A DNA stretch of 54,792 nucleotides from SAR202 cluster bacterium (lineage in GTDB: Bacteria; Chloroflexota; Dehalococcoidia; Lucifugimonadales; UBA826). The stretch lies in assembly GCA_009392815.1 (NCBI GenBank), contig VFFS01000060.1, forward strand, positions 1 through 54,792. Reading direction: 5' to 3'. Position 1 is the first letter of the stretch, and every line of letters begins with the position of its first letter. Positions 1-54,792 of the stretch are shown one piece after another. A program made the translations under genes and the position numbers. The notes beneath the pieces were generated by a model, which saw nothing but the letters and a program-made list of their open reading frames with translations, was not told the origin of the DNA and did no database searches.

Positions 1-47
1 TATGGGCCATTAACAGGTATAAAATTCCACGACATGAGCTTTTCTCC

Positions 48-875
48 TTAAATTACTTCGTCAGATTCACCGATGTCGGCGCCAGAATCTCCGCCTAGTT
101 CGGTGCCTACTTCCTTAATTCGTGCGAACTCGTCACGGTACCCATTGTGCAGTGTCCTTGCGTCACTTGAATACAACACAAACCTTGCTCCTTCACGTAG
201 CCATTTCTGTGTTAGTTCTACGGTTTGATGATGTATCAATACAGGAGTACCAGCATCTTCACATTTCGAAATTATTTCTCTAAGTGCCCCCTCATAATCA
301 GGATGATCGTATTGATCGGGCACACCTAGAGTAATGGAGAGATCATTGGGACCTACAAAAACTGCATCTATCCCATCAACTTTTAAAATATCTTCAAGAT
401 TCGATATTGCAGGAACACTCTCAATGCCAATAATACAAACGTTGTTACGATTACGATTTTCTAAATATTCTTTCGTGGCCTGACTCGGTAACTCTCCTGT
501 TTCCACAGCTTTTTCAGCCAATTCTCCTTTGAGTGGTCTCCATTTTGCAGCCGCAACAACTTCCTTCACCTGTGCAACAGTCTCACAATAAGGCGCTAAA
601 ACTCCCTGTGCCCCTGCATCTAAATACATGGTCACATAATGAGATGCGGGTATGGGAACCCTCACTATGGGCACAACACCCGAATAACTGAATGCCGCTA
701 GGTAGTCGGCTACTTCCGACCTACTCCGAGCAGCATGCTCCGTATCCAGTATCGCGTAATCGATACCGAAATTAGAGTAAGCGGTACTCCATTTAGGGTT
801 CCGACCAAGACTAATCATCGTACCGTAAACTATTCCACCGCTATTTACTTTTTGTTTAAGTTGCTCTCCATTCAC
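48..875 (-). CDS. HpcH/HpaI-type aldolase
   Basis: Likely class II (metal-dependent) pyruvate aldolase that cleaves or makes 4-hydroxy-2-oxoacids in aromatic or sugar-acid catabolism. The TIM-barrel family signatures are visible: YAILDTEH near the N terminus, a GAQGVLAPYCET strand, IGIES, and VFVGPNDLSITLG carrying the usual substrate and metal contacts. The frame stays open to a GTG at 893, but the GTG at 875 is better placed: it has a GGGAG motif 8 bases upstream, while the 893 codon has none. It lies downstream of an MFS carrier on the same strand (86-103 bases apart), so uptake and cleavage of one carbon source may be coupled. The exact substrate cannot be read from sequence. Confidence 0.85.
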   Translation of the reverse strand: MNGEQLKQKVNSGGIVYGTMISLGRNPKWSTAYSNFGIDYAILDTEHAARSRSEVADYLAAFSYSGVVPIVRVPIPASHYVTMYLDAGAQGVLAPYCETVAQVKEVVAAAKWRPLKGELAEKAVETGELPSQATKEYLENRNRNNVCIIGIESVPAISNLEDILKVDGIDAVFVGPNDLSITLGVPDQYDHPDYEGALREIISKCEDAGTPVLIHHQTVELTQKWLREGARFVLYSSDARTLHNGYRDEFARIKEVGTELGGDSGADIGESDEVI

Positions 876-978
876 TGTAAAAACTCCCGGCACTTTTATA
901 GTTGCGACGACAGCATTCTACATAGCCAAACTCATATGGTCTAATAGCGTAAGAAAGGAGGCGCAAAATTATAATGAG

Positions 979-2184
979 TTATAGATTTTTACGACTCCCA
1001 ATCACATACCCAGCGGCCCCAGTAATTGCTCCTATTCCGACAATTAAGAAAGCAGAGGCAACTCCATAAACCCCGACAACAGGACCGAGGATGAAATTCC
1101 CACCTGATGCTCCAACGTCCCACGATTGCTGAAGTGTAGCCAAAGCGGATCCTCGCTCTCTTGGGGGAACGCGATCAACAACTAAGGAGTTTATTCCAGG
1201 ATATATAAGACCATAGCCAACTCCATGTAAAAATGCAGCCCCTAAAAATAAAGTAACTGAGCTAACCCCAGACAGAATCAACATAGCTAATCCCACAAGT
1301 AATAATCCTGGAACTATTACTGCCCCTCTTCCTAACCGATCCGAAATTCGGCCACTTACCAGAGTGGTAAGCATTGTCATACCAGACATAACCGTAAAAT
1401 ACAGGCCTATATTGAAATTTTCTGGCAGTCCATTATCTGACGCCAGAGTGTATAGAAATACACTAACAGGGGCCATGGCGAAAGCATATGTGAGAAACAC
1501 TATAGTGGGAAATATTGCAGGCTTGCTTATCAAAGGAGCATTTCCCTCTTGAATCTTTTCATCACCACGAGGGAGGGCGGACTCAGGAATCCTGGTTTTT
1601 GAATCTGAAATCAATGTCGCAATTAATAAGGCTATAACTCCAGAGGCCGCTGCAACGATAAATGCCACACTGAATCCAATGGCATCCATAAGAAACACAC
1701 CAACCACCGGCGCATAAAGCTGGGCGATAGAGATGCTATTGCCCATATACGACATACCTTCCCCTCTACGCTCCTCTGGTGCCAGATTACCAACGATTGT
1801 GGTAGTAGCAACAGGGGCTGTCGCTAGCCCCACCCCTTGAACCATTCGGACTGGGACTATCCACCATTCACTGGGTAAGGGAATATAAAGAATTGTAGAA
1901 CCTATAAAAAGACCTACTCCAAGTAGAACTACTTTTTTCGGACCTGACTTAAGAATCCACCTTCCAGCCATAGGGCGCACAATCACTCCTGCCAACCCAA
2001 AAGTAGCAATTATTATTCCTGCTTCCCAAGCTTCACCTCCTTGGAATTCTATAAATGCCGGAACCACTATAAAGAGTGAAAAAAAGCCTGCTAGCAAAAA
2101 ATGGGCAACTAAAAGATTGAGGAAAAAATCCCTCCCCCAAAGCTTTTCCTTTTTAGAATTGTCTACTTCATTGACCGCCGCCAT
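979..2184 (-). CDS. MFS transporter (major facilitator, 12 TM)
   Basis: Integral membrane carrier of 401 residues with about twelve hydrophobic segments. The cytoplasmic loop between helices 2 and 3 contains the MFS-like stretch VRPMAGRWILKSGPKKV, and a matching GRISDRLGRGAVIV follows in the second half, as expected of the duplicated fold. It is the proximal gene of a two-gene minus-strand unit with the HpaI-type aldolase, so a small organic acid substrate is a reasonable inference. The start is an ATG with GAGGG about 9 bases upstream. The family includes both importers and drug exporters; direction and substrate cannot be decided here. Confidence 0.85.
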   Translation of the reverse strand: MAAVNEVDNSKKEKLWGRDFFLNLLVAHFLLAGFFSLFIVVPAFIEFQGGEAWEAGIIIATFGLAGVIVRPMAGRWILKSGPKKVVLLGVGLFIGSTILYIPLPSEWWIVPVRMVQGVGLATAPVATTTIVGNLAPEERRGEGMSYMGNSISIAQLYAPVVGVFLMDAIGFSVAFIVAAASGVIALLIATLISDSKTRIPESALPRGDEKIQEGNAPLISKPAIFPTIVFLTYAFAMAPVSVFLYTLASDNGLPENFNIGLYFTVMSGMTMLTTLVSGRISDRLGRGAVIVPGLLLVGLAMLILSGVSSVTLFLGAAFLHGVGYGLIYPGINSLVVDRVPPRERGSALATLQQSWDVGASGGNFILGPVVGVYGVASAFLIVGIGAITGAAGYVIGSRKNL

Positions 2185-2340
2185 CAGAATATCCCTCTCA
2201 TTTCTGGGCCATTAAATTATTGAACTAAAAATCATGAAACATTTGATTGTATTAGGAGCCAGTGCTAAAGTTTTGCCCTGCCTTGGGAAACTGAAAGAAA
2301 AGTCCAACGTTACTCAACTAGGACGATAAAGGCTAGCAAT

Positions 2341-3609
2341 ATCTCCACCAACAAACCCTCCGATACAGAGTCCACAAAAGGCGGAGTTAGCCCTCTAAAC
2401 CTCCCCACTCTGCTAGATTCATTATCCTATAGAGACTTCCGCTGGTTATGGGTTAGTTCGTTTGTTTCATTCATGGCGATGAATATGCAGATGATAACCA
2501 GGAGCTGGTTGGTTCTGAGGGTAACAGACGATTCACCTCTCGCATTAACCCTTGTAACACTTACATTTGCCTTACCAATGACAATCGTATCACCGTTGGC
2601 TGGAGCCTTGGCAGATAGATTTTCAAGGAAAAAGCTGGTGGTCTTCAGCCAAGCTGCAAATGCTCTACTCACTATAGTTATGGGTTCATTAGACATACTC
2701 GGCTTGGTTTCTTTCTGGCACATTATGGTGATTGGTATTTTCAATGGCTCACTGATGGCAGTTAATATGCCTAGCCGACAAGCCATAATTTCCGACATAG
2801 TACCCGACGATAAACTGATGAATGCCATTTCCCTAAACAATTCCAGTATGAACCTAACTCGGGTAGCTGGGCCCGCACTGGCAGGCTTTCTAATCCTTTT
2901 TGTGGATACCGCAGGAGTCTTCTTCATAGTCTCAGGCATATATGTATTTGCCGCTATAACGGTTGGGGTGGTGAAGTATGACCCCACAAGAAAAAATAGA
3001 GAAGACAGTACTGTCGGTGGAGATATAAAAGATGGTATTAAATACGCTTTCAGCGAACCAGTTTTAAAAGGTCTCTTCATAATGACATTTATTCCGGTAC
3101 TCTTTGGGTTTTCGTATTATGCGTTAATCCCTGCATGGGCTAGAGAAGCTTTAAACATAGAATCTGACGGATTAGGAATTCTGTTAATGCTCATGGGTAT
3201 AGGAGCTACTGTTGGGACTATTGCTCTGGCCGCAGCAGGCAACCTGAAACGTAGGGGAATTCTTATGTTGGCTTCCTGCTTTGCCTGGGGAGTTGCTTTA
3301 GCTATATTTTCCCAAACTAGTTCCTTCACTCTTGCTGTACCTTTCCTGATTTTCATCGGTCTTACGAGTTCAGTCTATATGTCAATGAATATGACTATGG
3401 TTCAGCTACACTCCAATCCTGATATGCGAGGAAGAGTTATGAGCATTTCAATGATGACTTTTGGGATGATGCCACTCAGTGCAGTTCCATTTGGGACCAT
3501 AGCCCAGAGGATTGGAACGGCGGATGCATTACTGATAAGCGGGGCAATGTTGGCGGCGTTTACTATATTATTTGCTTCATTTAATAAAACATTTAGAAAC
3601 ATGAATTAA
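2341..3609 (+). CDS. MFS transporter, EntS/MFS_3-like, start codon uncertain
   Basis: Integral membrane carrier. The first ATG in frame is at 2473, giving 378 residues, but the frame stays open upstream and translates as convincing MFS N-terminal sequence (LLDSLSYRDFRWLWVSSFVS) immediately before that ATG. The true protein is therefore longer by at least 24 and perhaps 44 residues. No ATG, GTG or TTG lies between the upstream stop (2266) and 2473. The best candidate is an ATC at 2341 with AAAGG 8 bases upstream; CTG codons occur at 2278 and 2410. The loop PLAGALADRFSRKKLVV marks helices 2-3. It is followed 30 bases later by the phosphotriesterase-like gene, probably in one transcript. Substrate unknown. 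Confidence 0.8.
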   Translation: MSTNKPSDTESTKGGVSPLNLPTLLDSLSYRDFRWLWVSSFVSFMAMNMQMITRSWLVLRVTDDSPLALTLVTLTFALPMTIVSPLAGALADRFSRKKLVVFSQAANALLTIVMGSLDILGLVSFWHIMVIGIFNGSLMAVNMPSRQAIISDIVPDDKLMNAISLNNSSMNLTRVAGPALAGFLILFVDTAGVFFIVSGIYVFAAITVGVVKYDPTRKNREDSTVGGDIKDGIKYAFSEPVLKGLFIMTFIPVLFGFSYYALIPAWAREALNIESDGLGILLMLMGIGATVGTIALAAAGNLKRRGILMLASCFAWGVALAIFSQTSSFTLAVPFLIFIGLTSSVYMSMNMTMVQLHSNPDMRGRVMSISMMTFGMMPLSAVPFGTIAQRIGTADALLISGAMLAAFTILFASFNKTFRNMN

Positions 3610-3639
3610 TATTTGGCTTACCAAATTAGGAGATAAGTA

Positions 3640-4692
3640 ATGACGGACCCAAATCAGAAGGGAAAAATCCAGACTGTCTTAGGAACTATAGAACCCAATG
3701 AACTTGGGCCCACTATGACTCATGAACACCTCCTAATTGATTTCGAGGTTATGTTTAACCCTCCGCCGGAAGCCACAACTCAGCAAATGGCTCACGCACC
3801 TGTTTCACTAGAAAATCTAGGCTGGATTAGGCAGTACTGCTACAGCAACCTCGATAATTTAAAAGTGTTAGATGAGGATACGGCAGTGGACGAGGCCCTC
3901 CTATATCGGCGACATGGGGGTGGAACAATAGTAGACGCAACCACCATAGGTATTGGAAGAGATCCATTGGCACTGGCCAGAATATCGAGAGCTTCTGGAG
4001 TGAATGTGGTCATGGGCGCCGGATATTATGTTCACGCAGCCCAGACACATACTTTAGAAGATATTTCTGAGGAACAAATAACGCAACAAATTATCGAAGA
4101 AATCCAGAACGGGGTCGGAAATACGGGAGTGAAAGCTGGAATTATTGGTGAAATAGGTTGCACCTGGCCCCTTGAGAAGACTGAAAGCAAAGTTCTAAGA
4201 GCTTCTGCTAAGGCCCAGGTAGAAACTGGCGCAGCAATATTAATCCATCCGGGAAGAAGTGAATCCGCACCACTGGAAATTTTAGGGATACTTTCTGAAT
4301 CAGGAGCAGACATGTCTCGTGTCATTATGGGACATCTTGATAGAACAATTTCTACCCTTGAATCCCTCCAAGAGATTGCTTCCACCGGCTGTGTACTGGA
4401 GTGGGATCTTTTCGGTGTGGAAGTTTCCTTCTATCAACCTTCAAATTTTGACATGCCAAGTGATGCCCAACGTATGAACATCATAAAAAGTATGATTGAT
4501 GAGGGAATAGGCAAAAACATAGTCATAGCCCACGACATATGTACCAAACATAGACTTGTAAAGTACGGAGGGCATGGCTATGGATACATACTGGAGCACA
4601 TCGTACCTAGAATGCGATCCAGAGGATTTTCGGAAACCGAAATACTAGATATTACCCAGAATAACGCTTCACGCCTATTAACGATTGTTTAA
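3640..4692 (+). CDS. Phosphotriesterase-family amidohydrolase
   Basis: Cytoplasmic binuclear metal hydrolase of the PTE (aryldialkylphosphatase-like/PHP) family, 350 residues. The metal ligands can be followed: HEH at residues 28-30, the glutamate of GEIG that takes the place of the carboxylated lysine in many members, a histidine in ILIHPGR, a histidine in MGHLDR, and an aspartate in IAHDIC. Known members act as lactonases or phosphotriesterases; natural substrates are often lactones or esters, so no specific reaction is claimed. ATG start with AGGAGA 7 bases upstream. It follows an MFS carrier and ends with its stop codon interlocked with that of the converging VOC gene. Confidence 0.85.
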   Translation: MTDPNQKGKIQTVLGTIEPNELGPTMTHEHLLIDFEVMFNPPPEATTQQMAHAPVSLENLGWIRQYCYSNLDNLKVLDEDTAVDEALLYRRHGGGTIVDATTIGIGRDPLALARISRASGVNVVMGAGYYVHAAQTHTLEDISEEQITQQIIEEIQNGVGNTGVKAGIIGEIGCTWPLEKTESKVLRASAKAQVETGAAILIHPGRSESAPLEILGILSESGADMSRVIMGHLDRTISTLESLQEIASTGCVLEWDLFGVEVSFYQPSNFDMPSDAQRMNIIKSMIDEGIGKNIVIAHDICTKHRLVKYGGHGYGYILEHIVPRMRSRGFSETEILDITQNNASRLLTIV

Positions 4693-5084
4693 ACTAGGAC
4701 TCCGAAACCCGACTTCGTGCAGATTTCTATCCTGTTACCTTCGGGATCATTAATAAAAAATACCCTTTGACCATCATTACGGGTATTTATATCTGTGGTT
4801 TCTACGCCCATGCTTTGCACAGATTTTTGGGCGGCCTCAATATCATCAACCTCAAATGCTCCATGGTGTGAGGGAACTGAAGGGCCCTCCTCCGTTTCAA
4901 TAATATGAACCATGGCTCCACTGGGTATTTGTAGCCAAATTATATGATCGGAATCAACTTGACTAGGAATTCTCTTAACTCCAAGAACATCCTCCCAAAA
5001 CCTAAGTGCGGCTACTTTATCTCTCACATTGTAAGTGACGTGGTTAACTGCTTTTAGCCTTACATTGTCATCGCTTAAAGCCAT
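4689..5084 (-). CDS. VOC/glyoxalase-family protein
   Basis: Small cytoplasmic protein of 131 residues with one vicinal-oxygen-chelate domain: two beta-alpha-beta-beta-beta modules, the first opening with VNHVTYNVRDKVAALRFWEDVLG and the second with HHGAFEVDDIEAAQ, ending in VFFINDPEGNRIEI. A histidine near the N terminus and the C-terminal glutamate are the usual metal ligands. Members include glyoxalases, extradiol dioxygenases and epimerases; this one cannot be assigned. It is divergent from the RidA gene and converges on the phosphotriesterase-like gene, with the two TAA stops overlapping. Confidence 0.85.
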   Translation of the reverse strand: MALSDDNVRLKAVNHVTYNVRDKVAALRFWEDVLGVKRIPSQVDSDHIIWLQIPSGAMVHIIETEEGPSVPSHHGAFEVDDIEAAQKSVQSMGVETTDINTRNDGQRVFFINDPEGNRIEICTKSGFGVLV

Positions 5085-5125
5085 GCTGTTCTCCTTCTGT
5101 TAGTATGCTAATTACAATCGATCTA

Positions 5126-5159
5126 GTTTGGAAACACATGGTAACAGCATGTACCAAAC
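5126..5159. promoter_or_regulatory. Inverted repeat in a divergent intergenic region, candidate operator
   Basis: A two-part inverted repeat lies between the divergent VOC and RidA genes. Outer arms are GTTTGG (5126-5131) and CCAAAC (5154-5159). Inner arms are ACATG (5136-5140) and CATGT (5148-5152). It could be a repressor-binding site serving both genes, or a hairpin in one leader. No regulator gene is adjacent. Assignment as an operator is inference. Confidence 0.4.
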
Positions 5160-5201
5160 CTCAACATTATCAACCAAACGTAGCAACCCCAGGAGGAAAA
5201 C

Positions 5202-5669
5202 TTGAGCAAAGCGGAATCAAGGCTTAAAGAACTTGGCATAACACTTCCCGATTCACCGGCACCAGTTGCCAATTATATTCCGGTAGTAAGAACCGGTAAC
5301 CTTATTTACCTGTCCGGTGTAGGTCCCACGGCCAAGGCAGATGGATCAGCATATGTTGGCAAACTCGATAGCCAATTAACGGTTGAAGAGGGATATGAAG
5401 CAGCCCGTCTTACGGCCGTAAACATGATCGCAAGGCTGAAAGGCTATCTTGGAGATCTGGATAGAGTGGTCCAAATTGTAAAAGTACTGTCAATGGTTAA
5501 TGCAGACCCTGACTTTACTGAGCCACCAGCGGTGACTAACGGATGTTCTGACCTATTGGTGGATGTTTTCGGAGAAAGCGGAAAACATGCGAGGTCAGCG
5601 ATAGGTGTAGCAACTCTTCCTGGAGGGATGCCGATAGAAATAGAAATGATAGTTGAAATATCAGATTAG
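5202..5669 (+). CDS. RidA/YjgF-family enamine/imine deaminase
   Basis: Cytoplasmic trimeric RidA-family protein, 155 residues, of the longer subtype. Family features are the early YLSGVGPT strand, the long helix containing NMIARLKGYLGDLDRV, and the C-terminal stretch ATLPGGMPIEIEMIVEI. The usual catalytic arginine of the RidA C-terminal motif (R in RxxVxxxxLP) is not obvious: the sequence reads ARSAIGVATLPGG, with an arginine slightly earlier. It may be a Rid-family member with a different substrate. TTG start, supported by a strong AGGAGG five bases upstream. Its stop overlaps the stop of the converging FAD oxidase, an enzyme type that generates imines. Confidence 0.85.
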   Translation: MSKAESRLKELGITLPDSPAPVANYIPVVRTGNLIYLSGVGPTAKADGSAYVGKLDSQLTVEEGYEAARLTAVNMIARLKGYLGDLDRVVQIVKVLSMVNADPDFTEPPAVTNGCSDLLVDVFGESGKHARSAIGVATLPGGMPIEIEMIVEISD

Positions 5670-6832
5670 GCTAAAACCTGCATTCTGTAATTTGACTCAA
5701 GTAAATTTCCCGTTTTAAACCTAGAAGCATTAAGACGGGAAACGTCTACCGAAGTAGATTGACCTTCAACAATTATTTCTGACATAACTTTGCCTATCAT
5801 GGGTGAGAGTTTGAACCCATGCCCACTGAATCCAACCGCACAGTAGAGACCCTTGATGCCTTCTATCTGGTCCAATACAGGATGCCAATCCGGAGTGGTT
5901 GTAAACAGCCCTGACCAACCACCTATAAACTGGGCTGATTCCATAGAAGGAATCCGGCGGATCATATTTGCCATTGTTTTCTCAACCATTGGCATATCCA
6001 CTCCCTGGTTGAAACTATCGGGGTCCGCATTTTCATCTTCACCCACTCCTATCATGGTCAGGCCTCCCACATCTGGTCGGGCAGACAGATCCAGGGTGAC
6101 ATCGCCAATTATGGGGTGACTAGACCTCAACGCATTTGAGTGTTTAAGTAAAACAACCTGATGCCTAACAGTATCCAATTTAATGTCAGAATCCACAGAT
6201 TCCAAAAGTGGTCCAGACCATGGACCTGTAGCTAGCACAACAGTATCAGTTGACACCACTCCCTTATCGGTAACAACCCCGTTAACTCTTCCACCAACAA
6301 TATCGATAGACAAAACTCTCGTAGAAGCCTCTATTCGTGCTCCAAGTTGGCGAGATCTTGATGCATAGCCTGTAGTCACCAAATATGGGTCAGCATAACC
6401 CGAATCTGGTTCCCAGGAATATGATTCGTTTTCATACGTTTCGACCATGTCACAAAGGGTGTATAAGTCCTCTCGAGACACTTCCACTGTATTGATCCCA
6501 ACAACTTTTTGCATATCAAGGTTCTGTCTCATGGGTTGAATATCTTCTCGTGGAACAATCAAAAGATATCCAGTCTGTGTATAACCCGATGGACTGCCTA
6601 CAATTTCCTCAAAATCCTTAAAAATCTTCAGACTTTCCCATGCCAGCCTTGCCGTGACTTCATTGGAGTAGTGCATTCGAAGGATAGCTTGAGATCTACT
6701 CGTAGATCCTGAGGCAAGCGCATTTTGTTCTAGAAGTAAACTATCATGCACACCTTTTTCAGCAAGGCCATGTTGAATTGAACAGCCCATCACCCCACCA
6801 CCGACTATAACAACTTCAGCACTATCTGACAT
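5666..6832 (-). CDS. FAD-dependent amine/amino-acid oxidoreductase (DAO family)
   Basis: Flavoprotein of 388 residues of the D-amino-acid oxidase/sarcosine oxidase beta type. It probably oxidises a secondary or primary amine to an imine. The dinucleotide-binding fold is at the very N terminus (VVIVGGGVMGCSIQHGLAEKG), a second FAD-contact strand carries VVLATGPWSG, and the C-terminal GLYCAVGFSGHGFKLSPMIG closes the FAD site as in sarcosine oxidase beta subunits. No signal peptide, so cytoplasmic. Divergent from the S51 peptidase gene and tail to tail with RidA, which deaminates imines. Substrate unknown. Confidence 0.85.
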   Translation of the reverse strand: MSDSAEVVIVGGGVMGCSIQHGLAEKGVHDSLLLEQNALASGSTSRSQAILRMHYSNEVTARLAWESLKIFKDFEEIVGSPSGYTQTGYLLIVPREDIQPMRQNLDMQKVVGINTVEVSREDLYTLCDMVETYENESYSWEPDSGYADPYLVTTGYASRSRQLGARIEASTRVLSIDIVGGRVNGVVTDKGVVSTDTVVLATGPWSGPLLESVDSDIKLDTVRHQVVLLKHSNALRSSHPIIGDVTLDLSARPDVGGLTMIGVGEDENADPDSFNQGVDMPMVEKTMANMIRRIPSMESAQFIGGWSGLFTTTPDWHPVLDQIEGIKGLYCAVGFSGHGFKLSPMIGKVMSEIIVEGQSTSVDVSRLNASRFKTGNLLESNYRMQVLA

Positions 6833-6864
6833 CGATTCACTCCAATCTACTTTTATGAGTTACA

Positions 6865-6892
6865 TTTACAATCCAATTCCAAAAATTATAAT
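6865..6892 (+). promoter_or_regulatory. Sigma-70-type promoter for the S51 peptidase gene
   Basis: TTTACA (6865-6870) and a perfect TATAAT (6887-6892) are separated by 16 bases. Transcription would start near 6900, leaving a leader of only about 11 bases before the ATG at 6911. Confidence 0.5.
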
Positions 6893-6910
6893 GACACATC
6901 GGGACCACAT

Positions 6911-7594
6911 ATGAACAATTTAACAAGTTTGATCGCTCTAGTAGGTGGAGAGGAATTTTCTTCAGATTGCATGGAGATGGACGCTAGGATTCTTTCATTT
7001 GTAAAACCCTTAAATGCTAAAGCTAAAGTAGCTATAGTTCCGACCGCAGCCGCCTTTCAACGTCCAGATCTCGCTGCTAAAAACGGAATCAACCACTTTG
7101 AGAGCCTTGGAGCAGATTCTTACGCGGTAGAAATACTGTCAAAAAATGACGCCAATAATAGTAAATTTATCCCCTGTCTTGAAAAGGCCAACTTGATCTA
7201 CCTAACAGGTGGTGACCCCAACCACCTAGTGAGTGTTTTTAACAATTCCTCCATCCTTGATTTGATGCGCACTTTGGGAAATCAAGGATGTTTTATTGCG
7301 GGTTCAAGTGCAGGAGCTATGGTTCTAGGAAATCGAATGTTTCACAGAACCTTGAAAACAGGGTTATCCCTCATTGGCAATATAATAACTTTGCCACACC
7401 ACGAAAAAGCAGATCCAAAATCAATCCATCGATCCATCGTTTCAACGCTACCCAAAGATTCAAAAGTCTACGGGATCGATGGGGGAACTGGGATAATTTT
7501 CACAGAGTCAGGCACAGAAATATTTGGAAAAGGAGCCGTCACTTCATACAGTTATGACGGATGGTCTGTACGTACACAAAGCAAGGCTCCTTGA
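6911..7594 (+). CDS. Peptidase S51 / cyanophycinase-like protein
   Basis: Cytoplasmic serine peptidase of the S51 class (dipeptidase E / cyanophycinase), 227 residues. The nucleophile elbow is clear in AGSSAGAMVLG, preceded by the characteristic YLTGGDPNHLV. A histidine in LPHHEKADP could be the catalytic base. Length fits the shorter PepE/Type 1 glutamine amidotransferase-like members rather than the larger cyanophycinases, and no cyanophycin synthetase is seen nearby, so dipeptide hydrolysis is as likely as cyanophycin breakdown. ATG start with a weak GGGA 7 bases upstream. It ends three bases before the converging ferredoxin gene. Confidence 0.8.
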   Translation: MNNLTSLIALVGGEEFSSDCMEMDARILSFVKPLNAKAKVAIVPTAAAFQRPDLAAKNGINHFESLGADSYAVEILSKNDANNSKFIPCLEKANLIYLTGGDPNHLVSVFNNSSILDLMRTLGNQGCFIAGSSAGAMVLGNRMFHRTLKTGLSLIGNIITLPHHEKADPKSIHRSIVSTLPKDSKVYGIDGGTGIIFTESGTEIFGKGAVTSYSYDGWSVRTQSKAP

Positions 7595-7597
7595 GAT

Positions 7598-7942
7598 TTA
7601 ACTTTCTAGGTCAATCCTCATTCCCTCGTTAATATGATCTTCGGATTTTTCGCCTTGTACGAGATGCTTCTCGATCACTCCCTCTACATTTTCGGAATTG
7701 ACCACGTACCACGTAGCTTCAGAATCTGGCCCGTATACGATCATCGAACATTCCTGCATGTCACATAATCTGTGCTGACTCGTGCAACCGGCACTTGAGA
7801 CATAAACACTGCTTCTCAACCCAAGTTTAGACAATGTCTGAATGACCCTCTCCTTAACCTCCGCACCTCCTTTATTCCCACAATGTGCTCCATCATCTCT
7901 TTCCACATCGCAAACCATGATATGACTTTTGAAAGTAGGCAT
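7598..7942 (-). CDS. Thioredoxin-like (2Fe-2S) ferredoxin-type protein
   Basis: Small protein of 114 residues resembling the thioredoxin-fold [2Fe-2S] ferredoxins. The order is IMVCDVERDDGAHC, a helix, a second strand ending SSAGC, and then C-terminal VYGPDSEATWYVV. Cysteines fall at 11, 21, 53, 60 and 65 counting from the ATG at 7942. In typical members the third and fourth ligands are a GC-x3-C; here the spacing after GC is six residues, with a further cysteine five on, so the ligand set is unclear. The frame is open to 7987, but the ATG at 7942 has GGAGGG nine bases upstream and starts at the domain edge. Electron carrier role is inferred. Confidence 0.7.
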   Translation of the reverse strand: MPTFKSHIMVCDVERDDGAHCGNKGGAEVKERVIQTLSKLGLRSSVYVSSAGCTSQHRLCDMQECSMIVYGPDSEATWYVVNSENVEGVIEKHLVQGEKSEDHINEGMRIDLES

Positions 7943-8107
7943 AGGACTAAACCCTCCAACATTGATGTTATCCTCAAACAAACACAAACAATGTCCGCAT
8001 TCTAACAGCGCATGAGATGCAACTGCACGGTAATATATGCACCGATTTATGATGTGTTGGTGTGGAATATCGGATTTAGTTTCAGCAACATAAAGAGAGG
8101 TTCTCCT

Positions 8108-8872
8108 ATGACATCCCCATCAGGCAGACTCGCAGGTAAAGTAGCTATGGTTACCGGAGCTAGCTCAGGAATTGGAAAAGCATGTATAGAAAGATTTAGC
8201 GCCGAAAACGCAACTGTCATAGCTGTAGATATTGCTAAGCCCGTGACGGAGGGCCTCATGGGGCCACTCTCATCCTACGCCTGCGACGTGACCAACAGCG
8301 ATTCTATTAAGGAAGTTATTAATAACATTTCCAGTGAGTACGGTGGCCTCCATATTGTAGTCAATAGCGCCGGGGTTAGTGCACGTAATGCGCTATCCGA
8401 TACCACTGATATTGAACGAATATGGGACCGGGTCATAGAGGTTAATTTAAAAGGTACCTTCCTAACATCAATGCACTCAGTTCCTGAGATAGAAAAATCT
8501 GGAGGTGGGGCCATAATTAACTTGGCATCTACAATGGGAATCGTCGGATATCCCACCGGCCTCCGAAACGGGTACAGTGCCTACCCGCCATCAAAAGGAG
8601 GAGTAGTTCAGTTCACAAAAACTCTTGCCGTCGACCTAGCTGATCGGGGAATAAGAGTGAATTGCCTATGCCCGGGATTTGTGGAAACGAGCCTGACTGA
8701 ATCGTTGACGAGTGATAATGAAACAAATAATTATCTAAAAGGCCTCCATCCTATGGGAAGACTTGGAAGACCAGATGAGATAGCTAACGCCGCACTGTTT
8801 TTAGCCTCTGATGAATCATCATTTATAACCGGATCTTCACTCGTTATTGACGGTGGATATACAGCCCAGTAG
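8108..8872 (+). CDS. SDR-family oxidoreductase
   Basis: Classical short-chain dehydrogenase/reductase, 254 residues, NAD(P)-dependent. Visible motifs are the Rossmann TGASSGIG, the NSAG strand motif, the catalytic serine in INLAST, the YxxxK in AYPPSK, and PGFVET after the active site; it ends with the usual SSFITGSSLVIDGGYTAQ. VDIA at the end of beta-2 suggests NAD(H) rather than NADP(H). The frame is open further upstream (to 8012), but the ATG at 8108 matches the family N terminus (GRLAGKVAMVTG) and has an AGAGAGG-like motif upstream. Substrate not determinable. Confidence 0.88.
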   Translation: MTSPSGRLAGKVAMVTGASSGIGKACIERFSAENATVIAVDIAKPVTEGLMGPLSSYACDVTNSDSIKEVINNISSEYGGLHIVVNSAGVSARNALSDTTDIERIWDRVIEVNLKGTFLTSMHSVPEIEKSGGGAIINLASTMGIVGYPTGLRNGYSAYPPSKGGVVQFTKTLAVDLADRGIRVNCLCPGFVETSLTESLTSDNETNNYLKGLHPMGRLGRPDEIANAALFLASDESSFITGSSLVIDGGYTAQ

Positions 8873-8889
8873 AAATCATAAATGTGGTT

Positions 8890-9636
8890 TTAAACAGTTA
8901 AATTAAAGGTTCTAACTCTACTTTTGTATACCTCTTTGTGTATTACCTGAAGTGCTTTTTGATTGGGACTATCTACTGTCAGAAACCTGGATGAAATCTT
9001 ATCTTCCAGAGTCTGCAAGGACTTACATCTTTTCAAAAACCCGTTCAAAATATGTTTGTCCCCACCTAAAAATATTTTTGAGATATCATTTTTATGTGGC
9101 TGCAGCAAATTTTGAGTAACAGTACAAGTCTTATCGTAAAGTTCCCTTATCAATCTTTCACGACTTCTCTCAAATCGCCTCTGAGATGATCCCCCGGCTC
9201 TGTGGCGGTTTTTTACATGGCGACCTTCAGTTTTAGTAGCGATGAGTTCTTCACCATTAAGTACAGCAACAGCATATCTGCCAAGTCTCAGCAATATAAC
9301 AGCGATCGTACGGGACTCAAGAAAAATATCTTCTAACAGCAGCGCGTCTTGCCCTTCCATGATGGCATCCATAGGAATGGGAAAACAGGGTTCAACAACT
9401 TCAAAGTTAGCTTCTCTCCTGAACACAACGTAGCCATTTTCCGATTGTCCAAGTTGACTTAAAAGAGGAGTAAAAGCAGGTCCTGCTAATAGAGATGTTG
9501 CTGAATCCTCGGCCACCGACCCCGACGTTAAATAAACTGTTTTGTCGGTCCATGATTCAGAATCCATCCTCTCAAGGTGAGAGAAAAGAACATCCTTATA
9601 TAAATATCGGTCATCTATTTGAGTAAGTTCGATCAC
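8890..9636 (-). CDS. Vms1/VLRF1-type peptidyl-tRNA hydrolase (eRF1-like release factor)
   Basis: Probable bacterial member of the VLRF1 group, the family of yeast Vms1/human ANKZF1, which cleaves peptidyl-tRNA on stalled large ribosomal subunits. The evidence is the segment at residues 118-160: LGRYAVAVLNGEEL, then TKTEGRHVKNRHRAGGSSQ, then RRFERSRERL. The GGSSQ loop (148-152) puts a glutamine (Q152) where eRF1 has GGQ and Vms1 its catalytic glutamine, surrounded by basic residues suited to rRNA/tRNA contact. The C-terminal third is helical and then strand-rich (KIFLGGDKHILNGFL), as in the eRF1 domain-2 fold. GTG start, 14 bases after the alpha/beta hydrolase stop, so probably co-transcribed with it. 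Assignment is by motif recognition only. Confidence 0.7.
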   Translation of the reverse strand: MIELTQIDDRYLYKDVLFSHLERMDSESWTDKTVYLTSGSVAEDSATSLLAGPAFTPLLSQLGQSENGYVVFRREANFEVVEPCFPIPMDAIMEGQDALLLEDIFLESRTIAVILLRLGRYAVAVLNGEELIATKTEGRHVKNRHRAGGSSQRRFERSRERLIRELYDKTCTVTQNLLQPHKNDISKIFLGGDKHILNGFLKRCKSLQTLEDKISSRFLTVDSPNQKALQVIHKEVYKSRVRTFNLTV

Positions 9637-9650
9637 AATGCTTACTCACT

Positions 9651-11630
9651 TCAAGAGCCGACAATGTCGTCATATCTGAAGATAGCCTTTTCGATTATCT
9701 CCTGAACATCTTCCTCCAATATATATCTTTCTGAAACAAGTTCCGACACTAAATCCCTAACCTTGGATATATATTCGTCTCTGGATTCATATAACTTTTC
9801 TATTGAGGGTCTAGGATCCCCTGATATGTCACCCTGTTCTTTCGTAGTAGGAAGTGGGATAGTCCACCCGGCCAACCCTCCAGTTATCCCAATCAATAAT
9901 TCCTCGTTCCCAACAGAGGCGTCCCTAGGATTCCAACCCGTATTTGTAGTTACAGGCACCGCCACATCAGGCAACCTAACACCAGCCACCTCATTAAACG
10001 TTTCGTCCACGTCTGAAACAAACGCGGGGTACTGAGCCATACGCTCAGCTGGCAATTTAATAGTCCGCCCCAAATGTTGTTCGTTCCCGTAATCAAGCCT
10101 CATGGGATTAAGAGCTTTGTCGGGAACTCTCACGCCGGGGACATTATCAAATCGGCCAAGAAGAGTATGCGACTCTACAGCTGTTCCATCAGAATGTCTC
10201 GGATGCCTACTTTCCGGAGGAGCTTCTCCTGTCTTAATCCATTCATCAATGTTATTCAGGCAAGCTTTCAATATAGGGGAATAATCAACCGCATTGAAAG
10301 GTAGATGACCTTTGATCAGATCAGATTCTCTTTTCACAACAGGAGGATACGTACCATGACCATGTTGAGTTCCAGCAAAATGGTATCTCCTGACGTTCGG
10401 ATGTTCAGGGGCATCTTTAGGACCCTCTAGATCAGTGTGAATCAAACCAGCATCTCCACGCCAGTATTCAGCGGAAGAATTTGTAAACATTATTTTGGGT
10501 ACGCTCTCTTGCCTTTCAGGTAAATCCAACAGCCCTTCATGCTTACCAGTTTCAGGATCTCGCTGTGGTAGGTCTGTGAATGGGAACAGTTCAGGCATGA
10601 TAAAGCAAACATCTTTGGAAGGTTGCCCAAATCTCAGATTAAACTCCCCTCTCATTCCACCTCCCACATGGGCTATTACTCCATCCATTGCCATATTCCC
10701 ATTTTCATCGGTGTTCATACCCGTATGGAGATACTGACGTAAGAAGCGTCCTGTTTGTGATACTCCGTAGGAAATGGCCACATCTAATTCCCCTGCGGAA
10801 GGATTCCCTTCAGAGGCAGTGCCATATTTCATAAACGAGGAAATATCCCTCATCGCTGCAAATCCCAAACCCACTACACGACTTCCCCTGGCTGTGTAAA
10901 CCAATTGATATATCCTGCCAAGCTCAAATCCATCCTTCATATACAAATGCGCCGGATCAGGCTCTATTTCACGATCCTCCACTCTAATGATCGACCATTT
11001 ATCTGAGGGAACCTCTTCAAAGGCACCATTCGGATGATCTCCGACCAAAAGCTTGGCATTCTCAGTATTCTCATAAACCGATGGATTCACAAGATGATAC
11101 CGATCGGCGAGAGGAAATATATTTCTATCCTCGTTCGCCTGATATTGATTTAGAACACGGCCTACCAACGGCTCACCACTCTCTAAGGCTGATGGAGCCT
11201 GTAAACCGATAAGACCTGGGATAGGTGGAACATCCGCTTGCCATCCACAAAAAACCACCGTATACCCCTCCCTCATCAAAAATCCATTCCCAGAGCTAAA
11301 TGATGTAGCAAGATGATTGGCCCTTTCAACATCATTGAACCTTGTGACAACGGTGCGATTTCCACGATTGACCACATCCAGCAACATAGTTCGCCTACCG
11401 GCCTTCGGGTCTGTAGGTTTTAACATAGAAAAATCTGCTGAAAATTCGACTTTACCACCAGAGTTTACAGGGGCTAAGGCCAAATCCGTTATTCCATTAT
11501 TCGCTTCATGTGATGGATCCACCTCAAAATATGCTTTCCCCTCCAAGTAGGTGTAGGAGCCCACATCTCCGAAAGACCTACCAAACTCGAATGGCGCACG
11601 GTGATTGATTTCTAATCTTGCAACTGACAT
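9651..11630 (-). CDS. Large alpha/beta hydrolase domain protein (Abhydrolase_10-like)
   Basis: Protein of 659 residues resembling the poorly characterised Abhydrolase_10 family. The nucleophile elbow is visible in the middle as SYGVSQTGRFLRQYL (GxSxxG), following GLGFAAMRDISSFMKYG, and a histidine-rich GTQHGHGTYPPV could supply the catalytic base. The N terminus (LEINHRAPFEFGRSFGDVGSYTYLEGKAYFEVDP) is typical of the family; no signal peptide is apparent. Substrate unknown; esters or lactones are guesses. The gene is upstream of, and 14 bases from, the VLRF1-type gene. Divergent from rpiB. Confidence 0.8.
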   Translation of the reverse strand: MSVARLEINHRAPFEFGRSFGDVGSYTYLEGKAYFEVDPSHEANNGITDLALAPVNSGGKVEFSADFSMLKPTDPKAGRRTMLLDVVNRGNRTVVTRFNDVERANHLATSFSSGNGFLMREGYTVVFCGWQADVPPIPGLIGLQAPSALESGEPLVGRVLNQYQANEDRNIFPLADRYHLVNPSVYENTENAKLLVGDHPNGAFEEVPSDKWSIIRVEDREIEPDPAHLYMKDGFELGRIYQLVYTARGSRVVGLGFAAMRDISSFMKYGTASEGNPSAGELDVAISYGVSQTGRFLRQYLHTGMNTDENGNMAMDGVIAHVGGGMRGEFNLRFGQPSKDVCFIMPELFPFTDLPQRDPETGKHEGLLDLPERQESVPKIMFTNSSAEYWRGDAGLIHTDLEGPKDAPEHPNVRRYHFAGTQHGHGTYPPVVKRESDLIKGHLPFNAVDYSPILKACLNNIDEWIKTGEAPPESRHPRHSDGTAVESHTLLGRFDNVPGVRVPDKALNPMRLDYGNEQHLGRTIKLPAERMAQYPAFVSDVDETFNEVAGVRLPDVAVPVTTNTGWNPRDASVGNEELLIGITGGLAGWTIPLPTTKEQGDISGDPRPSIEKLYESRDEYISKVRDLVSELVSERYILEEDVQEIIEKAIFRYDDIVGS

Positions 11631-11689
11631 CAGATTCTCACTCCCAATTATTCGTTGTTCGCGATTCTATCACCCTATTTTCCTTAGAA

Positions 11690-11719
11690 TTGATTAGAAT
11701 AATGTGGCAAATCTACACT
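11690..11719 (+). promoter_or_regulatory. Possible promoter of rpiB
   Basis: TTGATT (11690-11695) and TACACT (11714-11719) with an 18-base spacer lie about 50 bases before rpiB. Each hexamer matches the sigma-70 consensus at four positions, so this is a weak call. Confidence 0.3.
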
Positions 11720-11766
11720 CTAGTGCTGTAACCCTGAAGTCGTTTACAATCTGAGAATAATTAAAG

Positions 11767-12231
11767 TTGAGACAAAAAGTGAAAATTTCAGTAGCAGCAG
11801 ACCACAACGGATACGAGCTCAAGTCAGAGATTTCTTTGCTACTCAATGAACTTGGGCACCAGGTTGTTGACGTTGGGCCACATTCTCATGATCCCCTCGA
11901 TGATTATCCAGACTACGCCAAGCTCCTGGCAAAACATGTTTCTACAGGTGCTAGCCAAAGAGGCATAATGGTATGTGGAAGCGGAGTCGGAGCATCAGTA
12001 GCTGCAAACAAAGTGAAAGGTGTCAGGGCGGCTGTGTGTCATGACATTTATTCTGCTCATCAAGGGGTGGAACATGATGATATGAATGTTCTTTGCCTGG
12101 GATCTCGAATCGTTGGAAGTGAAGTAGCTAGAGAACTAGTCAAAGCGTTTACTGGAGCGGAGTACACGGGAGAAGAACGTCATCAGAGACGACTTGATAA
12201 AGTGTTAAAGATGGAGCAAGACTTCCAGTAG
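11767..12231 (+). CDS. rpiB: Ribose-5-phosphate isomerase B
   Basis: Interconverts ribose 5-phosphate and ribulose 5-phosphate in the pentose phosphate pathway; cytoplasmic. Family marks are AADHNGYELKSEI at the N terminus, DYPDYA, the catalytic cysteine in GIMVCGSGVGASVAANKV, and NVLCLGSRIVG. Length of 154 residues is normal. RpiB/LacAB proteins can also act on allose 6-phosphate or galactose 6-phosphate, but no such sugar operon is present. The start is TTG at 11767 or GTG at 11779; neither has a convincing Shine-Dalgarno motif, and family alignment (KISVAADH) favours either equally. Confidence 0.92.
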   Translation: MRQKVKISVAADHNGYELKSEISLLLNELGHQVVDVGPHSHDPLDDYPDYAKLLAKHVSTGASQRGIMVCGSGVGASVAANKVKGVRAAVCHDIYSAHQGVEHDDMNVLCLGSRIVGSEVARELVKAFTGAEYTGEERHQRRLDKVLKMEQDFQ

Positions 12232-12297
12232 GTGAGGACTTAAGCCAATTTGATATAAGCCTCCATTTATCTATTTCTAAAAACCCCCACTGTGAGA

Positions 12298-13068
12298 CTA
12301 TCTCCAGTCTTCAGCATTGTCTTCAGGTGCATATCCTATGTCGGTTTGGGAGTTACTGATGTCCCAGAACCTCCAACTATTGTTAGACACCCCGTAATAT
12401 ATCGCGAATCGAATTGAATCTGGCCCTCCGATACAGGCCTTGACAAGCCTAACTAAATCGCCGTGAGTAAGCAGTGTGGCGAACTGTCTCAAATTTGTAG
12501 GCCTGCTCTCGGCATTCAATGTTCCTATTCGCAGACACATAACCGACAACCCATGCTCGTCTGAATAGTACCGACCAGTCGCCTCTCCAAAAGCCTTCCC
12601 TATGCCGTAAGGACCATCAGGCCTTATAGGCATATCCGTAGTAACTAAGTCAAAGGAACCTGGGGTTAATGCCCCATATTGACCAGCCACTATTTCACTA
12701 TAGGGGCTATCATTTTCGTAATTGCCTGTAGCGTGGTTGGAACTTGCAAAAATAACCCTCCTAACCCCTGCAATCCTAGACGCTTCAAATGCATTGAATG
12801 TACATCTCAAATTGTTTGCGTAAATCACATCCCAAGGAGCAAAATTGCTTGGCTCACTTGCAAGGTCTATCACTGTGTCAACACCCTCAAAGGCCGATAT
12901 TATTTCATCCAGGTTGGTGGAATCAGCAACCAAAGTTTTCACGTCTGGACAAACTCTGAGATCAATGCCTGTCACATCAAACTCTTCCCTGAGGCCTTTC
13001 ATTAATACGGATCCAACCAATCCTGTAATGCCAGTTATAAGAACTTTTTTCTTTTCCATACACACCAT
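12298..13068 (-). CDS. NAD-dependent epimerase/dehydratase, uronate dehydrogenase-like
   Basis: Extended SDR of 256 residues. Rossmann motif GITGLVGS at the N terminus, VIDLASEPSNFAPWD, the catalytic region IFASSNHATGNY, then RPDGPYGIGKAFGEATGRYY with the YxxxK pair, and LRIGTLN. The SSNH and PDGPYGIGKAFGE arrangement is what uronate dehydrogenases (hexuronate to aldaric acid lactone) show, so oxidation of a sugar acid is the best guess. The gene converges on rpiB and is divergent from the DUF5679/aminotransferase unit across a region with a strong palindrome. Specific substrate not established. Confidence 0.8.
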   Translation of the reverse strand: MVCMEKKKVLITGITGLVGSVLMKGLREEFDVTGIDLRVCPDVKTLVADSTNLDEIISAFEGVDTVIDLASEPSNFAPWDVIYANNLRCTFNAFEASRIAGVRRVIFASSNHATGNYENDSPYSEIVAGQYGALTPGSFDLVTTDMPIRPDGPYGIGKAFGEATGRYYSDEHGLSVMCLRIGTLNAESRPTNLRQFATLLTHGDLVRLVKACIGGPDSIRFAIYYGVSNNSWRFWDISNSQTDIGYAPEDNAEDWR

Positions 13069-13192
13069 CTTATTATGATTCCGTCATAAATATCTCTGTG
13101 TAACCAATCCTAATTTTCCCAAAGCATATAAAGGTTTTGAGACTGATGACATATTATCCGAACTTTATAGTAACCATCACCCTACTATGAGT

Positions 13193-13215
13193 ATACTTAC
13201 TAAAATAGTTAGTAT
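13193..13215. promoter_or_regulatory. Near-perfect palindrome, candidate operator
   Basis: Ten-base arms ATACTTACTA and TAGTTAGTAT flank AAA, with one mismatched pair. The site lies between a minus-strand epimerase gene and a plus-strand promoter about 80 bases downstream, a normal position for a dimeric regulator. Which regulator binds is unknown and none is encoded next to it. Confidence 0.45.
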
Positions 13216-13293
13216 GCACTAAATATAAAAAAGAGTATGGGGAAATCTCATCTCTAGAGATTAAAGCTAAGAAAGGATATTTAAAATGGTGGG

Positions 13294-13323
13294 TTGTCCA
13301 GTTTACATTTTCCTCTATATAAT
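13294..13323 (+). promoter_or_regulatory. Sigma-70-type promoter upstream of the DUF5679 gene
   Basis: TTGTCC (13294-13299), an 18-base spacer, and a perfect TATAAT (13318-13323). It would drive the DUF5679 gene and probably the aminotransferase and FAD oxidase that follow. Confidence 0.5.
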
Positions 13324-13419
13324 GCCGGGACGCTCCGCAGTTCCATTTCGTAGGCCCACAGGTATAGATAATCGGGTAATGCAGATGGGGTTCGGCGAAT
13401 ATCTTGGAGGCCTCCTGTA

Positions 13420-13563
13420 ATGCAAGCTTACTGCCTTAAATGTAAAGGTCAACGTGAAGTCATTAACCCTATTGAAAAAACGTTGAAGAACGGTCGGGCA
13501 GCCACGGAAGGGATATGTGGAGAATGTGGTTCTAAATTATTCCGAATCGGCAAGGCAACCTAA
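13420..13563 (+). CDS. DUF5679-like small zinc-ribbon protein
   Basis: A 47-residue protein of unknown function. It reads MQAYCLKCKGQREV, then KNGRAATEGICGECGSKLFRIGKA. Two CxxC pairs (CLKC and CGEC) form an evident zinc ribbon, and the KNGR(P/A)A and G(T/S)K(M/L)FRIGKA parts match DUF5679 as I know it. ATG start with GGAGG nine bases upstream; the Shine-Dalgarno motif is half of a perfect palindrome, GGAGGCCTCC (13406-13415). It lies 52 bases before the aminotransferase, probably in one transcript. Role unknown; the family is found as a lone ribbon in Chloroflexota and Actinomycetota. Confidence 0.8.
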   Translation: MQAYCLKCKGQREVINPIEKTLKNGRAATEGICGECGSKLFRIGKAT

Positions 13564-13615
13564 GCTGTTGTCGGATAACAAACTAAATCGGCAGAGGTAG
13601 AGCGGAGGTAATTGT

Positions 13616-14989
13616 ATGGCTACAACAACCATATCGGGCGAACAACTTGAGGAATTGAAGCAAAAGGCAGCTGAGCATTTTTGGCCACACGCTCGTCAGA
13701 CAGATGACATGTTCGGCGAGGCGGGAATTACCTTGGTTGATCAGGCCAATGGAGTATGGGTGGATGATGTTGATGGTAATCGCTGGTTTGATACCTTGTC
13801 CGGTATGTGGCTTGTTAACATCGGCCATGGAAGAATGGAAATTGCTGACGCCGTCTATCAACAGATGACCGGGATATCCTACTCACCTGGTGGGACTGTG
13901 ACCCCGGTAACGGCAGAACTTGCAAGCCGAGTAGCATCACTGTCTCCCGACAAGAAATCAAGAGTCTATTTTGTGAGTGGTGGATCAGAGGCGGTAGAGA
14001 CTGCATTGAAAATGGCCAAAAACTATCAAAAAAATGTGGGTGAACCCGCACGATATAAAGTTATAAGTCGCAGAGGCTCTTACCATGGGGCAACACATGC
14101 CTGCATGAGTCTTGGTGGCGGTGGGATAGCCGCCCCAACCAATTACGGGCCGCTGATGCCCGGTAATATCCATATTGAGCAAGTCGATAGCTACAGGGGA
14201 AGATGTTGCGGATCTGAAGGTGGTTGCACATTAGACTGTGCCAAAGATTTGGAACGTGCAATATTGCACGAAGGTCCCTCCACAGTAGCGGCTTTCATAG
14301 GAGAGCCCATTTCAGCAGCATCTGGGATACACATTCCACATCCAGAATATTGGCCCACTGTAAGAGAGATATGCGATAAATACGGAGTTGTACTAATTTG
14401 TGACGAAGTAATTAATGCTTTTGGAAGAACGGGAAAGATGTTCGCAACAGAGCATTGGGGCATCCAGCCTGACATAACCACAGTGGCGAAGGCATTAACA
14501 AGCGGTTATCTACCGATCGGTGCTGCGATAGCAAGCAAAAAAATATCATCTGCGTTTGAAGGTGGCGAAGATGATACCTTCAGGCATCTCATAACATTCG
14601 GCGGAAATCCCGCTTCCTGCGCAGCGGGAATAGCCAATTTAGACATAATGGAAAAAGAGGGTATCGTCGATAATTCAGCCAAAATGGGAGACTATTTGTA
14701 CGAAAGAATGCAGGGTCTGTACAACCACGATATCGTAGGCCACGTAAGAGGTGGGTTAGGGCTTCTTTGCGCGGTAGAACTGGTGAAAAACAGGGAAACT
14801 AAAGAAAAATTCCCCAAAGAATCCGGTATAACTGAGAAGGCTTCGGCTATTCTCAAAGATCATCACATACTTGGAAGAGCAGGCGACTCGATCCCTGTGG
14901 CTCCACCTCTTTGCATAACAAGTGATGAGGTAGACCACTTTATCGACCAGCTAGACTCTGCGATTACAAAAATCGAAAAGACCCTTTAA
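13616..14989 (+). CDS. Class III (omega-type) aminotransferase
   Basis: PLP-dependent aminotransferase of 457 residues, cytoplasmic. The fold-type I features are all visible: WLVNIGHGRMEIADAV near the substrate site, YFVSGGSEAVETALKMA for phosphate binding, SYHGATHACMSLGG, the ICDEVINAFGRTGKMFA aspartate that contacts the PLP nitrogen, and the Schiff-base lysine K292 in TVAKALTSGYLPIGA. Typical activities are beta-alanine, taurine or polyamine:pyruvate transamination. A cysteine-rich insert (GRCCGSEGGCTLDC, around residues 198-211) is noteworthy. ATG start with GGAGG. An FAD amine oxidase follows after three bases, suggesting a shared amine-degrading pathway. Confidence 0.88.
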   Translation: MATTTISGEQLEELKQKAAEHFWPHARQTDDMFGEAGITLVDQANGVWVDDVDGNRWFDTLSGMWLVNIGHGRMEIADAVYQQMTGISYSPGGTVTPVTAELASRVASLSPDKKSRVYFVSGGSEAVETALKMAKNYQKNVGEPARYKVISRRGSYHGATHACMSLGGGGIAAPTNYGPLMPGNIHIEQVDSYRGRCCGSEGGCTLDCAKDLERAILHEGPSTVAAFIGEPISAASGIHIPHPEYWPTVREICDKYGVVLICDEVINAFGRTGKMFATEHWGIQPDITTVAKALTSGYLPIGAAIASKKISSAFEGGEDDTFRHLITFGGNPASCAAGIANLDIMEKEGIVDNSAKMGDYLYERMQGLYNHDIVGHVRGGLGLLCAVELVKNRETKEKFPKESGITEKASAILKDHHILGRAGDSIPVAPPLCITSDEVDHFIDQLDSAITKIEKTL

Positions 14990-14992
14990 TTA

Positions 14993-16123
14993 TTGGCTAA
15001 ACCAGACCATCCAGATGTATGTATCGTTGGCGGGGGAATAGTAGGCCTTAGTTCTGCCTACTTCCTCGCCCAGAACGGACTTAGTGTCACAATATTGGAG
15101 CGTGACTCAGTCGGGAGTCATGCCTCTGGATTCGCTTATGGAAGCTTAAGTCCTCTTGGGGAGGCTGGTCTTGCCGAAGATATTTTGCCTGAGCTCACTC
15201 TGGCCAGAGAGGCAATGTCCATCCACACAGAATGGGCTAAAAGCCTACCCGAATTAACGGGCGTAGACACGCAACACCGTTTCAGACCCGCCTTGGATTT
15301 AGCCTTCAGTGAAAAAGAAGTTGTAGCTGGAAAATCTCAGGTTGAGTGGCGTAGTCAAGAGGACGGATACAGATCAGAATGGCTAGATGGCCAACAGGCA
15401 AGAGAGGTAGTACCGGCCATATCAAAAAGCGTAATAGGCGCAGCTTACACTGAAGGTGTTGCTGATCTTGATCCATACCGGCTAACTTTAGCACTCGTTC
15501 AGGCATGCGAATCACTCGGAGCGTCTATAAGACACGGAGAAGTTATTGGAATCGATCAATACAATGGAAAATCCGTGACCGTATCAACCACAAGCGGTAG
15601 GATCCAATGTGGATCGTTGGTTTTGGCTATGGGGCCATGGTCGGGAGTGATTTCTGAGTGGATTAAATCAGAGGTACCTATCAGACCGCTCAAAGGTCAG
15701 ATATTAAGGTTGGATGCTGGAAACCTAGAAATCAAATGCTCTGTGGGATGGCAAGGGAGCTATGCATGTACAAAGCCAGACGGTCTACTTTGGGCTGGCA
15801 CAACGGAAGAAGACGTGGGATTCGACGATATCCCAACTCCAATCGGAAGAGACTCTGTTATCAAAACTTTAACAAAAATGATTCCGAATCTAGAAGAAGC
15901 ACGTATAGTGGAGCACACAGCCTGTCTCAGACCTCTTCCCGCTGACGGAAAAGTGATTGTGGGCCCTATTCAAGACAAACAAAACGTCTTTATAGCAACC
16001 GGGACAGGTAGAAAAGGCATATTACTTGGCCCCGCCTTGGGGAAAATAATAGGCGACCTAGTTAGCCTTGGTCAGAGCCATTTCAATATTGAACCTTTCA
16101 GTCTGAATAGATTCAAAAATTAA
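14993..16123 (+). CDS. FAD-dependent amine/amino-acid oxidoreductase (DAO family)
   Basis: Flavoprotein of 376 residues related to glycine oxidase/D-amino-acid dehydrogenase. The N-terminal FAD fold reads VCIVGGGIVGLSSAYFLAQNG, the central strand SLVLAMGPWSG, then IRPLKGQILRL as in DadA/ThiO-type enzymes, and the C-terminal FIATGTGRKGILLGPALG closes the FAD site. TTG start three bases after the aminotransferase stop and without a clear Shine-Dalgarno motif, which suggests translational coupling. Together with the preceding aminotransferase it probably oxidises an amine or amino acid. Paralogous in type to the oxidase at 5666-6832 but only loosely similar. Confidence 0.85.
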   Translation: MAKPDHPDVCIVGGGIVGLSSAYFLAQNGLSVTILERDSVGSHASGFAYGSLSPLGEAGLAEDILPELTLAREAMSIHTEWAKSLPELTGVDTQHRFRPALDLAFSEKEVVAGKSQVEWRSQEDGYRSEWLDGQQAREVVPAISKSVIGAAYTEGVADLDPYRLTLALVQACESLGASIRHGEVIGIDQYNGKSVTVSTTSGRIQCGSLVLAMGPWSGVISEWIKSEVPIRPLKGQILRLDAGNLEIKCSVGWQGSYACTKPDGLLWAGTTEEDVGFDDIPTPIGRDSVIKTLTKMIPNLEEARIVEHTACLRPLPADGKVIVGPIQDKQNVFIATGTGRKGILLGPALGKIIGDLVSLGQSHFNIEPFSLNRFKN

Positions 16124-16155
16124 GCAAGTCTGACCAAGATAAAATTCATCCCTTA

Positions 16156-16773
16156 CTACTGCAGTGGAGAAAAATCATACGGAAGCAATATCTTGTTCTC
16201 CTGAGCAACAGGACTTGCAGTATTTCCTGGAGGTGGCCAGATCCCCTTCTCCCGAGTCTCTGCTCTTATCCTGCTCCGTTCCTCAAAGGACTCATACGCC
16301 CACATGTGCATAAACCGGTTTAAATTACCGATTTCTGAATACCAACAGCCCACTAACGGGGAATACTTTTGGCGCTCCTCTATAGCATCAGACCAGGCAT
16401 CTAGGACCTTTGGAATATCTCCAACACCATATGTGTAAATCCTAAGCTCATAGATAGGCCCTACTTTGCGAGGTTCCAAAGGAGGCATGAAAGGCGCAGG
16501 AATTAACACTTCGGAATTCATATTAACCATAATGTCTGTAGAATTTGGCGGCCAGGCACCATCTTCTACTGCTCTTGAACGAACATCGGCCCTGTGATTA
16601 GCATCTTCATAAGGCCATATGTGAACAATCTGGTTTAGCGGCCCCATCTCCGTATACCAAAATCCACCGAGTGGTGAATACTCAAGTCTCCCATCCAACA
16701 TTTCGCGGAGCCTGTCACCCATAATATCAACGGTTCGGGGCTTTAAATCGTAGGTTCTCATCTCATGAATCAT
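16156..16773 (-). CDS. NIPSNAP-family protein (two tandem domains)
   Basis: Protein of 205 residues made of two copies of the NIPSNAP ferredoxin-like (dimeric alpha/beta barrel) domain. The first starts MIHEMRTYDLKP and contains LGGFWYTEMGPLNQIVHIWPYED; the second starts YELRIYTYGVGD and contains VGCWYSEIGNLNRFMHMWAYES. Such proteins occur beside catabolic genes and their biochemical role is unsettled. Cytoplasmic. It lies tail to tail with the FAD oxidase and divergent from galE. The ATG start has AAGGGAG about 6 bases upstream. Confidence 0.85.
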   Translation of the reverse strand: MIHEMRTYDLKPRTVDIMGDRLREMLDGRLEYSPLGGFWYTEMGPLNQIVHIWPYEDANHRADVRSRAVEDGAWPPNSTDIMVNMNSEVLIPAPFMPPLEPRKVGPIYELRIYTYGVGDIPKVLDAWSDAIEERQKYSPLVGCWYSEIGNLNRFMHMWAYESFEERSRIRAETREKGIWPPPGNTASPVAQENKILLPYDFSPLQ

Positions 16774-16933
16774 CTGGTCTCCCTTGTATACTCACGCATT
16801 AATATCGCTTCCAAGGGCAAAGGCTAGCACTAAACGGGGACATTTGAATAGGGCTAGCGATAGAATGAACAAGGTGTTGTATATGCACCGAGATAGGGCC
16901 GCTGTGATCACAACCTATGGAGGTTTACTAATA

Positions 16934-17914
16934 GTGAAAGTTTTAGTGACAGGGGGTGCCGGATATATAGGTAGCACGATATGTTCAGCCCTTGAAGATA
17001 ATGGACATATCCCTGTAATAATCGATTCATTAATTACTGGCAATAAGGCCTTTACAGAAAAAAAGATCTTTTACCAGGCTGATATTTCCGATTCGAAAGC
17101 CCTAAAATCAATCTTCCATGACCACCAAGATATCGGAGCTATTATCCACTGCGCTGCACTTATAGTAGTCCCAGAGTCCGTACAGAAACCCTACCGGTAC
17201 TATCACGAAAACGTCTCCAAATCACTGGAATTATTCAAGTTTGCCTCCGATTCTGGGATAAAAGTTATATTCAGTTCCACCGCCGCGGTCTATGAATCAT
17301 CCGCAACTCAAATGGTTACTGAAGAGTCCCCACTGGGTCCAGACAGTCCATATGCTCGCACTAAAATGGCTTTAGAAATGGCTCTCCTTGACTTTAGTAT
17401 TGCCTACGGCATGAGAGCGATATCACTACGATATTTCAATCCAATAGGAGCTGATCCCAAAATGCGCTCCGGGCCATCTGCCGATTCTCCCACACACATA
17501 TTGGGAAAATTACTATCCATACATCAGGGAGAAGAATCTGCTTTCAAGATAGCAGGAGTTGACTGGCCCACTAGAGATGGCACGGCTCTGAGAGATTACA
17601 TTCATGTTTGGGATTTAGCGGAAGCACACATCAAAACGTTGGAACTGTTTGACAACTTGGTAACTGGGGAAAATCCATATTCAATCATAAATTTAGGTAG
17701 TGGCCAAGGAACAACCGTTCTGGAATTTTTAGAGGCTTTCGAAGAAGTTTCAGGCACTGAAATAAAACGAATTAACGGATATGCCCGCCCTGGAGACACA
17801 GCAGGGGCGTACGCAAACGGCGACAATGCTTGGAATAAATTAGCCTGGAAACCTAGAATGTCAATCGAACAGGGAATTGCTGATGCAATCAAATGGAACA
17901 AAAAGTTAAGCTGA
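16934..17914 (+). CDS. galE: UDP-glucose 4-epimerase
   Basis: Extended SDR that interconverts UDP-glucose and UDP-galactose with bound NAD; cytoplasmic. Motifs: GGAGYIGSTI at the N terminus, IHCAALIVVPESV, the serine of FSSTAAVYE, the YxxxK of SPYARTKMALE, LRYFNPIGAD, and the galE-type RDGTALRDYIHVWDLAEAH. The frame is open to 16784, but the GTG at 16934 begins exactly at the family N terminus (MKVLVTGGAGYIG) and has GGAGG 10 bases upstream, giving 326 residues, the normal GalE length. Other nucleotide-sugar 4-epimerases look alike. Confidence 0.87.
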   Translation: MKVLVTGGAGYIGSTICSALEDNGHIPVIIDSLITGNKAFTEKKIFYQADISDSKALKSIFHDHQDIGAIIHCAALIVVPESVQKPYRYYHENVSKSLELFKFASDSGIKVIFSSTAAVYESSATQMVTEESPLGPDSPYARTKMALEMALLDFSIAYGMRAISLRYFNPIGADPKMRSGPSADSPTHILGKLLSIHQGEESAFKIAGVDWPTRDGTALRDYIHVWDLAEAHIKTLELFDNLVTGENPYSIINLGSGQGTTVLEFLEAFEEVSGTEIKRINGYARPGDTAGAYANGDNAWNKLAWKPRMSIEQGIADAIKWNKKLS

Positions 17915-18007
17915 TAATATTCCGTCAAGTGAGATATTGACATAGACAACAGGCAGTGTGACAGTAGCGGTTAAACATAACGACCTCGATATTAGGAGGA
18001 CTTAGAT

Positions 18008-19501
18008 TTGGTAACTCTTGCAAATTTATTAGACGGCCATCCAGCAAACAAAAATTCAATAATCATACCTGGATCAGAATCTGCCACCTACCAATCATTC
18101 TCTAATGAGATAGAGAGAATAGCGGGACTATTGGCTGGTAGTGGGTTAGAAAGAGGAAAAGCGGTTTCAATTGTCTTAGGCAACGGCCTGGATTTCATGG
18201 TGACATTTCTTGCTGTTACAAGAGCTGGCGCAATAGCTGCTCCTCTCAATTCTGCTTACACAGTCGATGAATTCCAATTCTTCATGGAAGACGCTCAGGC
18301 ACAGTTGGTTATAGCTAGTGAAGATGCTGAAGCGGCTATACAAGCAGCCGACAGTCTGGACATACCTGTAGCCATAATTTCAGGAAATCGAATAGGTGAA
18401 CTCACCCTTTCCAGGAATGGAACTAGTCTTTCTAAAAACGTTGACGTCGCACCTCCCACTGCTGAGGATCTAGCTCTTTTCCTACACACTTCAGGCACAA
18501 CAAGCAGACCAAAAGGGGTTCCTCTGACCCATGGCAACCTAATGGCCTCACTTTCAAACATAGTGGGAACGTATGACTTAGATGGAGATGATACAGCCAT
18601 GGTGGTAATGCCACTTTTTCACGTTCATGGCCTGATTGGTGTAGCCCTATCTTCACTTAGAAGCGGTGGAACAATAGTTATTCCGCCAAGATTCAGTGCC
18701 AGCACGTTTTGGAAAGACCAGCGAGATACGAACTCCACATGGTACTCCGCAGTTCCAACCATCCATCAAATACTGCTAATGAGGGCTACTGAGGACGGTG
18801 CTCCAAATAAGTCCTTCCGATTCATACGGTCATGTTCAGCTGCTCTAGCCCCAACAGTATTCAACGACCTAGAAGCGCGTTTTGGAGCGCCAGTTCTTGA
18901 GGCGTATGGCATGACCGAAGCATCCCATCAAATGTCATCTAACCCTTTACCTCCCGGCTCAAGAAGTCCAGGTACCGTCGGTGTTGGTACAGGTGTAGAG
19001 ATAGGGATCATGGATGACAATGGTAATTTAGAGACCACCGGAAATCGTGGTGAAGTGGTTATTAAAGGCCCGAATGTTACTCATGGATATCACAACAATC
19101 CTGAAGCCAACGCCGAAGCATTCATAAAAGGATGGTTCAAAACTGGAGATCAAGGGGAACTTTCAACTGATGGCGTATTAACTCTGACAGGTAGACTTAA
19201 AGAGCTTATCAACAGGGGAGGCGAGAAAATATCCCCCTTGGAAGTTGATGCTGCATTAATAAAACATCCGTCCATCTCGGAGGCTGTGTGTTTTGGGGTC
19301 CCAGATGAGAAATATGGAGAAATTGTCCAAGCAGCCGTGGTTCTCTCATCTGATTCAAACGAAGGGGCGATCAGGGAATTTTGCGAACAACAATTAGCAG
19401 ACTTCAAAATACCCGAACGGGTCTACATAGTAGATGAACTGCCTCGAACAGCCACTGGCAAAATTCAAAGAAGACATGTCGCAGCTAAATTCGCGGAGTA
19501 G
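18008..19501 (+). CDS. Acyl-CoA synthetase, AMP-forming (oxalyl-CoA synthetase-like)
   Basis: Adenylate-forming ligase of 497 residues that activates a carboxylic acid with ATP and CoA. Motifs in order: P-loop LFLHTSGTTSRPKGVPLTHGNL, the A5 motif LEAYGMTEASHQM, GWFKTGDQGEL, LTGRLKELINRGGEKISPLEVD (hinge), and the catalytic lysine in PRTATGKIQRR near the C terminus. The HTSGTTSRPKGVPL variant and size resemble oxalyl-CoA synthetase/Pcs60-like enzymes, so a short dicarboxylic acid is possible. TTG start with AGGAGG 8 bases upstream. First gene of a tight three-gene unit with a HAD enzyme and a phosphofructokinase. Confidence 0.87.
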   Translation: MVTLANLLDGHPANKNSIIIPGSESATYQSFSNEIERIAGLLAGSGLERGKAVSIVLGNGLDFMVTFLAVTRAGAIAAPLNSAYTVDEFQFFMEDAQAQLVIASEDAEAAIQAADSLDIPVAIISGNRIGELTLSRNGTSLSKNVDVAPPTAEDLALFLHTSGTTSRPKGVPLTHGNLMASLSNIVGTYDLDGDDTAMVVMPLFHVHGLIGVALSSLRSGGTIVIPPRFSASTFWKDQRDTNSTWYSAVPTIHQILLMRATEDGAPNKSFRFIRSCSAALAPTVFNDLEARFGAPVLEAYGMTEASHQMSSNPLPPGSRSPGTVGVGTGVEIGIMDDNGNLETTGNRGEVVIKGPNVTHGYHNNPEANAEAFIKGWFKTGDQGELSTDGVLTLTGRLKELINRGGEKISPLEVDAALIKHPSISEAVCFGVPDEKYGEIVQAAVVLSSDSNEGAIREFCEQQLADFKIPERVYIVDELPRTATGKIQRRHVAAKFAE

Positions 19502-19504
19502 ACA

Positions 19505-20257
19505 ATGGCTAACTTTCACCCGATCTCTGAAGTAAAAGCTCTAACTTTTGACGTTTTTGGAACAGTCGTGGACTGGCGTAAAAGTATCGCTCGAGAAATA
19601 AAGCAAGTAGGTATTGAGAAAGGTTTCATACTCGATTGGGATGGGTTTGCCGATGAATGGAGGGCCGGCTATGGCCCCTCAATGAACAAGGTGCGGACGG
19701 GGGAGTTGGAGTGGGCAAACATAGACACCCTTCATAGAATGATCCTCGACAGTTTACTTGAGACTTATAACATCAACTCCTTGGATGAGTCAGAGAAACA
19801 ACGACTTAACAAGGCATGGCACAGGTTAGATCCATGGTCAGATTCTGTAGAAGGTCTCACATATCTGAAAGAGAACTACATAATAAGTAGCCTCTCCAAT
19901 GGCAACGTGGCGCTATTGGTTAACATGGCCAAATATGGTGGTTTGCCATGGGATACCGTCCTTTCCGCAGAATTAGTTAGACACTACAAACCTGACAGAG
20001 AGGCATATTTGTCGACAGCTGAATTTTTTGGTTTACCCATTGAAAAAGTCATGATGGTAGCTGCACATAAAAATGACCTCAAATCTGCCAGGAGCACAGG
20101 CATGAGAACAGCCTACGTGCCCAGGCCTAACGAACACGGCCCTAATGTTGAAACCGATCGAGAGCCGGAAGACTATATTGATATCATTGCCGACGACTTC
20201 ATAGACCTTTCGAAAAAATTATCTAAGGTTCGAGAAACGGGTTCCATACCTGAATAA
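19505..20257 (+). CDS. HAD-superfamily hydrolase, type II haloacid dehalogenase-like
   Basis: Cytoplasmic HAD enzyme of 250 residues. Motif I LTFDVFGTVVDWRKS supplies the aspartate nucleophile, motif II SSLSNGN, motif III the lysine in RHYKPDREAYL, and motif IV MMVAAHKNDLKSARSTGMRTAYVPRP. The pattern is that of type II L-2-haloacid dehalogenases, but many genomic members of this group act on other 2-substituted acids or phosphates, so true dehalogenation is not proven. ATG start three bases after the acyl-CoA synthetase stop; six bases before the phosphofructokinase. Confidence 0.82.
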   Translation: MANFHPISEVKALTFDVFGTVVDWRKSIAREIKQVGIEKGFILDWDGFADEWRAGYGPSMNKVRTGELEWANIDTLHRMILDSLLETYNINSLDESEKQRLNKAWHRLDPWSDSVEGLTYLKENYIISSLSNGNVALLVNMAKYGGLPWDTVLSAELVRHYKPDREAYLSTAEFFGLPIEKVMMVAAHKNDLKSARSTGMRTAYVPRPNEHGPNVETDREPEDYIDIIADDFIDLSKKLSKVRETGSIPE

Positions 20258-20263
20258 GTAAAT

Positions 20264-21460
20264 ATGACCATTGGAAATATTTTGGTGATGCAGTCAGGTG
20301 GGTGCACAGCTGTTATAAATCAAAGTCTGGCCGGCATAATTAATTCTTACCAGAAAATTGCACCCAAATCCCGTATTTTTGGTGCTGATCATGGCATCGA
20401 AGGAATCTTAACGGGGAACATACCAGATATTACTGATATCTCAGATCAGAGCATAAAATCTATTGGTTCAGCCCCAGGTTCCGCTCTCGGATCAACGAGG
20501 AGAAAACTTAGACAAACAGACACTAAAGGTATTTTCGAACTCCTAGACAGACATGACATCAGGATTTTTCATATTATTGGCGGGAACGACTCTGCAGCAA
20601 CAAGTCTCACGTTTCAAAATGAAGCAAGTTCACTGGGTTACGATCTAACCATTGTGAACGTGCCAAAAACGATTGATAACGATCTCGTTGAAACGGACCA
20701 CTGCCCTGGCTACGGTTCTTCTGCCAGGTTCGTTGCACAAGCAACTTTAGGCGCAGGAAGAGACGCATTAGCCATGGGCATTTCATCACCGATCACAATT
20801 ATAGAAGTTATGGGCCGGGATGCAGGATGGTTAGCGGCATCAGCAACTCTATACAAAAGAGACAATTTTGATCCTCCCCACTATATAGGGGTCCCTGAAA
20901 TCCCATTAGATGAAGAAGAATTTCTTATACAAATGGAATACGCATACAGGGAATATGGCTACGCCGTTGCTGTTTTAGCTGAAAACGCGAGAGGTTCTAA
21001 TGGAGTTATAGGGGGACAAACGGAACCTTGGTTTACGGACGACTTTGGCCACGCATACTATGAAGGACCATCACGACACCTAGCAGAGCAAGTATCAAGA
21101 CGACTTGGTGTGAGATGCAGATACGAGAAACCAGGTACCATCCAAAGGTCTCTAATTGACTCAATTTCACAAACAGATTCTGACGAAGCATACAAAATAG
21201 GCCAAGAAGCATCTTTAAGGGCGGAATCAGGCGAAACGGGTATCATAATGAGCTTAAAAAGGAAGTCAGGTCAAATATATGAATGCTCTTCAACGACCGT
21301 TCCTCTAGAAAATGTAGCGGGCAAGGTTAGGCTCATACCTGATGAATTTTTAACTAAAGAACTCGCCACGGTCGGCAATACAACCAACGAATTTAAGCGT
21401 TACCTAGAACCATTAACTGGTGAAACAGTACGTATACCAGAGTATTTACTCAGGAATTAG
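20264..21460 (+). CDS. Phosphofructokinase, probably PPi-dependent
   Basis: Phosphorylates fructose 6-phosphate, most likely reversibly with pyrophosphate. It has 398 residues and the PfkA fold. The donor-specificity positions are IIGGNDS (106-110) and VPKTIDNDL (134-141): an aspartate after GGN and a lysine in PKTIDND are the marks of PPi-dependent enzymes, where ATP enzymes have GGDGS and PGTIDND. MGRDAGWLAASATL and EIPLDEEEF further support the PPi-type long clade. This would allow flow in both glycolytic and gluconeogenic directions. Last gene of the acyl-CoA synthetase / HAD unit; followed by the SAM riboswitch region. Confidence 0.85.
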   Translation: MTIGNILVMQSGGCTAVINQSLAGIINSYQKIAPKSRIFGADHGIEGILTGNIPDITDISDQSIKSIGSAPGSALGSTRRKLRQTDTKGIFELLDRHDIRIFHIIGGNDSAATSLTFQNEASSLGYDLTIVNVPKTIDNDLVETDHCPGYGSSARFVAQATLGAGRDALAMGISSPITIIEVMGRDAGWLAASATLYKRDNFDPPHYIGVPEIPLDEEEFLIQMEYAYREYGYAVAVLAENARGSNGVIGGQTEPWFTDDFGHAYYEGPSRHLAEQVSRRLGVRCRYEKPGTIQRSLIDSISQTDSDEAYKIGQEASLRAESGETGIIMSLKRKSGQIYECSSTTVPLENVAGKVRLIPDEFLTKELATVGNTTNEFKRYLEPLTGETVRIPEYLLRN

Positions 21461-21525
21461 CAGGATAACCTCACAGCCAGCAAAAATTCTATATAAAGAA
21501 ACACATATTTAAGTTTGCTGATTTC

Positions 21526-21555
21526 TTGACGGGTTGTTCTCGGCTCTAGTACTAT
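21526..21555 (+). promoter_or_regulatory. Promoter of the SAM-riboswitch operon
   Basis: TTGACG (21526-21531), an 18-base spacer and TACTAT (21550-21555). The predicted start near 21562 lies just before the riboswitch aptamer, as expected. Confidence 0.5.
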
Positions 21556-21584
21556 TTTTTAGTTAACAATTGAATACAAATGCT

Positions 21585-21689
21585 CTTATTTCGAGTGGCT
21601 GAGGGACTGGCCTTTGGACGCCCGGCAACCGACTCCGCTATCTCAGGAAAACGGTGCCAATTCCAGCGGATTAAAATCCGAAAGATGAG
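21585..21689 (+). promoter_or_regulatory. SAM-I (S-box) riboswitch aptamer
   Basis: Leader RNA that binds S-adenosylmethionine. The conserved core is unmistakable: GAGGGACTGGCC at 21601, GCCCGGCAACC at 21620, GGTGCCAATTCCAGC at 21653, and GAAAGATGAG at 21680. P1 pairs CTTATT (21585-21590) with GATGAG (21684-21689) using two G-U pairs. The 3' strand of P1 overlaps GAGGGAAG (21687-21694), which can instead pair with CTTCTCTC (21717-21724) as an antiterminator. SAM binding would stabilise P1, free the terminator, and switch the downstream methyl-cycle operon off. Confidence 0.95.
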
Positions 21690-21714
21690 GGAAGCTGTAA
21701 GCTGTTTTTTGCGG

Positions 21715-21743
21715 GACTTCTCTCCAGGGAGGTCTTTTTTTTT
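21715..21743 (+). terminator. Intrinsic terminator of the SAM riboswitch
   Basis: GACTTCTC (21715-21722), loop TCCA, GGGAGGTC (21727-21734), then nine T residues (21735-21743). The stem is eight pairs with two G-U. Its 5' arm is shared with the antiterminator, so this is the expression platform. Confidence 0.92.
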
Positions 21744-21773
21744 GCCGTAATTTACTGGCCTTGGAGATTTTAA

Positions 21774-22637
21774 TTGATAGAGATCATGTTTATTGGGGGT
21801 TCAGGCCTCTACGAGTTGGAAAACCTCGAACAAATAGAAGAGGTAAATATACCAACCCCTTTTGGGGAGACTAGTGATTCTATTATTACCGGTTCAGTAG
21901 CTGGGGTAAAAGTTGGTTTTATGCCTAGGCACGGGAAAAAGCACACTCTATTACCGAACGAAATACCATATCGTGCAAACATATATGCAATAAAAACCCT
22001 AGGTGCAAATAGAATAGTGTCTGTCTCCGCCGTTGGTAGTTTAAGAGAAAATATCGGTCCCATGGACATAGTCATTCCTGACCAATTGATTGATAGAACT
22101 GCATCCTCTTCCAGAGGAAATACATTCTTCGGAGATGGTATCGTTGCTCATGTATCGTTCGCTGATCCTTACTGTTCCGACTTAAGAAGGATTATTCGCA
22201 CATGTTGCCAGGAATTAGGTGCTAACTTCCACTACGGAGGAGACTTGGTCGTTATCGAAGGACCTCAGTTCTCCTCACGATCAGAATCAAATTTATATAG
22301 GTCTTGGGGAGCTGATATTATCGGAATGACTGCATTGCCCGAAGCAAAACTCGCCCGAGAAGCAGAAATGTGTTACTCCACTCTGGCGATGGTAACTGAC
22401 TACGATTGCTGGAGATCTGAAAAAGAGGAAGTCTCAGCAGATCTAGTGATACGGAATTTAAAAAAGAATAGCCTAATATCTAAGTCTCTTATTACACTAT
22501 TGTGTAAAAACATAAACACTGATGAAATATTTTGTGCCTGCAGGAAAAGCCTTGAGAAGGCCTTAATAACCAAGTTAAGTTTTGAGAGTGCTTCAACAAA
22601 GAAAATACAACCAATAATCGGAAAATATATTGAGTGA
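21774..22637 (+). CDS. mtnP: S-methyl-5'-thioadenosine phosphorylase
   Basis: Splits methylthioadenosine, the by-product of polyamine synthesis, into adenine and methylthioribose 1-phosphate; cytoplasmic trimer. Family marks: IGGSGLYELENL, PRHGKKHTLLPNEIPYRANIYAIKTLGA, VSAVGSLRENIGPMDIVIPDQLIDRT, EGPQFSSRSESNLYRSWGADIIGMTALPEAKLAREAEMCY split over the middle, and VTDYDCW. The length of 287 fits. TTG start with GGAG 8 bases upstream; an internal ATG at 21786 is possible. First gene under the SAM riboswitch. A general purine nucleoside phosphorylase is less likely given GMTALPEAKLAREAE. Confidence 0.92.
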   Translation: MIEIMFIGGSGLYELENLEQIEEVNIPTPFGETSDSIITGSVAGVKVGFMPRHGKKHTLLPNEIPYRANIYAIKTLGANRIVSVSAVGSLRENIGPMDIVIPDQLIDRTASSSRGNTFFGDGIVAHVSFADPYCSDLRRIIRTCCQELGANFHYGGDLVVIEGPQFSSRSESNLYRSWGADIIGMTALPEAKLAREAEMCYSTLAMVTDYDCWRSEKEEVSADLVIRNLKKNSLISKSLITLLCKNINTDEIFCACRKSLEKALITKLSFESASTKKIQPIIGKYIE

Positions 22638-22654
22638 AACTGGAGGAACAGAGG

Positions 22655-23008
22655 ATGCCAAGGCAAGTAGATGGTGAACCATATTTCAGAATTAGTGTTG
22701 ACGAAGCCGCTGATTTACATGGAAACGATGATTATGCTTTTGTAGATGTTAGACGACTAGACGAATATGTAGAGGGCCACGTTGAGGGAGCTATTTTCAT
22801 AACGGTCGATGACATTCTGGCCAGAATAGACGAGTTACCAGAAGATAAGAAACTTCTGTTCATCTGTGCAGCTGGAGTGAGAAGTGGATTGGCCTGCGAA
22901 ATGGCGGCCGCTATGGGTATTGAAGCAGATAGACTTTATAACATTGAGGAAGGAACCCCCACCTGGATTGAAAAGGGACATCCGACCAGCCAAGGAACCG
23001 ATATTTAA
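22655..23008 (+). CDS. Rhodanese-domain protein
   Basis: Single rhodanese domain, 117 residues, cytoplasmic. DVRRLDEYVEGHVEGAIFI is the usual CH2A motif and the active-site loop is CAAGVRS, with a cysteine that can carry a persulfide. ATG at 22655 with GGAGGA 7 bases upstream; an upstream in-frame GTG (22634) overlaps the mtnP stop but is less well placed. Lying inside a SAM-controlled operon, it may handle sulfur released during methionine recycling, but this is inference; single-domain rhodaneses serve many pathways. Confidence 0.85.
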   Translation: MPRQVDGEPYFRISVDEAADLHGNDDYAFVDVRRLDEYVEGHVEGAIFITVDDILARIDELPEDKKLLFICAAGVRSGLACEMAAAMGIEADRLYNIEEGTPTWIEKGHPTSQGTDI

Positions 23009-23010
23009 AC

Positions 23011-23958
23011 GTGTCTCTCCTTGTAGTTGGAACCGTCGCTTATGACTCAGTCTCGGCAGGAACAGAATCTCGAGTTGATTCCCTAGGCGGGTCGGCCACA
23101 TATTTCTCAGTCGCAGCCAGTTTCTTTACCCACGTCGCCGTAGTGGCGGTGGTAGGTCAAGATTTTCATGATGATGACAGAAAATACCTACTATCAAAAG
23201 GAGTCGATATATCCGGTATTTCAACTGCAGTGGGAGAAACGTTCAGATGGTCTGGATCCTACGACCCCAACAATATGAATATAAGGGAGACTCTTGATAC
23301 CAAACTGAATGTTCTTGCTGATTTCACTCCAGTGCTCAGCAATAGTCATAAGAATTCAGACTATCTGTTCCTGGCTAACATAGATCCCCTTATTCAAATG
23401 AATGTTCTTGAGCAAATGGTTTCCAGACCTAGACTTGTGGCGCTAGATACCATGAACTTCTGGATTGATGACCACATTGAAAATCTCCGTGAAACGGTAG
23501 AATTGGTAGACGTACTATTCATGGATGAAAATGAAATTAAGACATTTACGGGGGCGGCAAGTGTGATAAAAGCCGCTAAATCAGTTAGAGAAATGGGACC
23601 CAAGGTGGTAGTCGTTAAAAGAGGCGAGCATGGGGTCCTATTGTTCAACGAGGGAGATACATTCGCTGCACCCGCTTTCCCTCTTGAGAATGTCAAAGAT
23701 CCAACTGGAGCCGGGGATTGCTTTGCAGGAGGATTCATGGGATACCTTTCCAAATCTGGAGATATGTCAGCCGAGGGTTTTCGGCGAGCGACTGTAGTTG
23801 GGTCAGTAATGGGATCGTACGCGGTCGAAAATTTTGGTAGCGAAAGATTTACATCTCTCTTATCACATGATATCGATGAAAGATTCCGAGGGATATCGGG
23901 AATGACATACTTTACCCCTCTTTCCAACGAGGACAATTTACTCTATCAGAACCATTAA
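23011..23958 (+). CDS. PfkB-family kinase (possibly adenosine or methylthioribose-related)
   Basis: Ribokinase-fold kinase of 315 residues. N-terminal GGSATYFSVAASFF matches the first PfkB signature and DPTGAGDCFAGGFMGYL near residue 230 is the second, with the catalytic aspartate. It sits between mtnP/rhodanese and ahcY in the SAM-riboswitch operon. AhcY releases adenosine and PfkB-type adenosine kinases exist, so removal of adenosine is an attractive function; a nucleoside or sugar kinase for another substrate is equally possible on sequence alone. GTG start two bases after the rhodanese stop, with poor Shine-Dalgarno, suggesting coupling. Confidence 0.8.
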   Translation: MSLLVVGTVAYDSVSAGTESRVDSLGGSATYFSVAASFFTHVAVVAVVGQDFHDDDRKYLLSKGVDISGISTAVGETFRWSGSYDPNNMNIRETLDTKLNVLADFTPVLSNSHKNSDYLFLANIDPLIQMNVLEQMVSRPRLVALDTMNFWIDDHIENLRETVELVDVLFMDENEIKTFTGAASVIKAAKSVREMGPKVVVVKRGEHGVLLFNEGDTFAAPAFPLENVKDPTGAGDCFAGGFMGYLSKSGDMSAEGFRRATVVGSVMGSYAVENFGSERFTSLLSHDIDERFRGISGMTYFTPLSNEDNLLYQNH

Positions 23959-23985
23959 GATCTTAGACTAATTAGGAGAAACGCA

Positions 23986-25257
23986 TTGACAACTAACTCT
24001 AACTCAGGCGATGTATTAGATCATTCTCTTGCAGCGGCCGGGGTAAACAGAATCAACTGGGCTGGTCGAGAAATGCCAGTGCTGGAGCAAATACGTGCCC
24101 GTTTTAAAAAAGAAACGCCTTTCAAAGGCTTGAAAATTGCCGCATGCCTACACGTTACATCAGAGACTGCTAATTTGATGATCGCTCTCAGGGATGGAGG
24201 CGCAGAAATCGCACTCTGTGCAAGCAACCCTTTAAGTACCCAGGACGAAGTAGCAGCGGCACTCGTTTCAGAGTATGGGATCAAAACCTTTGCTATAAAA
24301 GGAGAAGACACAGAAACGTACTACAACCACATCACCACAGTACTGGAAACGAAACCACATATGACGATGGATGATGGCGCAGATCTGGTAGCAATGCTTC
24401 ACGGAGAGCGCAATGATCTCATGGAAAACGTTATAGGTGGAATGGAAGAAACGACGACCGGGGTTATACGTCTAAAAAGTTTAGCCGAAGAAGGAAAACT
24501 AAAATATCCCGTTATAGCAGTCAACGACGCAGACACCAAGCATTTTTTCGACAATAGGTACGGGACGGGACAGAGCACGTTGGATGGAATTACGCGGGCG
24601 ACCAACATTCTGTGGGCGGGCAAAACTGTGGTGATCATAGGCTATGGCTGGTGCGGAAGAGGCGTTGCAATGCGCGCCAGGGGAATGGGGGCTAACACAG
24701 TAGTTTGTGAGGTAAACCACATCCGGGCACTGGAAGCCGCAATGGACGGCCACCAGGTGATGAAAATGGAAGATGCAGCGAAACTAGGAGATATATTTAT
24801 CACCGTTACTGGAGGAATGAAAGCCGTTGATTCAAAACATGTGGAGGTAATGAAGGATGGGGCTGTTCTAGCCAACAGTGGCCATTTCAACGTAGAAATT
24901 GATATAGAAGGAATTGAGAACCTGTCAGATAGTAGAACTGAAGTAAGGCCATATGTTGATCAATACACAATGTCAGACGGGCGTCGAATAAATTTACTGG
25001 GTGAAGGAAGGTTAATTAACCTAGCAGCCGCTGAAGGTCATCCTTCTGCAGTCATGGACATGAGTTTCGCGGACCAGGCATTATCAGCGGAATTTATGGC
25101 TAATGAATACCAAAATCTTGATAACCAGGTATACGTAGTTCCAAGGGACATCGATAACGAAGTGGGTAGACTAAAGTTGCTTTCTATGGGAATAGAAATA
25201 GATGAATTAAGTGACGAGCAAGAAAAATATTTAAACAGCTGGAATACTGGCACATAG
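23986..25257 (+). CDS. ahcY: Adenosylhomocysteinase
   Basis: Hydrolyses S-adenosylhomocysteine to homocysteine and adenosine with bound NAD; cytoplasmic. Signatures: [26 protein letters not shown] broken around residues 49-75, [37 protein letters not shown], the lysine/aspartate pair in [19 protein letters not shown], the NAD fold [22 protein letters not shown], and [10 protein letters not shown]. The 423-residue length fits the bacterial form without the 40-residue insert. TTG start with AGGAGA 7 bases upstream. Fourth gene behind the SAM riboswitch and 54 bases before metK. Confidence 0.95.
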
Positions 25258-25311
25258 TAAATACGCAATATCGATAATCAAAGTCCATACAAGTCAGGAG
25301 TTGACAAAAAA

Positions 25312-26523
25312 ATGAGTTCCAGTTTCATGGAGTCCCCCTCTTTCCTCTTCACCTCTGAATCGGTAACAGAAGGACATCCCGACAAAATTTGCGACCAGAT
25401 TTCTGACGGAGTATTGGATGCCATGCTCAAGTTAGATCCAAAGGCCAGGGTAGCCTGCGAAGTCTCGTGCACAACCGGTTTAGTTGTTGTTATGGGGGAA
25501 ATCACCATAGCAGAGGGATACGTCGACATACCCTCTCTTGTGAGAGAGACAATAAAGGAAATTGGTTACACCGACCCTGCTTATGGGTTTGACTATAAGT
25601 CCTGTGGCGTCATGGTAGCCATAGACGAACAATCTTCAGACATATCGGGTGGCGTCACTACGGCACTTGAAGCAAGAGATACCACACCAGCCGAAGACGA
25701 AGTAGAAAATTTGGGTGCCGGAGATCAGGGCATGATGGTTGGATTCGCATGTAATGAAACCCCGGAATTAATGCCCCTTCCTATGGCACTTTCCCATAGA
25801 CTTACCCAGAGATTAGCTGAGGTGAGGAAAAATGGAGAACTAGAATATCTGAGACCTGATGGAAAGTCTCAGGTTACCGTAGAGTACTCTAAAGGAAGTC
25901 CTAAAAGAGTCCACACAGTGCTTTTGAGCAATCAGCACTCGGAAGAAGTAAGCAACAGCACAATCGAAGAAGACTTGATCGAAAAGGTTGCAAAAGTGGT
26001 AGTCCCTGAACACCTGTTAATTGACACTAGATTCATAGTTAACCCGTCAGGAAGATTTGTCATTGGAGGGCCAGTAGGAGACACGGGACTTACCGGAAGG
26101 AAAATACTCGTTGATACATATGGCGGCATGGCTCGACACGGAGGGGGGGCTTTCTCTGGAAAGGATCCCACGAAAGTGGATAGATCCGCAGCCTACGCAG
26201 CCCGATGGGTCGCCAAGAACCTCGTAGACGCAGGTGTTGCGACCAGGGCTGAAGTTCAATTATCCTACGCGATCGGTGTATCGGCACCTATATCTGTGTC
26301 AGTAGAAACATTTGGAACCAATATCATCAGCAACGAAAGCATTGATGATCTTGTAAAAACCCATTTTGATCTGCGTCCTGGGGCAATCATCAGGGACCTA
26401 GATCTCAGGCGACCAATCTATAAAAAAACCGCTTCCTACGGTCACTTTGGAAGGGCGGACTTAGATTTACCCTGGGAGAGAACAAATAAAGCAGATGCAA
26501 TTAAAAAGGATGCGGGTCTGTAG
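25312..26523 (+). CDS. metK: S-adenosylmethionine synthetase
   Basis: Makes SAM from methionine and ATP; cytoplasmic. Key motifs: [20 protein letters not shown] at the N terminus, the [12 protein letters not shown] loop, [14 protein letters not shown], and the P-loop-like [19 protein letters not shown] split by the active site. C-terminal [16 protein letters not shown] is the usual end. Length 403 is standard. ATG start with AGGAG 11 bases upstream. Regulation by the upstream SAM-I riboswitch makes a simple feedback loop: product SAM turns off its own synthetase. Confidence 0.97.
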
Positions 26524-26574
26524 CCAAAAGGAACCTCAAACGTAAGGTAGCCACAATTTAAATAGGAGCTGAAT

Positions 26575-27996
26575 GTGTCTATCCAATTCGGGACAGATGG
26601 CTGGAGGGCTAAGGTCGGGGAAGATTTCACTGTTGAAAACGTAAAGTTATGTACACAAGCTGTTTGCAACTATCTGAAATCTAGGGAAATAGCCGACAAT
26701 GGCCTAATGGTCGGTTATGACACAAGAGTTGGATCGGCCGACTTCGCTGTTGCTGTTACTGAAGTTGCGGCAGGTAATTCAATACCGGTGACCCTATGTG
26801 ACCGTCCTGCTCCAACTCCGGTGGTGAGCTACAACCTGGTGAGGCGTGACTGCGCAGCAGGAGTCATAATAACTGCAAGTCACAATCCTTCTGACTGGAA
26901 TGGGTTTAAATTTAAACCCGGCTACGGAGGAAGCGCATCTCAAGAAATAATTACTGAACTGGAAACGTGTCTTGATTCAGTCTTAGAAGACCAACGATAT
27001 CTAAGCCTCCCAATTACTGATGCGGAAAAAGTTGGCCTTGTTGAGAGAGTCAATCCAGAACTTTTATATCTTAATCACGTGGCTGGGCTAGTCGACCTGG
27101 GAAGTATTAGAAATGCAGGATTGAATGTAATTGTGGATTCTATGCATGGAGCTGGATCCGGCTATATTCGGCAACTCCTGGAAGGTGGGACTACTCATGT
27201 TACTGAGATCCGAAATGAGATGGACCCTACATTTCCTGATATGAAACAGCCCGAACCAATCGACCGGAATCTTGAGCCTCTTAAAGAAATAATCTGGAAT
27301 TCCAATGGCGATGTAGGCCTGGCTACAGATGGTGATGCAGATAGGCTAGGTCTGGTTGATGAGTACGGAAATTACATATCGACTCTCCACACATTTGCGT
27401 TGATATGCCAACATTTATTGGAAAATCTTGGAATGACTGGAACCCTTGTCAGGTCAATTACTATGACCTGCATGATCGACAAGTTGGGGGACCTACATAA
27501 AGTACCTGTAATAGATACCCCTGTCGGCTTCAAACACCTTGGACCTGTGATGATGGAAGAAGATGCGATTGTTGCCGGCGAGGAGAGTGGCGGATACGGA
27601 TTTAAAGGACACATACCTGAAAGGGATGGAATTCTGTCTGCGCTGATGATCCTTGATATGATGGTGAAAACTAATAAAAACCCCGCTGACTTGATCTCGG
27701 ACTTGATAGATCGAGTTGGACCTCATCACTACAATCGAATTGATCTCACTTTCCAGCCAGAAGAAAGAGGCCAGATAGAGGAACGTCTAGCCAAAGCACA
27801 ACCAACAGAAATCGGAAATTTGGCAGTGGCGGAAATTGACACACGAGATGGTTATAGATACGTCCTAAAGGACGGATACTGGGGACTTATTAGATTCTCT
27901 GGAACAGAACCATTAATTCGTATTTACGCGGAATCAGAATCTCCGAATTCGGTGAATTCAATCATAGAGGAATGTCGAAATATTGCGGGAATCTAG
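26575..27996 (+). CDS. Phosphoglucomutase/phosphomannomutase family protein
   Basis: Alpha-D-phosphohexomutase of 473 residues, cytoplasmic. IQFGTDGWRA opens domain 1; the phosphoserine loop is ITASHNPSDWNGFKFKP with the serine at about residue 102; the magnesium loop is ATDGDADRLG; the sugar-binding loop is GEESGGYGF; and the phosphate-binding loop in domain 4 is RFSGTEPLIRIY. It converts glucose 1- to 6-phosphate or the mannose equivalents. GTG start with AGGAG 6 bases upstream, 51 bases after metK, so possibly read through from the riboswitch operon though functionally unrelated. Confidence 0.9.
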   Translation: MSIQFGTDGWRAKVGEDFTVENVKLCTQAVCNYLKSREIADNGLMVGYDTRVGSADFAVAVTEVAAGNSIPVTLCDRPAPTPVVSYNLVRRDCAAGVIITASHNPSDWNGFKFKPGYGGSASQEIITELETCLDSVLEDQRYLSLPITDAEKVGLVERVNPELLYLNHVAGLVDLGSIRNAGLNVIVDSMHGAGSGYIRQLLEGGTTHVTEIRNEMDPTFPDMKQPEPIDRNLEPLKEIIWNSNGDVGLATDGDADRLGLVDEYGNYISTLHTFALICQHLLENLGMTGTLVRSITMTCMIDKLGDLHKVPVIDTPVGFKHLGPVMMEEDAIVAGEESGGYGFKGHIPERDGILSALMILDMMVKTNKNPADLISDLIDRVGPHHYNRIDLTFQPEERGQIEERLAKAQPTEIGNLAVAEIDTRDGYRYVLKDGYWGLIRFSGTEPLIRIYAESESPNSVNSIIEECRNIAGI

Positions 27997-27997
27997 C

Positions 27998-29236
27998 ATG
28001 TCTATTACTACTCATTCCAATGAGACGATTCGAAATGTGATTCTCCATTGTCAAGAACTATCGAATAGTGGAAACCATACACCCACCCTTGAAAACATAA
28101 CTTCTGTTGTGTCAAAAATACGGGCTCTCCAAATTGACACCTTGCAAATGGTTAAAAGAAGCCATTTCCTTGCTCTTTGGAGTCGTATAGGTACATATGA
28201 TGATAATTTGCTAAATGAATTGGCATATGGCAATAACCGTAAGTTTTTTGAATATTGGTACCACGCTGCTTGCATAATACCCGTAGAAGAATTTGCATAC
28301 AGAATACCCGCAATGAAGAAACATTTCCGAAAAGAGACAAAGCGCTGGCGAAATTGGCCGAACGAAAAGAATAATGCGAAGGTCATTAACGAGACCTTAA
28401 ATAAAATTAAGTTGGAAGGTCCCATGAAGGCTTCCGACTTCAACGACACCAAATACACTCCAGGTTCTTGGTGGAACTGGAAACCCAGCAAAAGAGCCTT
28501 GGAATATCTAAACGACTCTGGAATGACAGTAGTGGTCGACAGAATCAATTTTCAAAGAGTATATGGATTAACTGAGCTGAACATACCTGAAAAATTCAGA
28601 GATACAAATTACACTGATCAGGACTGTCTTAATCACGATCTGGAAATGTCATTAAAGGCAACTGGCATTTGCCGGCCCAGTCAAGTTGGTAATTACACTC
28701 ACACGAAACAAGGACTTTCAAATCCCATCGTTGAAGAAATGATTCGATCAGGAAGAGCCGTAGAAATAACAGGGTTGGACAAATCGAAAAAGGAGATAGG
28801 GCTACTAATACATAAAGACAACCTGCACCTCCTAGAATTAGCCCAGGATGGCGTTCTAAATGCCGATAGAACCACTTTCCTATCCCCTTTTGACAATATT
28901 TTCTGGGCAAAAGGTCGGGACAAAGAGATTTTCTCGTTTACCCAAGTGCTTGAGTGTTACAAGCCTAAAAACCAGAGGAAGTGGGGGTATTTTTGCCTTC
29001 CCATACTATACAAAGGAACACTTATAGGAAGATTTGACCCAAAACTAGACCGAAAAACTGGCACCATGATCATAAGATCAATGCATCTAGAACCAGACGT
29101 AATCCCAGATGAACAAATGCTCTTCGAAGTTGCTAAGTCTATGAGAGAGTTTTTGTCGTTTCACGACGCTAATTCAATTACTTTTGAAAATGCTGGAAAC
29201 GGTGAGTTCCGGAACCTTCTCCAAAAGGCACTTTGA
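27998..29236 (+). CDS. YcaQ/AlkX-like HTH_42 DNA glycosylase
   Basis: Winged-helix protein of the HTH_42 family, whose E. coli member YcaQ unhooks DNA interstrand crosslinks as a glycosylase. The catalytic Q-x-D of YcaQ appears as QID (residues 45-47) in IRALQIDTLQMVKRSHFLALWSR, followed by YGNNRKFFEYWYHAACIIP, which matches the family. WWNWKPSKRALEYL is the winged-helix region, and FLSPFDNIFWAKGRDKEIFSF and IGRFDPKLDRKTGTM mark the C-terminal part. The ATG at 27998 follows the mutase stop directly. It precedes polA, so a repair connection is plausible. Confidence 0.82.
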   Translation: MSITTHSNETIRNVILHCQELSNSGNHTPTLENITSVVSKIRALQIDTLQMVKRSHFLALWSRIGTYDDNLLNELAYGNNRKFFEYWYHAACIIPVEEFAYRIPAMKKHFRKETKRWRNWPNEKNNAKVINETLNKIKLEGPMKASDFNDTKYTPGSWWNWKPSKRALEYLNDSGMTVVVDRINFQRVYGLTELNIPEKFRDTNYTDQDCLNHDLEMSLKATGICRPSQVGNYTHTKQGLSNPIVEEMIRSGRAVEITGLDKSKKEIGLLIHKDNLHLLELAQDGVLNADRTTFLSPFDNIFWAKGRDKEIFSFTQVLECYKPKNQRKWGYFCLPILYKGTLIGRFDPKLDRKTGTMIIRSMHLEPDVIPDEQMLFEVAKSMREFLSFHDANSITFENAGNGEFRNLLQKAL

Positions 29237-29299
29237 AGTAAGTAAAGAAGACAAATTGGTATTAACCAGCAAATTGGCTATCACCTGAAATCCATTCGA

Positions 29300-29328
29300 T
29301 TAAATACATCAAAATACGTATGTATAAT
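29300..29328 (+). promoter_or_regulatory. Promoter of polA
   Basis: A perfect TATAAT (29323-29328) with TTAAAT (29300-29305) 17 bases upstream. The -35 match is weak. It falls in the only gap (125 bases) between the YcaQ-like gene and polA. Confidence 0.4.
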
Positions 29329-29361
29329 TGCTGCATACAAGCTCATCATCTATTGGGGTAA

Positions 29362-32181
29362 GTGGCTATGAGTTCCCAATCACCCGAAACTCGTCAGAAT
29401 TACGATTCTGATGAAAAGTTGCTAATAGTCATAGACGGACATGCTCTTGTACACCGCTCATTTCATGCCATCCAGCAACCTTTAACAGTAAGCGCAACTG
29501 GAGAAGATGTTCGTGCTGTATACGGATTTGCCAATGCCTTCATAAGGTCTTTATCGGAATGGAATCCCTCACACATCGTCATTACTTTTGATCTACCCGC
29601 ACCTACTTTCAGACATAAAATGTTTGATGAATACAAGGCACATAGACCGCCAACACCCCCAGAGCTAAGGGGACAATTCGACAGGGTAAGACAACTTATG
29701 TCGACCTTTAATGTTCCCATATTTGAACTAGAAGGTTTTGAGGCCGATGATTTGATCGGAACACTCAGTAATCAGGCCGATAAATTAAAAATTAAAACTT
29801 TGATACTGACAGGTGACTCAGACACTCTGCAACTAGTTACTGACAATGTAACAGTATTGATGAGTTCGAGTGTACAAAATAGATCCCTGTATGACATAGA
29901 AGCAGTAAGGGAACGATTTGGCGGATTGGGACCAGAATACGTGGCGGAAATAAAGGCCTTGCAGGGAGACTCTTCCGACAATATCCCTGGGGTTCCCAGA
30001 ATTGGAATAAAAACTGCAATTAACCTTCTGACTGACTACGGGTCACTGGATGGAATCTACGAAAACCTTGAATCGATTAAGCCTCCAGGCGCTAAAAAGG
30101 CACTGGAAGAAAACAGGGACCTCGCTTTCAAAAGTAAGACGTTAACAACGATTGTAAAAGAAGCCCCTGTATTACTTAATCTAGACGCAGCGGCATTCGG
30201 AGATTATGACAGGGAAAAGGTAATAAATTTCCTTCGAGAATTAGAATTTCATTCAGTGATACCACGACTGCCTGGTGTTGCACCCTCCAATGTTGGTAGC
30301 TCGAATGATCTTGGCCCTGGGCAAATGTCACTATTTCAACAACCTTCCATAGAGACGACGAAATTTGAGATAGTTACAAGTAATGGCGACCTTCAACGCT
30401 TGGTAGCAGAAATAGATTCCGATGATGGATTTTCATTTGATACCGAAACCACGTCGACAGATCAAATAACTTGTGACTTGGTAGGTATGTCTTTCTCCAC
30501 AAGCAGTGGAACAAACTGGTATCTACCTGTCGGACATAATGAATCGGGACAATTACCTAAGGATGAAGTTCTTAACGTCCTAAAACCCGTCTTCGAAAAC
30601 CCCGATGTTCCTATCAGAGCCCACAATGCCAATTTTGATGTAACAGTCATGGAACAAACCGGGGTTAAGGTCAAAGGACTTCAGTTTGACACTATGATCG
30701 CTGCGCATGTGGGTGGAAGACGAAATATCGGGTTAAAAGAGCTCACCCTAGAATGTTTTGGCGTTGAGATGACACCTATAACAGATCTTATCGGCAAGGG
30801 AAAAAACCAAATCACCATGGCAGAGGTCCCCATAGAAAAAGCCGCGCCATATGCCGCTGCTGATGCCGATTTCACACAAAGACTTTACAACTTGATGAAA
30901 GAAGATCTTGAAAACAAGAATATATCTAGGCTATTTGAGGAGGTAGAAATCCCTCTAATACCAGTATTGGTTCAAATGCAACGTAATGGGGTATCCCTAG
31001 ATACACAAATGCTGTCAGGGATGTCTGTCACCCTAGGAATCCAACTTCAAGAAATCCAAACTACTATGTTTGAACTGGTAGGACATGAATTTAATTTAAA
31101 TTCTCCCAAACAGCTCAGTGAACTTCTATTTGAAGAGCTAAAGCTACCACCAACAAGGAAAACGCGAAGTGGATTTTCAACCGACGCTCAATCTCTAGAT
31201 GATCTGAAAGGATTACTAGACAGGGGTGAATCCGTCGACTCAGATCCAAGATCTTATGAGGTTCTAAACAGAATCCTGGAGCACAGAGAGATATCTAAAC
31301 TCAAGTCAACATATATTGATGCACTCCCCAACATGTTGAACCCTGATACCGGAAGAGTCCATACATCGTACCGACAAACAGGAACCACGACGGGTCGCCT
31401 ATCAAGTAACGAACCCAACCTTCAAAATATACCAGTCCGTACTGAATTAGGAAGGCGCGTTCGAGAAGCGTTTATCGCAAGAGACGGACACTCACTCGTG
31501 GCGGCCGACTATTCCCAAATTGAACTACGAGTACTAGCTCATTTTTCACGAGACCCCGGCCTGACACAAGCTTTTCACAACGGGGAAGACGTACATAGCG
31601 CCACAAGTGCTTTGGTTTATGAAATCCCCATTGAAGAAGTCAAACCAGAAATGCGGAGAATCGCCAAAATACTCAATTTTGGAGTCATATATGGACTTAG
31701 TGCCCATGGCATATCACGTCAAACAGACCTAACACAAAAAGAAGGAAAAAGATTTATTGATATCTATTTTGAAAAATACCCTGGTATTCAGAAATATCTT
31801 GATGGCGTAAAAGCGAGTTGCCGAGAATCTGGATATGTTGAAACTCTCTTGGGAAGAAGAAGGTACCTTCCAGATGTAAACGCTCGCAACTTTAGAATTA
31901 GAAGTCAGGCAGAGCGCGCAGCGATCAATATGCCTATCCAGGGGACCGCCGCTGACTTGATCAAAGTAGCAATGATTAGAATTCAAAAACGACTTCAGGA
32001 ATCCGATATGAAGTCACTTATGATCCTACAGGTACACGATGAATTAATTTTTGAAGTTCCCGACGAAGAAATTCCGCAATTAGAATCGATTCTATCCGAA
32101 CTAATGCCTTCATCGATTGAACTTGATGTTCCTGTCACAATTGAGATAAAAAAGGGTAAGGATTGGGGAACACTAAGATGA
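29362..32181 (+). CDS. polA: DNA polymerase I
   Basis: Three-domain DNA polymerase of 939 residues for repair and Okazaki fragment processing. The 5'-3' exonuclease domain occupies roughly residues 15-310 (IDGHALVHRSFHA, GFEADDLIGTL, LQGDSSDNIPGVPRIG). The 3'-5' proofreading domain appears intact: FSFDTETTST, AHNANFDVTV and YAAADADFTQRL supply the acidic residues. The polymerase domain has motif A VAADYSQIELRVLAHFS, motif B RRIAKILNFGVIYGLS and motif C ILQVHDELIFEVP. The start is GTG 29362 or ATG 29368, with GGGG just upstream of both. Confidence 0.97.
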   Translation: MAMSSQSPETRQNYDSDEKLLIVIDGHALVHRSFHAIQQPLTVSATGEDVRAVYGFANAFIRSLSEWNPSHIVITFDLPAPTFRHKMFDEYKAHRPPTPPELRGQFDRVRQLMSTFNVPIFELEGFEADDLIGTLSNQADKLKIKTLILTGDSDTLQLVTDNVTVLMSSSVQNRSLYDIEAVRERFGGLGPEYVAEIKALQGDSSDNIPGVPRIGIKTAINLLTDYGSLDGIYENLESIKPPGAKKALEENRDLAFKSKTLTTIVKEAPVLLNLDAAAFGDYDREKVINFLRELEFHSVIPRLPGVAPSNVGSSNDLGPGQMSLFQQPSIETTKFEIVTSNGDLQRLVAEIDSDDGFSFDTETTSTDQITCDLVGMSFSTSSGTNWYLPVGHNESGQLPKDEVLNVLKPVFENPDVPIRAHNANFDVTVMEQTGVKVKGLQFDTMIAAHVGGRRNIGLKELTLECFGVEMTPITDLIGKGKNQITMAEVPIEKAAPYAAADADFTQRLYNLMKEDLENKNISRLFEEVEIPLIPVLVQMQRNGVSLDTQMLSGMSVTLGIQLQEIQTTMFELVGHEFNLNSPKQLSELLFEELKLPPTRKTRSGFSTDAQSLDDLKGLLDRGESVDSDPRSYEVLNRILEHREISKLKSTYIDALPNMLNPDTGRVHTSYRQTGTTTGRLSSNEPNLQNIPVRTELGRRVREAFIARDGHSLVAADYSQIELRVLAHFSRDPGLTQAFHNGEDVHSATSALVYEIPIEEVKPEMRRIAKILNFGVIYGLSAHGISRQTDLTQKEGKRFIDIYFEKYPGIQKYLDGVKASCRESGYVETLLGRRRYLPDVNARNFRIRSQAERAAINMPIQGTAADLIKVAMIRIQKRLQESDMKSLMILQVHDELIFEVPDEEIPQLESILSELMPSSIELDVPVTIEIKKGKDWGTLR

Positions 32182-32250
32182 TTTTATAAATTTGTTGGAA
32201 TGTCTCATAGAAAAGCCGTAATTTAATTGGCACCTAGCGGGAGTTAATAT

Positions 32251-33666
32251 ATGGAGAAAATAGAAGACGAAAAATTAGAACTTCTATCACACCTGATTAG
32301 AAGAGCCGGATTTGGGGCAACTCGCCGCGAGTTAGAAGATTATGGAAAATACTCATACGAAGACGTTGTAGAGACTCTGGTAACCCCCAAAGAAACCAAT
32401 TGGATGGGGGATTACCTGGTAAGACGATTTGATGGAGAGGCTTCTGGCATGATAAACGCCCCAGGCTCAGCCAGGCGTTGGATATACAGAATGATGAGTT
32501 CCGATACCCCCTTGAAAGAAAAAATGACTCTTTTCTGGCATGGGATTTTCGCAACTGGAGTGCCCAAGGTTATTAATGGAAGGGTATTGTCAGACCAGAT
32601 AGAAATGTTTAGAGATCATGGGCTAGGTCGCTTTGATGATCTACTCCTACGCCTAGCCAAGGATCCGGCAATGATCGTCTGGCTAGATAACCAGGAGAAC
32701 CACAAGAATTCAATCAATGAAAACTGGGGCCGTGAGCTATTAGAACTCTTTTCCATGGGAGTAGGAAATTACTCGGAAGACGACATAAAGGAATGTGCAA
32801 AAGCGTTCACTGGATGGACAATTGGGAACACAGAATACATGATGGTTCGTTCCAAAAGAGATTCAGATTGGCCATACGGTCGGATAGCTTATCATTTTGA
32901 ATATCTACCTAACGATCATGATGATCAAACCAAGGAGTTTTTGGGCCATCAAGGTAATTTCAACGGAGAAGACATTATAAAAGTCATATGCAATCGGGAA
33001 ACTACCGCTAAATTCATCGCCAGACATCTGTACCACTTTTTCGTTGCAGATGAAGTTCCTGTTCCTTCTTGGAATGAGGTAGCTCCCAGGGATGAGGAAG
33101 CTATCGACGAATTGGTTAAGGCCTACTTTGACACAGACCACAATATTGCGGGAATGCTTTCTTATTTATTCAATTCTGATTTTTTCAAGTCAAAGAACGC
33201 CAGATATAAAAAAGTAAAAGGCCCAGCTGAATTCGCTGTTGGTCTCCTAAAACTTTCAAGAGAGTTCGAGATACCAGATAGAGATATGATTCCCAGGTAC
33301 AGGCAAATCGGGTGGATGGGGCAAGAGCTCAATAATCCACCAAGTGTGGAAGGCTGGCACGAGGGACAAGAATGGGTTAATACTGGCTCATTAATTGAAA
33401 GAATCAATTTTGCTTCCGAACTTTTGGGTAACCAAGAAAATGCTGGTATAAAGGAGCTAATAGATACGGTTGAAGAAGCAATCACTGAAAATTCGACACC
33501 TGAACAAATAGTGGATGAATGTTTAACGCAATTAGGCTTCCTAAAGCTATCTAGCAATTCCAAAACTGCGGTGGCAGACTTCGCAAATGGGGTGGAAGAA
33601 AACAGGGCAAAAATATCTGGTGTGATAAGGCTTATCGGCTCGACTCGAGAGTTTCAGATGGCCTAG
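32251..33666 (+). CDS. DUF1800 protein
   Basis: A 471-residue DUF1800 protein of unknown function. Family marks: HLIRRAGFGATRRELEDY at the N terminus, MTLFWHGIFATGVPKV, FDDLLLRLAKDPAMIVWLDN, and NENWGRELLELFSMGVGNYSEDDIKECAKAFTGWT split in the centre; GWMGQELNNPPSVEGWHEGQEW is the usual C-terminal motif. Unlike many members it has no signal peptide at this start, and the usual neighbour, a DUF1501 protein, is absent; an NHL-repeat protein follows 14 bases later instead. ATG start with GGGAG 7 bases upstream. Confidence 0.88.
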   Translation: MEKIEDEKLELLSHLIRRAGFGATRRELEDYGKYSYEDVVETLVTPKETNWMGDYLVRRFDGEASGMINAPGSARRWIYRMMSSDTPLKEKMTLFWHGIFATGVPKVINGRVLSDQIEMFRDHGLGRFDDLLLRLAKDPAMIVWLDNQENHKNSINENWGRELLELFSMGVGNYSEDDIKECAKAFTGWTIGNTEYMMVRSKRDSDWPYGRIAYHFEYLPNDHDDQTKEFLGHQGNFNGEDIIKVICNRETTAKFIARHLYHFFVADEVPVPSWNEVAPRDEEAIDELVKAYFDTDHNIAGMLSYLFNSDFFKSKNARYKKVKGPAEFAVGLLKLSREFEIPDRDMIPRYRQIGWMGQELNNPPSVEGWHEGQEWVNTGSLIERINFASELLGNQENAGIKELIDTVEEAITENSTPEQIVDECLTQLGFLKLSSNSKTAVADFANGVEENRAKISGVIRLIGSTREFQMA

Positions 33667-33680
33667 GAACAGGATATTAA

Positions 33681-34697
33681 TTGACACCATTACAGAAACC
33701 CCATTTAGATTATCGTCTAACCCTCGGCATAGTAGCCATGGAAGGTAGAGGATTTGAGTACCCAAGTGATTCCTTTGTCGCCGAAAATGACAAAATTTAT
33801 GTCACCAACAAGTCCCGAGACTATGGTGAAAGAGGTGTACGAGTAACCATTCTAGATATGGATAGTGAATATTTCGGAACTTTTGGTCACTATGGAGTTT
33901 CAGAAGGACAGCTAATTTCACCGGCGGGAATAACCGGAGATGGTAACGGGAATTTATATGTGACAGACGACTACGCCAACATGATTTCTCAATTTGACCT
34001 TGAAGGGAATTTTATTCAAAGGTGGGGTACTGGGGGGAGTAACTTAGGTGAGCTGAATGGGCCTTCTGGTATAGCTGTAGGGATCGATAGCTATATTTAT
34101 GTATCAGACACCAAGAATCATAGGATTCAAATATTTACTTTATCGGGTGACATAGTGTCGGCTATTGGATCACAAGGAGAGGAAGAGGGAAACTTTCATC
34201 TCCCATGGGGGGTGGATGTCGGATCCGATGGGAAAGTGTCAGTAGCAGACTGGGGAAACAACAGAATCCAGAGGTTCGATTCCAATGGAGAACATGTTGA
34301 AACTATTTCAGCAGTGGGTACTAGCAAAAGCCAATTAAATCACCCCTCCAGCATAGTAGTTGACAGCAGAGGCAACCGATATATAGCGGACTGGGGCAAT
34401 GAAACAGTAAAGGTATTAAATAGCTCGTCAGAATTGATTCAAGAAATGAAAGGTCAAGCTACCCTATCCAAGTGGGCAAGTGCATTTCTTGAAACAAACA
34501 AGGAAGAAGGTCTTTCACGAGAAAACGCAAATTTAGATAATCTGAGTGCTCTTGAGGATACGGAAGACCCACACACAGTTTCAGCTCACATTGAAAAATT
34601 ATTTTGGTCTCCTGTTTCAGTGAAGCTCCAAAAGGAGAATCTGCTTCTAGTCACAGAATCAAACAGACACCGTATACAAGTGTACGAGATCAAGTAA
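33681..34697 (+). CDS. NHL-repeat beta-propeller protein
   Basis: Protein of 338 residues built from about six NHL repeats. Repeats visible include ISPAGITGDGNGNLYVTDDYANMISQFD split by blades, LNGPSGIAVGIDSYIYVSDTKNHRIQIF, FHLPWGVDVGSDGKVSVADWGNNRIQRF, and LNHPSSIVVDSRGNRYIADWGN. A non-repeat insert follows (about residues 255-310) before the closing strand LLLVTESNRHRIQVYEIK. NHL propellers mostly serve as binding scaffolds; no catalytic residues are recognised and no signal peptide is seen. TTG start with AGGA 6 bases upstream, 14 bases after the DUF1800 stop, so the two are surely co-transcribed and may act together. Confidence 0.85.
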   Translation: MTPLQKPHLDYRLTLGIVAMEGRGFEYPSDSFVAENDKIYVTNKSRDYGERGVRVTILDMDSEYFGTFGHYGVSEGQLISPAGITGDGNGNLYVTDDYANMISQFDLEGNFIQRWGTGGSNLGELNGPSGIAVGIDSYIYVSDTKNHRIQIFTLSGDIVSAIGSQGEEEGNFHLPWGVDVGSDGKVSVADWGNNRIQRFDSNGEHVETISAVGTSKSQLNHPSSIVVDSRGNRYIADWGNETVKVLNSSSELIQEMKGQATLSKWASAFLETNKEEGLSRENANLDNLSALEDTEDPHTVSAHIEKLFWSPVSVKLQKENLLLVTESNRHRIQVYEIK

Positions 34698-34764
34698 TCT
34701 CAATAGCTGTTGATATGAGGGATTAAGTCGCTTTTATAATCTATACCTTTATAAACCGGTCCTC

Positions 34765-34795
34765 ACTTATTATTGGATATGAATCGGTAATAAGT
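34765..34795 (+). terminator. Hairpin between the NHL gene and tRNA-Gly
   Basis: ACTTATTATTG (34765-34775) can pair with CGGTAATAAGT (34785-34795): eight Watson-Crick pairs, two G-U and one G-C, around a nine-base loop. There is no following T-run, so it may be a processing or weak termination structure rather than a classical terminator. Confidence 0.35.
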
Positions 34796-34811
34796 TAAAA
34801 TTAACTTCCAA

Positions 34812-34886
34812 GCGGGAGTAACTCAGTGGTAGAGTTCCTGCCTTCCAAGCAGGCTGTCGCGGGTTCGAATCCCGTCTCCCGCTCCA
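34812..34886 (+). tRNA. tRNA-Gly (anticodon TCC)
   Basis: A 75-base tRNA with the CCA encoded. Acceptor stem GCGGGAG (34812-34818) pairs with CTCCCGC (34876-34882). The D loop contains the usual AGTGGT-type sequence, the anticodon stem CCTGC/GCAGG encloses CTTCCAA with anticodon TCC at 34844-34846, and the T arm GCGGG-TTCGAAT-CCCGT is standard. It stands alone, not in a cluster. Confidence 0.97.
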
Positions 34887-34977
34887 TTCCTAGCGAAAAG
34901 CTATTTCCGAAACACATTTTTCCTTTCAAGTCGATATCACAGCCCATTTCATATTAAGTTACTTGACTCACCTAATT

Positions 34978-36252
34978 ATGAGAAACTACCTATTTAAAAC
35001 AAAACTCTTATGGTTTCTAATACTAGTAGTATGCCTAGTGGTTAGCATAGTTGCCTACGGTAAACTTACATCATCCAAAATGGAATCTGCTGCAGGAAGT
35101 CATGGATTTTCAATTTTTCGCTGGGAACTTCAAACAGTCCCGTTAAAATGGATGCACCTACTTTGGGAAATGTACCCGGGAAACAGACCTTCTCATTCTG
35201 AAAGATATTTAATCGTTAAAGAATATCTGCAAGTGGGTAAAAAGCTCACAAAAGAGAGCTCAAGAATCGAAACCCAACTCATAGCTGGGGGAATAACCGA
35301 ACCCGCAAATATCACAGAAATTGTAGATGACAAGGTATCTCACCTAGCCAATCAGAAAAAAATCTTACGTAACCGTGCCGAGGAAGCAATCGAAGCCGCA
35401 GTAAGCCAGGCCGCCACAGATAATGGGTTGGGACTGGCTTTCGGAATACTTTTTCCTCCCACTGACTTCAGACTCGAAGAACCTCCACTTATTCTAGTTT
35501 CCTCACCTAGAAATAAAATCAGATTAGAAGAATCACATCTGATCGAAAACAATATTGATTTCGAAGAAAGGTACCTTATTGAATCTAGGGCAGAGTCAGA
35601 CGGAAAGACATCTGCACTGGTTGACAATCTTTCAGGTCTAGGAACTTATCCAGCTTTTGTTTCAGATAAATATGACCTCAGATACTTGATGAGGACGGCG
35701 GCACACGAATGGTTACATAACTACTGGATATTTCATCCTCTTGGCCGAAATATGTGGTCCTCACCGGATATGTACACACTCAACGAGACTGCCGCAAATA
35801 TCGCTGGGAACGAACTGGGAGATCAGGCTTTTGAATTCCTGGGAGGAGATATCAGTGAATATGAGTATAAATATTCTAAAAGCGAGACTGCCAATCCACA
35901 TCTGACAAGAATATTAAGAGAAACCAGGCGCGAAACTGAAATTTTTTTGGAGAATGGAGATATCGAAGGAGCCGAGGAATACATGGACCGGCAGCGTTGG
36001 CAACTTAGACTTGGAGGCTACTCAATTAGAAAAATAAACCAAGCTTATTTCGCTTTTAGAGGAAACTATGCAGATGGACCTTCATCAATAAATCCGATCG
36101 GTTCTGAACTAGAAGAATTCAGAGAATATTTCGATAATGTCGGGGAATTCATTAAAACGATCCGTGGAGTAAAAAGCTATAAAGAATTTACATCTTTGCT
36201 TGAGTCTAAGAGGAAATCAAACACCATAGTGAAGGAAACACCAAAGCTCTAA
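34978..36252 (+). CDS. Membrane-anchored putative HExxH metallopeptidase, family not recognised
   Basis: I do not recognise this family. A hydrophobic segment near the N terminus (LLWFLILVVCLVVSIVAYG) suggests one membrane anchor with the rest outside the membrane. In the middle, HEWLHNYW gives an HExxH zinc motif, and 22 residues later LNETAANIAGNE supplies a glutamate in the place a gluzincin would have its third ligand. The C-terminal part is helical and rich in charged residues. An unknown peptidase is the simplest reading. The ATG at 34978 and a TTG at 34963 are both possible; neither has a clear Shine-Dalgarno motif. Its stop interlocks with the stop of the converging acyl-CoA dehydrogenase. 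Confidence 0.7.
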   Translation: MRNYLFKTKLLWFLILVVCLVVSIVAYGKLTSSKMESAAGSHGFSIFRWELQTVPLKWMHLLWEMYPGNRPSHSERYLIVKEYLQVGKKLTKESSRIETQLIAGGITEPANITEIVDDKVSHLANQKKILRNRAEEAIEAAVSQAATDNGLGLAFGILFPPTDFRLEEPPLILVSSPRNKIRLEESHLIENNIDFEERYLIESRAESDGKTSALVDNLSGLGTYPAFVSDKYDLRYLMRTAAHEWLHNYWIFHPLGRNMWSSPDMYTLNETAANIAGNELGDQAFEFLGGDISEYEYKYSKSETANPHLTRILRETRRETEIFLENGDIEGAEEYMDRQRWQLRLGGYSIRKINQAYFAFRGNYADGPSSINPIGSELEEFREYFDNVGEFIKTIRGVKSYKEFTSLLESKRKSNTIVKETPKL

Positions 36253-37349
36253 AGAATCCCTGCATCAAATTCCAAAGCCCCCTTACTCACAGATAGCCTG
36301 AGTACATCGGTTGCACCGCCTGCTAGCCTCATGGACCTTATTTTTCTATAAATTACCTCCAAGGGATGACCATTTATTAAACCTCTTCCCCCAACTAATT
36401 GAACAGCTGAGTCTATTATCGAAGAAGAGGTCTCTGTACAAAAAACCTTGGCGGACGTAACCTCATTTATGGAGTCTTGATCCTTTTCAAGTATCCTCGC
36501 AGCTCTATACAAAGTAGCCCTCGTGGCAAATGTATTAATCCTCATTTCTCCATAACGAAGTCTTACCCCTTCTAAATCCCCCAACGTTCCCCCAGATCTA
36601 TGGGAAATCATTAAATTTTCCGCTACAAGCGACATCGCATATATAGCCATGCCAGTTGCTATGGCTGCCTGTTCCAGGCGCTCTTTCAAAATTCCCCCAA
36701 TAGCTCTTGGAATACCCTCGCCAATTGCTCCCACCACGTGATTAGAACTCACAATAACATCGTTGAAAGTTACTTCTGAATGGGCACTACCATCTAGACT
36801 TACAAACGGTTCACCGATAACAACACCATCAGTAGTTGTATCTATGACCAATACAGCTTGTCCCGATGGACGCGAATTATCATTATGTTTAACGTTTAAC
36901 ACCACAGACATGAAATCCGAGTTATGCACAGAGGAGACATACGACTTTTTCCCAGTAATCCTAAGATCGCCTTCAATCCAAGTTGCTACAGTGGGATTTG
37001 ATGAATCAGATTCAGTAAACGCAAACGACCCTGTTTTGTCCCCCCGGAGCATCGGATAAAGATAGTTTTTTGCAATGTCATCGTTGGCTCCCGATAATAT
37101 GCCAGGAGCTGGACCAATTACATCGGAAATATTTGATATACCCGCGGATGCGACAGTTTCATAACATACCGCAAGCTTCAAAGGTCCCGCATCCGAACCT
37201 CCGTATTCAATCGGTTGAGGAATCTTATAGATCCCCTTTGCAAGACAGGCATCCTTGAGTTCAATTGAAGAAAGATTAACTTTGTCGATAAGGAAATCTA
37301 AAAGATCAGCACGAAATTCTTCTAACTCTTTGGGAAGAAACTCTGGCAT
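36249..37349 (-). CDS. Acyl-CoA dehydrogenase family protein
   Basis: Flavoprotein of 366 residues of the acyl-CoA dehydrogenase fold: N-terminal helical domain, a middle beta domain with GSFAFTESDSSNPTVATW and ITGKKSYVSSVHNSDFM, and a C-terminal helical domain with ERLEQAAIATGMAIYAM and VQLVGGRGLINGHPLEVIYRKIRSMRLAGGATDVLRL split at its end. The C-terminal helix contains the glycine-rich turn that binds FAD in this family. A catalytic glutamate near the end is not obvious (the usual EG.(T/S) reads AGGATD), so substrate class is uncertain. Downstream of an MDR-family reductase on the same strand. Confidence 0.85.
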   Translation of the reverse strand: MPEFLPKELEEFRADLLDFLIDKVNLSSIELKDACLAKGIYKIPQPIEYGGSDAGPLKLAVCYETVASAGISNISDVIGPAPGILSGANDDIAKNYLYPMLRGDKTGSFAFTESDSSNPTVATWIEGDLRITGKKSYVSSVHNSDFMSVVLNVKHNDNSRPSGQAVLVIDTTTDGVVIGEPFVSLDGSAHSEVTFNDVIVSSNHVVGAIGEGIPRAIGGILKERLEQAAIATGMAIYAMSLVAENLMISHRSGGTLGDLEGVRLRYGEMRINTFATRATLYRAARILEKDQDSINEVTSAKVFCTETSSSIIDSAVQLVGGRGLINGHPLEVIYRKIRSMRLAGGATDVLRLSVSKGALEFDAGIL

Positions 37350-37387
37350 TCTCGGAACAACCCCCTATTGATGCTTATTTGTCTACC

Positions 37388-38398
37388 TTATCCGGTGACC
37401 TTAATCAACGTTTTGCCAAAATTTTCCCCATTCAACATACCGATAAATGTTCTAGGAGCGTTTTCGAGACCGTCGACAACATCTTCTCTATAACGCAATT
37501 TACCTTCTTTAATCCATTTCGCCATCATATTTAAACCCTCTTCGTACCTATTTTCATAGGCAAAAACCAAGAATCCCTCCATCTTCGCCTGGCTTCTTGT
37601 AAGAATTCCAAGGTTTCGTGGGGCAAGATCAGGTTCTTTGAGATTATATTGGGAAATCTGCCCACATACGGCAATTCGGGCCCGAATGTTCAATCTATCC
37701 ATAACAGCATCAGTAACCAAACCTCCCACGTTATCAAAATAGACGTCTATTCCTTCCGGGCATTCTTGATCTAATGCATCACCTACGTTTTGTGTTTTAT
37801 AGTTGATACCAGAATCGAAACCCAGTTCTTCCACAATGTACTGGACTTTAGAATCTGACCCAGCTGTACCTATTACCCTACAACCCATTATCTTTGCTAT
37901 CTGACCTACGACCTGACCAACAGCACCTGAAGCGGCGGAAACCACCACTGTCTCCCCAGGGTTAGGTGAACAAACGTCCAAGAACCCGAAATAAGCGGTA
38001 AGTCCTGGCATACCAAGAATTCCAATACTCGTCTGAAGTGGACCCAGAGATTCATCAACCTTCCTGACTCCAGATCCATCCGACAAAGCATAACTCTGCC
38101 AACCTAACCTTCCCTCAACAGAATCTCCAACTGAAAACGCTGGAGACCTAGAATGAACGACTCTTCCTGCCGCCCCACCAACCATAACTTCGCCTATCTC
38201 TACCGGTGAGGCATAGGATTTAGCATCATTCATACGGCCTCTCATATACGGATCCAAGGAAAGCCATTCGACCTTGACAACAATTTCCCCCTCTTCTGGC
38301 TCCGGTATAGGGGATTCCACTATTTGAAAATCATCTTCTGTAGGAAACCCAACAGGACGGGACTTCAACAGAACTCTAATGTTTATTTCGTTATTCAA
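37388..38398 (-). CDS. NADP-dependent MDR-family oxidoreductase (CurA-like)
   Basis: Zinc-independent medium-chain reductase of 336 residues, like curcumin/leukotriene B4 reductases. N terminus RVLLKSRPVGFPTEDDFQIVESPIPEPEEGEI, then SLDPYMRGRMND, which is diagnostic of this subgroup. The nucleotide-binding motif is VVSAASGAVGQVVGQIAKIMGCRVIGTAG split around the turn, and VYFDNVGG follows. It should reduce a carbon-carbon double bond of an enone with NADPH. The structural and catalytic zinc ligands of alcohol dehydrogenases are absent. Thirty-eight bases before the acyl-CoA dehydrogenase on the same strand. Confidence 0.87.
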   Translation of the reverse strand: MNNEINIRVLLKSRPVGFPTEDDFQIVESPIPEPEEGEIVVKVEWLSLDPYMRGRMNDAKSYASPVEIGEVMVGGAAGRVVHSRSPAFSVGDSVEGRLGWQSYALSDGSGVRKVDESLGPLQTSIGILGMPGLTAYFGFLDVCSPNPGETVVVSAASGAVGQVVGQIAKIMGCRVIGTAGSDSKVQYIVEELGFDSGINYKTQNVGDALDQECPEGIDVYFDNVGGLVTDAVMDRLNIRARIAVCGQISQYNLKEPDLAPRNLGILTRSQAKMEGFLVFAYENRYEEGLNMMAKWIKEGKLRYREDVVDGLENAPRTFIGMLNGENFGKTLIKVTG

Positions 38399-38571
38399 AT
38401 GATATGTACCTACAATTTTTTAAAATTTAATAGAGCCTGGAGCAAGATCTTTCGCCTATCATATCGGTTCAATAAAACGACAACAATTCCTGTTTAAACC
38501 CTGCTATATAATCAAAGTATAATTATTCTCACTCTTTTGCATATCCAGTCATAAATACAAAGGCGTATTAA

Positions 38572-38922
38572 TTGAAGATTCTTGGAATACATTTACTTCT
38601 AGATTTGGAGAAATGTGACCCTAATAAGCTGGATGACCTCGGAGTTATGAAAAAGTTGCTAACCAAAGCTGCGCTAGACGCCGGGGCACATGTAGTCGGA
38701 GAAACATTCCACAAATTTGAACCAATAGGAATCACTGGTGTTTTGGCAATAGCTGAATCTCATATATCTGTACATACTTGGCCTGAATATAGTTATGCTT
38801 CAGCAGATATATTCTCATGTGGAGACGACTTCGATATAGAAAAAGCTTCAAATGTATTGATTGAAGGCTTGAACTGCCAGAAACCAACCATTATCAGGAA
38901 AGAGCGCGGGCTGCATGAGTGA
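38572..38922 (+). CDS. speD: S-adenosylmethionine decarboxylase proenzyme
   Basis: Pyruvoyl enzyme that decarboxylates SAM to give the aminopropyl donor for spermidine. The self-cleavage site is ESHIS with the serine at residue 63 that becomes the pyruvoyl group; H68 (SVHTWPEYSYASADIFSCG region) and C83 are the other processing/catalytic residues, at the same positions as in the Thermotoga enzyme. Length 116 is that of the short bacterial class. TTG start with AAAGG 8 bases upstream. The stop overlaps the speE start by eight bases. Its product by-path yields methylthioadenosine, handled by mtnP. Confidence 0.95.
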   Translation: MKILGIHLLLDLEKCDPNKLDDLGVMKKLLTKAALDAGAHVVGETFHKFEPIGITGVLAIAESHISVHTWPEYSYASADIFSCGDDFDIEKASNVLIEGLNCQKPTIIRKERGLHE

Positions 38923-39844
38923 TCCTCTTAGTTTCCCTAAAGGGGAATGGCATATTGAATATATAACTCCTAAGCTTATTCAGGCAGAAAAACGCGGGCA
39001 AATATTGTTCCAACAAACCACTCCATACCAAGAAGTAGTTATTTTGGAAGGTGCTGAATTTGGAAAATCACTAATATTGGACGGGAAGACACAATCAACT
39101 GAAATGGACGAGTTCATTTATCATGAAGCTCTCGTGCATCCAGCGATGACATCCCATGACAATCCAAGGAACATTTTTATTGCCGGGGGAGGAGAGGGAG
39201 CTACAGCAAGAGAAGTTCTGAAGCATAATACGGTTCAAAATGTGGTTATGCTCGACATAGATGAACAGGTCGTTAAAGCATGCCAAGAATTCCTTCCATC
39301 ACATCACAAAGGATCATTTGAAGACCCACGAATGAACCTAATCATTGGCGATGCTGCCCATTTTCTCGAACAGACTAAGGAATCATTCGACATAATAATA
39401 ATTGACGTTCCTGACCCAATAGAGGACGGACCCGCCCACAAAATATTTACCAGAGAGTTCTACCAAATTGTCAAAAAGAGACTGAACAGTAACGGATTTA
39501 TCGTAGTCCAGTCAGGGCCAACCGCCCATTCTTTTGCGACCGATTGTTTTACAGTGGTAGCAAACACAATAAGCAAAGAATTCATATCAACAGCAAACTA
39601 CCACGTATTCGTACCCGCTTTCGGGTCAACATGGGGCTTCACTATAGGCAGCCCTTCTGGAAACAAGTTTCCCATGAACTTCAAAGAATTAGATCAAATA
39701 CTATTAAAAAGAGAGGTAAGAGACCTTCTTATGTTTGACGGTAAGACATCCGACGGTTTATTTGCTCTTCCAAAATATCTTAAGCAAGAACTACAAAAAG
39801 AAACCCGTATTATCACCGAAAATAACCCTCTATACGTTGTTTAA
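38915..39844 (+). CDS. speE: Spermidine synthase (polyamine aminopropyltransferase)
   Basis: Transfers the aminopropyl group from decarboxylated SAM to putrescine, releasing methylthioadenosine. 309 residues. Signatures: the N-terminal strand region ending LDGKTQSTEMDEFIYHEALVHP split at the gate, the SAM-binding loop FIAGGGEGATAREVLKH, VVMLDIDEQVV, and IIIDVPDP followed by IFTREFYQIV. The DVPDP motif is usual for bacterial enzymes, though a small change at the diamine pocket could favour another acceptor. ATG start inside the speD end. Confidence 0.93.
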   Translation: MSDPLSFPKGEWHIEYITPKLIQAEKRGQILFQQTTPYQEVVILEGAEFGKSLILDGKTQSTEMDEFIYHEALVHPAMTSHDNPRNIFIAGGGEGATAREVLKHNTVQNVVMLDIDEQVVKACQEFLPSHHKGSFEDPRMNLIIGDAAHFLEQTKESFDIIIIDVPDPIEDGPAHKIFTREFYQIVKKRLNSNGFIVVQSGPTAHSFATDCFTVVANTISKEFISTANYHVFVPAFGSTWGFTIGSPSGNKFPMNFKELDQILLKREVRDLLMFDGKTSDGLFALPKYLKQELQKETRIITENNPLYVV

Positions 39845-39894
39845 ACCTCCTGTAAAAAGAACATAGTTTCCACCAAATATCAGAACAATAGTGC

Positions 39895-39900
39895 TACAAT
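39895..39900 (+). promoter_or_regulatory. Possible -10 box of the UvrD-like helicase gene
   Basis: TACAAT at 39895-39900, 15 bases before the ATG at 39916. No convincing -35 box is visible. If used, transcription would start around 39906, giving a leader of about ten bases without a Shine-Dalgarno motif. Confidence 0.35.
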
Positions 39901-39915
39901 TGCACACATAAAACT

Positions 39916-42228
39916 ATGGACACCAATTTCCTCGACGAACTCAATATTGCGCAGAAGAAAGCTGTTGAAAACACGGATGGCCCCGTCCTCATAGTTGCAG
40001 GGCCTGGTAGTGGAAAGACACGAGTAATTACCAGCAGAATAGCCTACCTAATCCAGAGACAAGGGGTTAACCCTTATAACATTGCTGCGGTCACTTTCAC
40101 CAACAAAGCAGCATCGGAGATGAAGGACCGTCTATCTTCCATGTTGGGAAGTGATGCTGCCCGGGTGACTGCCAGCACTTTCCACTCATTCTGTTCTATG
40201 GTGCTCCGTCGTGAAGGAGCAGCAGTAGGTCTTGACAGAGATTTCGTAATTTTTGATGACGATGATCAAATTGATACTATCAAGAAAGCAATGAAGGATT
40301 TGGATATAGATCCAAAATCGTTCGCCCCTAGAAATATTCTCTCCAGAATTTCAAACTCCAAAAGTCAACTCATTGATTACGAACAATTTGTAAAGCAAAA
40401 AGGGAATTATTACGACGAAGTCGTTGGGCGCGTTTTTGAAAACTATGAAAATACTCTTTCTCAAAGTAATGCAGCAGATTTTGATGACTTGTTGATGAAA
40501 ACACACGATTTGTTTTTGAATAATCCAAGTGTTTTAGAGAACTATCAAAATAGATTCATTTACTTAATGGTGGACGAGTTCCAGGACACAAACATTGCCC
40601 AATACGGTATAGCCAAGCAAATCGCTGGTACTCATAGAAATTTGTGTGTAGTTGGTGACCCGGATCAATCCATTTATTCCTGGAGAAACGCTGATATACG
40701 AAACATATTGAGCTTTAGAGACGACTTTCCTGAAGCAGACCTCATTCCTCTTGAAGAGAACTACAGATCGACGCAAACAATTCTTGAAGGAGCGAGAGAG
40801 TTAATTTCTGCCAACAAGGAGCGTGTGGAAAAAAATCTCTGGACCAGAAATGATAAAGGAAATCTCATCACGGTTGTGGAGGGGTATAACGAAGATGAAG
40901 AAGCACATTTAGTTCTGAAAGAGATTGTAAGAATTCTAGATTCTGGGAAACATTCTCAAAAGGACATTGCAGTAATGTACCGAGTAAATGCCCAGTCGCG
41001 AACTTTTGAAATGGCTTGTCAGAAATACAGAATCCCCTACCAAATAGTAGGAGGAATAAAGTTCTACCAAAGAAAAGAGATAAAAGATATAACCGCCTAT
41101 CTTAGGACACTTTTAAATCCAAACGACAGCATAAGTCTGGCCAGAATTATCAATATGCCTACAAGAGGTCTAGGACAGCGGACCATTAACGAAATCACCA
41201 GAATTGCACGCGTCAACAACCTTTCAATGTTTGAGGTGATTGAAAAGCTTACAGATCCCGACTCAGAGACGGAAACACTCGGAATCCAGCTGTCTAAAAG
41301 AGCTTTAAACTCCTTAGAACAATTCCGAGATCTTATTACGAGTCTTCGCAGCAAGATAGACAATGATTTAATCAATCTAATTGATTCTGTGGTCCAACAG
41401 ACTGGATATCACAAATACCTCCAGAACGACCAGGAGCAAGGAGAAGAAAGACTAGAAAACATTCAAGAATATATGAACTCGGCTAGAGAATACGCCCACA
41501 TGGAAAATCGTGAAGGGCTCACCACATTTCTAGAGAGCGTCGCACTCGTATCAGATATAGACGATTTGGATGATTCCGAAGAGTCGATAACCTTGATCAC
41601 ACTCCACCAAGCTAAAGGACTAGAATTTCCCGCGGTTTTTATGGTTGGTATGGAAGAGGGAATACTTCCTCACAGGCGAGCAATAGAAACCGGGGATCCC
41701 TCAGAATTGGAAGAGGAACGAAGGCTTTGTTATGTAGGTATGACTCGAGCACAGTCTCTTCTCTATATGATGAGAGCCTTTCGCAGAGGATTCAGAGGGG
41801 GCTTGGAACCCTCAGCCCCCTCGCGATTCCTTTCAGAAATCCCGAGAAATTTAATTCATATGCCCGGTTTGGACAATCAAAGTACTGAAAACTCTACAAC
41901 ACGGAACCAAAAGAGTAGTCAAGCGAATCCCGGGAAAAACATCAAGCGCTCAAAAACCATGAGGACACAGAATACGGTCACATCAAACAATCGCATAGTG
42001 AAACCTAAATCACCCACTAGGCGTAAAAGGGTCGTGAACAAAATTGCTCCGCCCATCCCAACAAGTTCATACAGTGCTGGTGAAAAGGTATCACATGGGA
42101 CCTTTGGTGAAGGCATCGTTATGAATTGCGAAGCTTCCGGAGATGATTTACAGGTGACCGTGGCATTCAAAAGCGATGCAGGAGTTAAAAAACTGCTAGC
42201 AAGTCTTGCAAAACTAACCAAACTGTAG
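39916..42228 (+). CDS. UvrD/PcrA-like ATP-dependent DNA helicase
   Basis: Superfamily 1A helicase of 770 residues acting in DNA repair and replication. Walker A AGPGSGKTRVI, motif Ia AVTFTNKAASEMKDRL, Walker B YLMVDEFQDTN, motif III GDPDQSIYSWRNAD, motif IV ENYRSTQTI, motif V ITLITLHQAKGLEFPAVF, and motif VI EERRLCYVGMTRAQ are all present. The low-complexity linker (about residues 655-715) and the C-terminal YSAGEKVSHGTFGEGIV domain are typical of PcrA, which binds RNA polymerase through it. There is no Shine-Dalgarno before the ATG. Confidence 0.93.
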   Translation: MDTNFLDELNIAQKKAVENTDGPVLIVAGPGSGKTRVITSRIAYLIQRQGVNPYNIAAVTFTNKAASEMKDRLSSMLGSDAARVTASTFHSFCSMVLRREGAAVGLDRDFVIFDDDDQIDTIKKAMKDLDIDPKSFAPRNILSRISNSKSQLIDYEQFVKQKGNYYDEVVGRVFENYENTLSQSNAADFDDLLMKTHDLFLNNPSVLENYQNRFIYLMVDEFQDTNIAQYGIAKQIAGTHRNLCVVGDPDQSIYSWRNADIRNILSFRDDFPEADLIPLEENYRSTQTILEGARELISANKERVEKNLWTRNDKGNLITVVEGYNEDEEAHLVLKEIVRILDSGKHSQKDIAVMYRVNAQSRTFEMACQKYRIPYQIVGGIKFYQRKEIKDITAYLRTLLNPNDSISLARIINMPTRGLGQRTINEITRIARVNNLSMFEVIEKLTDPDSETETLGIQLSKRALNSLEQFRDLITSLRSKIDNDLINLIDSVVQQTGYHKYLQNDQEQGEERLENIQEYMNSAREYAHMENREGLTTFLESVALVSDIDDLDDSEESITLITLHQAKGLEFPAVFMVGMEEGILPHRRAIETGDPSELEEERRLCYVGMTRAQSLLYMMRAFRRGFRGGLEPSAPSRFLSEIPRNLIHMPGLDNQSTENSTTRNQKSSQANPGKNIKRSKTMRTQNTVTSNNRIVKPKSPTRRKRVVNKIAPPIPTSSYSAGEKVSHGTFGEGIVMNCEASGDDLQVTVAFKSDAGVKKLLASLAKLTKL

Positions 42229-42253
42229 TCAAAGGGAAAATGAATCTGTCTTC

Positions 42254-42281
42254 TTGACACTGTGCAATGTGAGTTCATAAA
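42254..42281 (+). promoter_or_regulatory. Possible promoter of the MaoC pair
   Basis: A perfect TTGACA (42254-42259), 16-base spacer and CATAAA (42276-42281), about 60 bases before the first MaoC-type gene. Confidence 0.4.
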
Positions 42282-42341
42282 CTTGCAGCCTGAACAAGTT
42301 ACAAGAAGAACCGAACATGATCACAATAGTGGAGGAAATAC

Positions 42342-42821
42342 GTGTCGGAATCAGAATCCGTAATTACACAGGAAATGAGAGATGCCATTGGTGTCGAATC
42401 CAACCCCGTGGTTTATAACATAGAAAAAGGGGCAATAATAAGGTTCGCACAAGCTATTGGAGACAATAACGCAATATTCAATAGAGAAGATGAGGCTAGA
42501 AAGACTCGTTACAATGGGTTAGTAGCTCCTCCAACTTTTTTGCGATCCATTGCTCACGTAGAAACTCCAGAACCTAAAATTAGTGTTTCTAGTCCGTACC
42601 CAGCAAATGTGGACGGCGGAAGTGAGTGGGAATATTTCGAACCAATACATGCGGGAGATACGATAACTGCAACGACATATTTATCCGACGTCAATGAAAG
42701 AAAGGGAGGACGATTCGGAAATATGCTGATAATGGTTCGCGAAACCAAGTATGTCAACCAATTCGGTAACGTTGCGGCACTACAACGAACAACCGGAATA
42801 AGCTACCAACCACCAGAATAG
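42342..42821 (+). CDS. MaoC-like hot-dog protein (FAS1 dehydratase-like N domain)
   Basis: Hot-dog fold protein of 159 residues, like the N-terminal half of two-domain MaoC hydratases. IRFAQAIGDNNAIFNREDEARKTRYNGLVAPPTFL carries the family pattern (split here), followed by GGSEWEYFEPIHAGDTITATTYLSDV and MLIMVRETKYVNQFGNVAALQRTTGISY. Such domains hydrate enoyl-CoA or enoyl-thioesters; here the classical catalytic aspartate-histidine pair is not convincing, so it may be the partner subunit of the next gene. GTG start with GGAGG 7 bases upstream. Confidence 0.85.
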   Translation: MSESESVITQEMRDAIGVESNPVVYNIEKGAIIRFAQAIGDNNAIFNREDEARKTRYNGLVAPPTFLRSIAHVETPEPKISVSSPYPANVDGGSEWEYFEPIHAGDTITATTYLSDVNERKGGRFGNMLIMVRETKYVNQFGNVAALQRTTGISYQPPE

Positions 42822-42841
42822 TATCAGGGCAGGTAAATCTT

Positions 42842-43270
42842 ATGGAACAAATATATTTCGATGACGTTGAAGAAGGTTCGGAAGTTCCCACTTTGAGAAA
42901 GGATCCCACCCCTCAACAGTTAGTTAAATATGCAGGGGCTTCGGGGGATTTCTACCAGATTCATTATGACGTTAACTTCGCAAAAAATAACGGTCTGCCG
43001 GACATAATCCTACATGGAGCACTTAAAAACGCATTCCTTGGACAGTTGATGACCGACTATGTAGGCCACGAAGGAACGCTAAAGAAGCTGTCTTGCCAAT
43101 ACCGGGCTATGGATATACCCGGGACACCCGTGTTCGCTAAAGGTACCGTAGTAAAAAAATATGTTGAAAATTCTGAAAATGTAGTTGAATGCGAAATATG
43201 GCTCGAAAATGAAGCGGGGGAAAAAACCACACCAGGTTATGCGGTTGTTTCACTACCAAATAAATCGTAA
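42842..43270 (+). CDS. MaoC-family enoyl-CoA hydratase
   Basis: Hot-dog hydratase of 142 residues. LVKYAGASGDFYQIHYDVNFAKNNGLPDIILHGAL, in two parts, includes the catalytic aspartate (GDFYQIH) and histidine of the hydratase-2 motif. It lies 20 bases after the first MaoC protein, so the two probably form a heteromeric enzyme equivalent to a fused two-hot-dog hydratase/dehydratase. Its CoA-ester substrate cannot be read off; the acyl-CoA dehydrogenase and synthetase elsewhere in the window are possible partners. Confidence 0.87.
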   Translation: MEQIYFDDVEEGSEVPTLRKDPTPQQLVKYAGASGDFYQIHYDVNFAKNNGLPDIILHGALKNAFLGQLMTDYVGHEGTLKKLSCQYRAMDIPGTPVFAKGTVVKKYVENSENVVECEIWLENEAGEKTTPGYAVVSLPNKS

Positions 43271-43294
43271 GAGTCCTGAAACTCCCAGTAAAAT

Positions 43295-43324
43295 AAAAAA
43301 GCCCCCATTGTAGAGGGCTTTTTT
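43295..43324. terminator. Bidirectional intrinsic terminator
   Basis: AAAAAAGCCCCC (43295-43306) and GAGGGCTTTTTT (43313-43324) form a stem around a six-base loop, with A-run and T-run on the two sides, so it can stop both the MaoC transcript and the converging korB transcript. Confidence 0.9.
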
Positions 43325-43343
43325 ATGCCAGACAGTAACCGAA

Positions 43344-44210
43344 CTATATTGTAAATCCTTCTATAAGGCTTTCGACTGACTTCATTTCTTTTGAACCTGT
43401 TGTGTCTTTAACCTTTTGGTCAAACGTTGGTCTTGATGTATCCCTGAATATAATCCCCAATGGAATACCGTCTGCATTAACAACTTCCTGTGCGGCTTCA
43501 GGATCTGAAGGGTCATGACCTTCTGGAATATCATAGGCAAGAGGCTCAATCCCCTTCTTGACACTGCCTTTCAAAGCCTCGTAAGTATTATTGTACTCAG
43601 TACATGGAGATTGAATGTGAACTATTGAGAACCCAGGGTGTGACATTGCCTGGTACATCATGTCCGACATGTCTTTCACTTTATTGGAAATAGTGGACCC
43701 TATAAAAGACACCCCCATCGTCAGATAGTTTCTAAGTGGATGAACTTTTTCTTCCATCTTTCCATATGGAGTTGAACTGGTGATAACCCCAAGATCCGTA
43801 GTCGGGGAACTCTGACCTTTTGTCAAACCGTAAACACCGTTGTCCATAACTATCGCGGTAATGTTCAGGTTTCTCATAGCCTGGGGGGCAATGTGTTCAG
43901 CTCCAATACCAAGAAAATCCCCATCGCCTGCAACCACTACGACATTTAGATCAGGATTTCCCATCTTTACACCCATGGATATGGGTAAAGAGCGCCCGTG
44001 TATCCCATGAATGCCGAAAGGTTGTTCCTTCTCTAACATGTGAACCATGTTCCCAGAGCACCCAATTCCAGCAACCACGACTGTATTTTCTGACGGCTGT
44101 TCCGTTTCAGCTAAATATTTCTCTAAGGCCCCTTCCAGGCCTCTTCTAACACCAAAGTCACCACAGCCTGGACACCACTTGAAATCGTATTCGGGATTCT
44201 TGAGCGTCAT
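43344..44210 (-). CDS. korB: 2-oxoacid:ferredoxin oxidoreductase, beta subunit
   Basis: Thiamine-pyrophosphate subunit (288 residues) of a KorAB/2-oxoglutarate-type oxidoreductase, which interconverts 2-oxoacids and acyl-CoA plus CO2 with ferredoxin. KWCPGCGDFGVRRGLEGAL and GIGCSGNMVHML carry the cluster cysteines and cofactor contacts, and VVVVAGDGDFLGIGAEH is the TPP/Mg motif. The start ATG overlaps the alpha gene stop by four bases (ATGA). No separate ferredoxin-type delta subunit is encoded next to it. Specific 2-oxoacid is not proven. Confidence 0.9.
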   Translation of the reverse strand: MTLKNPEYDFKWCPGCGDFGVRRGLEGALEKYLAETEQPSENTVVVAGIGCSGNMVHMLEKEQPFGIHGIHGRSLPISMGVKMGNPDLNVVVVAGDGDFLGIGAEHIAPQAMRNLNITAIVMDNGVYGLTKGQSSPTTDLGVITSSTPYGKMEEKVHPLRNYLTMGVSFIGSTISNKVKDMSDMMYQAMSHPGFSIVHIQSPCTEYNNTYEALKGSVKKGIEPLAYDIPEGHDPSDPEAAQEVVNADGIPLGIIFRDTSRPTFDQKVKDTTGSKEMKSVESLIEGFTI

Positions 44211-45922
44211 GCAGAAACTCCCTCCGCTACAGAATTACTAACCAAATCCTTTACTCTAGTAGCTAGTTCTCCAACCTTAAATGGAAGGCCGGTATATTGT
44301 GTAATAGCTACCGCTTTTATACCTTCAGAACGTAAAACGCTTGCAAACTGTCCCATATAGTTTAACTCAGGAACAATCACAAGATCCTTCTTCTTTAAGG
44401 CATCAAGCATTTCCTTGGGCATTGGATGGACATACATACTGTAATACCATCCCAAATCAATGCCATCATCTATGAGCTTATTATAAGCTGCCAGCGCAGG
44501 TCCTTTTGAACCACCCCAAGGAACTAAAGCCACATTGGCAGATGCATTTTCTGACTCAAATGTGCCATCGTTTAACAAGTCGAGTTTACTAAATCTCCGC
44601 TCTGTCATCTGTATGTGGCGGGCGGGCAAATGGGTAGTATCTCCCATCGCATCATGCTCGCTACCATTAGCTATGTAAGCACCAGAACCACCGGGAATAG
44701 GCATCGGAGACAGCTCAAACCCATCATATCTCAGGTATCCATTAGACCCTTCATAGGTTTTCCTGTTTTCCACTTCCACCTTACTCACGTCAGGAAGAGG
44801 TATATTTTGCCGTCTCTCCGACATGGCATGTTCACTTAACAATACCACTGGACCCTGATACCTTTCGGCCCAGTTAATAGCCATAATTCCAGCATAAAAG
44901 CATTCTTCAACTGTACCTGGAGCTATGACTGGAAGTTTAATGTCACCGTGCCCTGGATAAAGCGCCGTGAGCAAATCAGACTGTTCTGTTTTTGTTGGTA
45001 ACCCTGTGGAGGGTCCTCCCCTTTGAACATTAACAACAACAAGTGGAATTTCGGCCATCCACGCTAGTCCAAGTCCTTCCCCCATCAGTGAAAAGCCTGG
45101 ACCAGCTGTGCTAGTCATAGCCTTCTTACCTGCAAATCCAGCGCCAACTATACTCGTTATAGACTCAATTTCCGAAGTTGACTGGTATACAAATTTTCCT
45201 TCGCCAACAAGATTTTGTTCCATCCAAAGAAGAATGGGGGTCGCAGGAGAAATAGGATATCCAACAAAAATTTCCAGTCCGGCTGCCGTAGCTCCGAGAC
45301 TAATGGCAATATTGCCATTGACTAATATCTGTTCTCCCTCTGGCTTTACAGCTTCGGCAATCTCACCTAATACGAAGCCGCTCTTATCTCCTTCCGCAGA
45401 ACCTAACGATAGCGCCATGTTATTTGAATCAATAATCTGCTGATCGCTAGGCCTTCCCCTCGTATATCTTTCCCTATTGAACTCTTCTAACACCCTAAGT
45501 GGCAGTCCAACAAGTTGAGCTAGTGCCCCCATGACAACGAAGTTAGCTGCCCGGTTGTTGCCAGTCTGCTTGGCAAGTTCGTCAAAATCCATACCTAAGG
45601 CGTTATCGGTATCTTCAATATCAAATTCGCCCTGGTTGTAGACGATGACACCATCAGAAGCGACATCATCCTTATGATTCTCATAAGCATATTCATTGAA
45701 GGCCACCAACACATCAAGTTCGTCGCCGGGGCTCAGCACGGTTTCCGTAGATATCCGGGTTTGTGTCCAAGTAGGACCGCCTCGAATCTGCGACGGAAAG
45801 GTTGAAAATGTCTGGACATGATACCCAGACTGTGCCATTGCCTGAGCAAGGCCTTCAGCAGATGTCACAACACCCTGCCCACCTTCACCAGCAAATCGGA
45901 CCACAAAGTCCTGTTTCTTCAA
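44207..45922 (-). CDS. korA: 2-oxoacid:ferredoxin oxidoreductase, fused gamma-alpha subunit
   Basis: The gamma and alpha parts are fused. Residues 1 to about 180 are the gamma domain (VRFAGEGGQGVVTSAEGLAQAM), and the rest is the alpha domain with YPISPATPILLWMEQNL and STAGPGFSLMGEGLGLAWMAEIPLVVVNVQRGGPSTGLPT split across the pyrophosphate-binding helix. The frame is open to a GTG at 45988, but the TTG at 45922 has an AGGAGG run about 6 bases upstream and begins at the family N terminus (KKQDFVVRF), giving 571 residues. It is followed by korB with a four-base overlap. Confidence 0.9.
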   Translation of the reverse strand: MKKQDFVVRFAGEGGQGVVTSAEGLAQAMAQSGYHVQTFSTFPSQIRGGPTWTQTRISTETVLSPGDELDVLVAFNEYAYENHKDDVASDGVIVYNQGEFDIEDTDNALGMDFDELAKQTGNNRAANFVVMGALAQLVGLPLRVLEEFNRERYTRGRPSDQQIIDSNNMALSLGSAEGDKSGFVLGEIAEAVKPEGEQILVNGNIAISLGATAAGLEIFVGYPISPATPILLWMEQNLVGEGKFVYQSTSEIESITSIVGAGFAGKKAMTSTAGPGFSLMGEGLGLAWMAEIPLVVVNVQRGGPSTGLPTKTEQSDLLTALYPGHGDIKLPVIAPGTVEECFYAGIMAINWAERYQGPVVLLSEHAMSERRQNIPLPDVSKVEVENRKTYEGSNGYLRYDGFELSPMPIPGGSGAYIANGSEHDAMGDTTHLPARHIQMTERRFSKLDLLNDGTFESENASANVALVPWGGSKGPALAAYNKLIDDGIDLGWYYSMYVHPMPKEMLDALKKKDLVIVPELNYMGQFASVLRSEGIKAVAITQYTGLPFKVGELATRVKDLVSNSVAEGVSA

Positions 45923-46253
45923 AGTCTCCTCCTCATGGCCATTATCCAAAAAGCAAGGCAGGCCCACCAAATTGATCGACCGTCTCACTATTATAAGGTT
46001 AAATCCATTAACATGAATCGTAACAATGGTAGCGCCTTATTCTACGAACAGCGAACGCACATCCTAAAGCAGAAAGTCACTGAGCCGCCCGAAAATATAT
46101 CAACGGCTAATTTATACTGTCAATTTTGTGTATACGTTCACAAACGCCAATGATATAAAGCCAATTGAAATTTTATAATACTAGGCGTAATTTCATCCAG
46201 TTATACGACCCAGAAAATTAGAGCAAAACCGTAACTTAGGATATTGTGACATC
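45923..46253. other. Intergenic region holding the kor promoter and leader
   Basis: A 331-base gap. On the minus strand it contains the promoter at 46094-46123 and a leader of about 165 bases before the korA start. No gene, tRNA or known riboswitch was recognised in it. Confidence 0.5.
46094..46123 (-). promoter_or_regulatory. Promoter of korAB
   Basis: On the minus strand: perfect TTGACA (complement of 46118-46123), 18-base spacer, TATATT (complement of 46094-46099). Transcription would begin near 46087. Confidence 0.55.
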
Positions 46254-46928
46254 TCAGTCTGAAACAACTAGACCAAAACAAAATGGGGTCACGATGAGAT
46301 AAACAGCGTCAAAAACCGCTAAAAGCCCAATCCATTTACTTAAATTTATAGAACTTTGCCCAGAAAAGAGAATCTCCGTGCACTCAACCGATGCCAGCAA
46401 AGCTGGAATTATAACTGGCAAAAAAAGTACTGGCATCAATATTTCCCTGGCCCGCGTATTAATCGCCATTGCAGCAAACAAAGTTCCAACCAGAGACACT
46501 GCTAGAAGGGCAAGAGCGGAAACAATAATAAACAAAAACACAGGTATATTGAGATCGAATAGTATGACCATTACAGGCACCAGTATGAGTTCAACGAATG
46601 CCATAAACACAAAACTGGAAATTACCTTCCCAAAGAAAAATGCGTCTCTCGCAATTGGAGTCAGTAAAGTGCCCGTGAATCCTCCATTTTCGACCTCCAA
46701 TGCGAACGCTCTAGAGAGTCCAAGAATCCCACCAAACGCAAGTGCTACCCAGAGTATGCCGGGCGCAACCATCGAAACTGTTCGAGGTGTAGGATCGAAA
46801 GCTATATTAAATACAACTATCGACAGTAAAGAGAAGACTAGGACAGCCAGAACCACCTCCTTAGAGCGTATTTCAAGAAGAAAATCCTTCCAGGCTATGG
46901 TCATCACGTGCCTTAAATAAATTTTCAA
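46254..46928 (-). CDS. ccmB: Heme/cytochrome c maturation ABC permease CcmB
   Basis: Integral membrane protein of 224 residues with six hydrophobic segments. MTIAWKDFLLEIRSKEVVLAVLVFSLL, in two parts, and ALAFGGILGLSRAFALEVENGGFTGTLLTPI, likewise, are the CcmB pattern, where FALE and the LLTPI segment are well conserved. With CcmA it forms the ABC part that releases holo-CcmE during cytochrome c maturation. It follows ccmA by 30 bases. No ccmC or ccmE is seen in the window. Confidence 0.87.
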   Translation of the reverse strand: MKIYLRHVMTIAWKDFLLEIRSKEVVLAVLVFSLLSIVVFNIAFDPTPRTVSMVAPGILWVALAFGGILGLSRAFALEVENGGFTGTLLTPIARDAFFFGKVISSFVFMAFVELILVPVMVILFDLNIPVFLFIIVSALALLAVSLVGTLFAAMAINTRAREILMPVLFLPVIIPALLASVECTEILFSGQSSINLSKWIGLLAVFDAVYLIVTPFCFGLVVSD

Positions 46929-46958
46929 GTTAAGTCTCGTTTGTATTTGCTAGATTAT

Positions 46959-47618
46959 TCATGACAGCGGCATTAATTTCCCGTTCTTCAGAAAAAGATT
47001 CTCCATTTTGCTGCCGTAATCAAGCTTCTCTAAATGTGTCGTCAGTATTACGGAGCCCCCATCAGACAAAAAAGCCTTTATTAACCCTTTTAACACTGAC
47101 AAGGTTTCTTCGTCCAATCCAGTTTCAGGCTCGTCAAGTAGCAATACCTTGGGACAGTGCAACATTGACCTAACTATGCTCACCCTCTTCTGAAATCCAT
47201 GGGATAATGTACTCACTCTTTGGTTCAATCTTGTATCCAATCCCATCTGAGATAAAAGAATATTTTCATCCAGAGCTTGAGGCGGTACCTGGTTGAGTCT
47301 CGAAAAAAATACGAGATTTTCCTTAACAGTTAGTTGTGGGTAAAGGTAAGATGAGTGAGCTACTAGTCCTATTTTACTCCTCACAAAGGCTGAATCCTCC
47401 TTCAGACTCACCCCGCAAACTACTATTGAACCTTCGTCAGGACGGCTGATAGTAGAAAGTGTTTCAAGAAACGTCGTTTTCCCACTTCCGTTAGAACCTC
47501 TGATAACAAAACCGGATCCAGATTCGACCTCAAATTCAAGCTGATTTAATACACGCCGTCTCCCATAAGACTTCGAAAGTCCGGAGACTTTTACCAAGCA
47601 TTGAGATTTAGTTTTCAT
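46959..47618 (-). CDS. ccmA: Heme exporter ABC ATP-binding protein CcmA
   Basis: ATPase of about 219 residues. Walker A GSNGSGKTT, Q-loop region GLVAHSSYLYPQLTVKENL, signature LSHGFQKRVSI, Walker B VLLLDEPETGLDEET and the switch histidine ILTTHLEK are all present. Together with CcmB next to it, it belongs to cytochrome c maturation system I. The frame is open to 47666, but the ATG at 47618 starts just before the domain (KVSGLSKSYG). Divergent from queF. Confidence 0.85.
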   Translation of the reverse strand: MKTKSQCLVKVSGLSKSYGRRRVLNQLEFEVESGSGFVIRGSNGSGKTTFLETLSTISRPDEGSIVVCGVSLKEDSAFVRSKIGLVAHSSYLYPQLTVKENLVFFSRLNQVPPQALDENILLSQMGLDTRLNQRVSTLSHGFQKRVSIVRSMLHCPKVLLLDEPETGLDEETLSVLKGLIKAFLSDGGSVILTTHLEKLDYGSKMENLFLKNGKLMPLS

Positions 47619-47724
47619 AGAGATATAACACCTTCTTGGTGGGCATAGCGGCAACAAGCCTGCCATTGGTACAATTATTTACCGCATAAGGTTATCCATA
47701 ACATCATTTTACGGAGCAGCAGAT

Positions 47725-48144
47725 ATGGCGTCGATAGAAGAGTTAAAAAAACAGTATCAGGATCTGAATGACACTTTTGATACGGCCCCTCTGGAGGTGA
47801 TTAAATCTGACCTTCTAATGGCCTTTGAATATGAATACCCAGGATCTTCAACAGAAGTTTTGATAGATACTGACGAATTCACCGCAGTATGCCCTTGGAC
47901 AGGGCTACCCGATTTCGGCACACTCAAGGTTCGCTATGTACCGAATAAACTGTGTATAGAATTGAAGTCAATGAAGTACTACCTACTCTCCTTTACCGGG
48001 GTCGGTGTTGTTCAAGAACACGCTGCAAACATAATTCTAAACGACCTGAAAAATGTGTGTGAGCCGATCAGTATGTCCGTAGAGCTAGATTACAAAATTA
48101 GAGGCGGCCTTCACACCAGTGTCGTAGCCTCATATGGTGAATAA
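47725..48144 (+). CDS. queF: NADPH-dependent preQ0 reductase QueF
   Basis: Reduces 7-cyano-7-deazaguanine (preQ0) to preQ1 in queuosine synthesis. The short, unimodular type of 139 residues. The catalytic cysteine C56 is in TAVCPWTGLPDFG, with D63 seven residues on, and the ELKSMKYYLLSF motif (which binds NADPH) follows. ATG start with GGAG 9 bases upstream; queC follows after six bases, so the two form an operon. queD and queE are not in the window. Confidence 0.95.
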   Translation: MASIEELKKQYQDLNDTFDTAPLEVIKSDLLMAFEYEYPGSSTEVLIDTDEFTAVCPWTGLPDFGTLKVRYVPNKLCIELKSMKYYLLSFTGVGVVQEHAANIILNDLKNVCEPISMSVELDYKIRGGLHTSVVASYGE

Positions 48145-48150
48145 TTCTTA

Positions 48151-48882
48151 ATGTCTTCATACGGCGTAACTTTATTATCTGGAGGATTGGATTCAACTAC
48201 AGTAACGTGTCTAGCAATGGGGCAAGTGGAAAATCTATCCTCTATTACGTTCCATTACGGTCAAAGTCATAGTAAAGAAGTAGAGTGTGCGAAACGCATT
48301 GCTGATTTTCTACGACTCGACCATCAACTGATGGATATTTCATTTTTGGGGGAAATTGCATGGTACTCCGCTTTAACTAACCCTGAAAGATTCCCAATAC
48401 CAGAACCCATGTCACAAAGCAGGATCGGATATGAAGTGCCAATCACCTATGTCCCATTGAGGAACACTATATTCCTTTCTCTAGCGGCAGCCTACATGGA
48501 AAGCACTATCCTCAATGCCATAGAGGTGCATGGGGAAAACCCATCCACTATACGGGCAAATATATATATGGCTCCAAACGCTATAGACTACAGCGGCTAT
48601 CCAGACTGCAGACCAGAGTTCTACGAAAAGGCGATGGAAACCTTAAACGAAGGGAGTAAAATCGCCCAGTCTTATGGGATCAATTTCCAAGTTCAGACAC
48701 CGATCATCACAATGTCGAAAGCTGATATTGCTAATATGGCAGTGCAAATTGAAGCGCCAATCCACCTGACTTGGAGTTGCTATCAAGGTAACGACCGTCC
48801 CTGTGGAACTTGTGACAGCTGTGTTTTACGAGCAAAAGGGTTTGAGGAAGCCGGCTTAAAGGATCCCGCTTTAATCGAATAA
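48151..48882 (+). CDS. queC: 7-cyano-7-deazaguanine synthase QueC
   Basis: Converts 7-carboxy-7-deazaguanine to preQ0 with ammonia and ATP. The PP-loop is LLSGGLDSTTVTCLA, TFHYGQSHSKEVECA and YVPLRNTIFLSLAAAYME follow, and the C terminus has the zinc site SCYQGNDRPCGTCDSCVLRAKGF in two parts, with four cysteines. Length 243 fits. It lies six bases after queF. Confidence 0.95.
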   Translation: MSSYGVTLLSGGLDSTTVTCLAMGQVENLSSITFHYGQSHSKEVECAKRIADFLRLDHQLMDISFLGEIAWYSALTNPERFPIPEPMSQSRIGYEVPITYVPLRNTIFLSLAAAYMESTILNAIEVHGENPSTIRANIYMAPNAIDYSGYPDCRPEFYEKAMETLNEGSKIAQSYGINFQVQTPIITMSKADIANMAVQIEAPIHLTWSCYQGNDRPCGTCDSCVLRAKGFEEAGLKDPALIE

Positions 48883-48984
48883 CAATTATGGTGTAGCACA
48901 GGTGACATCGTTCAGTTAAACTACCCTTTGCCCACAAAAATGAACCGATGGGTAATAGCACCGTTATAAACAGGGAGGATACCA

Positions 48985-49755
48985 ATGACAACCTACGCAC
49001 GCTATATAGCAAACGGGACCGTGACCCATGGGATTCTGGATGGGGAAGTACTGAAGGAAATTTCAAATTCACCCTTAGAGGACTACTCTGAAACAGGAAA
49101 TACACACTCAGTTTCTGAAGTTAAACTACTTTCGCCTACAGATCCCAGCAAGGTAGTGGCCATAGGCCTTAACTACAAAAGTCACTTAGGTGGAAGACCC
49201 GGGCCAAAGGCTCCAGAACCTTTCCTCAAAGCGTCGACGACGGTCATAGCCCAGGATGAGAATATAGTTATACCGAAGGTGGCACTGGACGAAGGAGTCA
49301 ATATACAACCGGAGGCCGAACTAGCACTTGTGATAGGAAAAGAGTGTAAAGGTGCCAGTCAAAGCAACGCATTAGACTACGTTTTTGGCTACACATGTGG
49401 GAACGACGTTTCAGCAAGAGATTGGCAGCAAAATGACCTGCAATGGGCAAGAGCGAAATCATCTGACACATTTGGGCCTATTGGTCCTTGGATGACAACC
49501 GACCTAGACCCCACAAACATACAAGTAACCTGCCGAGTCAACGGGGAAGAGAAACAAAATCAAAACACATCCGACCTTTTGCACCCGGTAACGAAGATAA
49601 TTGAATACGTCAGCGCTGTAATAACTCTAAACGCAGGTGACGTCATAATGACTGGAACACCTGGCACACCTGGTGACATACATCCTGGAGATGTAGTTGA
49701 AGTTGAAATAAGTGGTGTAGGAGTTCTTAGGAACCCCGTAGTAGCAGGGTCATAA
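48985..49755 (+). CDS. Fumarylacetoacetate hydrolase (FAH) family protein
   Basis: Metal-dependent hydrolase/isomerase fold, 256 residues, with an N-terminal cap (about 1-60). VVAIGLNYKSHL, the metal-binding PEAELALVIGKECK, FGYTCGNDVSARDWQ, and GDVIMTGTPGTPGDIHPGDVVEVEI are the FAH marks. Members hydrolyse acylpyruvates or decarboxylate oxaloacetate, or act in aromatic meta-cleavage; this one is not assigned. ATG start with GGGAGGA 6 bases upstream. Followed by an inverted repeat that can stop transcription from both sides. Confidence 0.87.
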   Translation: MTTYARYIANGTVTHGILDGEVLKEISNSPLEDYSETGNTHSVSEVKLLSPTDPSKVVAIGLNYKSHLGGRPGPKAPEPFLKASTTVIAQDENIVIPKVALDEGVNIQPEAELALVIGKECKGASQSNALDYVFGYTCGNDVSARDWQQNDLQWARAKSSDTFGPIGPWMTTDLDPTNIQVTCRVNGEEKQNQNTSDLLHPVTKIIEYVSAVITLNAGDVIMTGTPGTPGDIHPGDVVEVEISGVGVLRNPVVAGS

Positions 49756-49778
49756 AACCCTAAGTAATAATACAGTTG

Positions 49779-49817
49779 AACTCGGAGATGGCGTGATTAT
49801 AGTGCCCTCTCCGAGTT
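49779..49817. terminator. Convergent terminator-like hairpin
   Basis: AACTCGGAGA (49779-49788) and TCTCCGAGTT (49808-49817) form a perfect 10-pair stem, extended inside by a few further pairs. It lies between the convergent FAH and ccdA genes. There is no long T-run. Confidence 0.65.
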
Positions 49818-49821
49818 TCAG

Positions 49822-50559
49822 TCACCGAATTAACTGATCCAGTCGAATTTCTAGAATAACCCTGCCATCACCTAGCATCCAGTACCACACAAGATACAAG
49901 CCTGCCATCAGCATGGCTATTTTGCCCAATATATCCACATAAATAGTTGCTTTAGCAACCAATTGGGAAAGAGAATTTTCAAAAAACAAAGCCGAGATAG
50001 TGACACCCGTCATGACGAGACCCATGCCAAAACTATATGCTAATGACCCCAAAACGACTTCAAAAAATGTTCCGACAGTAAGTCCAGATCCCACCACAAT
50101 GCCAATGGCTGCCAAGAATATAGGAAGTGCACAACTCACTGAAGCCAAAGCATAAGCTATACCAAACAAAAAAGTACCCGGAACATCGGCCAATCCTCCC
50201 GCCTCGAATCTAGAGAATCGTGAAAAAGACAGGGTTTTATTCTTCCAAAGCATCCATAACGCAATTACGCTAATTCCTACCCCTACGCCAAATCCCAAAA
50301 AGGGCAGAATAGGGGATATGAATCTTCCTCCAATAGCCAAAATTAACCCTAGCGACCCAAAAACAATGACAAACCCGAGTGTTACCGCAACCCCTCTGGT
50401 CAAGCCCGTAAGAGCCAGCCTTAAAATGCCGTCAGTCCTCACGTTAGAACCAATCTGATACCCAACATAGGCAGGAAACATCGCCATACCACATGGATTG
50501 AATGCTGCAATAATCCCAGCGGTAAAAGCGAAATATATAGGTATGTTAAACAAAAACAT
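49822..50559 (-). CDS. ccdA: Cytochrome c biogenesis membrane protein CcdA
   Basis: Polytopic membrane protein of 245 residues of the CcdA/DsbD-beta type that carries electrons across the membrane by thiol exchange. The first cysteine is in AFNPCGMAMFPAYVGYQ (C23), the second in SVSCALPIFLA about 115 residues later, at equivalent points of two similar halves, as in the family. Six or more hydrophobic segments. Near the ccmAB genes, so it may keep apocytochrome cysteines reduced. It is divergent from the sulfite/nitrite reductase gene. Confidence 0.87.
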   Translation of the reverse strand: MFLFNIPIYFAFTAGIIAAFNPCGMAMFPAYVGYQIGSNVRTDGILRLALTGLTRGVAVTLGFVIVFGSLGLILAIGGRFISPILPFLGFGVGVGISVIALWMLWKNKTLSFSRFSRFEAGGLADVPGTFLFGIAYALASVSCALPIFLAAIGIVVGSGLTVGTFFEVVLGSLAYSFGMGLVMTGVTISALFFENSLSQLVAKATIYVDILGKIAMLMAGLYLVWYWMLGDGRVILEIRLDQLIR

Positions 50560-50632
50560 TTCCCTAACTTAACTTAATATGACAATCACAATTCTAATAA
50601 ATATTATACGATCCTTCTCGTGCCTAACTTAA

Positions 50633-50661
50633 TTGACAGCCGTGCCTGTGATTGCTACAGT
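50633..50661 (+). promoter_or_regulatory. Strong sigma-70-type promoter of the sulfite/nitrite reductase gene
   Basis: Perfect TTGACA (50633-50638), a 17-base spacer and TACAGT (50656-50661). The start would be near 50668, leaving a leader of about 120 bases before the ATG at 50789. Confidence 0.6.
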
Positions 50662-50788
50662 AAATCACTAATAAAACTGAGAACTTATTCACCAATTTTT
50701 AGATTCGATATTTTTTGTTAACGTAGACAAATTAATATCCCTCTTACTAGTGGTGTTTGATGATTGAAATATAGAAGGAGATTTGGAC

Positions 50789-52546
50789 ATGGCTACTGCT
50801 GAATGGCAGCCCAAAACAGAAGGAATTCTAGAGATACTTCCAGAAGAGATCGTAGATTTCGAAGAACAGGTTGCTAGGTTCCAAGCAGGAGAGTGGAATC
50901 CTAATGACTTCATGGCCTACCGGTTGAGGCAAGGGGTCTATGGCCAGCGGCAAGCTGACTCTCAAATGCTAAGAATAAAAGCTCCTTTTGGAGGCATCAA
51001 CGCTGATCAGATGGATGCTTTGGGAGTATTAGCTGAAAAATACGCTCCCCTTGGAAAAGGACATGTAACAACAAGAGAGAACTTCCAGTTTCATCACATT
51101 CCTCTCGAAGTAACCCCCGAAATAATGAGACTGATCGGGGATGTCGGATTGTCGACAAGAGAAGCCTGCGGAAATACTGTCAGAAACGTTACTGGTTCAC
51201 CAATGGCAGGAGTCAATCCTGATGAGCCATTTGACGTTACTCCCTACGCTGCTGCATACGCTAGGTATTTCGTCAGGCATCCTTTCACCCAATCGTTACC
51301 CAGAAAATTTAAAACATCCTTTTCAGATAGCGACGATGACTATGCCATATCGGCGATTCACGATATGGGCTTTATACCCAAGATTAAAGACGGTAAAAAA
51401 GGGTTCAAAATGGTCACAGGTGGTGGTACAGCCATCATGCCAAAACTTGGACAGGCACTTTATGAATTTGTCCCTGTTGAGGAATATATAAAAGTCACCG
51501 AAGCAGTCATACGCATATTTCATAAAACTGACGAACTACGAAAGAACCGTATGAAGGCTCGCATAAAGTTCTATATAGACCGAATTGGAATGGATGAATT
51601 CAGGGCCCAGGTAGAAGAAGAATTAAAAGGAGAATGGACACAAAAGTCGTTCGATCCGACACCTCTACTCTTCATTGAGGACGAATCCAAGGATGCCCCT
51701 TCCCTGAAGGGCGATTATAAAACTGGCTCCGGCAAGGAATTTGACAGATGGATGGACTCCAACGTCAAATCACAAAAACAAGATGGCTATAAAGTAGTTA
51801 TGGTTAAGCTGCCACTCGGTGATGTTGACAACAATCAATTTCACCAGCTGGCAGATATGTCTCGAAAATACGCAGGTGGGCGGATGCGACTCACTCACCA
51901 GCAGAACCTTGCTTTCCGATGGGTCCCTAGTGAATCTCTGTACGAGGTATGGGAAAAACTGAATGAAATTGGACTCGGTGATCCTGGTGCACATGAAATA
52001 ACTGATATCGTATCGTGCCCAGGCACCGATAGCTGCAAACTAGGAATCACATCCTCTATGGGACTGGGAAGCGCTATCAGTGAAATGGTGGAATCGATCG
52101 ACACCAGCGATCCACTAATCCGCAAAATGCACATAAAAATGTCTGGTTGTCCGAACGGATGTGGACAACACCATGTGGGTGATATTGGATTCCACGGCGC
52201 TGCAGCCAAGGGCCCAGGGGGACAAGTTCCAGCATATGAATTATTTTTGGGCGGTAGCTTCGACGGTGGAGACACTCGAATAGGTCAACGTGCAAAAATT
52301 AAAATACCAGCAAAGCGTGTTCCAGAAGCTATAGGAAAGATTCTTTCTCACTATAAAAATGATAGAAAAGATGGCGAGGAATTCAAGGATTTTGTCGCCC
52401 GAGTGGGTCCAGAAGCAATTGAGCCAGTTCTAGAAGAATTCAAAGACCTCCCAGAACTCAATCGGGATTCACTTCAGTATTACATGGACTGGACGAAAAC
52501 AGTGAAGTACCAGTTGGAGCGTGGTGAGGGAGAATGCGCAGTATAA
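50789..52546 (+). CDS. Ferredoxin-type sulfite/nitrite reductase (siroheme)
   Basis: Siroheme and [4Fe-4S] reductase of 585 residues for assimilatory six-electron reduction. The cluster/siroheme cysteines are SCPGTDSC (C410, C416) and SGCPNGCG (C454, C458). RIKAPFGGINADQM and ARENFQFHHIPLE-like (TTRENFQFH) pieces, plus STREACGNTVRNVTGSPMAG split in the first half-domain, match. ATG with AAGGAG 8 bases upstream. The cysteine pattern serves both sulfite and nitrite reductases; which one cannot be said without neighbours such as cysH or nirC. Confidence 0.87.
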   Translation: MATAEWQPKTEGILEILPEEIVDFEEQVARFQAGEWNPNDFMAYRLRQGVYGQRQADSQMLRIKAPFGGINADQMDALGVLAEKYAPLGKGHVTTRENFQFHHIPLEVTPEIMRLIGDVGLSTREACGNTVRNVTGSPMAGVNPDEPFDVTPYAAAYARYFVRHPFTQSLPRKFKTSFSDSDDDYAISAIHDMGFIPKIKDGKKGFKMVTGGGTAIMPKLGQALYEFVPVEEYIKVTEAVIRIFHKTDELRKNRMKARIKFYIDRIGMDEFRAQVEEELKGEWTQKSFDPTPLLFIEDESKDAPSLKGDYKTGSGKEFDRWMDSNVKSQKQDGYKVVMVKLPLGDVDNNQFHQLADMSRKYAGGRMRLTHQQNLAFRWVPSESLYEVWEKLNEIGLGDPGAHEITDIVSCPGTDSCKLGITSSMGLGSAISEMVESIDTSDPLIRKMHIKMSGCPNGCGQHHVGDIGFHGAAAKGPGGQVPAYELFLGGSFDGGDTRIGQRAKIKIPAKRVPEAIGKILSHYKNDRKDGEEFKDFVARVGPEAIEPVLEEFKDLPELNRDSLQYYMDWTKTVKYQLERGEGECAV

Positions 52547-52622
52547 CAGCGATACGTTTGTTGTTGTGAGAAACTGACTTACTTCTTTGAGCAGTAAGTG
52601 AGCCGCATCTGTTCTTTCTGGG

Positions 52623-52922
52623 CTACTTAGATCTTCGGCCCAGGAAAAACACGATGTAGGTTCCCAGAAACGCGACTAAAGTCAACCATGCAAACAACGG
52701 GAATTTTGTCACCATGAACAAAATTCCCATTACAGCTGACAAAACTATCAGTTTTAGGGGGGAAATAACTCCAAAGCTTCTGCCTAAGCTTTGAAGAATC
52801 CAAATCTTCAGATCTTCGAACAACGGATTTTGGGGCTGAGGAGGGGGTGGCTCAGGAAGGTCACCAGAATCCTTCAAAATCTTCTCTATTTGATCTTCAT
52901 ATTTTTCAGATTTATCTGACAT
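52623..52922 (-). CDS. Small two-TM membrane protein, function unknown
   Basis: 99 residues. A charged N-terminal part, the proline run PEPPPPQPQ (about residues 23-31), an amphipathic helix FEDLKIWILQSLG, then two hydrophobic segments (LKLIVLSAVMGILFMVT and FAWLTLVAFLGTYIVFFLG) and a basic C-terminal end. I do not recognise a family. Lies between the reductase and tig on the opposite strand. A hairpin of seven perfect pairs (ACTTACT/AGTAAGT) is in the gap before its stop. Confidence 0.6.
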   Translation of the reverse strand: MSDKSEKYEDQIEKILKDSGDLPEPPPPQPQNPLFEDLKIWILQSLGRSFGVISPLKLIVLSAVMGILFMVTKFPLFAWLTLVAFLGTYIVFFLGRRSK

Positions 52923-53153
52923 TTCTACACTTGATTAGAAGATATATAACTCCAGAAACAGAACTCCACAAAAGTCTGTACTATACCGATGCTAATTATG
53001 AAACTTCACAGTGTCAATAATATCAATTGTTATACGAAGCAACCACCACTCCTATTTATGTCTTCATAGTTTTAGCAAACATTTTTAGTTAGTGTAACAA
53101 CTATAAATATGTACTGTCTTAACTTCAAAAATGGATATTCCCAAGCTGAGTGA

Positions 53154-53159
53154 TATAAT
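53154..53159 (+). promoter_or_regulatory. -10 box upstream of tig
   Basis: A perfect TATAAT at 53154-53159, about 44 bases before the GTG start. No good -35 hexamer is seen at 16-18 bases, so the promoter may use another contact or the match may be chance in AT-rich DNA. Confidence 0.35.
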
Positions 53160-53202
53160 TGCAAGGCTGTTCAATAAAAGTTTTGACCGTTAGGAGCCTC
53201 CC

Positions 53203-54555
53203 GTGAAAATAACTCAGGATGAGGTTGTAGAACGCCAAACAACTCTCCACATCGAACTAGATGACGAAGATATAGATCCTTACCTGCAACGTGCCTACAG
53301 TCGAGTGGTGCAGAACGTCAATATACCTGGATTTAGAAAAGGTAAAGCTCCCCGAAGCATCATAGAACAGTATTTCGGTCGAGAGTCACTACTAAATGAG
53401 ATACTAGATTCTATGCTTCCCGAACTTACCGGTAAGGCAATAACGGAAGAGGATATTGATGCTGTAGGTATGCCAAGCATTGACCTAGAGGGTTTGGATC
53501 CTTTCCAATTTTCTGCAGTGGTCCCCCTAAAGCCTGATATTAATTTAGGAGAATATAAAAGCATTAGGGTAGAAAAAGAAACTCCATCTCTCCCAGATGA
53601 TGCAATTGATGAACGGATAGAACAACTCAGACTCAGTGTTGCATCATGGGAACCAGTTGATCGAACTGTGCAAACAGGAGACATGGTTTCCACGCAAATA
53701 AAAGGTACTTTGGATGACGAAGTAATACTCGACGAAAGTGATGCAGTATACCTTGTCAATGAAGATATCGGACGCCCATTTCCAGGTTTTTCTGACAAAC
53801 TGGTCGGATTAGAAAGTGACGAGCCTTCATCATTCGATCTTGATATACCGGAAGATTTTCAAGACGAAAATCTGGCAGCTAAAAACATATCTTTTGAAGT
53901 TAATATAAAAGATATAAAGGAACGGGTTCTTCCAGAGTTAGATGATGCGTTCGCCCAAAGTATAGGTGAAGGATATGAGTCTCTTGAGGATCTGAGAGAA
54001 GAAGTCGATAAGAGCATTATCAACGAAGCAGAAACCGAAGCCTCACGAGCACATCGAGAAAACGTCATTCAGGCGCTTCTTGAATCGGCTACAGTAGAAC
54101 TACCTCCCCTATTGATAGAGCACGAATCAACTCATATGGTTGAAGAGCAGGAAAGAATGGTTACACAGGCAAACATGGTGCTTGATGACTATCTTACTTC
54201 GATAGGAAAAACCAGAACAGAACTTGAAGAGGAATCTAGAGATGAAGCTATTGGGAGACTTACAAGATCTTTCGTGCTTTCAGCTCTGGCCGATGAGGAA
54301 AACATAGATATTTCGGATGACGAGATAACCGAGAGAATAGAGGAACTATTCTCTAATTCTGATGAGGAAAAACCCGATTCAAGCCAGACTGCAGAGATGA
54401 TGGATTATATGCGCAGGTCGATGCGTATGGAACAGACTATGACACGACTAGAAGACATAGCTGAAGGCTATCCCGATGGAAAACCAGTTCAAAACGATGA
54501 TGAGGACACTCCTGAAGATACAGCTGAGGAATCTCTAGGAGAATCCGAGAAATAA
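53203..54555 (+). CDS. tig: Trigger factor
   Basis: Ribosome-bound chaperone and peptidyl-prolyl isomerase, 450 residues. The ribosome-binding signature is present as [21 protein letters not shown] (in two parts) near residues 36-56. The PPIase domain spans roughly 150-240 ([31 protein letters not shown]), and the long C-terminal helical arms follow, ending in a very acidic tail ([17 protein letters not shown]). GTG start with AGGAG 6 bases upstream. clpP follows 34 bases later, the usual order tig-clpP-clpX. Confidence 0.95.
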
Positions 54556-54589
54556 TAAAACCCTAACCTATGGTGCAGGAGATTCTAAT

Positions 54590-54792
54590 ATGCTTCACCA
54601 ACCCGAAAATTTAATTCCAATGGTCGTAGAGAGGGATCCAAGAGGAGAACGATCATACGATATTTACTCTCTTTTGTTGAAAGAAAGAATCGTGTTTCTT
54701 GGTACTGGAATCAATGATCAGGTTGCTAACGCAATCATCGCCCAGCTTTTATTCCTAGATCGTGAGGACCCAGACAGAGACATAAACCTTTA
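54590..54792 (+). CDS. clpP: ATP-dependent Clp protease proteolytic subunit (partial, runs off the end)
   Basis: Only the first 67 residues are within the window. [34 protein letters not shown], in two parts, followed by [24 protein letters not shown] is the typical ClpP N terminus. ATG with AGGAG 7 bases upstream. The catalytic Ser-His-Asp lie beyond the window. Confidence 0.95.

What the first reader, a model, noticed from the sequence alone, without database searches (positions are those of the whole stretch)
8890..9636. Bacterial Vms1/VLRF1-type ribosome-rescue hydrolase
The KNRHRAGGSSQRRFERSRE-type loop with a single catalytic-type glutamine is the hallmark of the eRF1-related VLRF1 group, whose eukaryotic members release stalled nascent chains on 60S subunits. 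Bacterial members are scarcely studied; no dedicated partner is next to it, and it appears co-transcribed with a large alpha/beta hydrolase.
Basis: partly seen in the sequence, partly recalled or inferred. Interest (0 to 1): 0.65.

Follow-up and report, generated by a model that had tools for sequence, protein, structure and literature searches.

The report
MutS2-linked bacterial ribosome-rescue release factor
This gene encodes a bacterial cousin of the yeast Vms1 protein, which frees half-made proteins stuck on broken-up ribosomes; in this bacterial group it travels with, and often sits beside, the gene for the enzyme MutS2 that splits stalled ribosomes, while the usual next player (RqcH) is missing.

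Summary
Window 8890-9636 (-) encodes a 248-aa protein of the known acVLRF-1 family (Pfam PF18859, E 4.8e-27), with the exact loop KNRHRAGGSSQRRFERSRE and Q152. The family and its GGxSQ motif were published in 2019, so the protein itself is a new member of a known kind.

What is new is the context, found away from the window. (1) RqcH is absent from all 60 genomes examined in this Chloroflexota order, although MutS2, the ribosome splitter that supplies RqcH, is present in 42. (2) acVLRF1 and MutS2 go together: 37 of 38 acVLRF1-bearing genomes have MutS2, against 5 of 22 without (p 1e-9; correlated evolution on a tree, p 2e-5). (3) In eight other genomes the two genes are adjacent and co-directional, in both orders, sometimes overlapping. 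(4) The N-terminal extension looks like archaeal aRF1 domain 1 without its stop-codon-reading NIKS hairpin; domain 3 is absent.

Most likely mechanism: MutS2 splits stalled ribosomes and acVLRF1 enters the empty A site of the 50S-peptidyl-tRNA to release the chain without Ala-tailing. Main caveat: some MutS2-linked relatives lack the glutamine, so catalysis is inferred, not shown.

The parts
8890..9636 (-). acVLRF1 gene, 248 aa, GTG start
   Evidence: PF18859 E 4.8e-27; purifying selection against L002
8914..9312 (-). eRF1 domain-2-like (RNase H fold) catalytic domain, residues 109-241
   Evidence: Pfam match 109-241; one search match to archaeal aRF1 chains 3agk (3.9e-18) and 4af1 (6.3e-18)
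9181..9195 (-). GGSSQ loop tip, residues 148-152; Q152 is the candidate catalytic glutamine
   Evidence: G148, G149, S151 and R154 invariant in 38 homologues, Q152 in 32; collinear with aRF1 GGQSQRR
9367..9636 (-). N-terminal extension, residues 1-90: probable remnant of aRF1 domain 1 without the NIKS hairpin
   Evidence: collinear with aRF1 domain 1; 0 of 20,000 shuffles score as high; profile-profile P 2.5e-6 to 3.3e-5
9651..11630 (-). Abhydrolase_10 (PF20091) gene directly upstream, same strand, 14-nt gap; frequent but optional neighbour
11767..12231 (+). rpiB-like gene (ribose-5-phosphate isomerase B), divergent; conserved synteny
   Evidence: LacAB_rpiB 1.4e-52 in the L002 orthologue
8012..8872 (+). 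SDR dehydrogenase gene, convergent; conserved synteny

Best explanation
The protein is an acVLRF-1 family release factor: an eRF1-type domain 2 with a GGSSQ loop on a trimmed domain 1 that can no longer read stop codons, and without the GTPase-binding domain 3. It most likely acts after MutS2 has split a stalled or collided ribosome. It enters the empty A site of the 50S-peptidyl-tRNA complex and uses Q152 to hydrolyse the peptidyl-tRNA, releasing the chain without RqcH-made alanine tails. Shown here by computation: family, domain make-up, co-occurrence and gene adjacency with MutS2, and absence of RqcH. Inferred: 50S binding, hydrolysis, and acting after MutS2.
For: Family. Loop collinear with aRF1 GGQSQRR and conserved in close homologues. 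RqcH 0/60 in the order and 0 in the class members sampled. Full-length MutS2 with Smr domain in the window's own genome (C45:53746-56151). acVLRF1 and MutS2 co-occur 37/38 versus 5/22 (p 1e-9); among high-quality genomes 23/23 versus 1/10; Pagel LR 26.9, p 2e-5 on an RF1+RF2 tree with 8 parsimony changes for each gene. The association holds in each genome-size class and with one genome per family. mutS2 and acVLRF1 adjacent and co-directional in G018, G024, G034, G243, G212, G133, G228 and G109, and 281 nt apart in G188, in both gene orders. MutS2 makes 50S-peptidyl-tRNA (PMC10897456); 87% of genomes lacking RqcH also lack MutS2 (PMC11633108), so MutS2 without RqcH needs another finisher; no dedicated bacterial RQC termination factor was known in 2024 (PMC11317155).
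Against: Q152 is missing (S, E, A or shifted) in several MutS2-linked relatives: G034, G133, G228, G109, G188. In those, either hydrolysis does not need that glutamine or the role is not catalytic. In the window's own genome the two genes are on different contigs. Five genomes have MutS2 without acVLRF1, and Pth is present almost everywhere and can release chains by itself. There is no usable structure model and no biochemistry. MutS2 was first known as a DNA-repair paralogue, so a DNA-related link is not excluded.
Confidence: 0.6

Rival explanations
1. A non-catalytic A-site factor: it occupies the peptidyl-transferase centre of stalled or split ribosomes, or helps MutS2 split them in the way Pelota or Balon act, and Pth does the hydrolysis.
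For: Q is lost in several MutS2-linked relatives while GG, S and the arginine-rich helix remain. Balon and most baeRF proteins are Q-less eRF1 relatives that bind the A site (PMC10901736, PMC6514570). Pth is present in all 33 high-quality genomes.
Against: In the window's own clade Q152 is retained in every homologue aligned. The protein lacks the C-terminal domain that Balon, Pelota and aRF1 all have, and no hibernation factor was among the neighbours identified.
Confidence: 0.2
2. A nuclease that cuts the CCA end of P-site tRNA, as reported for ANKZF1, thereby releasing peptide plus a tRNA fragment.
For: Reported for ANKZF1 in vitro and adopted in later work (described in PMC6344382 and PMC11317155).
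Against: Disputed for the VLRF clade on fold grounds (PMC6514570); no nuclease residue was identified here.
Confidence: 0.1
3. The link to MutS2 reflects shared lineage, genome reduction or a DNA-related role, and the protein is a stand-alone release factor for other stalls.
For: acVLRF1-negative genomes tend to be small. In the window the neighbours are metabolic genes. MutS2 was first known as a DNA-repair paralogue.
Against: The association holds in each size class and on the tree, and adjacent pairs occur in both gene orders, some with overlapping ends.
Confidence: 0.1

Closest known systems
acVLRF-1 family (Pfam PF18859; Burroughs and Aravind 2019, PMC6514570)
   Same: Domain 2 with GGxSQ loop, arginine-rich helix, short N-terminal extension, no domain 3; Chloroflexota host
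   Different: Scores below the NCBI curated cut-off (101 versus 125 bits), which fits a longer N-terminal part that still resembles aRF1 domain 1. The paper describes bacterial VLRF-1 as stand-alone and independent of RQC components; here it is tied to MutS2.
Eukaryotic Vms1/ANKZF1 (eVLRF-1)
   Same: Same superfamily clade; the glutamine lies in the equivalent GxuQ position if the published motifs are lined up; would act on a split large subunit
   Different: At 248 aa it lacks the Rei1 zinc finger, ankyrin repeats and Cdc48-binding motif described for Vms1 (PMC6514570); no Rqc2/RqcH in the genome
Archaeal aRF1 (PDB 3agk, 4af1)
   Same: Collinear over residues 7-184 or 7-217; loop GGSSQRRFER against GGQSQRRYER
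   Different: The GGQ glutamine is replaced by serine (S150), and the candidate Q sits two residues later; NIKS hairpin and domain 3 missing
Balon / baeRF proteins
   Same: Bacterial eRF1 relatives; Balon acts at the ribosomal A site
   Different: Balon has three domains and no GGQ. The baeRF10 proteins of other Chloroflexota are in 360-510-codon frames and mostly co-occur with RqcH
B. subtilis RQC: MutS2-RqcH-RqcP-Pth
   Same: Same splitter and therefore the same 50S-peptidyl-tRNA problem
   Different: RqcH absent; acVLRF1 is proposed to finish the job without tailing

Membership tests
acVLRF-1 (PF18859) | Significant match to the family profile above its cut-off, best among eRF1-type profiles | tested here: met
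   95.2 bits against cut-off 27.1; baeRF10 48.6, eRF1_2 36.5
acVLRF-1 (PF18859) | GGxSQ motif in the loop | tested here: met
   GGSSQ at residues 148-152; conservation
acVLRF-1 (PF18859) | No stop-codon-recognition (NIKS) element and no Pelota-like domain 3 | tested here: met
   no eRF1_1 or eRF1_3 match; alignment gap at the NIKS segment. The extension itself looks like a trimmed domain 1
acVLRF-1 (NCBIfam NF041024) | Score above the curated cut-off of 125 bits | tested here: not met
   101.4 bits, profile positions 61-204 only; the N-terminal part of the model does not match
eVLRF-1 / bVLRF-1 (Vms1 proper) | Match to the bVLRF1 profile | tested here: not met
   no match for the window protein; only 2 of 38 homologues match, best 1.5e-5
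Peptidyl-tRNA hydrolase activity | Q-dependent release of nascent chains | not testable with these tools
   Needs biochemistry; sequence evidence only
RQC pathway component | Genomic association with an RQC factor | tested here: met
   MutS2 co-occurrence and adjacency; RqcH association not met
Balon hibernation factor | Three aeRF1-type domains | tested here: not met
   no domain 3 match; 248 aa only

The most novel reading that the evidence does not exclude
MutS2 and acVLRF1 form a complete RqcH-free ribosome-associated quality-control pathway: MutS2 splits collided ribosomes and acVLRF1 is the dedicated bacterial nascent-chain release factor on the 50S subunit, a functional counterpart of Vms1 that works without tailing.
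Probability: 0.45. Interest if true: 0.82.

Novelty: new variant of a known kind. Interest (0 to 1): 0.68.

Why it matters
How bacteria free the chain from a split 50S subunit was listed as an open question in 2023 (PMC10897456). In 2024 no dedicated bacterial termination factor for this pathway was known, and Pth was shown to do it after Ala-tailing (PMC11317155, PMC11633108). Genomes that keep MutS2 but lack RqcH are an exception that needs explaining. A VLRF1 protein genetically coupled to MutS2 in such genomes gives a concrete candidate, makes the question directly testable, and parallels the eukaryotic pairing of ribosome splitting with Vms1.

Tried and rejected
One viral-contig scan and the phage collection gave no relatives, and the plasmid collection gave one, in a large Nonomuraea record. 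A recurrent neighbour cluster 'c28' was rejected as a shadow ORF overlapping the SDR gene. The alpha/beta hydrolase as functional partner was rejected: divergent rpiB takes its place next to acVLRF1 in several genomes of the same family and order. Phylum-wide anti-correlation of acVLRF1 with RqcH (0 of 9 carriers, against 17 of 20 carriers of weak, baeRF10-type matches) was not used as evidence, because it largely follows class boundaries. First regular-expression attempts to pull RF1/RF2 failed and were replaced by phmmer. tmRNA and SmpB were not found in the own assembly, but it is 88% complete and relatives have SmpB, so nothing is concluded.

Full report
What is there. The ORF at 8890-9636 (-) is a real gene. 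Against its closest relative (L002, 79% identity) changes are concentrated at third codon positions (44/18/100) and are mostly synonymous. The host is taken to be a Chloroflexota lineage by inference only: the protein family is named for that phylum, and the same-class genomes include small single-contig ones of the Dehalococcoides type. The only named close record (L002) is titled Rhodospirillaceae, which is probably a mislabelled metagenome bin.

Family. Pfam places it in acVLRF1 (95.2 bits, cut-off 27.1), with weaker matches to baeRF10 and eRF1 domain 2; all 38 aligned sequences match acVLRF1. Burroughs and Aravind (PMC6514570) defined this family in 2019 and gave its motif as GGxSQ, so GGSSQ is the expected signature. 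The NCBI acVLRF1 model scores 101 against a cut-off of 125 and does not match the N-terminal part, so this is a somewhat divergent member.

Loop. Aligned without gaps to archaeal aRF1 (GGQSQRRYER), the protein reads GGSSQRRFER: the canonical GGQ glutamine position is serine, and the candidate Q152 is two residues later. Three relatives carry both glutamines (GGQSQ). In the first alignment G148, G149, S151, R154, R144 and K135 are invariant in 38 sequences, and Q152 is kept in 32. Q152 is kept in all close homologues but is replaced in several distant ones, both in other orders of the class (G133, G188, G228, G109, G172, second copy of G212) and within the order (G034, G021, G022, G036).

N-terminal part. 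The published description is that acVLRF-1 lost the stop-codon domain and has a distinctive short extension. With a profile of this lineage, archaeal aRF1 chains align from residue 7 onwards, collinear with aRF1 domain 1, with a gap of about 20 residues where the NIKS hairpin lies. The extension alone ranks aRF1 first in the whole PDB, though not significantly (E 0.14). In a directed test the two aRF1 domain-1 fragments score 18.3 and 14.2 bits, against a best of 8.8 in 20,000 shuffles, and profile-profile comparison gives P 2.5e-6 to 3.3e-5 with probability 72-77%. I conclude, with moderate confidence, that the extension is a domain 1 that has lost stop-codon reading. Domain 3 is absent.

Neighbours in the window. 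rpiB (divergent), the Abhydrolase_10 gene (14 nt upstream, same strand) and an SDR gene (convergent) recur around acVLRF1 across the family and order. Abhydrolase_10 is missing in several genomes where rpiB adjoins acVLRF1 directly. These are metabolic genes and do not point to a function.

Rescue factors in the genomes. Of 60 order-level genomes, 38 carry acVLRF1. RqcH is absent from all 60, while the same search finds it in 10 of 14 control genomes. Among the 33 high-quality genomes, Pth is present in 33, RF1/RF2-type factors in 33 and SmpB in 32. An ArfB-sized RF-1 match appears in one genome only (G033). HflX is present in 19 of 21.

MutS2. MutS2 is present in 42 of 60, including the window's own genome (C45:53746-56151; 708 bits, MutS_V and Smr domains). 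It tracks acVLRF1: 37 of 38 acVLRF1-positive against 5 of 22 negative (Fisher p 1e-9); 23 of 23 against 1 of 10 among genomes at least 90% complete and at most 5% contaminated; 20 of 21 against 3 of 19 with one genome per family. The association holds in each of three genome-size classes. On a tree of 47 genomes from RF1+RF2, each gene needs 8 changes, and Pagel's dependent model beats the independent one by LR 26.9 (p 2e-5). The tree has several weak nodes and no patchy control gene was run, so these p-values should be read as strong but not final.

Gene pairs. In G018 and G024 acVLRF1 immediately precedes mutS2 with overlapping ends. In G034, G243, G212, G133, G228 and G109 mutS2 immediately precedes acVLRF1. 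In G188 a short ORF lies between them and may be a piece of the acVLRF1 gene itself. All are co-directional, so operons are likely. Two opposite gene orders mean the pairing arose or was rearranged more than once and was kept. In the window's genome the genes are apart.

Interpretation. MutS2 splits stalled ribosomes and leaves peptidyl-tRNA on the 50S subunit, which RqcH then tails (PMC10897456). Across bacteria 97% of RqcH genomes have MutS2, and 87% of RqcH-less genomes lack it (PMC11633108). This lineage is therefore an exception: a splitter without the tailing factor. acVLRF1, an eRF1 relative without decoding or GTPase-binding parts, is a natural finisher. A 2024 paper states that no dedicated bacterial RQC termination factor had been identified and credits Pth (PMC11317155). 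I found no paper in the held library linking VLRF1 proteins with MutS2; the library lacks most subscription papers, so this is not proof of novelty.

Limits. Hydrolysis is not shown. Loss of Q in several MutS2-linked relatives means that either the glutamine is not indispensable or part of the family acts non-catalytically.

Noticed in passing
L014 (G004:C51:19458-20174): The acVLRF1 gene of this same-family genome has an internal TAA stop in the matched frame; possible decay or an assembly error.
   Followed up: no
L109 (G188:C15) 6364-7139: acVLRF1 here is N-terminally short, and an 80-aa ORF lies between it and mutS2; possibly a frameshifted or split acVLRF1 gene.
   Followed up: partly
L112 (G212:C48): A second, Q-less and very divergent acVLRF1 paralogue (loop GGRSE) without adjacent mutS2, in a genome that also has a Q-bearing copy next to mutS2.
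   Followed up: partly
G027 (related genome): No RF1/RF2, SmpB, MutS2 or acVLRF1 match despite a stated 97% completeness; an odd bin.
   Followed up: no
L002 (PAVD01000054.1): Record titled Rhodospirillaceae, but its gene order and protein identities (73-98%) match this window; probably a mislabelled bin.
   Followed up: partly
window 7598-7987 (-): Weak match to 2Fe-2S ferredoxin models (7e-8), no Pfam family; conserved in synteny near the SDR gene.
   Followed up: no
L043, L047, L051 neighbour cluster c28: A conserved-looking ORF is a shadow ORF overlapping the SDR gene; a trap for automatic neighbourhood calls.
   Followed up: yes
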